40,412 nucleotides of DNA from Deltaproteobacteria bacterium (GTDB taxonomy: Bacteria; Desulfobacterota; Dissulfuribacteria; Dissulfuribacterales; UBA3076): NCBI GenBank assembly GCA_027004715.1, contig JALTHG010000005.1:1-40412 (forward strand), in the 5' to 3' direction. A program made the position numbers and the translations under genes. The notes under the pieces were generated by a model. The model saw only the letters and a list, made by a program, of their open reading frames with translations, was not told where the DNA came from and made no database searches. Below are positions 1 to 40,412 of the stretch, piece by piece; the first letter of the stretch is position 1; each line of letters begins with the position of its first letter.

Positions 1-40
1 AAGGTGTATTGGCTGACACTTTTTATAATGCTCAAAAGCA

Positions 41-994
41 TTAAACCGACAAAAAATGTATATATTCATATACCCCATCTTCTAATTCTGTAAATTTATT
101 CGAATAGCCAGCTCTTCTCAATTTAGCAATCTCTGCCTCAGTAAAGTACTGATATCGAGAAAGCAATCTTTCAGGCATATTAAAATACTCAATATTCACT
201 TCTAATTCCATAGCTTGAAATACAGCTTTTGCCAAATCATTGAATGATCTTCTTTGACCTGTCCCTACATTATAAATTCCAGAGGTAGCATTTCCATTCA
301 ACAAAAAGAGTATAACATCTACCACATCCTTTACATATATGAAATCTCGTTTTTGCTCACCATCCTCATATTCGGGTTTATGAGATTTAAAAAGTCGGAT
401 ATGTCCATGATCACGAGCTTGAGGAAAGGCGTGAAAAACCACACTGGCCATTCTTCCTTTATGATCTTCATAAGGTCCATACACATTAAAGAATTTCAAA
501 CCATACCAACGAGGAGGTGTCTTTTTTTGTTTCAACACCCACAGATCAAATAGTTGCTTAGAAAATCCGTACGCATTAATTGGCCGCAATTTAGAAACTT
601 GAAAATGATCATCAGAAAACCCTCTTGTACCATCTCCATATGTTGCAGCGCTGCTCGCATAAATTAAAGGGATATTCCGTTCAGCACAAAACTCCCAAAT
701 TTTCTGAGAGTAATGCACATTATTTTCCATAAAATAATCGAAGTCATCTTCGGTAGTATCAGAACACGCTCCAAGATGGATAATCGCTTCAATCTCTAAT
801 CTAGGACAGGCCTCCATCCACTTCCAAAAATTATTCTTATGAATATAATCATAAAACGAGCGCCCCACCAAATGCTGCCACTTTTGTGTTTTATTAATAT
901 TATCAACAATAAGAATATCGCTTTTCCCTATATCATTAAGCCCTATCAATACGTTTGTTCCTATAAAGCCAGCCCCACCGGTAAGGATGATCAT
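41..994 (-). CDS. hldD: ADP-L-glycero-D-manno-heptose 6-epimerase
   Basis: This short-chain dehydrogenase/reductase-type epimerase converts ADP-D-glycero- to ADP-L-glycero-D-manno-heptose, the donor for the LPS inner core. The N-terminus has the Rossmann glycine motif GGAGFIG at residues 6-12. The substrate region 'KWQHLVGRSFYDYIHK' and the stretch 'LIYASSAATYGDG' followed by 'NAYGFSKQLFD' (YxxxK: Y142, K146) are typical of HldD. The length of 317 aa is normal. The start ATG is preceded by AAAAGGAGAG at good spacing. The gene is visibly more AT-rich than the block beyond 2.7 kb, which could mean horizontal acquisition or a different compositional domain. The cytoplasmic function fits the other envelope sugar genes in the window, but no other heptose gene is adjacent. 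Confidence 0.95.
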   Translation of the reverse strand: MIILTGGAGFIGTNVLIGLNDIGKSDILIVDNINKTQKWQHLVGRSFYDYIHKNNFWKWMEACPRLEIEAIIHLGACSDTTEDDFDYFMENNVHYSQKIWEFCAERNIPLIYASSAATYGDGTRGFSDDHFQVSKLRPINAYGFSKQLFDLWVLKQKKTPPRWYGLKFFNVYGPYEDHKGRMASVVFHAFPQARDHGHIRLFKSHKPEYEDGEQKRDFIYVKDVVDVILFLLNGNATSGIYNVGTGQRRSFNDLAKAVFQAMELEVNIEYFNMPERLLSRYQYFTEAEIAKLRRAGYSNKFTELEDGVYEYIHFLSV

Positions 995-1147
995 GATTAA
1001 TTATCTCTCCTTTTAATCATATTTACTTAAATGTTGCGTGAAATTGGATAGTTTTGCTCAAAAGTCCTGTACAATCAATAGGTTAGACAAAGTTGCCTCC
1101 CTGCTGCGCATCCACGCATAGATCTCGAGTCATTGAATTATATTCCA

Positions 1148-1300
1148 ATGATTGTTTTGGATCACAGGGAGGCCAGGAATTTCTATACCATAGAGGAGAG
1201 GATAATCCAAGAGAAAAAATTTGCTGATAGATATCAGATAGTTCTAGACTTGGTAAGAGATGAAGAGGTCCTAACTGAACAAATAATATGGGGTGAATAG
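1148..1300 (+). other. Short open frame, possible gene fragment
   Basis: A frame opens after a TAG at 1079 and runs to TAG at 1298-1300. From its only ATG (1148) it encodes 50 residues beginning MIVLDHREARNFYTIEE and ending EQIIWGE. The composition looks protein-like, with alternating charged and hydrophobic residues, but I see no ribosome-binding site and do not recognise the family. It stops 5 bases before the transposase remnant. It may be the tail of a gene broken by the element or an unrelated small gene. It is missing from the ORF track. Confidence 0.2.
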
Positions 1301-1305
1301 GTAAT

Positions 1306-1577
1306 TTGTCAATAGGGAAACGTCTGACAACTATCTGCGCTTGCTATCTTATATTTCTCATGATATCAGTGAGAAAACACACATTGAAAGAGGCGGCAAG
1401 ACTCTCAGGGATAGACAAGTCTCAGTTCAGTAGATTTTTAAACAACCACTACAGGGAAGCTGCTTACAATTTAGATTCTCTTTCGAAAAAACAGGCAAGA
1501 CAATTTTCCAGAATCTGCAAGGTGTTAAAAAGGAATATCTGCCGATGATAAATCGCTATATTGATGGACCTGATTAG
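1306..1577 (+). pseudogene. Transposase N-terminal remnant (frameshifted)
   Basis: The 80-residue ORF contains 'HTLKEAARLSGIDKSQFSRFLNNH' followed by 'LSKKQARQFSR', which resembles the N-terminal region of IS4-like DDE transposases. The frame ends at 1548, but a -1 shift near 1512 continues with 'NLQGVKKEYLPMINRYIDGPD' up to TAG at 1575-1577, which reads like a continuation of the same protein. No DDE catalytic core, no complete terminal inverted repeats and no target duplication are visible. The start is a TTG without a convincing ribosome-binding site. I read it as a decayed insertion-sequence fragment. The family assignment is from recall of the motif, not from a search. Confidence 0.55.
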
Positions 1578-1584
1578 ACGAATG

Positions 1585-2166
1585 TTATAAAATCGAGAAC
1601 TGCTTCAGTATGTCCGCCAAATCCGGATGTCTTTTGGCGTAATTACGGAGTACCTCAAAAAGCGACTCTAACCTTTTTCTGTCAGACACAATATCATTCT
1701 CTATCTTTTTCACCTTATATTCAAAGGGTCTGACCATGGTTCTCCTGTCCCATATGGCAAATCCTATAGCAACAGCCACAATGGCAGCAAAGGCTCCAAT
1801 GATAGCCATCATCAGATTCTGCTGCGATTCAAAGCGTCTGTCGATTTGCCCAAAGCGTCTGTTCATATCCTGTCTTAATTCATCAATGCGCCTGTCGACC
1901 TGCTCAAAGCGTTTGTCGACCTGCTCAAAGCGTTTGTCGACCTGCTCAAAGCGCCTGTCGACCTGCTCAAAGCGCCTGTCGACCTGCTCAAAGCGTCTGT
2001 CGACCTGATTGAGGCGTTTGTCGACCTGATTGAGGCGTTCATCGATGCGTATCAGCAATTCTCTATCTTTCTGTGTGAAGGAATCGTCACCTGCTCTCGC
2101 TGAAGAAGCGGCGAAGACATTGAAAAAACAGGTAATGGTAAAGAGCAAAACAATGGAGTTTTTCAT
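1585..2166 (-). CDS. Signal-peptide coiled-coil membrane protein with heptad tandem repeats
   Basis: I do not recognise a characterised family. The 193-residue protein starts with a signal peptide or N-terminal anchor (hydrophobic h-region, then ASSARAG). About nine tandem heptads follow (RLNQVDK, RFEQVDR, RFEQVDK and variants, roughly residues 42-105), predicting a long parallel coiled coil. A transmembrane segment around residues 118-140 (MMAIIGAFAAIVAVAIGFAIW) is followed by a charged C-terminal tail of about 50 residues. If the signal is cleaved, the coiled coil lies in the periplasm and the tail in the cytoplasm. The start has AAAAGGAGA upstream. The ORF on the opposite strand at 1736-2008 is a shadow of the repeats. 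The coding sequence lies between a transposase remnant and an unassigned region. Confidence 0.75.
   Translation of the reverse strand: MKNSIVLLFTITCFFNVFAASSARAGDDSFTQKDRELLIRIDERLNQVDKRLNQVDRRFEQVDRRFEQVDRRFEQVDKRFEQVDKRFEQVDRRIDELRQDMNRRFGQIDRRFESQQNLMMAIIGAFAAIVAVAIGFAIWDRRTMVRPFEYKVKKIENDIVSDRKRLESLFEVLRNYAKRHPDLADILKQFSIL
1890..2042 (-). repeat. 21-bp tandem repeat inside the coiled-coil gene
   Basis: The unit GACCTGCTCAAAGCGTCTGTC (plus-strand view) recurs in register about seven times, with small substitutions such as GATTGAGG for GCTCAAAG near the right end. Each unit encodes one RFEQVDR-type heptad. Near-identical units suggest recent expansion by slippage, so copy number may vary between strains. 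Boundaries are approximate. Confidence 0.9.
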
Positions 2167-2184
2167 GGACGAGATCTCCTTTTC

Positions 2185-2331
2185 TTATCTGTGACCGCTA
2201 TTCCTTTCAACCAGATCCATCAGCTCGTTTTCTTTCACTTCCTCGGTAAGAGCCTCAATCTGACGCTTTATTTCTTTGTACTCCTCAATCTTCGTCTTTT
2301 TAAGAATCGCACTGTTAATATCGCCTTCTCC
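2185..2331 (-). other. Open frame without a normal start, upstream of the coiled-coil gene
   Basis: Reading on the minus strand, a stop-free frame gives '...INSAILKKTKIEEYKEIKRQ' and then 'IEALTEEVKENELMDLVERN', ending SGHR. It has no ATG, GTG or TTG start downstream of the preceding in-frame TGA that would keep most of it. The amphipathic, charged sequence looks like real protein. It ends 18 bases before the coiled-coil gene. It may be a decayed gene, or use a rare ATT start after GAGGAGAAGG. It is not in the ORF track. Confidence 0.2.
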
Positions 2332-2339
2332 TCAATATC

Positions 2340-2690
2340 CCCGCGGAGTTAGAATATAGGTATAACCTAAATTGAGCGATTTTTATAGCCATGTCAAGAT
2401 GCGGAAAGGGGAACATTGGTTCTAAAGCATTTTATTCCAGATATACCCGCTGATTTCCAGAGCTTCTCCAGGCACAGACAGGTTCTTTCAGTGTTTCCTT
2501 CACCCTGTAGGGATAAGGGTATGTTAAAAAAAGCAGTCTGTAATCGGTTACCAAAATGGGGCCAACCTGTTGAGAAGTTGCACATTGGCTGACCAATTGA
2601 CTAAAAAATCGTAAAAAATCATTTTTATCCCCTCTTGACATGCAGGATTTAGATCTTATGAAATCTCTGGTATAGGAGGTGGAAGAAGAG
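2340..2690. other. Intergenic region with a diverged repeat
   Basis: About 350 bases without a credible gene. The track ORFs here are unsupported. The region holds one copy of a dispersed repeat at about 2538-2583, described separately, and an inverted pair CCTTCACCCTGTAGGG. It marks the transition from AT-rich sequence on the left to the more GC-balanced sequence on the right. Confidence 0.5.
2538..2583 (-). repeat. Dispersed repeat C, copy 1
   Basis: Read on the minus strand, AACTTCTCAACAGGTTG, then CATTTTGGTAACC and GATTACAG, aligns with 39589-39631 on the plus strand (AACTTCTCAATAAGTTG, CATTTTGGTAACC, AATTGCAG). The 13-base core CATTTTGGTAACC is identical in both. Both copies are followed by CCCTTA(T/C)CC and a short palindrome. 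Confidence 0.6.
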
Positions 2691-2693
2691 GAT

Positions 2694-3743
2694 ATGAAGA
2701 TTGCACAGGTAGCCCCCCTATTCGAGAGCATTCCGCCCAGACTGTACGGGGGAACCGAGAGGATCGTATCGTATCTTACAGAAGAACTGGTCAGAATGGG
2801 GCACGAGGTAACCCTCTTTGCCAGCCGGGATTCTGATACAAGGGCACGGCTTGAGGCAATATGCCCTAAGGCGCTCAGGCTCGATGCACGAGTCAAGGAC
2901 CCGCTGGCCTCTCATGTCCTGATGCTCGAACGCGTCCTGTCAAGGGCGGATTCCTTTGATATTGTGCATTTTCACATAGACTACATCCACCTCCCGATGG
3001 CAAGGAGGATGAATACGCCCCATGTGACGACCATGCACGGCAGGCTGGATATCCCGGACATAAAGCCGCTTTACATGGAGTTCAGGGACATGCCTCTGGT
3101 GTCCATATCGCACAGCCAGAGGAGGCCTCTTCCATGGGCAAACTGGAAGAAGACCGTCTATCATGGGTTGCCGCGCGACCTTTACAGGCCTGTCTTCAGA
3201 CCAGGCGAATATCTGGCCTTCCTGGGAAGGATTTCGCCGGAAAAACGGCCTGACAGGGCCATCGAGATCGCAAAGAGGGCCGATATCCCCTTGAAGATCG
3301 CTGCAAAGGTAGACCGTGCAGACACTGACTATTTTGAAAACAGGATAAGGCCTCTTTTGTGCCATCCGCTGATAGAATTCATTGGCGAGATATCAGACAG
3401 GGAAAAGAACGAGTTCCTGGGCAAGGCGCTTGGCCTTCTGTTTCCAATAGACTGGCCTGAACCTTTTGGATTGGTGATGATCGAGGCCATGGCCTGTGCA
3501 ACCCCTGTGATTGCCTATGAAATGGGTTCTGTGCCCGAGATTATGGTGGATGGAGTCACCGGTTTTATAGTAAAGGATATAGATCAGGCTGTGAAGGCGA
3601 CAAAAAGGCTGTGGTCCATTGACAGGAGGGCCTGCAGGAAGGTCTTTGAAGAACGCTTTACCTCAAGGCGCATGGCCCAAGACTATCTGGAGGTATACCG
3701 AAGCCTGGAATATGCCAAGTTCAGGCCCAGGCTTGCCGCATAA
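2694..3743 (+). CDS. Family 4 glycosyltransferase (GT-B)
   Basis: This is a retaining GT-B glycosyltransferase of the GT4 type that transfers a sugar from a nucleotide sugar; donor and acceptor cannot be told. The N-terminal domain begins MKIAQVAPLFESIPPRLYGG, with the GGTER loop. The C-terminal domain holds 'FLGRISPEKRPDRAIEIAK' and the EX7E motif in 'EPFGLVMIEAMACATPVIA', then 'GSVPEIMVDGVTGFIV'. The track starts at a GTG (2679) that overlaps the AGGAGG sequence. The ATG at 2694, preceded by AGGAGG and GAAGAGG, matches the family N-terminus better. It lies 23 bases upstream of the debranching-enzyme gene, so co-transcription and a role in glucan or trehalose-type metabolism are plausible inferences. 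Confidence 0.88.
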   Translation: MKIAQVAPLFESIPPRLYGGTERIVSYLTEELVRMGHEVTLFASRDSDTRARLEAICPKALRLDARVKDPLASHVLMLERVLSRADSFDIVHFHIDYIHLPMARRMNTPHVTTMHGRLDIPDIKPLYMEFRDMPLVSISHSQRRPLPWANWKKTVYHGLPRDLYRPVFRPGEYLAFLGRISPEKRPDRAIEIAKRADIPLKIAAKVDRADTDYFENRIRPLLCHPLIEFIGEISDREKNEFLGKALGLLFPIDWPEPFGLVMIEAMACATPVIAYEMGSVPEIMVDGVTGFIVKDIDQAVKATKRLWSIDRRACRKVFEERFTSRRMAQDYLEVYRSLEYAKFRPRLAA

Positions 3744-3766
3744 CACACAGGGCAAGGAGTTTTCCC

Positions 3767-5983
3767 ATGGCCCAGCGAGAGCTGATATGCGTGGACAAGC
3801 AGTATTACATCAGGGCTACTTCCACAAGGATTGATGACCGTACCCTGGTGCTAAAACAGGGGGAGACATTTGCAGTATTTGACAGGTTTGGAGATATCCA
3901 CTCCATCGGCAGGGACGAACACGGGATCTATCACCAGGACACCCGGTTCCTTTCGAGTCTTGAGCTCAAAATAGAGGGCCAGAGGCTACTGCTGCTCAAC
4001 TCCACTGTAAAATCTGACAACAGCCTCCTTACTGTTGACCTCACCAACCCAGAACTTACCATAGACCCTGAAAGATGGGGACCAGGATTCATAAAGACAA
4101 CCGTCCTTCCACAGGGTGCCCTTCACATCTTCAGGTCAAAGCTCCTCTGGAAAGGCGCATGTTATGAACGTATCCGGCTCACAAACTACTGGCCCTGTCC
4201 TGTGGGGATAGACATGTCCATTGATTTTGATGCAGACTTTGCAGATATATTTGAAGTCCGAGGCACTGTGCACAAGAAGAAAGGGCACAGACTGCCTGCA
4301 CAGGTGGAGAAAGACCGTCTTCTACTCTCCTACATAGGGCTTGACAGGATGCTCCGCAGGCTGAGCATCGTCTCGTCAAGAATGCCTGATTCCATCTCTA
4401 ACAGCCGATTTCTCTATAACATCGCCCTGCGGCCAAGGCAGGACTGGAATCTCTACATACTTATATGTTGTTATACAGATATGGGCAAGAAGAAAGGATC
4501 GGTTCCAGTTGATCATGCCAGATACAAATGTGCGGTTGACAGTGCAGCTCGAGAACTGAAACACAGCAGGGACAGCCAGTGCAGGATATTTACTTCCAAT
4601 GAACAGTTCAATGACTGGATAAACCGGTCAGTTTCTGATCTTCACATGCTGACCACAGAGACAGCTTACGGCCCATTCCCGTATGCAGGTGTCCCCTGGT
4701 TCAGCGCACCGTTCGGGCGTGACGGCATCATAACCGCGCTTGAATGCCTCTCAGTGAATCCAGAGCTCGCAAGGGGCGTGCTGGCCTTTCTGGCCGCTAC
4801 CCAGGCCAGGGATACAGATCCGGAAAAAGATGCACAGCCGGGCAAGATACTCCACGAGATGCGCCAAGGCGAGATGGCTGCCTGTGGAGAAGTACCGTTT
4901 GGGGTGTATTACGGGAGCGTGGATGCCACGCCTCTGTATGTGACGTTGGCATGGGAATACTTCATGCGTACTGGTGATATTGAGTTCATCAAATCCATCT
5001 GGCCCAATATCCTGGCCGCGCTTTCCTGGATAGAAGACTACGGTGATATGGATGGAGATGGCCTGGTAGAATACAGCAAGAGCCATTCTAAGGGCCTTGC
5101 AAACCAGGGCTGGAAGGACTCAGATGATTCGGTGTTCCACAGGGACGGCAGCTCTCCTGTCGGTCCTGTAGCCCTATGTGAGGTCCAGGGCTATTGCGTC
5201 CGGGCCTATCTCGGTGCCGCAAGGCTTGCCTGCATCCTTGGAGAAAAAGAACTCGAGGGGAGATTCTATAACAGGGCAAAAGAGATAAGGGAGACCATAG
5301 AAAAGGCCTTCTGGATCGAGGAGCTGTCCACCTATGCAATCGCACTGGATGGAGAGAAAAGGCCCTGCGAAATCTGCTCTTCCAATGCAGGACACCTCCT
5401 TTTTGCCGGTGTTGTCAGACCTGACAGGGCGGAAAGGCTTTCCGATACCTTAATGTCACCCTCCATGTTTTCTGGATGGGGCATAAGGACAATATCTGAC
5501 AGGGAGGCAAGGTACAATCCCATGTCGTATCACAACGGTTCTGTGTGGCCGCATGACAATGCCCTGATTGCCCTCGGTCTGTCAAGATATGGGCTGAAGC
5601 ACCAGACACTGAGGATAATGACCGGACTGTTCGATGCCAGTATCTTTATGGACATGCACAGGCTCCCGGAGCTTTTCTGCGGTTTTATAAAACGGCCCTG
5701 CGAGGGGCCAACACTCTACCCTGTAGCCTGCCTGCCACAGGCCTGGGCAAGCGCTACGGTGTTTTGCCTTTTGCAGGCAGCCCTTGGCCTCAGCTTTGAT
5801 ATCAAGAGACCGCAACTGCGATTCTGCCACCCTGTGCTGCCGCCATTCCTGTCAGAGGTCCAGATCAGGGACCTGAACGTGCCAGGCGGCCGGGTGGACC
5901 TGGACCTTCAAAGACATGCAAACAATGTAAGTATCAATGTAAAAGACAAGGAAGGTGATGTAGAGATTGCAGTGATTCACTAA
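3767..5983 (+). CDS. Glycogen-debranching amylo-alpha-1,6-glucosidase-type protein
   Basis: This 738-residue protein has the two-part architecture of bacterial glycogen-debranching-like enzymes. An N-terminal beta-rich domain (about residues 15-230, 'FGDIHSIGRDEHGIYHQDTR') precedes an (alpha/alpha)6 barrel (about 280-690). Recognisable barrel motifs are 'WFSAPFGRDGIITALE', 'YYGSVDATPLYV', 'NQGWKDSDDSVFHRDG' and 'SYHNGSVWPHDNALIALGL', with acidic residues in the last two that fit an inverting glucosidase. It would hydrolyse alpha-1,6 branches or a related glucoside in the cytoplasm; no signal peptide is present. AAGGAG precedes the ATG at good spacing. It follows the glycosyltransferase closely. 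The exact substrate is not determinable. Confidence 0.88.
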   Translation: MAQRELICVDKQYYIRATSTRIDDRTLVLKQGETFAVFDRFGDIHSIGRDEHGIYHQDTRFLSSLELKIEGQRLLLLNSTVKSDNSLLTVDLTNPELTIDPERWGPGFIKTTVLPQGALHIFRSKLLWKGACYERIRLTNYWPCPVGIDMSIDFDADFADIFEVRGTVHKKKGHRLPAQVEKDRLLLSYIGLDRMLRRLSIVSSRMPDSISNSRFLYNIALRPRQDWNLYILICCYTDMGKKKGSVPVDHARYKCAVDSAARELKHSRDSQCRIFTSNEQFNDWINRSVSDLHMLTTETAYGPFPYAGVPWFSAPFGRDGIITALECLSVNPELARGVLAFLAATQARDTDPEKDAQPGKILHEMRQGEMAACGEVPFGVYYGSVDATPLYVTLAWEYFMRTGDIEFIKSIWPNILAALSWIEDYGDMDGDGLVEYSKSHSKGLANQGWKDSDDSVFHRDGSSPVGPVALCEVQGYCVRAYLGAARLACILGEKELEGRFYNRAKEIRETIEKAFWIEELSTYAIALDGEKRPCEICSSNAGHLLFAGVVRPDRAERLSDTLMSPSMFSGWGIRTISDREARYNPMSYHNGSVWPHDNALIALGLSRYGLKHQTLRIMTGLFDASIFMDMHRLPELFCGFIKRPCEGPTLYPVACLPQAWASATVFCLLQAALGLSFDIKRPQLRFCHPVLPPFLSEVQIRDLNVPGGRVDLDLQRHANNVSINVKDKEGDVEIAVIH

Positions 5984-6018
5984 TATCTACTTAATAAGGG
6001 GAGCATTCCCAGTCTGTC

Positions 6019-6047
6019 TTTTGTCACACGTAATTTACGTATAGAAT
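6019..6047 (+). promoter_or_regulatory. Possible promoter of tRNA-Arg
   Basis: A -10-like TAGAAT (6042-6047) lies 17 bases after a weak -35-like TTTTGT (6019-6024), about 55 bases before the tRNA. A small palindrome ACGTAATTTACGT lies in the spacer. Assignment is by position and motif only. Confidence 0.3.
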
Positions 6048-6100
6048 AAGACTCCTTCTTGCACACAGTAAGGATTTCGGGTATATGAACTGTCGGCTGA

Positions 6101-6177
6101 CCGCCCATGGCTCAATTGGATAGAGCAGCGGACTTCTAATCCGCAGGTTGAGGGTTCGAGTCCCCCTGGGCGGACCA
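6101..6177 (+). tRNA. tRNA-Arg (anticodon UCU)
   Basis: The acceptor arms CCGCCCA and TGGGCGG pair fully, followed by discriminator A and an encoded CCA (6175-6177). The anticodon stem GCGGA/TCCGC encloses loop CTTCTAA, anticodon TCT at 6135-6137. The T loop is TTCGAGT; its stem GAGGG/CCCCC has one A-C mismatch. This tRNA decodes AGA and AGG, which the surrounding genes use heavily. Confidence 0.95.
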
Positions 6178-6197
6178 CTTGACTGATTCCAGATATA

Positions 6198-6224
6198 GGC
6201 AGGTGCCTGATCTTGTGCATCGAG
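6198..6224 (+). repeat. Dispersed repeat B, copy 1
   Basis: GGCAGGTGCCTGATCTTGTGCATCGAG lies between tRNA-Arg and the convergent 410-residue gene. It matches 17439-17466 on the same strand and 21155-21180 on the other strand over the core TGAT(C/T)(C/T)TGTGCATC(A/G)AG and a flanking GGCAG. Confidence 0.6.
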
Positions 6225-6250
6225 GTGCTCCTGAGACCCTGAGAAAGGCC

Positions 6251-6281
6251 ACTGCCGGCCGGAGAAATGTGAATACTTACC
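6251..6281 (+). repeat. REP-like element A, copy 1
   Basis: ACTGCCGGCCGGAGAAATGTG followed by AATACTTACC fits the element consensus CCACTGCTGGCCAGGGATGTGAACARTTACC with several differences. It sits just beyond the stop codon of the 410-residue gene. Confidence 0.6.
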
Positions 6282-6283
6282 TA

Positions 6284-7516
6284 CTATCTGTATATCGCCA
6301 GCCCCAGTCTGGCTCCAAGGATCCTGACAACAAAATGATCTGTCGAGGTCTTTGATGCCACCATAGCCCGAATCCTTTCCAGGGTTTCCCTATCACATCC
6401 GGCATTCTTAGCGGCTTCCATGGTAAATTCGTATGCATCCAGCACATCGTGACCTGTCACCTCGTAACCATATCCGGCAAGCAACCAGCGTAATGCCGCT
6501 ATTCCTGCCTCCAGGGCAAAGCGGGGTTCCTTACTCTTCATATCCCTTGCGGCCCTGGTGAGCGTCTTCGGATTACATGGGCCCTTATTGGCCAGCTCTA
6601 TGGCCTTACGATATAGACCTGCTGACCTGGCTGCAGCAAACCACTTGCCTTCATTACCCTGCGAGCTGGACACCAGGTCAGATAGTATCTCTTCTGGCTC
6701 CTTGTTCGGATATTTCTTTCTAATGGCACGGAAGGTCGCCAGATAGGTGGTCTTTTGGTTCGCCTCAATGGCATACTGGCGGTAGGCATCTTCAGACTTG
6801 CCCTCTGCCAACAGGATCTCTTCACAGGCCTCACTGATCTGGCTGTCTGGCTCATTCAGTCCACGGGAGTCCTCGGCATAATGAATTGCCTCTTTACTCT
6901 TTCCTGTGGCCACCAGCGCCTTGACGCCCCATTTCCTGTAATGCCAGAATTTGTGAGGCATCAGGTCTAACAATTCCATGACCTCTCTATAACGCCCGGC
7001 CCTGAACAGGGCACTCAGGCAGGCACTGGTCTTCTTAAAACTGCCCCTGACTCTCTGTCCCTGTGACCAGATCTCCCGCACCATAGATACAGATCTATCT
7101 GCCCACTGCGAGGCCAGCTCTGGGCTATGACACAGGGCACCCCAGTATTCCGGAAGGAGCTCAAGATAGGGCATATCATCTGCCTCTACTGCCTTCCAGA
7201 GACGTTCAAGCCATTTGCCGCGCAGATTATCGTCTGCAGGGGCATTGGCTATGATAGGCACCAGGTCGCTAATGGCGCTATTGACTGCATTGCCAATGGC
7301 ACCAGAAGAGCTGTCGACCTGTTCCAGTGCAGGAGACAGTTTTTCAAGGAGCCGTACTGCACCCTCTGCTCCCAGAGAGGGGTCTTTTCGACTCACGGAC
7401 TTGATCTCCTTTACGGCTTCCCTTATCCGCTTTATTGGGGTCTGGGAACGCCAGCCAAAGGAATGACGTCTGAAGTGGCTTGCAAATGTCCATTTATACC
7501 TTGATGCTCTGGCCAT
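6284..7516 (-). CDS. Uncharacterised 410-residue alpha-helical (TPR-like) protein
   Basis: I recognise no named function. The N-terminus is basic and aromatic (MARASRYKWTFASHFRRHSFGW). The rest is almost entirely predicted helix with repeated 'ALFRAGRYREVMELLDLMPH'- and 'EEILLAEGKSEDAYRQYAIE'-type pairs, as in TPR or other alpha-solenoid scaffolds. No signal peptide, transmembrane segment or catalytic motif is visible. Such proteins usually bind other proteins. The ATG is preceded only by a weak AGGTG. It is a single gene, convergent with tRNA-Arg and divergent from the arn block. I recall similar sequences annotated as hypothetical in unrelated bacteria, which would fit mobile or accessory origin, but no search was possible. 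Confidence 0.75.
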   Translation of the reverse strand: MARASRYKWTFASHFRRHSFGWRSQTPIKRIREAVKEIKSVSRKDPSLGAEGAVRLLEKLSPALEQVDSSSGAIGNAVNSAISDLVPIIANAPADDNLRGKWLERLWKAVEADDMPYLELLPEYWGALCHSPELASQWADRSVSMVREIWSQGQRVRGSFKKTSACLSALFRAGRYREVMELLDLMPHKFWHYRKWGVKALVATGKSKEAIHYAEDSRGLNEPDSQISEACEEILLAEGKSEDAYRQYAIEANQKTTYLATFRAIRKKYPNKEPEEILSDLVSSSQGNEGKWFAAARSAGLYRKAIELANKGPCNPKTLTRAARDMKSKEPRFALEAGIAALRWLLAGYGYEVTGHDVLDAYEFTMEAAKNAGCDRETLERIRAMVASKTSTDHFVVRILGARLGLAIYR

Positions 7517-7519
7517 ATC

Positions 7520-7845
7520 TCATATACACCTGTCTTTATACAGTCTCTCCAAAAGTCCCGGTCCGTTTCTAAACCCTCTTTTTGCAATTCTGTCAATATC
7601 GCTCAGGAAATACCGTAATTATGCAAGGGGATCAAGCCATTAATCGAAACCTGGAGGCTTACACTTGATATACCTGAGCATCCTTTGTATAAGGAGAGAT
7701 TGGAGTTGTCAGGATTTATAGAGAAAGATCATAATATTTAAAATCTACTGTGAAAATAGCTCAAGGCCAAAAGTAGAATAATTTCTTGTCTTATCCATTT
7801 AAGTTTCTGATTTCGAGCCTTGAGTCCATAAAGGTCTCTTAATAG
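7520..7845. other. Intergenic region with a possible coding relic
   Basis: About 330 bases separate the divergent 410-residue gene and the arn block. On the plus strand a short frame reading '...IKPLIETWRLTLDIPEHPLY' and then 'KERLELSGFIEKDHNI' ends at TAA near 7740. It looks protein-like but has no good start and may be a relic. The AT-rich stretch 7730-7800 probably holds the arn promoter, but no clear -35/-10 pair stands out. Confidence 0.3.
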
Positions 7846-7847
7846 AT

Positions 7848-8774
7848 ATGTCTATTGTCCTGCTTGGATACCACAACATGGGCTGTATTGCCCTTAGGGT
7901 CATAAGAGAACTCAATATACCCATCTCTGCAGTCTTTACCCACAGAGATAATCCCAATGAGAACAGGTGGTTTGATTCCCTTGGAGACCTGGCCAGGGAT
8001 ATTGGCATACCTGTCTACTTCCCAGAAGACATAAATACAGAGAAGTGGACAGGTCTTTTGAGGGACCTCGCCCCTGATCTCCTGCTCTCCTGCTACTTTC
8101 GGCAGCTAGTCAAGGAAGAGATATTGGCCATACCACATATCGCCGCAGTCAACCTCCATGGATCCCTGCTTCCACATTATAGGGGTCGGTGTCCAGTCAA
8201 CTGGCAGCTTATCTGTGGTGAGACACAGGGTGGGGTGACCCTCCATCACATGGTGCGCAAGGCCGATGCAGGAGACATCGTGGCGCAGCAGGCCGTGGCC
8301 ATTGATGAGAGGGACACGGCCCTTACGCTCTTTAGGAAGCTGGAGAAGGCCGCAGAAGTACTCCTAAAGGAATATCTGCCAAGGCTCTTAGCAGGTACGG
8401 CCCCAAGGATAGCACAGGACCATTCGCAGGCCACATACTTTGGTGGAAGGCGCCCTGAGGATGGTCGCATAGACTGGTCCTGGTCTGCCCGTCGGATCTA
8501 CAACCTGATCCGGGCAGTTACCTGGCCATATCCAGGTGCCTTTGGTTTTTTGGGAAGGGAAAAGATCATGATCTGGGCCGCTGAACCCCTAGATCATGCA
8601 GATGAAGGTCTGCCTTTTGGCAGCATAGTGACAAGGGACGGAAAACAGTTGGTCCAGACAGGCCATGGGCTCTTGCGCCTTGTGACGGTCAGCAGGGAGG
8701 GTGAGACCCCTGAAGACACGACTCTATCACAGGGAATCCCCTTAAGAGAGAAGGGCTTTAGGACATCTGAATAG
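7848..8774 (+). CDS. arnA: UDP-L-Ara4N formyltransferase (stand-alone ArnA N-terminal half)
   Basis: This enzyme formylates UDP-4-amino-4-deoxy-L-arabinose with 10-formyl-tetrahydrofolate in the pathway that masks lipid A phosphates. The protein aligns with the N-terminal transformylase domain of ArnA. The core 'NLHGSLLPHYRGRCPVNW' places N102 and H104, and 'MVRKADAGDIVAQQ' places D140, at the same numbers as in the E. coli enzyme. A C-terminal OB-like segment follows ('GREKIMIWAAEPL'). It is 308 residues and ends before any dehydrogenase domain. That domain is a separate gene 29 bases downstream, so ArnA is split here. No strong Shine-Dalgarno sequence is visible; the ATG matches the family N-terminus. 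Confidence 0.92.
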   Translation: MSIVLLGYHNMGCIALRVIRELNIPISAVFTHRDNPNENRWFDSLGDLARDIGIPVYFPEDINTEKWTGLLRDLAPDLLLSCYFRQLVKEEILAIPHIAAVNLHGSLLPHYRGRCPVNWQLICGETQGGVTLHHMVRKADAGDIVAQQAVAIDERDTALTLFRKLEKAAEVLLKEYLPRLLAGTAPRIAQDHSQATYFGGRRPEDGRIDWSWSARRIYNLIRAVTWPYPGAFGFLGREKIMIWAAEPLDHADEGLPFGSIVTRDGKQLVQTGHGLLRLVTVSREGETPEDTTLSQGIPLREKGFRTSE

Positions 8775-8803
8775 AGGTCCCTATTAAAAGGAGTTAAGAC
8801 TAA

Positions 8804-9859
8804 ATGAAATTACTGATTCTTGGAGTAAATGGATTTATTGGCAGTCACCTTGCGCACCATGCACTTGCAGAGACTGACTGGGAGATTTATGGGATGGATC
8901 TTGCTTCAGACCGTCTAGAGGCCCTGAGCAATAATCCCCATTTCCACTTTCTTGAAGGAGACATATCCATAAATAAGGAGTGGATTGAGTACCATGTAAA
9001 AAAGTGTGATGTCTGTCTGCCTCTGGTGGCAATAGCTACTCCGGCTTCTTACATTCGGGACCCCCTGGCCGTCTTTGAGTTGGACTTTGAACAGAATCTC
9101 CGTATAGTCCGTCAGTGTGCACAGTATGGCACCCGAGTAATATTCCCTTCTACAAGCGAGGTCTATGGTATGTGCCCGGACAAGGTCTTTGACCCAGAAA
9201 AGAGTCCTTGTGTCTATGGACCTATCCATAAACAGCGCTGGATATATGCCTGTGCAAAGCAGATGATGGACAGGGTCATATGGGCCATGGGCAGGGACCG
9301 CGGTCTGCAATTTACCCTGATTCGTCCCTTTAACTGGATAGGCTCTGGTCTTGACAGCCTTACTGCCCCTAAAGAAGGGAGTTCTAGGGTGGTGACGCAG
9401 TTCTTGGGACACCTGCTGAGGGGAGAGCCTATCAATCTGGTAGATGGTGGCACGCAGAGACGCTGTTTTACGCATATAGATGACGGTCTCAATTGTCTTA
9501 TCAAGATACTTGAGAACAAGGATGGCTGTTGCGACGGGCGGATATTCAACATAGGTAATCCCGGTAATGACTACTCTATAAGAGAACTTGCTGAGATGAT
9601 GATTGAGGTACTTGGAGAGATCCCTGCCCTTGCCCCCCTGGCCAGACAGGCGGAGCTGAGGGATGTCTCATCAGAGGAATACTATGGGCCAGATTACCAA
9701 GACATTGGGCATCGGGTACCAGACATCACTCTTGCCAGAGAGCTACTGGGCTGGGAACCAAAGATTGGTCTGAAAGAGGCCCTGCACCGGACCATAAGTG
9801 CCTATGTCAAGAACAGGCAGATAGCTGTGGAGGGACTCGGACGTCCTGAAGAGCTGTAG
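8804..9859 (+). CDS. arnA: UDP-glucuronate oxidative decarboxylase (ArnA C-terminal half)
   Basis: This SDR-family enzyme oxidises and decarboxylates UDP-glucuronate to the UDP-4-keto-pentose that ArnB aminates. The Rossmann motif GVNGFIGSH is at the N-terminus. The active-site elements 'FPSTSEVYGMC' and 'YACAKQMMDRV' (YxxxK) follow, then 'LIRPFNWIG', and the C-terminal 'GQ/RRCFTHIDDG' region as 'GGTQRRCFTHIDDGL'. The sequence corresponds to the second half of enterobacterial ArnA. AAAAGGAG precedes the ATG. It lies 29 bases after the formyltransferase and 2 bases before arnD, a clear operon. ArnB, ArnC and ArnT are not in this window. Confidence 0.93.
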   Translation: MKLLILGVNGFIGSHLAHHALAETDWEIYGMDLASDRLEALSNNPHFHFLEGDISINKEWIEYHVKKCDVCLPLVAIATPASYIRDPLAVFELDFEQNLRIVRQCAQYGTRVIFPSTSEVYGMCPDKVFDPEKSPCVYGPIHKQRWIYACAKQMMDRVIWAMGRDRGLQFTLIRPFNWIGSGLDSLTAPKEGSSRVVTQFLGHLLRGEPINLVDGGTQRRCFTHIDDGLNCLIKILENKDGCCDGRIFNIGNPGNDYSIRELAEMMIEVLGEIPALAPLARQAELRDVSSEEYYGPDYQDIGHRVPDITLARELLGWEPKIGLKEALHRTISAYVKNRQIAVEGLGRPEEL

Positions 9860-9861
9860 AA

Positions 9862-10767
9862 ATGGATGGTTCTGGTTTTGTCCTGAAGGTAGATGTGGAT
9901 ACCCATGATGGCATGCGTAATGGGGTCCCAACTCTCCTGGATGTCCTGGCACATCACCAGGTCCATGCCACTTTTTGTCTCTCCTTTGGGCCAGATAACT
10001 CAGGAAAGGCCATATATAGACTGTTCCGAGACCCTGAATTCCTAAAAAAGATGCTCCGTACTGGTGCACCTGGACTCTATGGATGGAGGACCATCTTCTC
10101 CGGGACCCTGCTTCCGGCCAGGCCCATAGCTGTGGCCTTTCCAGATCTCGTGCATCAGATCGTATCCGAGGGCCACGAGGTCATTGTCCACGCCTGGGAC
10201 CACAGGCGCTGGCAGGATCACCTGAAGGACATGACAAGGGCAGATATCAAGAGGGAATTTGACAATTCCTTTAAGGCCTTTGAGAAGATCCTGGGAGAGA
10301 GGCCCATGGCCGTAGCTGCACCTGGATGGCAGGCAACAGCGGACAGCCTTGCCGTAGAGGACCAGCTCGATCTGCTCTATGCAAGCGATCTCAGGGAAGG
10401 TCCTCCCTGTTTCCTCAGGTATAAAGGCCAGGAATTCTCTACCCTACAGATACCTACTACAGGTCCCTGTCTAGAAGAGCTTCTGAGTATAGGGATTCGA
10501 GGTGAACCAGACCTTGTGCAGGGACTTCTATGTCCCCTTCAAGAGGCAAGGCAACCTGTACTTGCGGTCCATGCCGAGGTAGAAGGTGGGCCTTTTGGGG
10601 CCTTCTTTGACAGACTCCTCCCCAGACTCCTGGAGACCTATAGTGAGGCCATCTGTCTGAGAGATGTGGCCAGACGCATCCTTTCAGGACCAGATCCTGT
10701 GCCTAGACGGGAACTTACCTATATCCGTCTGCCTGGACGGGCAGGGACCCTGGCCTCCTCCTGTTGA
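9862..10767 (+). CDS. arnD: 4-deoxy-4-formamido-L-arabinose-phosphoundecaprenol deformylase
   Basis: ArnD removes the formyl group from undecaprenyl-phosphate-linked Ara4FN, making the step irreversible before ArnT transfer to lipid A. This NodB-like polysaccharide-deacetylase-fold protein shows the metal and catalytic motif 'LKVDVDTHDGMRNGVPTLL' at residues 8-26. Further motifs are 'GHEVIVHAWDHRRWQDHL' and 'AAPGWQATADSL', both diagnostic of the ArnD branch. It is 301 residues, a normal length. The start lies 2 bases after the preceding stop, so translation is probably coupled. A non-Ara4N deacetylase is unlikely given the two upstream genes. Confidence 0.92.
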   Translation: MDGSGFVLKVDVDTHDGMRNGVPTLLDVLAHHQVHATFCLSFGPDNSGKAIYRLFRDPEFLKKMLRTGAPGLYGWRTIFSGTLLPARPIAVAFPDLVHQIVSEGHEVIVHAWDHRRWQDHLKDMTRADIKREFDNSFKAFEKILGERPMAVAAPGWQATADSLAVEDQLDLLYASDLREGPPCFLRYKGQEFSTLQIPTTGPCLEELLSIGIRGEPDLVQGLLCPLQEARQPVLAVHAEVEGGPFGAFFDRLLPRLLETYSEAICLRDVARRILSGPDPVPRRELTYIRLPGRAGTLASSC

Positions 10768-10820
10768 ACAGTTATCTATTGACTCATAAGGGATCATTTT
10801 GTTCGATACCTGCATAATAA

Positions 10821-11660
10821 TTATGAGGCCGCCTTTGTATAGTTATCAGGTATCAGACAGGAGACTCTCTTTGGGTCGAGCCTTATACTGGCTCCTATCT
10901 GTCTCGCCCTGACCCTTGCCAGATTGAGGGCCAGGACAAGGAGGGAGTTGTGTGGGTCTTTCCAGACCTCTACCCCTGACAGATCCATGCCAATAGGAAA
11001 GTCCTTTCCTGTATGTTCAAAATCCAACTGCCAGGCACTTGACTCTTCTTTTTGTCTCAGGCTCACTCTTAGATTGCCCTTTCCGTCCCTTCTTATCTCC
11101 TCTATACAGGCACTCAGTAGACTGTCAATCATATCTCGTAGTTGATTCTCATTGACTATATTCAGGCACGGAGCCCCAGATAAATCGGTCTCCTTTTTTA
11201 CAGAGTGTTTAAAGAAGAGGTCTGCATTCCAGAATGCCAATTCCTCTTTGAGTATCTGGTCAAGTGCAAGGAGTCTTTGGCCTCTTCCCCCATTTTGGGA
11301 CCTACATGCTATGATATTGATCATATATTCTATTTTGGCCAATACCTTTTCCATCTGCAAGAGCCGCTCTTTTCTCTTGTCTAAATTGCTACTGAGTCCG
11401 TCCAGGTCCTTGGAGTGAATGGCCTCCAGGTCTCTTTCGATATCCATTTTGCACAGCTCTATCTGCATAGAGAGTATCTGGATAAAGCCATTCATATTGT
11501 GAACAATACCCCTTACAAGGCGGCCGATTGTAGCGTCCTGAAAACAAACTAAAAGAAAATTTTCTTGAAAATTAACAGACCTCTCTCCTGTAAGTATATC
11601 TGAAAATTTGTCCTGCTCATCTAGTGACAATAAATGATCTGATGGGAAATATCTCTCCAT
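10821..11660 (-). CDS. Histidine-kinase-like protein with degenerate ATPase domain
   Basis: The protein has an H-box-like helix 'GIVHNMNGFIQILSMQIEL' (H54 from the ATG used here), a long coiled dimerisation helix ('DLDGLSSNLDKRKERLLQME') and a C-terminal part resembling a HATPase fold. The N-box is degenerate (DSLLSACIEEIRRDG, lacking the usual Asn-x-x-x-Asn) and I see no clear G-boxes, so ATP binding is doubtful. There is no transmembrane segment or recognised sensor domain. The track starts 12 bases upstream at a TTG; the ATG at 11660 is an alternative and the choice is uncertain. It is divergent from the DUF6178 gene. It may be a cytoplasmic signalling or anti-kinase protein. Confidence 0.7.
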   Translation of the reverse strand: MERYFPSDHLLSLDEQDKFSDILTGERSVNFQENFLLVCFQDATIGRLVRGIVHNMNGFIQILSMQIELCKMDIERDLEAIHSKDLDGLSSNLDKRKERLLQMEKVLAKIEYMINIIACRSQNGGRGQRLLALDQILKEELAFWNADLFFKHSVKKETDLSGAPCLNIVNENQLRDMIDSLLSACIEEIRRDGKGNLRVSLRQKEESSAWQLDFEHTGKDFPIGMDLSGVEVWKDPHNSLLVLALNLARVRARQIGASIRLDPKRVSCLIPDNYTKAAS

Positions 11661-11674
11661 GGCCTTCACCAATC

Positions 11675-11948
11675 CATCCTTCTATTATCTGTTTTTCCTC
11701 TTATAGATATATACAAAAAGATCTCTAATCAGGCCAGCTTATCAGGATGACCTGTATACTACATAAGCTATCTGTATATTCTGTCCTGCACTGTGGCTTA
11801 CAGTATGATAGCCTGCAGACATTCCCTGTAATCCTATGTGGTTACATAACCTGTAATCAGAATTCCAGTTGTAGAAATCCTCTATTATTATTAATATCTC
11901 TCATAAGACTACTGGAGTCTATCTCCCTATCGACAGGAAGGATTAAAA
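11675..11948. other. Divergent intergenic region (kinase-like / DUF6178)
   Basis: With the DUF6178 start moved to 11951, about 275 bases lie between the two divergent genes. The sequence is AT-rich with many TATA-like runs (GATATATACA, TATTATTATTAATAT), fitting promoters in both directions, but no unambiguous -35/-10 pair could be assigned. Confidence 0.35.
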
Positions 11949-11950
11949 AC

Positions 11951-13699
11951 TTGAGTATTGTGAAGCCAGATTCACTCCTGAATTTACCTGGGGCTGAGGC
12001 AGAGGCACTCATGAATAGACTGAGCCTTGCTGAACAGGCCTCTATAGTACTGATGACTCCTTGGGAGAGACGCCAGGAGATAATACTTCTCTCCAAAGAT
12101 GCCAGGGCCCTTGTACAAGGTATGCCTGTAGAGGAGTTATTCTGGACCATCAAGGCAATAGGGCCCCGAGATGCCGTCCATATCTTGAGTCTGGTCCTTG
12201 CAGAGCAGCTACAGTTCATGTTTGATCTGGACTGGTGGCATAAGGCAGAGCTCAGGCCAGAGAAGATAGCGACATGGATTCTGCTCCTGTTTGAGGTGGA
12301 AGAGGATATATTGGCCACCTGGCTGCAGTGGCTGATGAGGAAAGATGAGACACTCCTTCCTGCCATACTCAGCCTGTTTATTCTGGTCTATAAGCGGCCT
12401 GACGATATGGACATACAGGAGGCCAGGGACAAATTTCCACCTTTTACCCTGGACGATGTCTATTTCCTGTCTTTTAAAAAGCAGGCCCTGGAGCCGATCT
12501 TGAGTCGTTTTGTCACAAAGATCATGGAGGTATCTCCTGGCCTCTATAGAGATGTCTTAGAGACCATGCTCCTGGAAGACAAGACTGAAAATCTGGAGAT
12601 GGCCTTTCGTTGGCGGCGTTCCCGTATAAGTGACTATGGCATCCCTGATTACTACGATGCCCTTGACATCTATGCCCCACCAGTGGGTAATCAGATAAGA
12701 AGAGTCAATGCCCTGCTGCCTGATAGAGAGAGGCCAGATGCCCTGCTGCCTGCCTTTGTGCCGAGTCTGTATCTGGGAGACTATCCTGTCTTGAAGAGGG
12801 CCATAGAGGGACTTTGGGGCACAAGGGCTATAGAGAGAGTTATCCATGAATGGGTAGGTGCAGCAAACAAACTCCTTATGGCAGACGAGGTAGATCTCGA
12901 CGACCCAAAGGCGTTGCGCAGTTGCCTCTTTAGGGTATCAGCCCTACTCAATCTGGGCCTGGAGGCCATAACAAGGACAGACAATAGGGCACCCAAAGAG
13001 ATACTGATCTCTAGTGTAATAGAAGATATAATAAGACTCAGTAATGCCATGATCCGGAGGGTGGCTAACAGGGCCTATGCACTGATAAATTCTGGCCAGG
13101 TAACCACTGACCTTGCACATCTGCCAGATAGCTGGGCAGGTCTCTTGAGAGGGCTATTGAGGAAACCACCTATGCTGTGGGATCAGGCCGCCAATGGCTA
13201 TAAGACATTTAGGGGCCTGGTAGAGCTCTCCATGACAGAGGAGCTTGTGTCCCATATAGGTGACTGGGCATGCCTCATGTCCTATATCCTTTCCCCTTAT
13301 GACAACTGGGCCCAAAAGATAGCCTGGAACTCAACCAATTTTGGCCATCCAGATGAGGTCACATGGCCTCAGCTCCTCCTGAGCGCCCTTGCAAACGAGA
13401 TATTGACAGGAGACCTGAAGATACGGCCAGTACCAGAGGAAAAATTGCCTGTGTTGAGAAAGATGTGGTCTTTAGATATACAGGACTCTGTCCTGCCATT
13501 AGAGACAGTCAAGCGATGTGTAGGGGCACTGGAGCCTGTCAACAGGCAGGCCGGCCTTACAGACGCTGTACTCAATGCGATTGTAAGAGAGGCCTTGATG
13601 CCTCTCCATGAAGAGTGGAAGGCCCTGCCAGGGGACACAGAGATAGATGGACGTTTTGTGTCTGCCCTTATTGTCGGGCTTAACCCTTCAATGTCTTGA
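11951..13699 (+). CDS. DUF6178 family protein
   Basis: From recall this matches DUF6178, a family of unknown function found largely in deltaproteobacteria. It is all-alpha and rich in leucine, with characteristic segments 'SKDARALVQGMPVEELFWTI', 'AIGPRDAVHILSLVLAEQ' and 'FRWRRSRISDYGIPDYYDAL'. No signal peptide or catalytic motif is visible. The track begins at 11747, but the first 68 residues are Cys/Ser/Leu-rich and unlike the family. The TTG at 11951 is in frame and follows AGGAAGG at 9 bases, giving 582 residues, which suits the family. It is divergent from a kinase-like gene and precedes the EF-G-like operon by 88 bases. The function is unknown. Confidence 0.82.
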   Translation: MSIVKPDSLLNLPGAEAEALMNRLSLAEQASIVLMTPWERRQEIILLSKDARALVQGMPVEELFWTIKAIGPRDAVHILSLVLAEQLQFMFDLDWWHKAELRPEKIATWILLLFEVEEDILATWLQWLMRKDETLLPAILSLFILVYKRPDDMDIQEARDKFPPFTLDDVYFLSFKKQALEPILSRFVTKIMEVSPGLYRDVLETMLLEDKTENLEMAFRWRRSRISDYGIPDYYDALDIYAPPVGNQIRRVNALLPDRERPDALLPAFVPSLYLGDYPVLKRAIEGLWGTRAIERVIHEWVGAANKLLMADEVDLDDPKALRSCLFRVSALLNLGLEAITRTDNRAPKEILISSVIEDIIRLSNAMIRRVANRAYALINSGQVTTDLAHLPDSWAGLLRGLLRKPPMLWDQAANGYKTFRGLVELSMTEELVSHIGDWACLMSYILSPYDNWAQKIAWNSTNFGHPDEVTWPQLLLSALANEILTGDLKIRPVPEEKLPVLRKMWSLDIQDSVLPLETVKRCVGALEPVNRQAGLTDAVLNAIVREALMPLHEEWKALPGDTEIDGRFVSALIVGLNPSMS

Positions 13700-13787
13700 T
13701 AATTTTTCCCCCTCTCATTATGTTGCCTTAAAAATAGTATCTTAAAGAGATATGCCGACAAATCTATGAAAGGAAGGAATAGCTTCT

Positions 13788-15860
13788 ATGGACGTCAGCA
13801 AGATCAGAAATCTCGCTTTAGTAGGCCAGAGCGGAAGTGGTAAGACTTCCCTGGCTGAGGCCATGCTCTTTACTGCCAGGGCGATCCCATCTCCAGGCAA
13901 GGTAGATAATGGCTCCTCAACCTTAGACTTTGAACCCGAAGAGATCAAGCGTCACATCTCGATCAGCACGGCCTTTCACTCCCTGAATTGGAAGAAGACC
14001 AGGATCTATCTCATGGACACCCCGGGGGATGATAACTTCCTTACTGAGACCAAGATGGCCCTCAGAGTAGCTGATAATGTCTTATTTACCATAAATGCTG
14101 TAGACCCGGTAAAACCACAGATGCAGAAAATCTGGTCCATGGTCAAGGACCTGGGTCTTCCTATCATAATGTCTATCAACAGGATAGATAAAGAGAGAGC
14201 GGATTTCCAGAAGTCCGTAGGGGCAATACAAGAGGCCTTGGGCCTGAGGCTCGTTCCGGTCTCTCTGCCAATAGGTATGCAGGATGACTTCAGGGGCATT
14301 GTAGACCTGGTACAGATGAAGGCCTTTGAGTTTAGTGCAGATGGGACAGGCAAGGCCAATGTTATTGATATCCCATCTGATCTACAGGAAGAAGTAGAGA
14401 GTTCCAGAAATAATCTGATCGAATATGCCGCAGAGTCTGATGACACCCTGCTTGAGAAATTTTTAGAGAATGAGGAACTTACCCCTGACGAAATTATATC
14501 TGGCCTGAGACAGGGCATAGCAAAGGGTGGATTTGTGCCAGTATGCTGCAGTTCTGCTCAGAGAAACACGGCAAGCGCTGTCCTTGATCTCATTGTCAAA
14601 TTTTTGCCTTCACCCGATAGCCGAGGCCCTGTCCCTGGTGCAGACCCCAGGCATGGGAAGGAGATCACCAGAGACCCTGTCCCTGGTGCACCTGTATCAG
14701 GTCTGGTCTTTAAGACCCTTACAGACCCATATACAGGGCGTCTCTCCATACTCAGGCTCTATTCTGGTTCCCTAAGACCTGATGGGACCCTCTACAACTC
14801 TAGTAAGGGGATATCAGAGCGTTATGGACAGATATTTGCCATGGAGGGCAAGGCACAGAGGCCCTTGAAGGAGGCAGGCCCTGGAGAAATCATTGCAATA
14901 GCAAAGCTAAAGGAGACAGTTACTGGCAATACCCTCTGCGACCCTGCAGATCCAATAGTCTATCCCTTTGTAGAGCTTCCCAGGCCGATCCTGACCTATG
15001 CCCTCAGGCCTAAGAGCCGGGCAGATGAAGAGAAGATCACCCAGGTCCTTGGAAGGCTACAGGAAGAGGACCCTGCAATCGAGGTAAGGCGTGATCAGCA
15101 GACAAAGGAGCTCCTACTCTCAGGAAATGGACAGATCCATATAGACGCCACTATAGAGAAGATGGCAAGAAAATTTGGTGTACAGGCAGAGCTGGCACTC
15201 CCCCGGATCCCATATCGTGAGACCATAAAGAAAGAGAGAAAGGGTGTCATCTATCGGCACAAGAAGCAGACTGGTGGTGCAGGACAGTTTGCAGAGGTCC
15301 ACTTCGATATCACTCCCATGCCGAGAGGAAAGGGATTTGAGTTTGAGGAGAGCCTGGTAGGGATGAATGTCCCCAGGAACTTTGTCCCTGGCGTAGAAAA
15401 GGGAATCAATGAGGCCATGCAGTCTGGACCTGTTGCTGGATACCCGGTTGTGGATGTAAAGGTCAGATTCTATGATGGGAAGTCCCATGAGGTAGATTCA
15501 TCTGAGATTGCCTTTAAGATAGCATCCATGCATTGCTTCAGAAAAGGTGTATTGGAGGCCAGTCCTACGCTCCTGGAACCCATTATGAAACTCACTGTGG
15601 TTGTACCTGACAGTGCAGTTGGAGACATAATCGGCGATATAAACAGCAGGCGCGGCAAGGTTATAGGCATGGAACCAGGCCAGGGCAGGCAGACCATTGT
15701 GGCATTGGTACCCCAGGCAGAGATACAGCGCTATGCATTGGACCTCAATGCCATGACTGCCGGGAGTGGCACATTCACTGTAGAGGAATATCAATATGAG
15801 GAAGTGCCCCCAAACCTGGCAGAGAAGATCATTTCCCAGTCCAAGAGGGAAAAGGCCTAG
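13788..15860 (+). CDS. Elongation factor G-like translational GTPase (EF-G paralogue)
   Basis: The protein has the five-domain EF-G layout over 690 residues. G1 is GQSGSGKTS (residues 13-21) rather than AHIDAGKTT, G3 is DTPGD (77-81) rather than DTPGH, and G4 is NRID (131-134) rather than NKMD. The EF-G catalytic His is therefore replaced. Domain IV and V features are present, including 'GGAGQFAEVHFDITPMPRG' and 'GDIIGDINSRRGKVIGMEPG'. Family knowledge places such proteins among the EF-G-like/EF-G2 paralogues, which are often not the main translocase. AAGGAAGG precedes the ATG at 13788. The gene ends 5 bases before mog. A housekeeping fusA is presumably elsewhere. Substrate step and role remain inferred. 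Confidence 0.88.
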   Translation: MDVSKIRNLALVGQSGSGKTSLAEAMLFTARAIPSPGKVDNGSSTLDFEPEEIKRHISISTAFHSLNWKKTRIYLMDTPGDDNFLTETKMALRVADNVLFTINAVDPVKPQMQKIWSMVKDLGLPIIMSINRIDKERADFQKSVGAIQEALGLRLVPVSLPIGMQDDFRGIVDLVQMKAFEFSADGTGKANVIDIPSDLQEEVESSRNNLIEYAAESDDTLLEKFLENEELTPDEIISGLRQGIAKGGFVPVCCSSAQRNTASAVLDLIVKFLPSPDSRGPVPGADPRHGKEITRDPVPGAPVSGLVFKTLTDPYTGRLSILRLYSGSLRPDGTLYNSSKGISERYGQIFAMEGKAQRPLKEAGPGEIIAIAKLKETVTGNTLCDPADPIVYPFVELPRPILTYALRPKSRADEEKITQVLGRLQEEDPAIEVRRDQQTKELLLSGNGQIHIDATIEKMARKFGVQAELALPRIPYRETIKKERKGVIYRHKKQTGGAGQFAEVHFDITPMPRGKGFEFEESLVGMNVPRNFVPGVEKGINEAMQSGPVAGYPVVDVKVRFYDGKSHEVDSSEIAFKIASMHCFRKGVLEASPTLLEPIMKLTVVVPDSAVGDIIGDINSRRGKVIGMEPGQGRQTIVALVPQAEIQRYALDLNAMTAGSGTFTVEEYQYEEVPPNLAEKIISQSKREKA

Positions 15861-15865
15861 GAGAA

Positions 15866-16366
15866 ATGGCATACACGGCCGGTGTGCTCACTGTGAGTGA
15901 CAGTGCTGCCCATGGAGAGAGGATCGATGAGTCTGGCCCCATGATCTCTCGCCTCCTGGAGCAGAATAATTATAAGGTGGTTCTGCAAAAGATAGTCCCA
16001 GATGAAAAAGAAGAGATCAGGGAGACCCTGATTGAGTGGGTGGATAAGGCCGCCGTGGACCTCATATTCACCACTGGAGGGACTGGTCTCACCCCCAGAG
16101 ATATCACGCCTGAGGCCACAAGGTCTGTAATAAGACAGGAGATCCCTGGGATCTCTGAGGCCATTCGCGTCAAGGGCCTCGAGTTTACAGCAAGGGCCAT
16201 GCTTTCAAGGGGGATATCTGGTGTCCGAGACAGGACACTTATCATCAATCTGCCTGGTAGCCCAGAGGCAGTAAGCCAGGGAATGAGAATAGTCCTCCCC
16301 ATAATCAGGCATGCCCTGAATAAGATCAGGGGAGATCTCACCCCCTGTTCTGTTGGCAAGAGATAG
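15866..16366 (+). CDS. mog: Molybdopterin adenylyltransferase (MogA/MoaB family)
   Basis: This family adenylylates molybdopterin before molybdate insertion. The fold and motifs are typical: 'GVLTVSDSAAHGERIDESGP' at the N-terminus, 'FTTGGTGLTPRDITPEAT' (the GGTG substrate loop) and 'INLPGSPEAV' near the C-terminus. The length of 166 residues is normal. An AGGAGA overlaps the stop of the EF-G-like gene and precedes the ATG, so the two are probably translated together. Anaerobes with molybdo- or tungsto-enzymes need this step. Mog and MoaB cannot be separated with certainty from sequence alone. Confidence 0.92.
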   Translation: MAYTAGVLTVSDSAAHGERIDESGPMISRLLEQNNYKVVLQKIVPDEKEEIRETLIEWVDKAAVDLIFTTGGTGLTPRDITPEATRSVIRQEIPGISEAIRVKGLEFTARAMLSRGISGVRDRTLIINLPGSPEAVSQGMRIVLPIIRHALNKIRGDLTPCSVGKR

Positions 16367-16374
16367 AGAGATAG

Positions 16375-17421
16375 ATGAAATTAGGAATAGTTGGCCTGCC
16401 AGGTTCTGGTAAGACTACCATATTTAATGCCCTTACAGGGAGTACTGCAGAGCTATCTGCATATCAGGGAGGCAAGAGAGATGCAAATCTCGCCGTTGTC
16501 AGGGTGCCGGATAGGCGTCTGGACAGACTCTCATCTATGTACAGTCCCAAAAAGACTACCCCTGCACAGATACAATATGTAGATGTGGGTGGGAGCGTAT
16601 CTGCCAAAAAGACAGATGCATCAATGGACGAGTTCATGAGATTCATCCGTCCTGTGGATGCCCTGGTGCATGTGGTCCGGAATTTTGAGCGGGCCGGTGA
16701 GCCTCCCAGGCCGGCAGAGGACCTGGATGCCCTGGAGTCTGAGTTTATACTTGCTGATCTCATTACGGTTGAAAACAGGCTGGAGAGGCTGAACAGAGAG
16801 ACTGCCAGGGGCAAAAGATGTGATCCCAAGGAGCTTGAGGTCCTGGAGGAGTGCCACAAGGTCCTGGAGAAAGGAGAGGCCCTGAGGGCCTATCCTGACC
16901 TGGCCCGCTCTCCTATGCTCAGAGGCTATGCGCTTCTCTCTGCAAAGCCCTGTATCCTGGTACTCAACAGCGGAGATGAAGTGGAACTCGGTGCCACAAA
17001 ACTGAGTGCTCCAAGGGGTGTCATCTCCCTAGAGATCAAGGGACGGCTTGAGATGGAGCTGACCCAGCTATCACCAGAAGAGGCAGTACTATTCAGGGAA
17101 GACCTGGGCCTTGATGAACCTGCCACCTTTCGTCTGATCAGAGAGTCCTATCGGCTCTTGGACCTTATCTCTTTCTTTACTGTAGGAAAAGATGAGGTCC
17201 GTGCCTGGACAATCCGTCTGGACACCCGAGCCCAACAGGCCGCTGGTGCTGTCCACTCCGATATGGAGAGGGGTTTTATAAGGGCAGAGGTAGTCTCCTA
17301 TAAAGACCTCATGGCCTGCGGTAACTACTCTGCTGCCCAAAGGGCAGGAAAGGTAAGGCTTGAAGGCAGGGAATATCTGGTCATGGACGGTGATATTATA
17401 AACTTCCGTTTCAATGTCTAG
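16375..17421 (+). CDS. ychF: YchF-type P-loop NTPase (Obg family, TGS domain)
   Basis: YchF/OLA1 proteins are ribosome-associated NTPases that favour ATP. The P-loop GLPGSGKTT is at residues 7-15, followed by YxGGKRD/NLAVVRVPD-type sequence. The G3 region is 'VDVGG' and the G4 is replaced by 'LVLNSGDE', consistent with lost guanine specificity. An alpha-helical coiled insertion ('LERLNRETARGKRCDPKELE') follows. A C-terminal TGS/DUF933 segment has 'FFTVGKDEVRAWTIRLDTRAQQAAG' and 'DMERGFIRAEV'. The length of 348 residues is slightly below the usual 360. The gene starts 8 bases after mog, closing the three-gene operon. Confidence 0.92.
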   Translation: MKLGIVGLPGSGKTTIFNALTGSTAELSAYQGGKRDANLAVVRVPDRRLDRLSSMYSPKKTTPAQIQYVDVGGSVSAKKTDASMDEFMRFIRPVDALVHVVRNFERAGEPPRPAEDLDALESEFILADLITVENRLERLNRETARGKRCDPKELEVLEECHKVLEKGEALRAYPDLARSPMLRGYALLSAKPCILVLNSGDEVELGATKLSAPRGVISLEIKGRLEMELTQLSPEEAVLFREDLGLDEPATFRLIRESYRLLDLISFFTVGKDEVRAWTIRLDTRAQQAAGAVHSDMERGFIRAEVVSYKDLMACGNYSAAQRAGKVRLEGREYLVMDGDIINFRFNV

Positions 17422-17438
17422 TAATGCGCGGATTGACA

Positions 17439-17466
17439 GGCAGAGTTTCTGATCCTGTGCATCAAG
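17439..17466 (+). repeat. Dispersed repeat B, copy 2
   Basis: GGCAGAGTTTCTGATCCTGTGCATCAAG lies in the convergent gap between ychF and dciA. It shares the TGATCYTGTGCATCRAG core and the GGCAG flank with copies at 6198 (same strand) and 21155 (opposite strand). Confidence 0.6.
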
Positions 17467-17985
17467 CTATGCCCCTTTTTTGGCATAATCAGCCCTTGGA
17501 TGTAAGCTCGACCTGACTCTATAGGACTTTAAGTAGAGATCTATCATTGCCTGCCTCAAGTCTTGATCCTGGATGCCTGCTGTTATCTCCCTGGCCCTAT
17601 CTATCAGGGCATCTTGAGAGACCCCCTTTTCTTCTTCTGATATATCTCTCTCTGCCGTCTCCCTTGAGACCCATTGGGAACGCACTCTTGCCACATCACC
17701 CAGGACAAATCTGATATCTTTGATTTTGGTATCTGTGTCTAGACAGGCGTTTAGACGTTCCAGAAATAGCTGCCTCTGGAGAGAAAGCTGTTGCATCCAG
17801 ACTGAATCCGAGACCACTACTACCAACATGTCTTTCCCCATAAAGCGTTCTGGCCATGCATGGGCCGCAATCTGGGGACCTACTATCTCTTCCCAGACCT
17901 CCCAGATCTTTCCTCTGGATAACCTGGAACTCCAACCATATCTGAGGGCAATCTCTCCCAATATTTCTGCAAGTCTGGTAGGCAT
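17467..17985 (-). CDS. dciA: DciA-like protein (DUF721)
   Basis: DUF721/DciA proteins assist loading of the replicative helicase DnaB in bacteria that lack DnaC or DnaI. The N-terminal 115 residues match the family: 'LAEILGEIALRYGWSSRL', 'IWEVWEEIVGPQIAAHAWP', then 'LVVVVSDSVWMQQLSLQR' (the conserved W and hydrophobic strand) and 'IKDIRFVLGD'. A charged C-terminal tail of about 60 residues follows. No ribosome-binding site stands out before the ATG. The gene is downstream of the EndoIII-like gene on the same strand, 38 bases apart. The stop is immediately next to repeat B. Confidence 0.82.
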   Translation of the reverse strand: MPTRLAEILGEIALRYGWSSRLSRGKIWEVWEEIVGPQIAAHAWPERFMGKDMLVVVVSDSVWMQQLSLQRQLFLERLNACLDTDTKIKDIRFVLGDVARVRSQWVSRETAERDISEEEKGVSQDALIDRAREITAGIQDQDLRQAMIDLYLKSYRVRSSLHPRADYAKKGA

Positions 17986-18023
17986 CTAGTTGGTCTAATG
18001 GATTTGCTTGATCTAAAAAATAC

Positions 18024-18707
18024 CTATTGAATAGTTACGTTACATTCTGCCAGGTCTTTGGCTAAGGGACATTCCCTACACCTTGGTCTGGTCTTTTTGC
18101 AGTAATTTTTCCCAAGGGCGACCCACAGGGCATGATACTGATTATAGAGTCCCACATCCTCTGGGAGGTGATCCATAAATAGAGATCGGACCTCATCATA
18201 GCTGGCATCTCTGTCTATAATGTCGTGCCTCGTGAGGGCCCTTACCGTATATACGTCCACTACAAAACTGGGGAGCCTTCCTGCATAGAGCAAGATACTG
18301 TCTGCGGTCTCAGGCCCTATGCCCTTTATGCCGAGGAGCAATGGCCTCAATACCTCAAGGCCTTCTGCGAACATGGCATCCAGGTCCCCGCCAAATCTCT
18401 CTACCAGAAAGGCCACAAAATTTTGGAGCCTGCCTGCCTTTATGTTGTAGTAGCCTGCCGGTTGGACAATCTCAGCAAGCGATTCCCTTGGCAGTCTATA
18501 GATGGCCTCTGGGCTCAAGAGGTCTCTGTCTCTGAGATTTGTAATGGCCTTCTCTACGTTTCCCCAGTTGGTATTTTGAGTCAGGATTGCCCCAACACAG
18601 ACCTCAAATGGCGACTCGCCTGGCCACCAATTCTGCGGTCCAAATGCCGCAAGGAGGTCTCTGTATATGGACATCAATTGGTCACCAATACGGCCATATT
18701 CAGACAT
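18024..18707 (-). CDS. EndoIII-like HhH-GPD DNA glycosylase, probably monofunctional
   Basis: The protein belongs to the endonuclease III/HhH-GPD superfamily of base-excision repair glycosylases. The helix-hairpin-helix is 'LLGIKGIGPETADSILLYAG', followed by 'FVVDVYTVR' with the conserved catalytic Asp. A cysteine cluster CX6CX2CX8C at the C-terminus (CKKTRPRCRECPLAKDLAEC) would hold a [4Fe-4S] cluster. The lysine that gives EndoIII its lyase activity (GRKTA) is Glu here (GPETA), so a monofunctional glycosylase is more likely; alkylated bases are one possible substrate, as in MagIII. The length is 227 residues. GAGGA precedes the ATG. The last codons overlap a sequence resembling REP-like element A. 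Confidence 0.85.
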   Translation of the reverse strand: MSEYGRIGDQLMSIYRDLLAAFGPQNWWPGESPFEVCVGAILTQNTNWGNVEKAITNLRDRDLLSPEAIYRLPRESLAEIVQPAGYYNIKAGRLQNFVAFLVERFGGDLDAMFAEGLEVLRPLLLGIKGIGPETADSILLYAGRLPSFVVDVYTVRALTRHDIIDRDASYDEVRSLFMDHLPEDVGLYNQYHALWVALGKNYCKKTRPRCRECPLAKDLAECNVTIQ

Positions 18708-18816
18708 AAGTTATCCTCTTCAATCCTCTCTTATTTAAGAATAGAGCAGACCCTCCAATGGAGCTCAGTAAAAAGTATGGACTACTGAGATCATAGGATG
18801 CTATCTTATACGCAAT

Positions 18817-20661
18817 ATGCCCTATGATCAGATCTTCTGTCTAATAGTAGCACTAGTCCTGGTAATTGCTGCACCCTCTGGCCAGGGACCAGCCCTATCT
18901 CTTGGGATGCTGGCCTTGCTGTGGCTATTAAAGGCCCTTGCATGGGTCATTATATCGCTCTGGCTCTTGAGTCGGACATATATCAGGTCGAACATAGCCC
19001 TCCAGAGACTGCAGTGGCTCTCTCTCGTCCCTCTGATAGCCGATCTCTACCTGCTGGATATAAAGACCTATCTGCTATCGATACCAGGGACATCTATGCT
19101 CCCATCCCTGATCGAGATTATAGGGATCGGTCTGTACCTTCTATATCTCATCCTCCTCTGGTCTTCATACTGGTGGCTACTCTACAAGAGAGGCCTCTCA
19201 ATATCTCCCTTGAGTGAAGAGCTGAGGTCTAGAATAGGCCTGATACTCCCGGCTCTGCTCATGTATCTGGTCCTGAGTGTATCTTGGGACCTGTTAGATA
19301 TTCTCCCCCTACCAAAAATACAGAATCTGCTGAAGGCCCCATGGATACAGCCCATAATCTTTATAGTCTCTATGATATTAATGCTCTATTACATCCCGTC
19401 AATAATATGCATATTCTGGAGGTGTAGACCCATTGCCCAGGGACCACTAAGGAGACTGATAGAGGGCTTCCTCAAAAAAAATGGTATATATTGCAGAGAT
19501 ATCCTCTTTTGGCCCCTGGACAGAGGCAGGAGCTGTACGGCTGCAGTCCTGGGCCTGATTCCCAGGTCACGCTATATACTCCTGACCCCCTGTATCTCAG
19601 ACCATATGCTCCCAGAAGAGATTGAGGCCATACTCTCACACGAGATAGCCCATATCCGTTACAGGCACCTGCTGTGGTATATATTCTTTTTGGGTGTATA
19701 TCTCCTTATCCTGTACCGGTCCTTTGATCCATTAGAGACATGGCTGTTATCTCATTACCTCTTTCTTGAGGTATTAACTCGACTCCAAGATAGCCATAGG
19801 TCCATAATTCCTCTCCTTACAGTATTTCCCCAACTGATATTATTTATTCTGTATTTCAGGTTTATTATGGGCTATTTTATACGAAATTTTGAGCGTCAGG
19901 CAGACCTTTTTGCCTTTAGGACACAGGGTCATCCATGGAATCTTATCAATGCACTGGAAAAGATTGCTATCCTGGCAGGGGGCATTCGTAATCGGCCTTG
20001 TTGGCACCACTTTAGTATTGCACAGAGGGTCAATTTTCTCGAAAGGGTTGCCAGACAGCCAGATCTGAGAGAAGAACATAATAGGAGACTGTCTTGGAAC
20101 AAAAGATTGTTTATATGTATTTCAGGCCTGATCATAATCGTGCCCAGTCTTTTGCCAGTGCAGTCCTGGAGGGACCTGGCCAGGAGAAATTTTACCCAGG
20201 TCTATATCGAGCAGCTTATTGGCCATGGAGAGCGACGACCAGATTGCTATATCGCCTTGGGACAGATCCTTGCTCAGAAGCAAGAATATGACAGGGCCTT
20301 AAAGGTCTATAGACAGGGCCTGGACCTTGCGCCTGACAATGCAGAGCTCTTGAATGATATAGCATGGCTATATGCCACTGCAGATAGGCCTGAATTTCGG
20401 AGGCCTAAAGAGGCCCTGAAGTATGCCTCAATGGCCGTCAGAAGGAAACCTGCCGGCTATATACTGGATACCTTTGCTGAGAGTCTGTTTATCAATGGAT
20501 ATATAAATAGGGCCATAACTGCTGAAAAGAGGGCCCTAAAGAGAGATCCTTCCAGGAGAGCATACTACCAGAGCCAGATAAAACGGTTTAAGATGGGTAA
20601 AAATCTTGATTCAGACACTAGAGAGGAGTCAAATCATGGAGATAATTTCAGTAAAGAGTAA
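18817..20661 (+). CDS. M48-type membrane metallopeptidase with C-terminal TPR
   Basis: The N-terminal half has several transmembrane segments (for example 'MLALLWLLKALAWVIISLWL' and 'IIFIVSMILMLYYIPSIICI'). The zinc motif HEIAH lies near residue 274 in 'AILSHEIAHIRYRH', and a downstream Glu ligand in 'NFERQADLFAF' near 358. Together these define a HtpX/Ste24-like M48 peptidase. The catalytic part faces the membrane interface. After another hydrophobic segment ('LFICISGLIIIVPSLLPVQSW'), TPR motifs follow at about 470-590 ('CYIALGQILAQKQEYDRALK', 'LLNDIAWLYATADRPEF'). Such proteins take part in envelope protein quality control; the substrate is unknown. It overlaps yjbQ by 26 bases, and a lytic transglycosylase follows, pointing to an envelope-related operon. 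The Shine-Dalgarno sequence is weak. Confidence 0.88.
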   Translation: MPYDQIFCLIVALVLVIAAPSGQGPALSLGMLALLWLLKALAWVIISLWLLSRTYIRSNIALQRLQWLSLVPLIADLYLLDIKTYLLSIPGTSMLPSLIEIIGIGLYLLYLILLWSSYWWLLYKRGLSISPLSEELRSRIGLILPALLMYLVLSVSWDLLDILPLPKIQNLLKAPWIQPIIFIVSMILMLYYIPSIICIFWRCRPIAQGPLRRLIEGFLKKNGIYCRDILFWPLDRGRSCTAAVLGLIPRSRYILLTPCISDHMLPEEIEAILSHEIAHIRYRHLLWYIFFLGVYLLILYRSFDPLETWLLSHYLFLEVLTRLQDSHRSIIPLLTVFPQLILFILYFRFIMGYFIRNFERQADLFAFRTQGHPWNLINALEKIAILAGGIRNRPCWHHFSIAQRVNFLERVARQPDLREEHNRRLSWNKRLFICISGLIIIVPSLLPVQSWRDLARRNFTQVYIEQLIGHGERRPDCYIALGQILAQKQEYDRALKVYRQGLDLAPDNAELLNDIAWLYATADRPEFRRPKEALKYASMAVRRKPAGYILDTFAESLFINGYINRAITAEKRALKRDPSRRAYYQSQIKRFKMGKNLDSDTREESNHGDNFSKE

Positions 20662-21055
20662 TGCAAGGACAGAATTGATAGATATCACCGGGCAGATACA
20701 ACAGGCAGTATCTAGAGCAGGGCTGGAGGATGGCCTTGTCTTTATCTATGTGCCTCACACCACTGGAGGTGTCATCATCAATGAGGGTGCAGATCCAGCC
20801 GTCAGGCGAGACATAATATCTGTCTTAAATATGGTGATACCCTGGGAATTTGACTATCACCATCAGGAAGGCAACTCTCCTGCCCATATCAAGTCATCGC
20901 TGGTAGGTCCAGGCGTACACGTAATTGTAGAGAAGGGTAGGTTGTGTCTTGGTACATGGCAGAAGATATTCTTCTGTGAGTTCGATGGGCCAAGAAACAG
21001 AAAGGTGTGGATAAAGCCCTTATCAGACCTGGGCAGATCACATGACACTAAATAG
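20636..21055 (+). CDS. yjbQ: YjbQ family protein (UPF0047)
   Basis: The protein is a compact UPF0047/YjbQ member. Some members show weak thiamine-phosphate synthase activity, but the physiological role is not settled. Family signatures are 'LVFIYVPHTTGGVIINEGAD', the His-rich 'FDYHHQEGNSPAHIKSSLVG' and 'LGTWQKIFFCEFDGPRNRKV'. The track begins at 20606, inside the upstream gene; the ATG at 20636 has GAGGAG at proper spacing and matches the family N-terminus, giving 139 residues. The 26-base overlap with the M48 peptidase gene implies translational coupling. Confidence 0.92.
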   Translation: MEIISVKSNARTELIDITGQIQQAVSRAGLEDGLVFIYVPHTTGGVIINEGADPAVRRDIISVLNMVIPWEFDYHHQEGNSPAHIKSSLVGPGVHVIVEKGRLCLGTWQKIFFCEFDGPRNRKVWIKPLSDLGRSHDTK

Positions 21056-21154
21056 TCTGATCAAAGGGCCCTGGCCTGCTGAGGATACAGCTGTCTCTCA
21101 GACATCGAGAGTAAGTGTTTACATCTCCTCGGTCAGCTGGCCTTTCAGGAGCGG

Positions 21155-21180
21155 CTTGATGCACAAAATCAGGGTCTGCC
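21155..21180 (-). repeat. Dispersed repeat B, copy 3 (at a gene start)
   Basis: On the plus strand it reads CTTGATGCACAAAATCAGGG then TCTGCC, the reverse complement of the copies at 6198 and 17439. Here it carries the ATG and first codons (MHKIR) of the predicted lytic transglycosylase. Confidence 0.55.
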
Positions 21181-22121
21181 TGTTAATCCGCACTGAGACC
21201 CTCCAAGATGCCACCAGTGGCCGGCGACGTAAACGGTTACCATTTAAGGCCCTCGTGGTCTTTTTCTTGTTATGTCTATTCGTGTCTCGTGTCTCTCTTG
21301 CCTCAAGGGCTGCAGGTACCTCTATCTGGGACCCTCTTATACAACGTCTGGTAAAAGATGGGGAAAATGGGACGTCAATTCGCCGCATCTTTGCCAGACC
21401 AGAGGTAAAATTTGACCCCAGGGTCATGCCCCGTAAGCTCTCACACAGGGAAAATAGACTCGATTACAGAAAGTTTTTGAGGCCCGAGCGTATTGCAAGG
21501 GCCCGGTCTTTTTTACACAGGAATATGGAGCTCTTGACCCAGATAGAGGACATATATGGGGTCCCAAAGGAGCTAGAGGTGGCAATCCTCCTTATAGAGA
21601 CCGATCTTGGCCATTATCTGGGCTCTGACCTTAGCTTTAATGTATTGGCGAGCATGGCCCTGGCATGCGATTTAGATCGAGTGAGGCCCTGGCTTTCTCC
21701 TGAGGTAATCTCATCTATGGGGACAAGAGACCTGAGAGAGAGACTCAGAAGGAATTCGCAGTGGTCCTATAGAGAGCTTAAGGCACTCATTACTTATTGT
21801 ACACAGAACCGAATTGATCCACTGACGATCAGGGGCTCTATCTTTGGCGCCATAGGGATGTGCCAGTTTATGCCCTCGAGTGCACTCTGTTTTGGAGTTG
21901 ATCAGGACCATAACGGCCGGATAGACCTGTTTTCAAAAGGAGATGCCCTTGCCAGTATGGCAAAATACATCAAATACCACGGTTGGAGACCAGGTCTCAG
22001 CCGCAGAGAACAGGAGGCAGTGATCCTCAAATATAACCACAGTCTCCCCTATGCAGAGACTGTCTTAGAGGTGGCAGACAGGCTCTCTGATCCCCGGAAC
22101 AAAGGGGATGGGTCCAGGTAA
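21159..22121 (+). CDS. MltB-like lytic murein transglycosylase
   Basis: The enzyme would cleave the beta-1,4 bond between MurNAc and GlcNAc in peptidoglycan, forming 1,6-anhydroMurNAc. The catalytic Glu lies in 'VAILLIETDLGHYLGSDLSF', and the family motif 'GAIGMCQFMPSSALCFGVDQ' is present, followed by 'GRIDLFSKGDALASMAKYIK'. An N-terminal signal or anchor ('FKALVVFFLLCLFVSRVSLA') lies after a basic stretch. The track starts at 21042 inside yjbQ. The ATG at 21159 has AGGAG 7 bases upstream, giving 320 residues. That ATG lies in repeat B, so the exact N-terminus is not certain. The 3' end overlaps the convergent folC by 95 bases. Confidence 0.85.
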   Translation: MHKIRVCLLIRTETLQDATSGRRRKRLPFKALVVFFLLCLFVSRVSLASRAAGTSIWDPLIQRLVKDGENGTSIRRIFARPEVKFDPRVMPRKLSHRENRLDYRKFLRPERIARARSFLHRNMELLTQIEDIYGVPKELEVAILLIETDLGHYLGSDLSFNVLASMALACDLDRVRPWLSPEVISSMGTRDLRERLRRNSQWSYRELKALITYCTQNRIDPLTIRGSIFGAIGMCQFMPSSALCFGVDQDHNGRIDLFSKGDALASMAKYIKYHGWRPGLSRREQEAVILKYNHSLPYAETVLEVADRLSDPRNKGDGSR

Positions 22122-23385
22122 AAGACCCCTCCATCAGTTCCTCTCTTACTGCCCCTATAAGGTAGAGCGACCCAGCCACGCAGAGCAGATCTGTCTTGTT
22201 ACAGCTCCCTACAGCCCTGTAGAGGGCCTTCTGCCAGTCCTGCTCCATGACCACCTCATCTGGGACATAGCTCTCTCTCCATCTATCTAATGTGACAGGT
22301 GCCCTTGGGCCAGGCGGCTCTGTGATAATGACCTCTCTGAAAAGGGGGGCTACCTGCCTGAGCATGCCTACAAAATCCTTGTCTCCGCCCTCATCTGTAC
22401 AGCCCCACAAGAGGCTATGAAGCTCTCCTGATTCCAGGAGGAGTCCCTTTAGAGATCTGACACCATCTATGTTGTGGGCCCCATCGAGTAATACCCTACA
22501 GCTCCCATAGAACATCTCTCCTCGGCCTGGCCAGTAGACATCCCTGCATCCCTTCCTGATGGCAGTCTCTGTGATCTCAAATTGTCCAGTCAGGCCCTCA
22601 CAGGCCCCTATGGCAAGGCCGGCATTGGCAACCTGGTGGCTTCCCTTCAGCCCCAGTTCTATCCCATTGATTTTAAAGAGCTTACCCTGATAGTCAAGCC
22701 CCTCTTTCCCTCTCCTTATCTGGATATCGCGGCCAAGTTCCCATAGGGGGGCATTTAGCCTGAGGCACTTTCCCAGGATTACCTCTTTAGCAGGCCCATT
22801 CCCTACACCAGTAACCACTGGTATCTCTCTCTTTATGATTCCTGCCTTCTCTCTGGCTATTTTAGAGATAGTGTTGCCCAGATGGCTTTGGTGTTCTAAA
22901 GAGACATTGGTGATGACAGAGACAAGGGGGACAATTACATTAGTGGCATCCAGCCTACCGCCAAGACCTGTCTCAATGACCGCCAGATCCACCCCTTTTT
23001 CTGCAAACCAGTCCATTGCAATTGCAGTGGAATACTCAAAATAGCTAAGTTCATATCCTCTCTCTACGAAGTGCCTTATCTTCTGGATCTCTCTGGTCAA
23101 TTCTCCTTCAGAGATCATGGTATCTCCTATCCTGAATCGTTCCCTGAGAGATGAGAGGTGAGGTGAGGTATAGAGACCTACTCTATATCCAGCGGCCTGA
23201 AGGATACTTGCTATCATGGCACATGTAGATCCCTTTCCATTGGTCCCGGCCACATGGACAGATGGATAGGTCTCTTCAGGACTACCAAGGGCCTCTAATA
23301 TGCTGACTATTCGCTCAAGGCCCAGGTGAAGGCCATAGAATTGGAATCTGTTTATATAGTTTAAGGCAGATCTATATCCATGCAT
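22027..23385 (-). CDS. folC: Bifunctional folylpolyglutamate / dihydrofolate synthase
   Basis: FolC ligates glutamate to dihydropteroate or folates with ATP. The Mur-ligase-like P-loop is GTNGKGS at residues 47-53, followed by 'LYTSPHLSSLRERFRI' (substrate loop), 'DLAVIETGLGGRLDATN' and 'ITNVSLEHQSHLGNTISKIA'. The C-terminal domain carries 'VLLDGAHNIDGVRSL'. It is 452 residues. The family fold ends near 'LLCVAGSLYLIGAVREEL'. The last ~35 residues are extra and largely encoded in the region overlapping the convergent lytic transglycosylase gene, so they may be a read-through tail after loss of an earlier stop. No strong Shine-Dalgarno sequence is seen. Confidence 0.93.
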   Translation of the reverse strand: MHGYRSALNYINRFQFYGLHLGLERIVSILEALGSPEETYPSVHVAGTNGKGSTCAMIASILQAAGYRVGLYTSPHLSSLRERFRIGDTMISEGELTREIQKIRHFVERGYELSYFEYSTAIAMDWFAEKGVDLAVIETGLGGRLDATNVIVPLVSVITNVSLEHQSHLGNTISKIAREKAGIIKREIPVVTGVGNGPAKEVILGKCLRLNAPLWELGRDIQIRRGKEGLDYQGKLFKINGIELGLKGSHQVANAGLAIGACEGLTGQFEITETAIRKGCRDVYWPGRGEMFYGSCRVLLDGAHNIDGVRSLKGLLLESGELHSLLWGCTDEGGDKDFVGMLRQVAPLFREVIITEPPGPRAPVTLDRWRESYVPDEVVMEQDWQKALYRAVGSCNKTDLLCVAGSLYLIGAVREELMEGSFTWTHPLCSGDQRACLPPLRQSLHRGDCGYI

Positions 23386-23466
23386 AGATAGGTATTTTGC
23401 TAAGTCCCCAATACCCCATTATGAATATCAGGATGTAATTAATCCGTGGTATGATATCAGATTACA

Positions 23467-23475
23467 TGATATAAT
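23467..23475 (+). promoter_or_regulatory. Extended -10 promoter for the cytochrome gene
   Basis: TGATATAAT is a perfect extended -10 (TG-N-TATAAT) 38 bases before the cytochrome ATG, with no clear -35 at the usual distance. Transcription would begin near 23482, at a copy of the GTAACCGTTC half of element A. Confidence 0.5.
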
Positions 23476-23512
23476 CTCAACGTAACCGTTCGAGAGCCCA
23501 AGGCCAAAATCT

Positions 23513-24907
23513 ATGGGTCGTCTATATATCCATATTGCCATATTGACTGTATGTCTGGTCTCTGTATATCAGCCAGGTCTTGCAGGTCTCTCTCTGGGTA
23601 AATCCGGGTGTAGGCGGTGTCATAATGTAGAGATAGACCAGGCACATGACATTGGCTGCAATACATGCCACCATGGAAGGCCTGATGGATATACCATGGC
23701 CCAGGCCCACCAGGGCCTGATCTCTATGCCCTCTCATCCAGCATATATGGCCCGCATCTGTGGAAGGTGCCATGCCAGAGAGGTAGCTGCTGCCCGTACT
23801 TCTATACATTTTACCCTATCAGGTGAGATAGGTACAGTATGGTCTGCCTTTTTCCCTGACGAGCAGGTGCCAGGTCTGTCAGGACTGCCTGTAGAAAAAC
23901 CGATCCGCACAAAAGAGGGTCTTGTCTCAGACCTCCTGAGGAGACGCTGCCTTCGCTGTCATGTCTACTACCGTGGTGATGCATATATGGGCACCCAGAG
24001 GGGGACAGGGTGTGCTGCCTGTCATATGGATATCCAGTCCATACCATGGGACCACAGATTCCACAGGGAGGTCCCTGATTCCCGATGCCTCTCTTGCCAC
24101 TATGGAAACTTTGTCGGCTGGGACTACTATGGCCGATTTGAGACAGATTATCCATATGACTACCGTGCACCACTCGTCAAGGGCAGGCATATGGCAAGGC
24201 CCTATGGTCTAGAATGGCACGAGATGACTCCTGATATACACAAAAAGGCAGGTATGCACTGTACAGACTGTCACCCTTCAGGGCCATGCCAGGGCAAGAG
24301 GCGGCGTGTAAAGTGCATAGACTGTCACCTGAGTGGCAATAGAGGGCCACTGATGGACCAGAGACGCATAGGACACAGACCAGGAGACATACGAGTTGTT
24401 GCCTGTGTTGCCTGTCATGCAGTCTGGTCCTTTCAGGACCAGGGGAGGTCTCTGATCAGAGAAGACCTGGCAGACTATGACGACTGGTCCTATCTATCAG
24501 TCCAGGGAGACAGTGAAGTCGAGAGGATCATAAAGGACTCTATAGACCTGCCATATAGTGAGTGGCCTTTACCCAGGATGCTTGACAAAATCAGTGGCCG
24601 ATATAGAAATGGCATGTGGTTCGAGGGCTTTACCAAGAGGTCCTGGGGCGTAAGGCTCGGAGAGGATAGGCATGGGTGTCTGTCTGTTATGCGTCCCATC
24701 CTGGACCTGTCTCTGAGTTATATAGATTCTGACGATGTGGTGCGTTTTGACAGTCTTCGGCCTGATAGTATAAATGGTCTCTGGCTTCCCTATTCTCCAC
24801 ATACTATAGGCCCTGCCGATGTCTTTAGAACTATCTATGTCAGGTCCTGGTTAGAGAAGAGGGACAAAGAGGTCATCCCAAGGCCAAAAGCTGAAGACAA
24901 AAGATGA
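23513..24907 (+). CDS. Periplasmic nonaheme c-type cytochrome
   Basis: The protein has a signal peptide (MGRLYIHIAILTVCLVSVYQ, cleavage near GLAG) and nine CXXCH haem-attachment motifs: CRRCH, CNTCH, CGRCH, CLRCH, CAACH, CLSCH, CTDCH, CIDCH and CVACH, all within the first ~310 residues. The last ~150 residues have no haem motif and include 'CLSVMRPILDLSLSYIDSDD' and 'LWLPYSPHTI'. It presumably moves electrons in the periplasm of an anaerobe. The layout and phrases such as 'GRCHAREVAAARTS' remind me of multihaem cytochromes linked to Geobacter ext-type clusters, but I cannot confirm that. No quinol oxidoreductase or outer-membrane partner is adjacent. ilvE follows 61 bases later. Apparent promoter: an extended -10 upstream. 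Confidence 0.9.
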   Translation: MGRLYIHIAILTVCLVSVYQPGLAGLSLGKSGCRRCHNVEIDQAHDIGCNTCHHGRPDGYTMAQAHQGLISMPSHPAYMARICGRCHAREVAAARTSIHFTLSGEIGTVWSAFFPDEQVPGLSGLPVEKPIRTKEGLVSDLLRRRCLRCHVYYRGDAYMGTQRGTGCAACHMDIQSIPWDHRFHREVPDSRCLSCHYGNFVGWDYYGRFETDYPYDYRAPLVKGRHMARPYGLEWHEMTPDIHKKAGMHCTDCHPSGPCQGKRRRVKCIDCHLSGNRGPLMDQRRIGHRPGDIRVVACVACHAVWSFQDQGRSLIREDLADYDDWSYLSVQGDSEVERIIKDSIDLPYSEWPLPRMLDKISGRYRNGMWFEGFTKRSWGVRLGEDRHGCLSVMRPILDLSLSYIDSDDVVRFDSLRPDSINGLWLPYSPHTIGPADVFRTIYVRSWLEKRDKEVIPRPKAEDKR

Positions 24908-24968
24908 CAGATATGCTCTTGCGTGTGTCTGAGCTTACATTAAATTTAGAGAGGATATAGATCTCATT

Positions 24969-26036
24969 ATGGATATTGAAACTGAACTCCTGGATGAATC
25001 AGAACTCAAAGGGCTTCTCTCTCCATCTGACCTGAGATTTGGTAGATGCTTTTCAGACCATATGTTTCTGATGGACTATAGTGAAGGGCATGGCTGGCAC
25101 CATCCCAGGATAGTACCCTATGGGAACTTTTCTCTTGATCCTGCTGCGGCATCTCTGCATTATGGTCAGGCCATATTTGAGGGACTCAAGGCCTATTGGG
25201 GAAAGGACGGCAAGATCAGGCTATTCAGGGCACGAGACAATATGGAGCGATTCAATCACTCTGCCTGGCGCATGTGCATGCCCCAGATAGACAAAGAGGA
25301 AGTCCTTGAGGGCATAAAGACACTTATTCGCATAGATAGACGATGGGTACCCAAGGCCAGGGGCACTTCTCTCTATATAAGGCCATTCATGTTTGCCACC
25401 GAGGCCTTTCTCGGAGTACGGCCTGCCAGGGAGTACATGCTCTCAGTGATCCTGAGCCCAGTGGGGGCATACTATGCAGAGGGCTTTAACCCAGTAAAGA
25501 TCTTTGTGACAGACAGATATATAAGATCAGCCCCTGGAGGAGTAGGAGAGGCAAAGACAGCAGGAAATTATGCTGCAAGTCTCATGGCCTCTAAAGAGGC
25601 AAAAGAACTTGGCTTTACACAGGTACTCTGGCTTGATGCCGCAGAGCGTCGTTATATAGAGGAAGTGGGTACCATGAATATATTTTTTCTCTTGGAAGAT
25701 ACGCTGGTCACTCCGGCCCTGACTGGGAGTATATTGCCAGGGATCACTAGAGACTCTGTGCTACAACTTGCCCGAGACTGGGGACTCAAGGCAGAAGAAC
25801 GACGGATCAGTATCAATGAGGTCTTAGAAAAGGCAGAGAGGCATGCACTCAAGGAGTGTTTTGGCACTGGCACTGCGGCCGTCATTTCACCAGTAGGGCT
25901 CCTGTATTACAGAGACAGAGGTTATGCAATAAATAGTGGCAGGACCGGGAATCTGGCACAGAGACTCTTTGATGAGATCACAGGCATACAATACGGAGAG
26001 AGAGAAGATATCCATGGCTGGACAGAGGTCATTTAG
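24969..26036 (+). CDS. ilvE: Branched-chain amino acid aminotransferase
   Basis: This fold-type IV PLP enzyme transaminates the last step of valine, leucine and isoleucine synthesis. Motifs are 'ASLHYGQAIFEGLKAYWG', the PLP-lysine region 'GGVGEAKTAGNYAAS', 'VLWLDAAERRYIEEVGTMN' and 'LKECFGTGTAAVISPVG'. The length of 355 residues fits the long bacterial/mitochondrial-like subfamily. The 3' end overlaps the convergent nitronate-monooxygenase-like gene by 8 bases. A GAGAGGATA sequence precedes the ATG at a slightly long distance. No leader or T-box was recognised upstream. Confidence 0.94.
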   Translation: MDIETELLDESELKGLLSPSDLRFGRCFSDHMFLMDYSEGHGWHHPRIVPYGNFSLDPAAASLHYGQAIFEGLKAYWGKDGKIRLFRARDNMERFNHSAWRMCMPQIDKEEVLEGIKTLIRIDRRWVPKARGTSLYIRPFMFATEAFLGVRPAREYMLSVILSPVGAYYAEGFNPVKIFVTDRYIRSAPGGVGEAKTAGNYAASLMASKEAKELGFTQVLWLDAAERRYIEEVGTMNIFFLLEDTLVTPALTGSILPGITRDSVLQLARDWGLKAEERRISINEVLEKAERHALKECFGTGTAAVISPVGLLYYRDRGYAINSGRTGNLAQRLFDEITGIQYGEREDIHGWTEVI

Positions 26037-27144
26037 CCTCTGCTGCTGCCCTTGCAGCCTCTCTATATCCCTGTACCAGTTCATCCATGAGCTCCTGGAC
26101 AGAGACTATCTTGTCTACCCGCCACACATTTGCGCCGCAGAAGACAAAGCCTGAATCCAGATTCCCCTTTTGGGCATTTATAAGGGCCATGCTGATGCAA
26201 TAAGGTGTGTCTGGATAGCGACAGGACTTGAGACACTTATATATGCATCTATGTGGTCTCTTCTCTCCTGCATTGGCCTTGTCTATAAAACTACTTCTGA
26301 GGGCCCTGCCAGGCATGTGTACTGGGCTGTTGATTATACATATGTCCTCTTTCCTGGCCCGGAGATAGGCCTGCTTAAACTCTTCTGAGGCATCACACTC
26401 ATATGTAGCCACAAACCGCGTCCCCATCTGCACTCCAGCAGCCCCCATCTGGATAAATTTATAGATATCTGCACCTGTATAGATTCCCCCTGCAGCGATT
26501 ACCGGTATAGGCCTTCCACATGTCTGTTCAAATGGTCTTACTGCCTCAATGACCTGGGGCACGAGATTTTCTATGGCATTTTCTGGCAGGTCTAGGGTAT
26601 TTGCCTTAAAGCCAAGGTGTCCTCCTGCCTTAGGTCCTTCCACTACAACCGCATCTGGAAGACGTGAGAAGTGCTCAGACCATCTGCGGCATATAATCTT
26701 GGCCGCCCGACCTGAAGAGACAATAGGGACGAGTTTTGCCTTACAGCCCTCTGGAACGAGGCCAGGCAGCTTAAGTGGCAGGCCTGCCCCGCTGATAATG
26801 AGGTCTGCCCCTGCCCCTCCTGCAATATAGACAATCTTTTCATAGTCAGTAAGGGCAACCATGATGTTTACCCCAACAACACCATTGGGAGCTGCCCTTT
26901 TGGCCTGCTGGATCTGCTTCTTTAGGGCACGAAATGTGGATCCACGTGGGTCTTTGTGAAAGTCTTTTTCTGCTATACCGATAAGCACTGAGGCAATGAC
27001 CCCTATGCCCCCAGCCCTGGCTACTGCAGAGGCCAGTCCTGCCATAGATATGCCGACACCCATACCCCCCTGGATAATGGGGATAGGTACAGTAAGATCT
27101 CCTATAGTCAATGGTGGAGGATCAAAAGATGTCTCTTCAGCCAT
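26029..27144 (-). CDS. Nitronate monooxygenase / FMN-dependent NAD(P)H oxidoreductase family protein
   Basis: The protein is a TIM-barrel flavoprotein of the 2-nitropropane dioxygenase family. The N-terminal 'PIPIIQGGMGVGISMAGLAS' (FMN region), 'GVNIMVAL', 'DAVVVEGPKAGGHLGF', 'PVIAAGGIYTGADIYKFIQMGA' and 'GVQMGTRFVAT' are standard. The C-terminal cysteine-rich segment 'RCIYKCLKSCRYPDTPYC' suggests an extra metal or Fe-S site seen in anaerobic members. In anaerobes the true substrate is often unknown. The track starts at 27225; the ATG at 27144 has AAAAGGG and AAGGAG upstream and starts at MAEETS. The longer version would overlap the tRNA-Lys promoter. It has 371 residues from this start. Confidence 0.85.
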   Translation of the reverse strand: MAEETSFDPPPLTIGDLTVPIPIIQGGMGVGISMAGLASAVARAGGIGVIASVLIGIAEKDFHKDPRGSTFRALKKQIQQAKRAAPNGVVGVNIMVALTDYEKIVYIAGGAGADLIISGAGLPLKLPGLVPEGCKAKLVPIVSSGRAAKIICRRWSEHFSRLPDAVVVEGPKAGGHLGFKANTLDLPENAIENLVPQVIEAVRPFEQTCGRPIPVIAAGGIYTGADIYKFIQMGAAGVQMGTRFVATYECDASEEFKQAYLRARKEDICIINSPVHMPGRALRSSFIDKANAGEKRPHRCIYKCLKSCRYPDTPYCISMALINAQKGNLDSGFVFCGANVWRVDKIVSVQELMDELVQGYREAARAAAEAK

Positions 27145-27206
27145 AGATGCCCTTTTAGTCTCCTTGAACAGGGACGTCAAGTAGATGGAAAGTCCATCTA
27201 GTGTCC

Positions 27207-27235
27207 TTGACAAGGTCTTATACACATGATAACGA
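27207..27235 (+). promoter_or_regulatory. Promoter for the tRNA-Lys/tRNA-Glu pair
   Basis: A perfect -35 TTGACA (27207-27212) lies 17 bases before TAACGA (27230-27235), a weak -10. The predicted start is about 60 bases upstream of tRNA-Lys. Confidence 0.4.
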
Positions 27236-27300
27236 TATTGTCTGCCCTGTGAAATTTCAGGTCAGGATACTGAGGTCTGCCAATCCTCTAAAATTAGATA

Positions 27301-27373
27301 GGGCCGTTAACTCAGTTGGTAGAGTATCTGCCTTTTAAGCAGAGAGTCACTGGTTCGAGTCCAGTACGGCCTA
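27301..27373 (+). tRNA. tRNA-Lys (anticodon UUU)
   Basis: Acceptor GGGCCGT pairs with ACGGCCT (first pair G-U). D arm ACTC...GAGT, anticodon stem TCTGC/GCAGA with loop CTTTTAA, anticodon TTT at 27334-27336, and T loop TTCGAGT. Discriminator A is followed by TCA, so CCA is not fully encoded. It lies 5 bases before tRNA-Glu. Confidence 0.95.
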
Positions 27374-27378
27374 TCAGT

Positions 27379-27456
27379 GTCCCCGTCGTCTAGCCAGGTC
27401 CAGGACATCGGCCTTTCACGCCGGCAACACCGGTTCAAATCCGGTCGGGGACGCCA
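27379..27456 (+). tRNA. tRNA-Glu (anticodon UUC)
   Basis: Acceptor GTCCCCG pairs with CGGGGAC, followed by discriminator G and encoded CCA (27454-27456). The anticodon loop CTTTCAC gives TTC. T arm ACCGG/CCGGT with loop TTCAAAT. Probably co-transcribed with tRNA-Lys. Confidence 0.95.
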
Positions 27457-27492
27457 CATAGTGACCTCTACTGTCTAAGAAGAGCCAGCATC

Positions 27493-27669
27493 TCAAACAA
27501 ACTTCTCATTGAGAAATTCACACTCCCTTGGAGACAGGTCAAATCGCATCTCGGCCTCCTGTATGATCTCCTTGCGTCTCCTCTCTGGATTTTCCTTACA
27601 GGTCTCAGATATCCACTTTATGGCCATCCGGAGCTTCTCTCCTTTTGGTTTTAAGTCCTCTGTACTCAT
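27493..27669 (-). CDS. Small basic/acidic helical protein of unknown function
   Basis: I do not recognise the family. The predicted protein starts MSTEDLKPKGEKLRMAIKW and ends 'FDLSPRECEFLNEKFV', 58 residues, charged and largely helical, without membrane segments. The track starts at a TTG (27723), but that TTG lies in a copy of repeat C. The ATG at 27669 has GAGGAGA 8-9 bases upstream and is the better start. It is downstream of lolC on the same strand, 96 bases away, and ends near tRNA-Glu. It could be the last gene of the lysS-lolC operon. Confidence 0.6.
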   Translation of the reverse strand: MSTEDLKPKGEKLRMAIKWISETCKENPERRRKEIIQEAEMRFDLSPRECEFLNEKFV

Positions 27670-27720
27670 CTTGAATATCTCCTCTATAATATCTGGCTCC
27701 TTATAGCGCCCTCCTTCGCC

Positions 27721-27739
27721 CAACTTATTGAGAAATTGC
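27721..27739 (-). repeat. Dispersed repeat C, partial copy 2
   Basis: CAACTTATTGAGAAATTGC on the plus strand shares CAACTTATTGAGAA exactly with the reverse complement of 39589-39602 and CAAC(C/T)T(A/G)TTGAGAA with the copy at 2564-2577. The rest of the repeat is not recognisable here. Confidence 0.45.
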
Positions 27740-27764
27740 TATAATAGCGCATTCTGCAGCTCTA

Positions 27765-29057
27765 TCAACCTGCCCTCAGGGTCTCAGATGGATTGACCCT
27801 GGCTGCCTGTCTGGCAGGATATATCGTGGCAAGGAAACATATCAGGATAGCAGACAGGGCAATTATGGTCACATCGCCTGGATGAAGGAGTATGGGCAGT
27901 GTATTGGTATAGTATACCTCTTTTGGTATCTTGATAAATTTATAGTGACTCAACAGGAGACAGAGACCGACCCCTCCAGAAACGCCCAATGCGGTCCCTA
28001 TCAGGCCTACTAATAATCCACTGTAGATAAAGATCCTCAGTATGGTCCTGTCTGTGGCCCCCAGGACCTTGAGAATCGCTATATCCTGAGCTTTTTCCAT
28101 AACCATCATGATGAGTGTACTTACAATATTGAAAGCGGCCACCAGGACGATCAGGGTAAGAATTATAAACATGGCCAGCTTTTCCAACTTTAAGGCAGAA
28201 AAGAGATTTCGACTCATCTTCTGCCAGTCTACGACCCAGAATGGAAATCCAAGTCTCTTCTGTATGCTCCTTGACAGCCTGTCTGTAGCATAGATATCTG
28301 AGACCTTTATCTCAAGTCCATGTACTCTGTTCCCAATCCCAAGGAGCCTTTGGGCCGACTTGATAGATATAAAGGCAAGGGAGGCATCATATTCATACAT
28401 CCCAGTGGTATCTATCCCTGTCACCAGAAAGGTGCGTATCTTTGGGAGCATACCCACAGGAGAGATGGTCCCACTGGGTAATATCACCTGGATGGCCTGC
28501 CCGACCGTGACACCCAGGTCATTGGCAAGCTCTTTCCCCAGGAGTATTGCTGGGGGTCTGGCACCACTTGGGTGCTCAAGGGCCTCAAGCCCCTTGCCCT
28601 TGATAACTTTCCCTATGTTGATGACCCTTGTCACAGAGCCAGGGTCTATACCACGGATGACTGCCCCGCTGACCCCCCTACCTGAGCTCAATAGGGCCTG
28701 GATATAGACTACAGGAGTGACTGCGGTCACTGTGGCCCGCTCCCTCTCCCCCCTTATCAGTCTCCAGAGCCTGTCCAGATGACCCCTATATGGCACACTG
28801 ACCCTGGCTATCTTCTGCTCTATAGACCTCACGTCACCAAAGGTCCCTTCATAGTTTCTGACCAGGATATGCGAATTTATTCCCAGTATCTTGGTCCGCA
28901 GGTGCGTATCAAAGCCTGTCATGACTGCAATTACCACGATCAGGGCCATTACACCCACAGCCACCCCTATTATGGATATAAAGGTGATGAGAGATATAAA
29001 GGCCTGTTTGCGCTTTGCCCTGAGATAGCGCAGGGCAATGAACCACTCAATAGACAT
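27765..29057 (-). CDS. lolC: Lipoprotein-releasing ABC transporter permease (LolC/LolE type)
   Basis: The protein is an inner-membrane MacB/FtsX-fold permease that extracts lipoproteins for outer-membrane sorting. It starts MSIEWFIALRYLRAKRKQ, followed by TM1 ('FISIIGVAVGVMALIVVIAV'). A large periplasmic domain (about residues 50-275) precedes three C-terminal TM segments ('LAMFIILTLIVLVAAFNIVS', 'GLLVGLIGTALGVSGGVGLC', 'VTIIALSAILICFLATIYPA'), ending in 'PARQAARVNPSETLRAG'. The track start is 12 bases upstream; the ATG at 29057 fits the family. The lysS stop lies 9 bases upstream, so the two genes form an operon. The ATPase gene lolD, often next in deltaproteobacteria, is absent here and must be elsewhere if the system is complete. 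Confidence 0.9.
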   Translation of the reverse strand: MSIEWFIALRYLRAKRKQAFISLITFISIIGVAVGVMALIVVIAVMTGFDTHLRTKILGINSHILVRNYEGTFGDVRSIEQKIARVSVPYRGHLDRLWRLIRGERERATVTAVTPVVYIQALLSSGRGVSGAVIRGIDPGSVTRVINIGKVIKGKGLEALEHPSGARPPAILLGKELANDLGVTVGQAIQVILPSGTISPVGMLPKIRTFLVTGIDTTGMYEYDASLAFISIKSAQRLLGIGNRVHGLEIKVSDIYATDRLSRSIQKRLGFPFWVVDWQKMSRNLFSALKLEKLAMFIILTLIVLVAAFNIVSTLIMMVMEKAQDIAILKVLGATDRTILRIFIYSGLLVGLIGTALGVSGGVGLCLLLSHYKFIKIPKEVYYTNTLPILLHPGDVTIIALSAILICFLATIYPARQAARVNPSETLRAG

Positions 29058-29065
29058 GGCAGGCA

Positions 29066-30586
29066 TCAACTCTCAGGTCGTAACTGGGGAAATAGGATCA
29101 CGTCACGTATAGAAGGGGCATCTGTAAAGAGCATTACCAGACGGTCAATGCCTATACCTTCACCTGCAGCAGGTGGCATGCCCAGCTCCAGGGCCCTGAT
29201 ATAGTCTTTATCCAGGACCGGAGGTATCTCTTCATCATCTCCTCTGCTGGCTATCTGTTCCTCAAAACGCCGGCGCTGTTCCCTGGGGTCATTTAGTTCT
29301 GAAAAGGCATTAGCTATCTCATGACCAGCTATAAAGAGCTCAAAACGGTCTGTAAACCTGGAATCTTCCTGGCTCTTTCTGGCAAGGGGCGAGACATCAG
29401 TAGGATACCTGGTTATAAAGGTGGGCTGGATGAGTTTGGGCTCTACCAAGAGGTCGAAGAGCCTTGTCCAGAATTTGCCGATCTTTTCATTCCCCCTTAC
29501 TGGGGCATCAAGGGCCCTTAGCCTGTCTATAAGGCACTCTCTGTCGCTGAGTTCTGCCTCTGGAATATGTCCAATCTCTACCAATGCCTCTTCCAGGGTC
29601 ATACGGTACCAGGGAGGTGAGAGATTCAGTACATGGCCCTGATAGGAAAAGACTGGACCTCCCTTTATCTCATCGGCTATCATAGAGAACATCTCTTCTG
29701 TCCGTGACATCAGGTCTTTATAGGTGGCATATGCCTCATAGAACTCCAGCATAGTAAACTCGGGATTGTGTTGGACTGAGATACCTTCATTCCGAAAGTT
29801 TCGGTTGAGCTCAAAGACCCTCTCATATCCACCCACTAAAAGCCGCTTCAGATAGAGTTCAGGGGCTATCCGCAGATAGAGATCCATGTCAAGGGCATTG
29901 TGGTGTGTCTTAAATGGGCGTGCTGTCGCACCGCCGACAATGGGCTGCATCATGGGTGTCTCTACCTCTATAAAATCGCGGGAACTGAGGTATCTCCGTA
30001 GTATCTGGATGATACGAGATCGATCTCTGAAGACCTCTCTGACCTCTTTATTCATGATGAGGTCTACATAACGCTGTCTATACCTGATCTCCTTATCTCT
30101 GATCCCATGATATTTCTCAGGGAGCGGCCTCAAGGACTTGGCCACCAACCCTATGGTATCGGCAAGGAGGGTCAATTCGCCTGTCTTTGTCCTAAAAAGC
30201 CTGCCAGTGACCTTAATCAGATCACCTATATCGAATTTCTTGAAGATGATATAGGCATCTGCTCCTACCTGCTCTCTCTGCACATAGACCTGGAGCTGGC
30301 CAGTGCTATCCTGGAGATGCAGGAAGGCAGCCTTTCCAAAACGGCGCATAGTCATTATCCGGCCTGCCAGACTAAAGACATGGGATACCCTTTTTAAGGC
30401 CTCTTCCTCATAGGAATCATATATTGTATGTATCATCTCTATCTTCTCAGGCCGGCTTATGCCATTGGGATAGAGAGGCACATTGTCTCTTTCTAGTTGC
30501 TCTGCCTTCTCTCTACGCTGTCTTATGACCAGGCTCTCGCTGTCCAAACTGTCTTCTCCTTTCAATATACCTTTGAGCGAAATCAT
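29066..30586 (-). CDS. lysS: Lysyl-tRNA synthetase, class II
   Basis: LysRS charges tRNA-Lys with lysine. An N-terminal OB-fold anticodon domain ('VFSLAGRIMTMRRFGKAAFL') is followed by the class II core. Motif 1 is 'FIEVETPMMQPIVGGATARPF', motif 2 is 'FRNEGISVQHNPEFTMLEFY', and motif 3 is 'PAAGEGIGIDRLVMLFTD'. The length of 506 residues is normal. It is the first gene of a lysS-lolC pair on the minus strand. A tRNA-Lys gene lies within 2 kb, probably by chance. Start context shows AAAGG before ATG ('TATATTGAAAGGAGAAG' is inside the frame, so a shorter start cannot be excluded). Confidence 0.95.
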   Translation of the reverse strand: MISLKGILKGEDSLDSESLVIRQRREKAEQLERDNVPLYPNGISRPEKIEMIHTIYDSYEEEALKRVSHVFSLAGRIMTMRRFGKAAFLHLQDSTGQLQVYVQREQVGADAYIIFKKFDIGDLIKVTGRLFRTKTGELTLLADTIGLVAKSLRPLPEKYHGIRDKEIRYRQRYVDLIMNKEVREVFRDRSRIIQILRRYLSSRDFIEVETPMMQPIVGGATARPFKTHHNALDMDLYLRIAPELYLKRLLVGGYERVFELNRNFRNEGISVQHNPEFTMLEFYEAYATYKDLMSRTEEMFSMIADEIKGGPVFSYQGHVLNLSPPWYRMTLEEALVEIGHIPEAELSDRECLIDRLRALDAPVRGNEKIGKFWTRLFDLLVEPKLIQPTFITRYPTDVSPLARKSQEDSRFTDRFELFIAGHEIANAFSELNDPREQRRRFEEQIASRGDDEEIPPVLDKDYIRALELGMPPAAGEGIGIDRLVMLFTDAPSIRDVILFPQLRPES

Positions 30587-30718
30587 TCATAGTTTACTCT
30601 TGGTATAGCGTCAAGTGAAATAAGCCGTAACCTGATAGACAGAGGACGCAGAAAGATATTTTCCGGTGAGAGGGCAGAGAGTCTCTATAATTGAGGTTAT
30701 GAATGGTTATGAAAGTAC

Positions 30719-30748
30719 TTGCCACTATTCAACAATTTGGGATAGAAT
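30719..30748 (+). promoter_or_regulatory. Promoter-like sequence for the 100-residue gene
   Basis: TTGCCA (30719-30724) and TAGAAT (30743-30748) are separated by 18 bases and lie about 30 bases before the ATG. AT-rich sequence follows. Confidence 0.45.
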
Positions 30749-30777
30749 ATATATATTAAAATTTATGTGAGGGATTT

Positions 30778-31080
30778 ATGGGCAAGATTGTAAGTATAAA
30801 AGATAAAAAGCGTTCTGATCGTGGACATGCCTACAGGCTTGAGAGAATAAAGGAGGAACTGATAAAATATTATAATATTGACCTGGATTATCTCATGGCC
30901 TCAGAGCCTGCCAGCAATCTTACCATCGATCAGTTCGAAGGCCTGACCGAGGGCATCTTAACTGTAATTGACGATTTTTTAGAAGAAAACCCCAAGGTCA
31001 CTCTTCACGACATCCTATACGTCCTTGAAAATGTGAAAGACATAATCAGAGAAAACACATATCCTGAAGGAGATGAATAG
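30778..31080 (+). CDS. Small acidic protein of unknown function
   Basis: The family is not recognised. The 100-residue protein is soluble, with a basic N-terminus (MGKIVSIKDKKRSDRGHAYR) and then an acidic, mostly helical body ('GLTEGILTVIDDFLEENP', 'TLHDILYVLENVKDIIREN'). GAGGG precedes the ATG and a promoter-like pair lies upstream, supporting a real gene. It is divergent from lysS and upstream of the DUF2493 gene, with REP-like element A between them. Confidence 0.7.
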   Translation: MGKIVSIKDKKRSDRGHAYRLERIKEELIKYYNIDLDYLMASEPASNLTIDQFEGLTEGILTVIDDFLEENPKVTLHDILYVLENVKDIIRENTYPEGDE

Positions 31081-31104
31081 AGAGGATAGTAACCATTCAC
31101 AGGT

Positions 31105-31150
31105 CCTGAAGAGGCCACTGCTGGCAGGGATGTGAGGGGTTGAGTATTAC
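31105..31150 (+). repeat. REP-like element A, copy 2
   Basis: CCTGAAGAGGCCACTGCTGG then CAGGGATGTGA and TTGAGTATTACC match the element consensus. An inverted half, GTAACCATTCAC, lies just upstream at 31089-31100. Confidence 0.65.
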
Positions 31151-31169
31151 CTATTTAAAGGGGATCTTT

Positions 31170-31556
31170 ATGGCAAGAGTGGTAGTAGGGGGTTCGCGGA
31201 GTATAGAGGACTATGAATTGGTCAGGGGGGTACTCAAGCAACTGTTAGTCGAGGAAGACACTGTACTGTCTGGCAATGCCCCTGGAGTTGACCGCCTGGG
31301 AGAGCGTTATGCTAAAGAGGCAGGGCTTGAGGTCAAAGTCATCCCTTCACCATGGGAAAAGCATGGACTGAAGGCCTCTATGATAAGAAATGAGCTTCTA
31401 CTGCGCTCAGCAGACCTTGTGATATGCTTTTGGGATGGAGAATCTAAGGGGACAAGGCATATGCTCGATATATCTAAAAGGGCCAAAAAGCTCCTGGCTG
31501 AGGTCCGGCCAGATGGTTATCTAAGGCTCTTTTCAAATCCCAGATACTTTAGATAA
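31170..31556 (+). CDS. DUF2493 (SLOG-like) protein
   Basis: The protein has a Rossmann-type nucleotide-binding fold of the SLOG/DUF2493 group. The N-terminal glycine-rich 'VVVGGSRSIEDYELV', the central 'LSGNAPGVDRLGERYAKE' and 'VICFWDGESKGTRHMLDI' are its signatures. Function is unknown for most members; relatives include DprA-like and nucleotide-sensing proteins of phage and defence systems. The track starts at 31140; the ATG at 31170 with AAGGGGAT upstream is better and gives 128 residues. It lies 14 bases before xth, suggesting an operon. Confidence 0.8.
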   Translation: MARVVVGGSRSIEDYELVRGVLKQLLVEEDTVLSGNAPGVDRLGERYAKEAGLEVKVIPSPWEKHGLKASMIRNELLLRSADLVICFWDGESKGTRHMLDISKRAKKLLAEVRPDGYLRLFSNPRYFR

Positions 31557-31570
31557 ACTTCAAGATAGAG

Positions 31571-32368
31571 ATGGGTCACTTTAGTATCGCTACCTTTAAT
31601 GCAAATTCCCTGAGGGCACGCCTTCACATAGTTATTCCCTGGCTTGAAGAGAATGCAGTAGATGTCCTCTGTATCCAGGAGACAAAGGTGCAGGACAGAG
31701 ACTTTCCAGAGAGGTCATTTAAAGAGATAGGCTATAATGTAATCTATAAGGGACAGAAGTCTTACAATGGGGTGGCAATCGCCAGTAGGCACGAGATAAA
31801 AGACCGCCTGACTGGTTTTGGTGGGCCTGATGATAGCCCAGAGGATAAGGCCAGGCTCATCCGTTGCAGAGTAAGGGACATAGCTATTGTAAACACCTAT
31901 GTCCCTCAGGGAAAGGCCCTGGAGGACCCCCATTTTCAGATCAAGCTCGGTTGGTTCAAGAGGTTAAGAGACCTGTTTAACAGGGATTATTCTCCAGACA
32001 GGCCTCTGGTCTGGTGTGGAGATCTCAATGTCGCTCCTGAAGCAAGAGATGTCTATGCACCAGATCAGTTCATGGACCATGTCTGCTTTCATATAAACAG
32101 CCGCAAGGCCCTAGAAGAGGTCAAGGCATGGGGATTTGTAGACGTATTTCGAAGACTAAATCCAGATCCAGGTCAGTACACATTTTATGATTATAGGATA
32201 CCTAATGCAGTAAAGAGGCATATGGGGTGGCGCGTAGACCATATATTTGCTACAGTTACTCTGGCTGAGAGGGCAGTAAAGGCATACATAGACCTCGCTC
32301 CAAGGTCTGCAGAGAGACCATCTGATCACACCTTTCTGGTGGCAGAATTCAAGAGGCCAGGAGACTAA
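31571..32368 (+). CDS. xth: Exodeoxyribonuclease III / AP endonuclease
   Basis: This Mg-dependent endonuclease/exonuclease/phosphatase-fold enzyme cuts at abasic sites in base-excision repair. Motifs are 'FNANSLRARL', 'VLCIQETKVQD' (metal Glu), 'YNGVAIAS', 'VWCGDLNVAPEARDVY' (catalytic Asp/Asn), 'RVDHIFATVTL' and the C-terminal 'ERPSDHTFLVAEF' (Asp-His pair). The length of 265 residues is standard. It follows the DUF2493 gene closely. The Shine-Dalgarno sequence is weak. Confidence 0.95.
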   Translation: MGHFSIATFNANSLRARLHIVIPWLEENAVDVLCIQETKVQDRDFPERSFKEIGYNVIYKGQKSYNGVAIASRHEIKDRLTGFGGPDDSPEDKARLIRCRVRDIAIVNTYVPQGKALEDPHFQIKLGWFKRLRDLFNRDYSPDRPLVWCGDLNVAPEARDVYAPDQFMDHVCFHINSRKALEEVKAWGFVDVFRRLNPDPGQYTFYDYRIPNAVKRHMGWRVDHIFATVTLAERAVKAYIDLAPRSAERPSDHTFLVAEFKRPGD

Positions 32369-32398
32369 CCCCTCCTGGTACAGGCCTCATTCTTACGC

Positions 32399-32974
32399 TC
32401 AAGCCATGCCACACAACATAAATACCTCTACGCTCTCTGGCCTGGAGCTCCTTGGCTTGATTACACGGACTGACTTGAAGATTGACCTGCACCTGGCCAG
32501 AAAGGCGGGGAAGTCTTCCCCCTGAAAGACCTTACAGAAAAAGGTGCCTCCTGGTCTCAGGATCTCCTGGGTAAAAGATAGCGCACGTCCTGCAAGCCCT
32601 ATAGACCTGAAGTGATCCACATCCCTGCGCCCTGTGGTCTTTGGTGCCATGTCGCTGAGCACTACATCAAATACGAGAGAGATCTTCATGAGGTCTGAGG
32701 GCTCAAGGTCATAGACATCCCCCTGGAGGACAGAGACATTATCTGCCACGCATTCCAATCTCTGTAGATCTACTGCCACAACCAGTCCCTTAGGGCCAAC
32801 CAGCCTGGCTACATACTTTGTCCACGAGCCAGGATATGCACCGAGGTCCAGGACGGTCTGCCCAGGTCTCAGGAACCCGTACTTCTCTTGGGCCTCTTTC
32901 AGTTTATAGACCGAACGTGCAGGAAATCCCTCTTCTTTGGCCTTTTTGAAATAGTAGTCCTGGGTCTTTCTCAA
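32399..32974 (-). CDS. rlmE: 23S rRNA 2'-O-ribose methyltransferase RlmE (FtsJ family)
   Basis: RlmE methylates U2552 of 23S rRNA with SAM. The SAM motif I is 'VLDLGAYPGSWTKYVARLVG' (canonical DLGAAPGGW, here AYPGSW). The K-D-K-E catalytic set is visible in 'SVYKLKE', 'VVLSDMAPKTTG', 'FFCKVFQGED' and 'SRPESVEVFML'. The length of 191 residues is a little below E. coli (209). It starts 3 bases after the fcl stop, so it is co-transcribed with gmd and fcl, an unusual pairing of rRNA modification with sugar genes that may just reflect operon drift. Confidence 0.93.
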   Translation of the reverse strand: MRKTQDYYFKKAKEEGFPARSVYKLKEAQEKYGFLRPGQTVLDLGAYPGSWTKYVARLVGPKGLVVAVDLQRLECVADNVSVLQGDVYDLEPSDLMKISLVFDVVLSDMAPKTTGRRDVDHFRSIGLAGRALSFTQEILRPGGTFFCKVFQGEDFPAFLARCRSIFKSVRVIKPRSSRPESVEVFMLCGMA

Positions 32975-32977
32975 TTT

Positions 32978-34081
32978 TCAATGGCCACCGGGTCTCTTAA
33001 ACCTGTCTCTATAGATCTGCTCAATGCCCTCACGCAATCCGACCTTTTCTTTAAAGCCAAGTCTATGTAGACGACTTACATCCAGGAGCTTTCTTGGTGT
33101 GCCATCTGGCTTAGTCGCATCCCAGGCGATTCTGCCCTCAAAACCCACGATTTCTCGAACGAGTCCTGCGAGTTCCCTGATTGTCAGATCCTTACCCGTT
33201 CCGATATTGATATGGGTATTGCGTATCTCCTTGGAGTCCTTGCTGAGACCCAGGATATCTCTGAAGTCTATATGCTCCATCAGGTAGACACAGGCATCGG
33301 CCATGTCTTCAGAATACATAAATTCCCTTTTGGGAGAGCCCGTGCCCCAGAGTGTGACAGTAACGCCCTTATCTCTGCTGGAGATGCCATATCTATTCAA
33401 GATATCCAGGATGTCTCCCCTGGCAGCAGACCCATCGATCCCTTCTATTGGGTCCCTGTTCAGGTCGGCACAGATGCCCTGCCAGTTGTCTGTCTCCAGG
33501 CATCTGCCCAGATATATCTTGCGGATCAGGGCCGGCAGCACATGTGAACGTTCCAGGTCATAACGGTCTCCAGGACCAAAGAGATTGGTCGGCATTACAG
33601 AGATAAAGTTGGTGCCATACTGGATATTATAGGACTCACACATCCTCATGCCTGCAATCTTGGCAATGGCATAGGGCTCATTGGTATATTCTAGCTCGCC
33701 GGTCAAGAGATAGTCCTCTTTCATTGGCTGGGGGCATTCACGTGGATAGATACAGGAAGAGCCGAGGAAGAGCAGTTTTTTTACCCCATGGAGATAGGCC
33801 ATGTGGATGATGTTATTCTGGATCTGCAGGTTTTCATATATAAACTCGGCGCGATATCTATTATTGGCCAGGATCCCGCCTACCCTGGCGGCAGCGAGAA
33901 AGACATATTCTGGACCCTCTGATGCAAAAAAATTCTCTACTGCCTGTTGGTCCAGGAGGTCAAGTTCCCTGTGGGTACGGGTAATCAGGTTAGTATATCC
34001 CCTTTTTTTCAGGCTATGACAGATGGCAGAGCCCACGAGGCCCCTGTGACCTGCCACATATATCTTTGAATCAAGATCCAT
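32978..34081 (-). CDS. fcl: GDP-L-fucose synthase (long form)
   Basis: This SDR epimerase-reductase converts GDP-4-keto-6-deoxy-D-mannose to GDP-L-fucose with NADPH. Motifs are '[16 protein letters not shown]', '[20 protein letters not shown]' and 'YAIAKIAG' (YxxxK), with '[13 protein letters not shown]' and the C-terminal '[18 protein letters not shown]'. It is 367 residues, about 45 longer than the E. coli enzyme. The extra part is an insertion around '[20 protein letters not shown]', a variant known in several lineages. It starts 2 bases after gmd. With gmd it supplies fucose for LPS or another surface glycan. Confidence 0.95.
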
Positions 34082-34083
34082 AA

Positions 34084-35193
34084 TTATTCCCTGTATTCAT
34101 ATACCTTAAAGCCATTATCCCTACACAATCTGTCCCTCTTGGCCTCCTCCAGGTCCCTATGGACCATCTCCTTGACCATCTGTCTGAACGATATCTGAGG
34201 TTCCCATCCAAGTCTCTCCCTGGCCCGTGTCGGATCGCCAAGCAGGGTCTCTACCTCTGTGGGCCGGAAATAGCGTGGGTCGACCTCTACGATCTTCTGC
34301 CCTGGTCTGAGCGCTGTCCCTTCCTTCACATCCTTGACGACCCCTGTCTCTTCAATGCCCCTGCCCTGCCACTCGATCTCGATCCCAAGCTCTTCTGCAG
34401 CAGTCTCTACGAATTCCCTGACAGAATGCTGCTCACCAGTGGCAATGACAAAGTCATCAGGCTCTTCCTGCTGTAGCATGAGCCACTGCATCTTTACATA
34501 GTCCCTTGCATGTCCCCAGTCCCTTTTGGCATCCAGATTGCCCAGATAGACACAGTTCTGCAGACCCATACTGATTCGGGCCAGGGCACGGGTAATCTTT
34601 CTGGTGACAAAGGTCTCTCCTCTCACCGGGCTTTCGTGGTTGAAGAGGATGCCATTGCAGGCATAGATCCCATATGCCTCACGGTAGTTGACCGTGATCC
34701 AATAGGCAAAGAGCTTGGCGCAGGCATAGGGTGAACGTGGATAGAACCGCGTCTTTTCGCTCTGTGGCACCTCCTGGACCAGGCCAAAGAGCTCTGAGGT
34801 AGAGGCCTGGTAGAATCTGGTCTTTTGCTCCAGCCCCAGGATACGTATGGCCTCCAACAGGCGCAGGGCACCCAGGCCATCGGTCTCTGCCGTATATTCA
34901 GGCAGGTCAAAAGAGACCTTTACGTGCGACTGGGCCGCCAGGTTGTATATCTCATCCGGGCGTACCTCCTGGATAATGCGGATCAGGTTTGTGGAGTCGG
35001 TCAGGTCGCCATAGTGGAGGATAAATCGCCTGTCTGGCAGATGGGGGTCCTGATAGAGGTGGTCAATCCTGTCTGTATTAAAGCAAGATGACCGGCGCTT
35101 GATACCATGGACCTCATAGCCTTTCTCCAGCAGAAATTCAGCCAGGTACGCACCATCCTGCCCTGTAATTCCGGTAATAAGGGCCCTTTTCAT
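34084..35193 (-). CDS. gmd: GDP-mannose 4,6-dehydratase
   Basis: Gmd makes GDP-4-keto-6-deoxy-D-mannose from GDP-mannose. The NADP motif '[19 protein letters not shown]' opens the protein, followed by '[18 protein letters not shown]', '[19 protein letters not shown]', '[11 protein letters not shown]' and '[18 protein letters not shown]' (YxxxK), all diagnostic. The track starts at a GTG at 35214; the ATG at 35193 directly follows GGAGGAG and matches the family N-terminus (MKRALITG), giving 369 residues. A REP-like element A copy ends just before the Shine-Dalgarno sequence. It is the first gene of gmd-fcl-rlmE. Confidence 0.96.
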
Positions 35194-35211
35194 GGTCTCC
35201 TCCAGGTAACG

Positions 35212-35242
35212 CACATCCCCTTCTGGCCAGCAGTGGCATTTT
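35212..35242 (-). repeat. REP-like element A, copy 3a (before gmd)
   Basis: On the minus strand, CCACTGCTGGCCAGAAGGGG then ATGTGCGTTACC matches the element consensus and ends directly before the GGAGGAG of gmd. Confidence 0.6.
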
Positions 35243-35265
35243 GAAGGTTTCAGTACGGATTAACA

Positions 35266-35286
35266 GCCAGGGATGTGAACAATTAC
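35266..35286 (+). repeat. REP-like element A, copy 3b
   Basis: GCCAGGGATGTGAACAATTA followed by C. It faces the copy at 35212-35242 in the ~190-base gap between gmd and the end of uvrB. Confidence 0.65.
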
Positions 35287-35384
35287 CCTCCAAGAATTGG
35301 CTCGAAGCTGAAGGTCTTCATTAAGCCTGTTACCAATAAAGCAATAAAGGATGCTATAGTCAAGATTAACGTTCCTGAAACCCT

Positions 35385-37367
35385 TTATGGCGCGCCCAGT
35401 TCCCGGATCCTGTCTCTGAGCTCAGCGGCCTCCTCGAATCTCTGTTCTGCCGCAGCGGCCTTCATCTCTTTTTCAAGAGACTTGATATAGGCCTCCAGGT
35501 CTGCTGTATCCATAGAGTCTCTATCTAGAGTTGTGACCCTGTCTGGCCCTGGCACCTGTTCCACCTCATAGATAAGAGACAGGGCATCTCTGGTGGTCTT
35601 CTTTATGGTGACTGGAGTGATATTATGGATTCGGTTGTACTCTATCTGCAGACTGCGTCTGCGCTCTGTCTCTTCAATGGCCCGCTTCATGGATGCTGTA
35701 ACCCTGTCTGCATAGAGCAACACCAGCCCATTGGCATTTCTGGAGGCCCGCCCTGCTGTCTGTATGAGGGACCTCTCTGAACGGAGGAAGCCCTCCTTGT
35801 CTGCATCCAGGACGGCCACCAGGGATACCTCTGGGATATCCAGGCCCTCCCTCAAGAGGTTTATACCTATCAGTACGTCAAAATCTCCCTGCCTCAGGCC
35901 CTGGATCAACTGGCTCCTCTCTATGGTCTTTATATCAGAATGCAGGTATTCGACCCTGACACCCACTGAAGAGTAATAGTCTGTGAGGTCCTCTGCCAGC
36001 CTCTTTGTCAGGGTGGTAACCAGCACGCGTTCACCCCTTGCCACGATCTTTCTTATCTCTTCCAGGAGGTCATCTACCTGTGTGATGGCAGGCCTTACCT
36101 CCATCCGCGGGTCTATAAGACCTGTGGGTCTTATGAGCTGCTCAACTATCACTCCCGCGCTCTTTTCCAGCTCATAGGGGCCCGGAGTGGCAGAGATATA
36201 GATGGCCTGGCCTATGGCCTTTTCGAACTCGTCCGACCTGAGTGGCCTGTTGTCCAGGGCCGAAGGGAGCCTGAACCCAAACTCTACAAGGGTCTCTTTC
36301 CTGGAACGGTCTCCGGCATACATGCCCTTTATCTGTGGGATAGTTATATGGCTCTCATCAATAAAGGTGATAAAATCCTCTGGAAAGTAGTCTAAGAGCG
36401 TGGGAGGTGGCTCTCCTGGGAGGCGGCCTGAGAGGTGCCTTGAGTAGTTTTCGATCCCATGACAATAGCCCAGTTCCTCCAGCATCTCTATATCCAGATT
36501 GGTCCTCTGCTCAAGGCGCTGGGCCTCTACCAGGCGGTTCCTGGACTCAAAAAACAGGAGCCTCTCGTCCAGCTCTGCCTTGATGCCCAGGATGGCCCTC
36601 TCTAATACATTCCCAGTGGTCACATAGTGGCTCGAGGGATATATCACGACATCTCTCAGGTGAGCAATGACCTGTCCCCTGAGGGGATCAATGACACAGA
36701 TGTCCTCTATCTCGTCTCCAAAGAGCTCGATCCTTATGGCATGTTTTTCTTCATGGGCAGGGAAGACCTCTACTATATCTCCCCTGGCCCTGAAGGTCCC
36801 TCTATGGAAATCGATATCGTTGCGCTCATAGAGCATTGCAACCAGCCTGGCCAGGATATCTTCCCTGGACAATTCATCACCTACCCTCATATATAGCTGC
36901 ATCTCTTGATATTCTTCAGGAGAGCCCAGGCCATAGATACAGGACACGCTGGCGACAATTATTACATCTCTCCTGGTAAGCAGAGAGCGGGTGGCAGAGT
37001 GGCGGAGCCTGTCTATGAAGTCGTTGATAGATGAGTCCTTTTCAATATATGTGTCAGACTGTGGAATATAGGCCTCTGGCTGGTAGTAGTCATAATAGCT
37101 CACAAAGTATTCCACTGCATTCTCAGGGAAAAGGGCCTTGAATTCCCCAAAGAGCTGTGCGGCAAGGGTCTTGTTTGGCGCAATCACCAGTGCAGGCCTC
37201 TGTACCTGGGCAATTACATTGGCCATGGTAAAGGTCTTTCCCGATCCAGTTACCCCAAGGAGGACCTGGTGTCGAAGGCCCCTGTTAAGGCCATCGACAA
37301 GAGAGGCAATGGCCTTTGGTTGGTCTCCGCATGGAGAAAAGTCTGAGTGTATGCGAAAGCTCTCCGT
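35385..37367 (-). CDS. uvrB: Excinuclease ABC subunit B, apparent ACG start
   Basis: UvrB verifies DNA damage after UvrA loading and recruits UvrC. The track ORF starts at an internal Met (37226) and lacks the Walker A. Reading upstream in frame gives '[20 protein letters not shown]' and '[17 protein letters not shown]' (P-loop residues 38-45), so the true N-terminus is there. The only codon after the in-frame TGA that fits a strong AAGGAGG is ACG at 37367-37365, giving 660 residues, the usual length. The beta-hairpin '[20 protein letters not shown]', helicase motifs ('[12 protein letters not shown]', '[12 protein letters not shown]') and the C-terminal UVR motif ('[20 protein letters not shown]') are intact. 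The start region lies in part of REP-like element A. Confidence 0.93.
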
Positions 37368-37413
37368 TCACACCTCCTTATTTCGGGTGCCGGCCAGGGA
37401 TGTGAACAGTTAC
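37365..37413. promoter_or_regulatory. Possible hairpin over the uvrB ribosome-binding site and start
   Basis: On the minus strand, GTTCACATCC (element A copy at 37393-37413, reversed) can pair with GGTGTGAAC, which covers the end of the AAGGAGG and the first two bases of the ACG start. That gives about nine pairs including one G-U, with a GC-rich loop. This is a reading of the sequence, not a fold calculation. Confidence 0.35.
37393..37413 (+). repeat. REP-like element A, copy 4
   Basis: GCCAGGGATGTGAACAGTTA then C, preceded by TGCCG. It lies between the uvrB start and the stop of the histone-deacetylase-like gene. Confidence 0.7.
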
Positions 37414-37429
37414 GTGCCAGGATGGAAAG

Positions 37430-38485
37430 TTACAATACTGGCCAGTAATCCCTCTGGATATCTATTACATCTTTTATTACTTTTGGACCAGATCTAGAAT
37501 TATTTAATCTGGAGACAGTATCTCTATCTAAGATGCTCATGGACTTACATTCACACAGGACGGCAAACACACCCTCCCTGAGTCCTGAGAGGTTGTATCC
37601 ACCTTCAAGACAGAAGAGTATCCGTCCATTACAACAGGACTCTGCCAGTTCGAGCAAGACCCTTGCCAGATAGGCAAAGCCCTTGATGCTGACCTCCATG
37701 CCTCCTAGAGGGTCCATCTTATATATATCAAAGCCTGCTGAGACGAGTATAAAGTCAGGAGAGAAAGACTTGCCTATAGGTCTTACCAGGCGGTTATAAA
37801 TGGCGGCAAAGTCCTCATCACCGGCACCAGGACTCAAGGGCACATTTATTGTGAAACCCCTTCCCCTGGCCTCACCTATCTGATCTACACTGCCGGTCCC
37901 TGGATAATAGGGGAATTGGTGAGTAGAAAAATACAGTACATCGGGATCTCTATAGAAACTGCGTTGTGTACCATTTCCATGATGGAGGTCCCAGTCTACT
38001 ATCATGACTCGCTTATAGCCAAGGACCTGCCTTATATAGTGGGCACCGAGGGCCACATTATTAAAGATACAGAAACCCATGGCATGATCTGCCTCTGCAT
38101 GGTGCCCTGGGGGACGCACCAGGGCAAAGCCGTTTTTTACCTCAGGCCCTGCAATCAGGTCCAGGGCGGCAAATACTCCACCTGCAGCCAGACGGGCCAC
38201 CCCCCATGAATTCCTGTTGGTAGATGTATCTGGATCCAACTGCGAAAAGTCTCTGCCAGCAGTCCTGGCTATCTCTTCTATATAGGTGCCTGTATGATTC
38301 CACAGGAGTTCATCTCTGCTGGCCAGCCTGGGGACAACAGTCCTGAATATACCCCTGACCTCTTCGCTATCCAGATATTCATAGATGACCTCCAGGCGCT
38401 CGGGCGATTCTGGATGGCCAGGGCCCTGGTCATGCTCAAGATACCTGGGGTCTCTGACTACTGCTGTAGTGATGTAACTGTTCAT
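37430..38485 (-). CDS. Histone deacetylase family hydrolase (AcuC/HdaH-like)
   Basis: The protein belongs to the Zn-dependent HDAC/AcuC/acetylpolyamine amidohydrolase superfamily. The catalytic His pair is in 'LVRPPGHHAEADHAMGFCIF', zinc ligands are in 'IVDWDLHHGNGTQ' and in 'LVSAGFDIYKMDPLGG', and the active-site Tyr region is 'LEGGYNLSGL'. Substrates may be acetylated lysines or polyamines; it cannot be resolved here. The track starts at a TTG (38506). The ATG at 38485 follows GGAGGGG and gives 351 residues. Unusually, this ATG lies inside a TATGAACAGTTAC version of the element A core. No operon partner is evident. Confidence 0.9.
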   Translation of the reverse strand: MNSYITTAVVRDPRYLEHDQGPGHPESPERLEVIYEYLDSEEVRGIFRTVVPRLASRDELLWNHTGTYIEEIARTAGRDFSQLDPDTSTNRNSWGVARLAAGGVFAALDLIAGPEVKNGFALVRPPGHHAEADHAMGFCIFNNVALGAHYIRQVLGYKRVMIVDWDLHHGNGTQRSFYRDPDVLYFSTHQFPYYPGTGSVDQIGEARGRGFTINVPLSPGAGDEDFAAIYNRLVRPIGKSFSPDFILVSAGFDIYKMDPLGGMEVSIKGFAYLARVLLELAESCCNGRILFCLEGGYNLSGLREGVFAVLCECKSMSILDRDTVSRLNNSRSGPKVIKDVIDIQRDYWPVL

Positions 38486-38536
38486 AGCCCCTCCGTAACC
38501 GTTCAATTCCCCTCTGCCAGGGATGTGAACAATTAG
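38474..38536. repeat. REP-like element A, copy 5 with inverted halves
   Basis: GCCAGGGATGTGAACAATTA (38516-38535) faces two inverted halves, GTAACCGTTCA (38495-38505) and GTAACTGTTCA (38474-38484). The last carries the start codon of the histone-deacetylase-like gene. Confidence 0.65.
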
Positions 38537-38585
38537 TTCAACCTTCCATGTCTCTCCAGCTATAGAGTGATCATTATATCTGTCT

Positions 38586-39467
38586 TTAATGCATAGATGT
38601 GAGACGCCTCAGGGCCTCTTGATATCTCTTTTGGGTCTTTTTTACAATATCTGCCGGAATCTCTGGTCCAGGTGGCCTTTTGTCCCAGGAGATGGATTCC
38701 AGATAGTCTCTAACAAACTGCTTATCAAAGCTTGCTTGATGCCTTCCAGGGCTATAGGCCTCAAGAGGCCAAAAGCGCGAGGAATCAGGGGTAAGGAGCT
38801 CATCTATGAGGAGGAGCTCTCCATCTGATATCCCAAACTCAAATTTGGTATCGGCAATGATTATACCCCTCCTCCTTGCATAGTCTGCAGCCTTATTGTA
38901 AAGCCTTAAGCTGATATCTCTGATCTTGTCTGCAATCTCCTTTCCTATCAGGTTTTCTAGTTCTCTATACCCTATATTTCTGTCATGATGGCCAATCTCG
39001 GCCTTGGTAGATGGTGTGAATACAGGTCTTGGAAGCTCTTGGGACTCAGACATGGCATTGGGTAGTCTGATACCACATACAGAACCGCTACGGAGGTAGT
39101 CCTTCCAGGCAGATCCAGTGATATAACCCCTGACTATGCACTCAATTGGTAGAGGCCTTGCCTTTTTGACCAGCATGCTGCGTCCCTCAAGTAGCTCTGA
39201 AAACTGCCTCAATCTGTCTGAAAACTGCCTTATATCTGTCTGAACTATGTGGTTTGGTACCAGGTCTTTCAGTTTCTTAAACCAAAAAAGAGACATCTGG
39301 GTAAGGATACGTCCCTTTCCTGGTATGGGAGTAGGGAGTACCACATCAAAGGCAGAGAGACGGTCTGTTGCCACAATCAGCAGATAGTCTCCTATTTCAT
39401 AGACATCTCTTACCTTTCCCCTGTTAAGGAGTCTGAATCCTGGCAGTCTTGTCTCAAATACAGGCAT
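38586..39467 (-). CDS. purC: Phosphoribosylaminoimidazole-succinocarboxamide synthase
   Basis: PurC joins CAIR and aspartate with ATP in purine synthesis. Family motifs are 'LLNRGKVRDVYEIGDYLLIV' with 'ATDRLSAFDVVLPTPIPGKG' at the N-terminus, 'PIECIVRGYITGSAWKDY', and 'IIIADTKFEFG' with 'LLIDELLTPDSSRFWP' in the C-terminal half. The length of 293 residues corresponds to the longer PurC subgroup. GGAG lies 8 bases before the ATG. It is a single gene and no purine riboswitch was recognised in the 325-base upstream gap. Confidence 0.95.
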   Translation of the reverse strand: MPVFETRLPGFRLLNRGKVRDVYEIGDYLLIVATDRLSAFDVVLPTPIPGKGRILTQMSLFWFKKLKDLVPNHIVQTDIRQFSDRLRQFSELLEGRSMLVKKARPLPIECIVRGYITGSAWKDYLRSGSVCGIRLPNAMSESQELPRPVFTPSTKAEIGHHDRNIGYRELENLIGKEIADKIRDISLRLYNKAADYARRRGIIIADTKFEFGISDGELLLIDELLTPDSSRFWPLEAYSPGRHQASFDKQFVRDYLESISWDKRPPGPEIPADIVKKTQKRYQEALRRLTSMH

Positions 39468-39588
39468 AGATTTATCTCCACAAGTCTTGTTTTCCTCTGT
39501 GAACTCTGCGCCTTGAGCAGAGCAGGTGATTTAACCCATTAATTAACAGATAATCCCAATTTATGCACTCAGCTATCAAAAAATCCAT

Positions 39589-39631
39589 AACTTCTCAATA
39601 AGTTGTGGCACATTTTGGTAACCAATTGCAG
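39589..39631 (+). repeat. Dispersed repeat C, copy 3
   Basis: AACTTCTCAATAAGTTGTGG, CACATTTTGGTAACC and AATTGCAG match the inverted copy at 2538-2583. The first 16 bases form a small inverted repeat (AACTT...AAGTT). Confidence 0.6.
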
Positions 39632-39636
39632 GCTAA

Positions 39637-39683
39637 CCCCCTTACCCTGCCTTCTCCCCAGGGGAGAGGTTTGGGTGAGGGGG
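39637..39683. repeat. Imperfect palindrome (REP-type hairpin)
   Basis: CCCCCTTACCCTGCCTTCTC and CCC, one spacer base, then GGGGAGAGGTTTGGGTGAGG and GGG. The two 23-base arms pair at about 18 positions. The central CTCCCCAGGGGAG is a motif common in dispersed hairpin repeats of many bacteria. Confidence 0.75.
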
Positions 39684-39685
39684 AA

Positions 39686-39706
39686 CAGGGGAATGTGAAC
39701 GGTTAC
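39686..39706 (+). repeat. REP-like element A, copy 6
   Basis: CAGGGGAATGTGAACGGTTA then C matches the element core with small changes. It abuts the palindrome. Confidence 0.6.
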
Positions 39707-39793
39707 ACTTACAAAAATCCCTTTTATGTCTCTCTCCACTAGAAATATCTCTGTGTAGTATTATATATCTTATATCAGAATTGGAGGTCAAAG

Positions 39794-40108
39794 ATGCTTA
39801 CAGTAGATGAATCCTTATGTAAGGGCTGTGGAAAGTGTGTTAAGAGCTGTCCTCAAGGGGCAATAACACTGATAGACAAAAAGGCACATATCGATCCTGC
39901 ACTATGTAGGGGGTGTGGGATCTGTATGAGGGTGTGTCCTAATGGTGCAATCAAGCCAGTTGGCACTGAGGTCCCTGCCTCACCTTTCCCCTATCCACCT
40001 CATCAGCGTTATCCATATCATCCATGGATGAGATTCAGGCCATGGCTTAGGCCAAGATGCCGTGGAAGGAGAGGGAGAAGGCATAACAGAATGGGGATAC
40101 CTCAGTGA
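39794..40108 (+). CDS. 2[4Fe-4S] ferredoxin with proline/arginine-rich tail
   Basis: Two bacterial-type cluster motifs CX2CX2CX3CP ([12 protein letters not shown] and [12 protein letters not shown]) fill residues 9-49, as in low-potential electron carriers of anaerobes. After residue 55 comes an unusual tail: proline/tyrosine/tryptophan-rich ('[20 protein letters not shown]') and then very basic ('[14 protein letters not shown]'). The tail could bind RNA, DNA or an acidic partner; this is a guess. GGAGGT lies 5-8 bases before the ATG. glnS starts 14 bases after the stop, suggesting co-transcription. Confidence 0.9.
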
Positions 40109-40122
40109 GACAGGCCTTAGAT

Positions 40123-40412
40123 ATGAGCAATAAAGATTTTTATCCTACTGATTTCATACGTAATATTGTAGCAGAGGACCTTGAGGCAGACAAGAATGGG
40201 GGCCGGGTTGTGACCCGATTTCCACCAGAGCCGAATGGCTATCTCCATATAGGGCACGCCAAGTCCATCTGCCTCAATTTCGGAATTGCTGCAGAGAACA
40301 ATGGTGTCTGCCACCTGCGTTTCGATGACACAGATCCTACCAAGGAGTGTCCTGAATATATTGAATCGATCAAGGCAGACGTCAAGTGGCTGGGCTTTGA
40401 CTGGGGCAACCA
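40123..40412 (+). CDS. glnS: Glutaminyl-tRNA synthetase (partial, runs off the window)
   Basis: The first 96 codons read [20 protein letters not shown], then '[20 protein letters not shown]' and '[20 protein letters not shown]', typical of class I GlnRS. The HIGH signature is HIGH in 'YLHIGHAKS', and the DDTDPTKE loop favours GlnRS over GluRS. The gene is open to the last base, so it is absent from the ORF track. Presence of GlnRS implies direct charging of tRNA-Gln, at least in part. The ribosome-binding site is weak (ACAGG). It follows the ferredoxin by 14 bases. Confidence 0.95.

Follow-up and report, generated by a model that had tools for sequence, protein, structure and literature searches.

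The cytochrome encoded at positions 23513 to 24907 (+ strand) of the window is probably the ExtN-like member of a quinol oxidoreductase of the ExtMNOP type (Rieske protein, cytochrome b, and multiheme cytochromes) whose genes are dispersed. The window comprises the whole of one contig (40,412 nucleotides) from a draft genome of 1.44 Mb. For this assignment, the analysis established homology and orthology, co-occurrence, synteny among related genomes, and an in-frame TGA in the gene of a second multiheme cytochrome, and alongside these we infer a physical complex, an electron path and its direction, selenocysteine insertion, and a role for a histidine (H430) in the C-terminal tail.

The gene starts with ATG and encodes 464 amino acids. 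The sequence-only reading had described nine CXXCH motifs followed by a heme-free C terminus, and this description holds, with no motif past residue 302. The motifs, all on the + strand, start at residues 33 (CRRCH, 23609 to 23623), 49 (CNTCH, 23657 to 23671), 83 (CGRCH, 23759 to 23773), 146 (CLRCH, 23948 to 23962), 167 (CAACH, 24011 to 24025), 192 (CLSCH, 24086 to 24100; followed by a conserved YGNFVGWDYYGRFE stretch), 250 (CTDCH, 24260 to 24274), 268 (CIDCH, 24314 to 24328), and 298 (CVACH, 24404 to 24418). The 162 residues after the last motif (residues 303 to 464; 24419 to 24904, + strand) contain no heme site. All nine motifs are kept in every member of a 31-sequence orthologue alignment; the pattern is therefore not due to chance, and the 31 aligned orthologues also rule out a miscalled open reading frame. 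Seven histidines outside the motifs are conserved (residues 45, 66, 99, 181, 243, 288, and 430; residue 181 in 30 of 31 sequences). H430 (24800 to 24802, + strand) belongs to an SPHT motif within the heme-free tail, is invariant in the 31 orthologues, is also found in the ten-heme, ExtM-like, and ExtN proteins, and is a candidate distal heme ligand. At the N terminus is a signal peptide (23513 to 23584, + strand). At least 90% of the 31 orthologues have a cysteine in the lipobox column, and most members of the nine-heme family are lipoproteins, whereas the window protein has Tyr19 (TAT, 23567 to 23569) at this site and thus lacks the lipobox cysteine. The window copy has consequently either lost lipidation or contains a base error; an alternative lipobox, LTVC14, is doubtful, as it would give a very short signal.

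Comparison with other genomes places the gene in a class-wide orthologue family, and it is not an orphan. A match to the window protein was found in 40 of 41 genomes searched, in some through a paralogue only, and the tail alone was detected in 39 of 46 genomes of the class (33 of the 35 good ones), always fused in frame to the heme part. Complete orthologues have exactly nine CXXCH motifs, as do all 30 loci read from whole genomes of the class, and the nine-heme orthologue family is also present in other families of the Desulfobacterota. Pfam matches bore out the folC and ilvE neighbors named from the sequence: a folC-type gene (Mur ligase; 22027 to 23385, - strand), which is the divergent neighbor throughout the class, and an ilvE-type gene (class IV aminotransferase; 24969 to 26036, + strand), which lies downstream throughout the class. 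Together with a nitronate monooxygenase-type gene (26029 to 27225, - strand; Pfam), they form a block with the cytochrome gene that is conserved within the class. These neighbors are housekeeping genes, so the context in this lineage is uninformative on function, whereas that in other lineages is informative. Outside the class, the gene adjoins genes similar to those for radical-SAM spore photoproduct lyases and rRNA methyltransferases, RNase PH, or RlpA (names assigned from the sequences, without a family search). A viral-contig scan returned nothing.

The suggestion that an extended -10 promoter gives the gene its own regulation found no support. No + strand promoter was detected upstream of the gene in a promoter scan, the promoter-like matches were at the level of chance (2 found versus 2.7 expected), and the TGGTATGAT motif, located at 23447 to 23455, is not conserved among genomes of the same family. 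Because the ilvE-type gene starts 61 nucleotides downstream on the same strand, cotranscription is as likely as separate regulation.

A resemblance to Geobacter Ext cytochromes had been suggested in the sequence-only reading and proved to be real. The ExtN/ExtO and ExtM models match the window protein with E values of 2e-20 to 1.5e-17, although these matches lie well below the equivalog cutoffs. The ExtN equivalog (NF040967) gave 73 bits against a cutoff of 200 and calls for ten CXXCH motifs with one after the PHT motif, whereas the window protein has nine, none of them after PHT. The ExtM equivalog (NF040943) gave 63 bits against a cutoff of 800, and the window protein has I396 at the tail cysteine site. 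A phylogenetic tree separated the nine-heme, ten-heme, and ExtN proteins from the eleven-heme and ExtM proteins with support of 100/95, with ExtN represented by only three sequences on a long branch; the window protein groups with ExtN. The nine-heme and eleven-heme families each form one clade, in which the order of lineages broadly matches. The window protein does not belong to the strict ExtN equivalog; our verdict is that it is probably an ExtN-like subunit within a dispersed ExtMNOP-like set. A separate observation concerns NF040968 (FeS_ExtO, 416 positions), which is matched by a ten-heme ExtN-type protein (L103:9962-11206) with 610 bits; the same protein matches the ExtN model with 605 bits. 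ExtO has been described as a 14-kDa Rieske protein (PMC5877670), and this model thus looks mislabeled.

The housekeeping neighbors had been taken to mean that there is no quinone oxidoreductase partner. That conclusion does not stand: the same genome encodes an eleven-heme ExtM-like cytochrome (contig C22), an ExtP-like cytochrome b (contig C38; 278 amino acids), and a Rieske protein (contig C32; 133 amino acids). The four genes lie on four contigs of the draft genome and not in one cluster, and no linkage of the nine-heme gene to the other three was seen in the class loci inspected. Among 297 sampled genomes of the phylum, 33 contain the window family (nine or ten hemes) and 33 contain the eleven-heme family, with both present in 32 of the 34 genomes that have either, across 15 families (Fisher p of about 1e-40, which ignores shared ancestry). 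These genome sets were drawn by hand, and the co-occurrence is partly due to shared ancestry. The window family co-occurs with Rieske and cytochrome b genes as well as with the ExtM-like gene; cytochrome b was found in all 35 of the good class genomes and the Rieske protein in 34. One genome that is 99% complete (G019) has the eleven-heme protein and not the nine-heme protein. In relatives, some of these genes are found side by side. The eleven-heme gene adjoins a ten-heme relative in families f58 and f78, a Rieske gene and a cytochrome b gene precede the eleven-heme gene in f72, f39, and f97, and a Geobacter-like genome has ExtM, ExtN, the Rieske protein, cytochrome b, and an ExtS-like gene together.

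The eleven-heme ExtM-like cytochrome is apparently a selenoprotein, with selenocysteine insertion suggested by an in-frame TGA. In the window genome, the gene (L097:1614-3425, + strand) contains this TGA at 2976 to 2978, and standard gene calling splits it in two there. The TGA is present in 37 of 39 full-length copies from the class and also in families f39, f72, and f97; a (V/T)PG-TGA-QD context was found in the window genome and eight others, nine sequences that were read in detail. Uninterrupted homologues have cysteine at the TGA position. A frameshift or sequencing error was considered and rejected because the VPG-TGA-QD context is shared, the TGA recurs in these 37 copies and three families, and cysteine occupies the site elsewhere. 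The window genome also encodes SelB (362.7 bits; cutoff, 242) and a tRNA-Sec (74.4; gathering score, 47). Most of the nine sequences have possible SECIS stem-loops where such elements would be expected, with z-scores of -3.1 to +0.2, and since the individual scores are weak, they are suggestive only. The structure model of this protein (pLDDT of 48) was left out of the analysis.

The ExtM-like genes of two class genomes contain no in-frame TGA (L148, from G019:C134, and G023:C59); L148 has cysteine (PGCQ) at the site, which suggests exchange of selenocysteine and cysteine within the class. Several class genomes have a second, lower-scoring ExtM-like cytochrome gene that contains no in-frame stop (G013:C5, G028:C97, G030:C67, and G042:C127) and perhaps belongs to a second module. 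A 2026 inventory of prokaryotic selenoproteins includes ExtKL, the GSU2204 family, and an octaheme cytochrome (PMC13188914), and the passages available from that inventory name no ExtM-type protein. Provisionally, then, an ExtM-like selenoprotein is apparently unreported.

In the sequence-only reading, the tail of the window protein was suggested to bind a substrate or a membrane partner; our comparisons show that it is not a new substrate-binding domain. An AlphaFold model (pLDDT of 77; mostly 75 to 95 in the tail) predicts mainly beta strands and a final helix. The tail alone has no Pfam or NCBIfam match, a PDB sequence search with the whole protein gave matches in the heme region only, and a PDB fold search with the model returned nothing at an E value of ≤0.001. 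These searches would fit an unrelated, newly acquired domain, but such an origin is very improbable and is contradicted by profile comparison, which yielded homology to the tails of the ten-heme, ExtM-like, and ExtN cytochromes at E values from 6e-33 to 1e-5. By hhalign, the tail matched the ten-heme tail end to end up to the tenth heme (99.9%, E = 6e-33), the ExtM-like tail around the Cys/Sec site (95.5%, E = 1e-8), and the ExtN tail (81%), while 30 column-shuffled controls reached at most 1.9%. An end-to-end alignment with a well-characterized cytochrome family had been named as the outcome that would overturn the earlier proposal; such an alignment exists, but the family is not well characterized. 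The PG(C/U)Q or PCQ of ExtM-like tails aligns with RP(I/L/V) in the window family; in the window protein the residues are R394-P395-I396 (24692 to 24700, + strand), with neither cysteine nor selenocysteine. As judged from these alignments, the tail is a worn-down version of the ExtM/ExtN tail that has lost its heme and its cysteine. The ten-heme, ExtN, ExtM, and eleven-heme proteins all have a heme after PHT, and the simplest history would thus be a single loss of the last heme on the branch to the nine-heme clade. A tail of this kind more likely serves docking than catalysis.

It is unlikely that the protein is itself a reductase in which two of the nine hemes have no conserved distal histidine and the tail helps to bind sulfur or selenium oxyanions. 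Such a role would agree with the count of just seven conserved nonmotif histidines and with a cable-bacterium ExtN that was modeled with a pentacoordinated heme (PMC11976967), but the tail, which lacks Cys/Sec and gave no match in the PDB fold search, argues against it, and Met238 or a less conserved histidine may supply the missing ligands. Somewhat better placed, though still improbable, is a general periplasmic electron carrier, a heme wire for extracellular or interspecies transfer that is not bound to any bc-type complex. Among the relatives of the organism is Seep-SRB2 (L003), a group that has been placed in the class Dissulfuribacteria, very probably also the class of the window genome, and that has many DIET multiheme cytochromes (PMC10553843). 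In the class, as in f72, f39, f25, f71, and f83, the gene stands alone amid housekeeping genes. However, the nine-heme family is present in nearly all genomes of the class and in several other families and is thus not tied to syntrophs. Its tight pairing with the eleven-heme cytochrome also counts against a free-standing carrier, and no porin gene was noted near the cytochrome gene.

In the preferred reading, as an ExtN-like subunit, the window protein would be a periplasm-facing nine-heme cytochrome c, usually a lipoprotein in its family, that takes part in electron transfer. By analogy with bc complexes, menaquinol would be oxidized by cytochrome b and the Rieske protein (ExtP- and ExtO-like), and the eleven-heme ExtM-like cytochrome with its Sec/Cys would be the next carrier in place of cytochrome c1. 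The nine-heme protein may then extend or branch the heme chain and pass electrons to small periplasmic cytochromes or the outer membrane, with flow in reverse also allowed. Its tail may have been kept as a docking or structural domain and may lend H430 as a heme ligand. We put at about even the chance of the more specific proposal that Dissulfuribacterales and Thermodesulfobacteria-like bacteria have a bc-type complex that contains an eleven-heme selenoprotein (Sec in VPGUQD) as its large cytochrome subunit, together with the window protein as the Sec-free sister subunit with a degenerate tail. If so, a selenocysteine beside the heme chain might serve sulfur compound turnover.

A cytochrome that appeared to be a stray is thereby recognized as widely conserved and as part of a complex that likely oxidizes quinol. 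Its class has sulfur disproportionators and syntrophic sulfate reducers among its members, and where quinol is oxidized in these bacteria can now be tested directly. The analysis also points to a selenocysteine-containing multiheme cytochrome, and this apparent selenoprotein partner is the more striking result.

Among the closest known systems is the Rieske/cytochrome b (bc) cluster of Geobacter (GSU2930 to GSU2937), which was proposed by Butler et al. to be the missing bc complex (PMC2825233) and the parts of which were named by Jahan et al. (PMC5877670). Genomes of the class contain all four of its component types, and this uncharacterized ext bc cluster is thereby extended to the class; in contrast to Geobacter, the genes are dispersed in the window genome and the ExtM-like gene has an in-frame TGA. 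ExtM (GSU2935; 12 hemes) and the eleven-heme ExtM-like cytochrome are homologous to the window protein in both the heme region and the tail. They have the tail Cys/Sec and later hemes, whereas the window protein, a paralogue of the eleven-heme copy, has neither. The ten-heme cytochromes of f58 and f78 (L083, L085, L086, and L087) are end-to-end homologues in a sister clade that retain the tenth heme directly after PHT and are encoded next to the eleven-heme gene. ExtN of Geobacter sulfurreducens (GSU2934; 10 hemes), on the same side of the tree, resembles the window protein in having RP in place of PGC in the tail, the PHT motif, and an ExtM-type partner. The window protein differs from ExtN in its nine hemes, with none after PHT, in an added WSFQD...VQG segment, and in a gene that is not clustered, and the lipobox of most members of its family is not obvious in ExtN.
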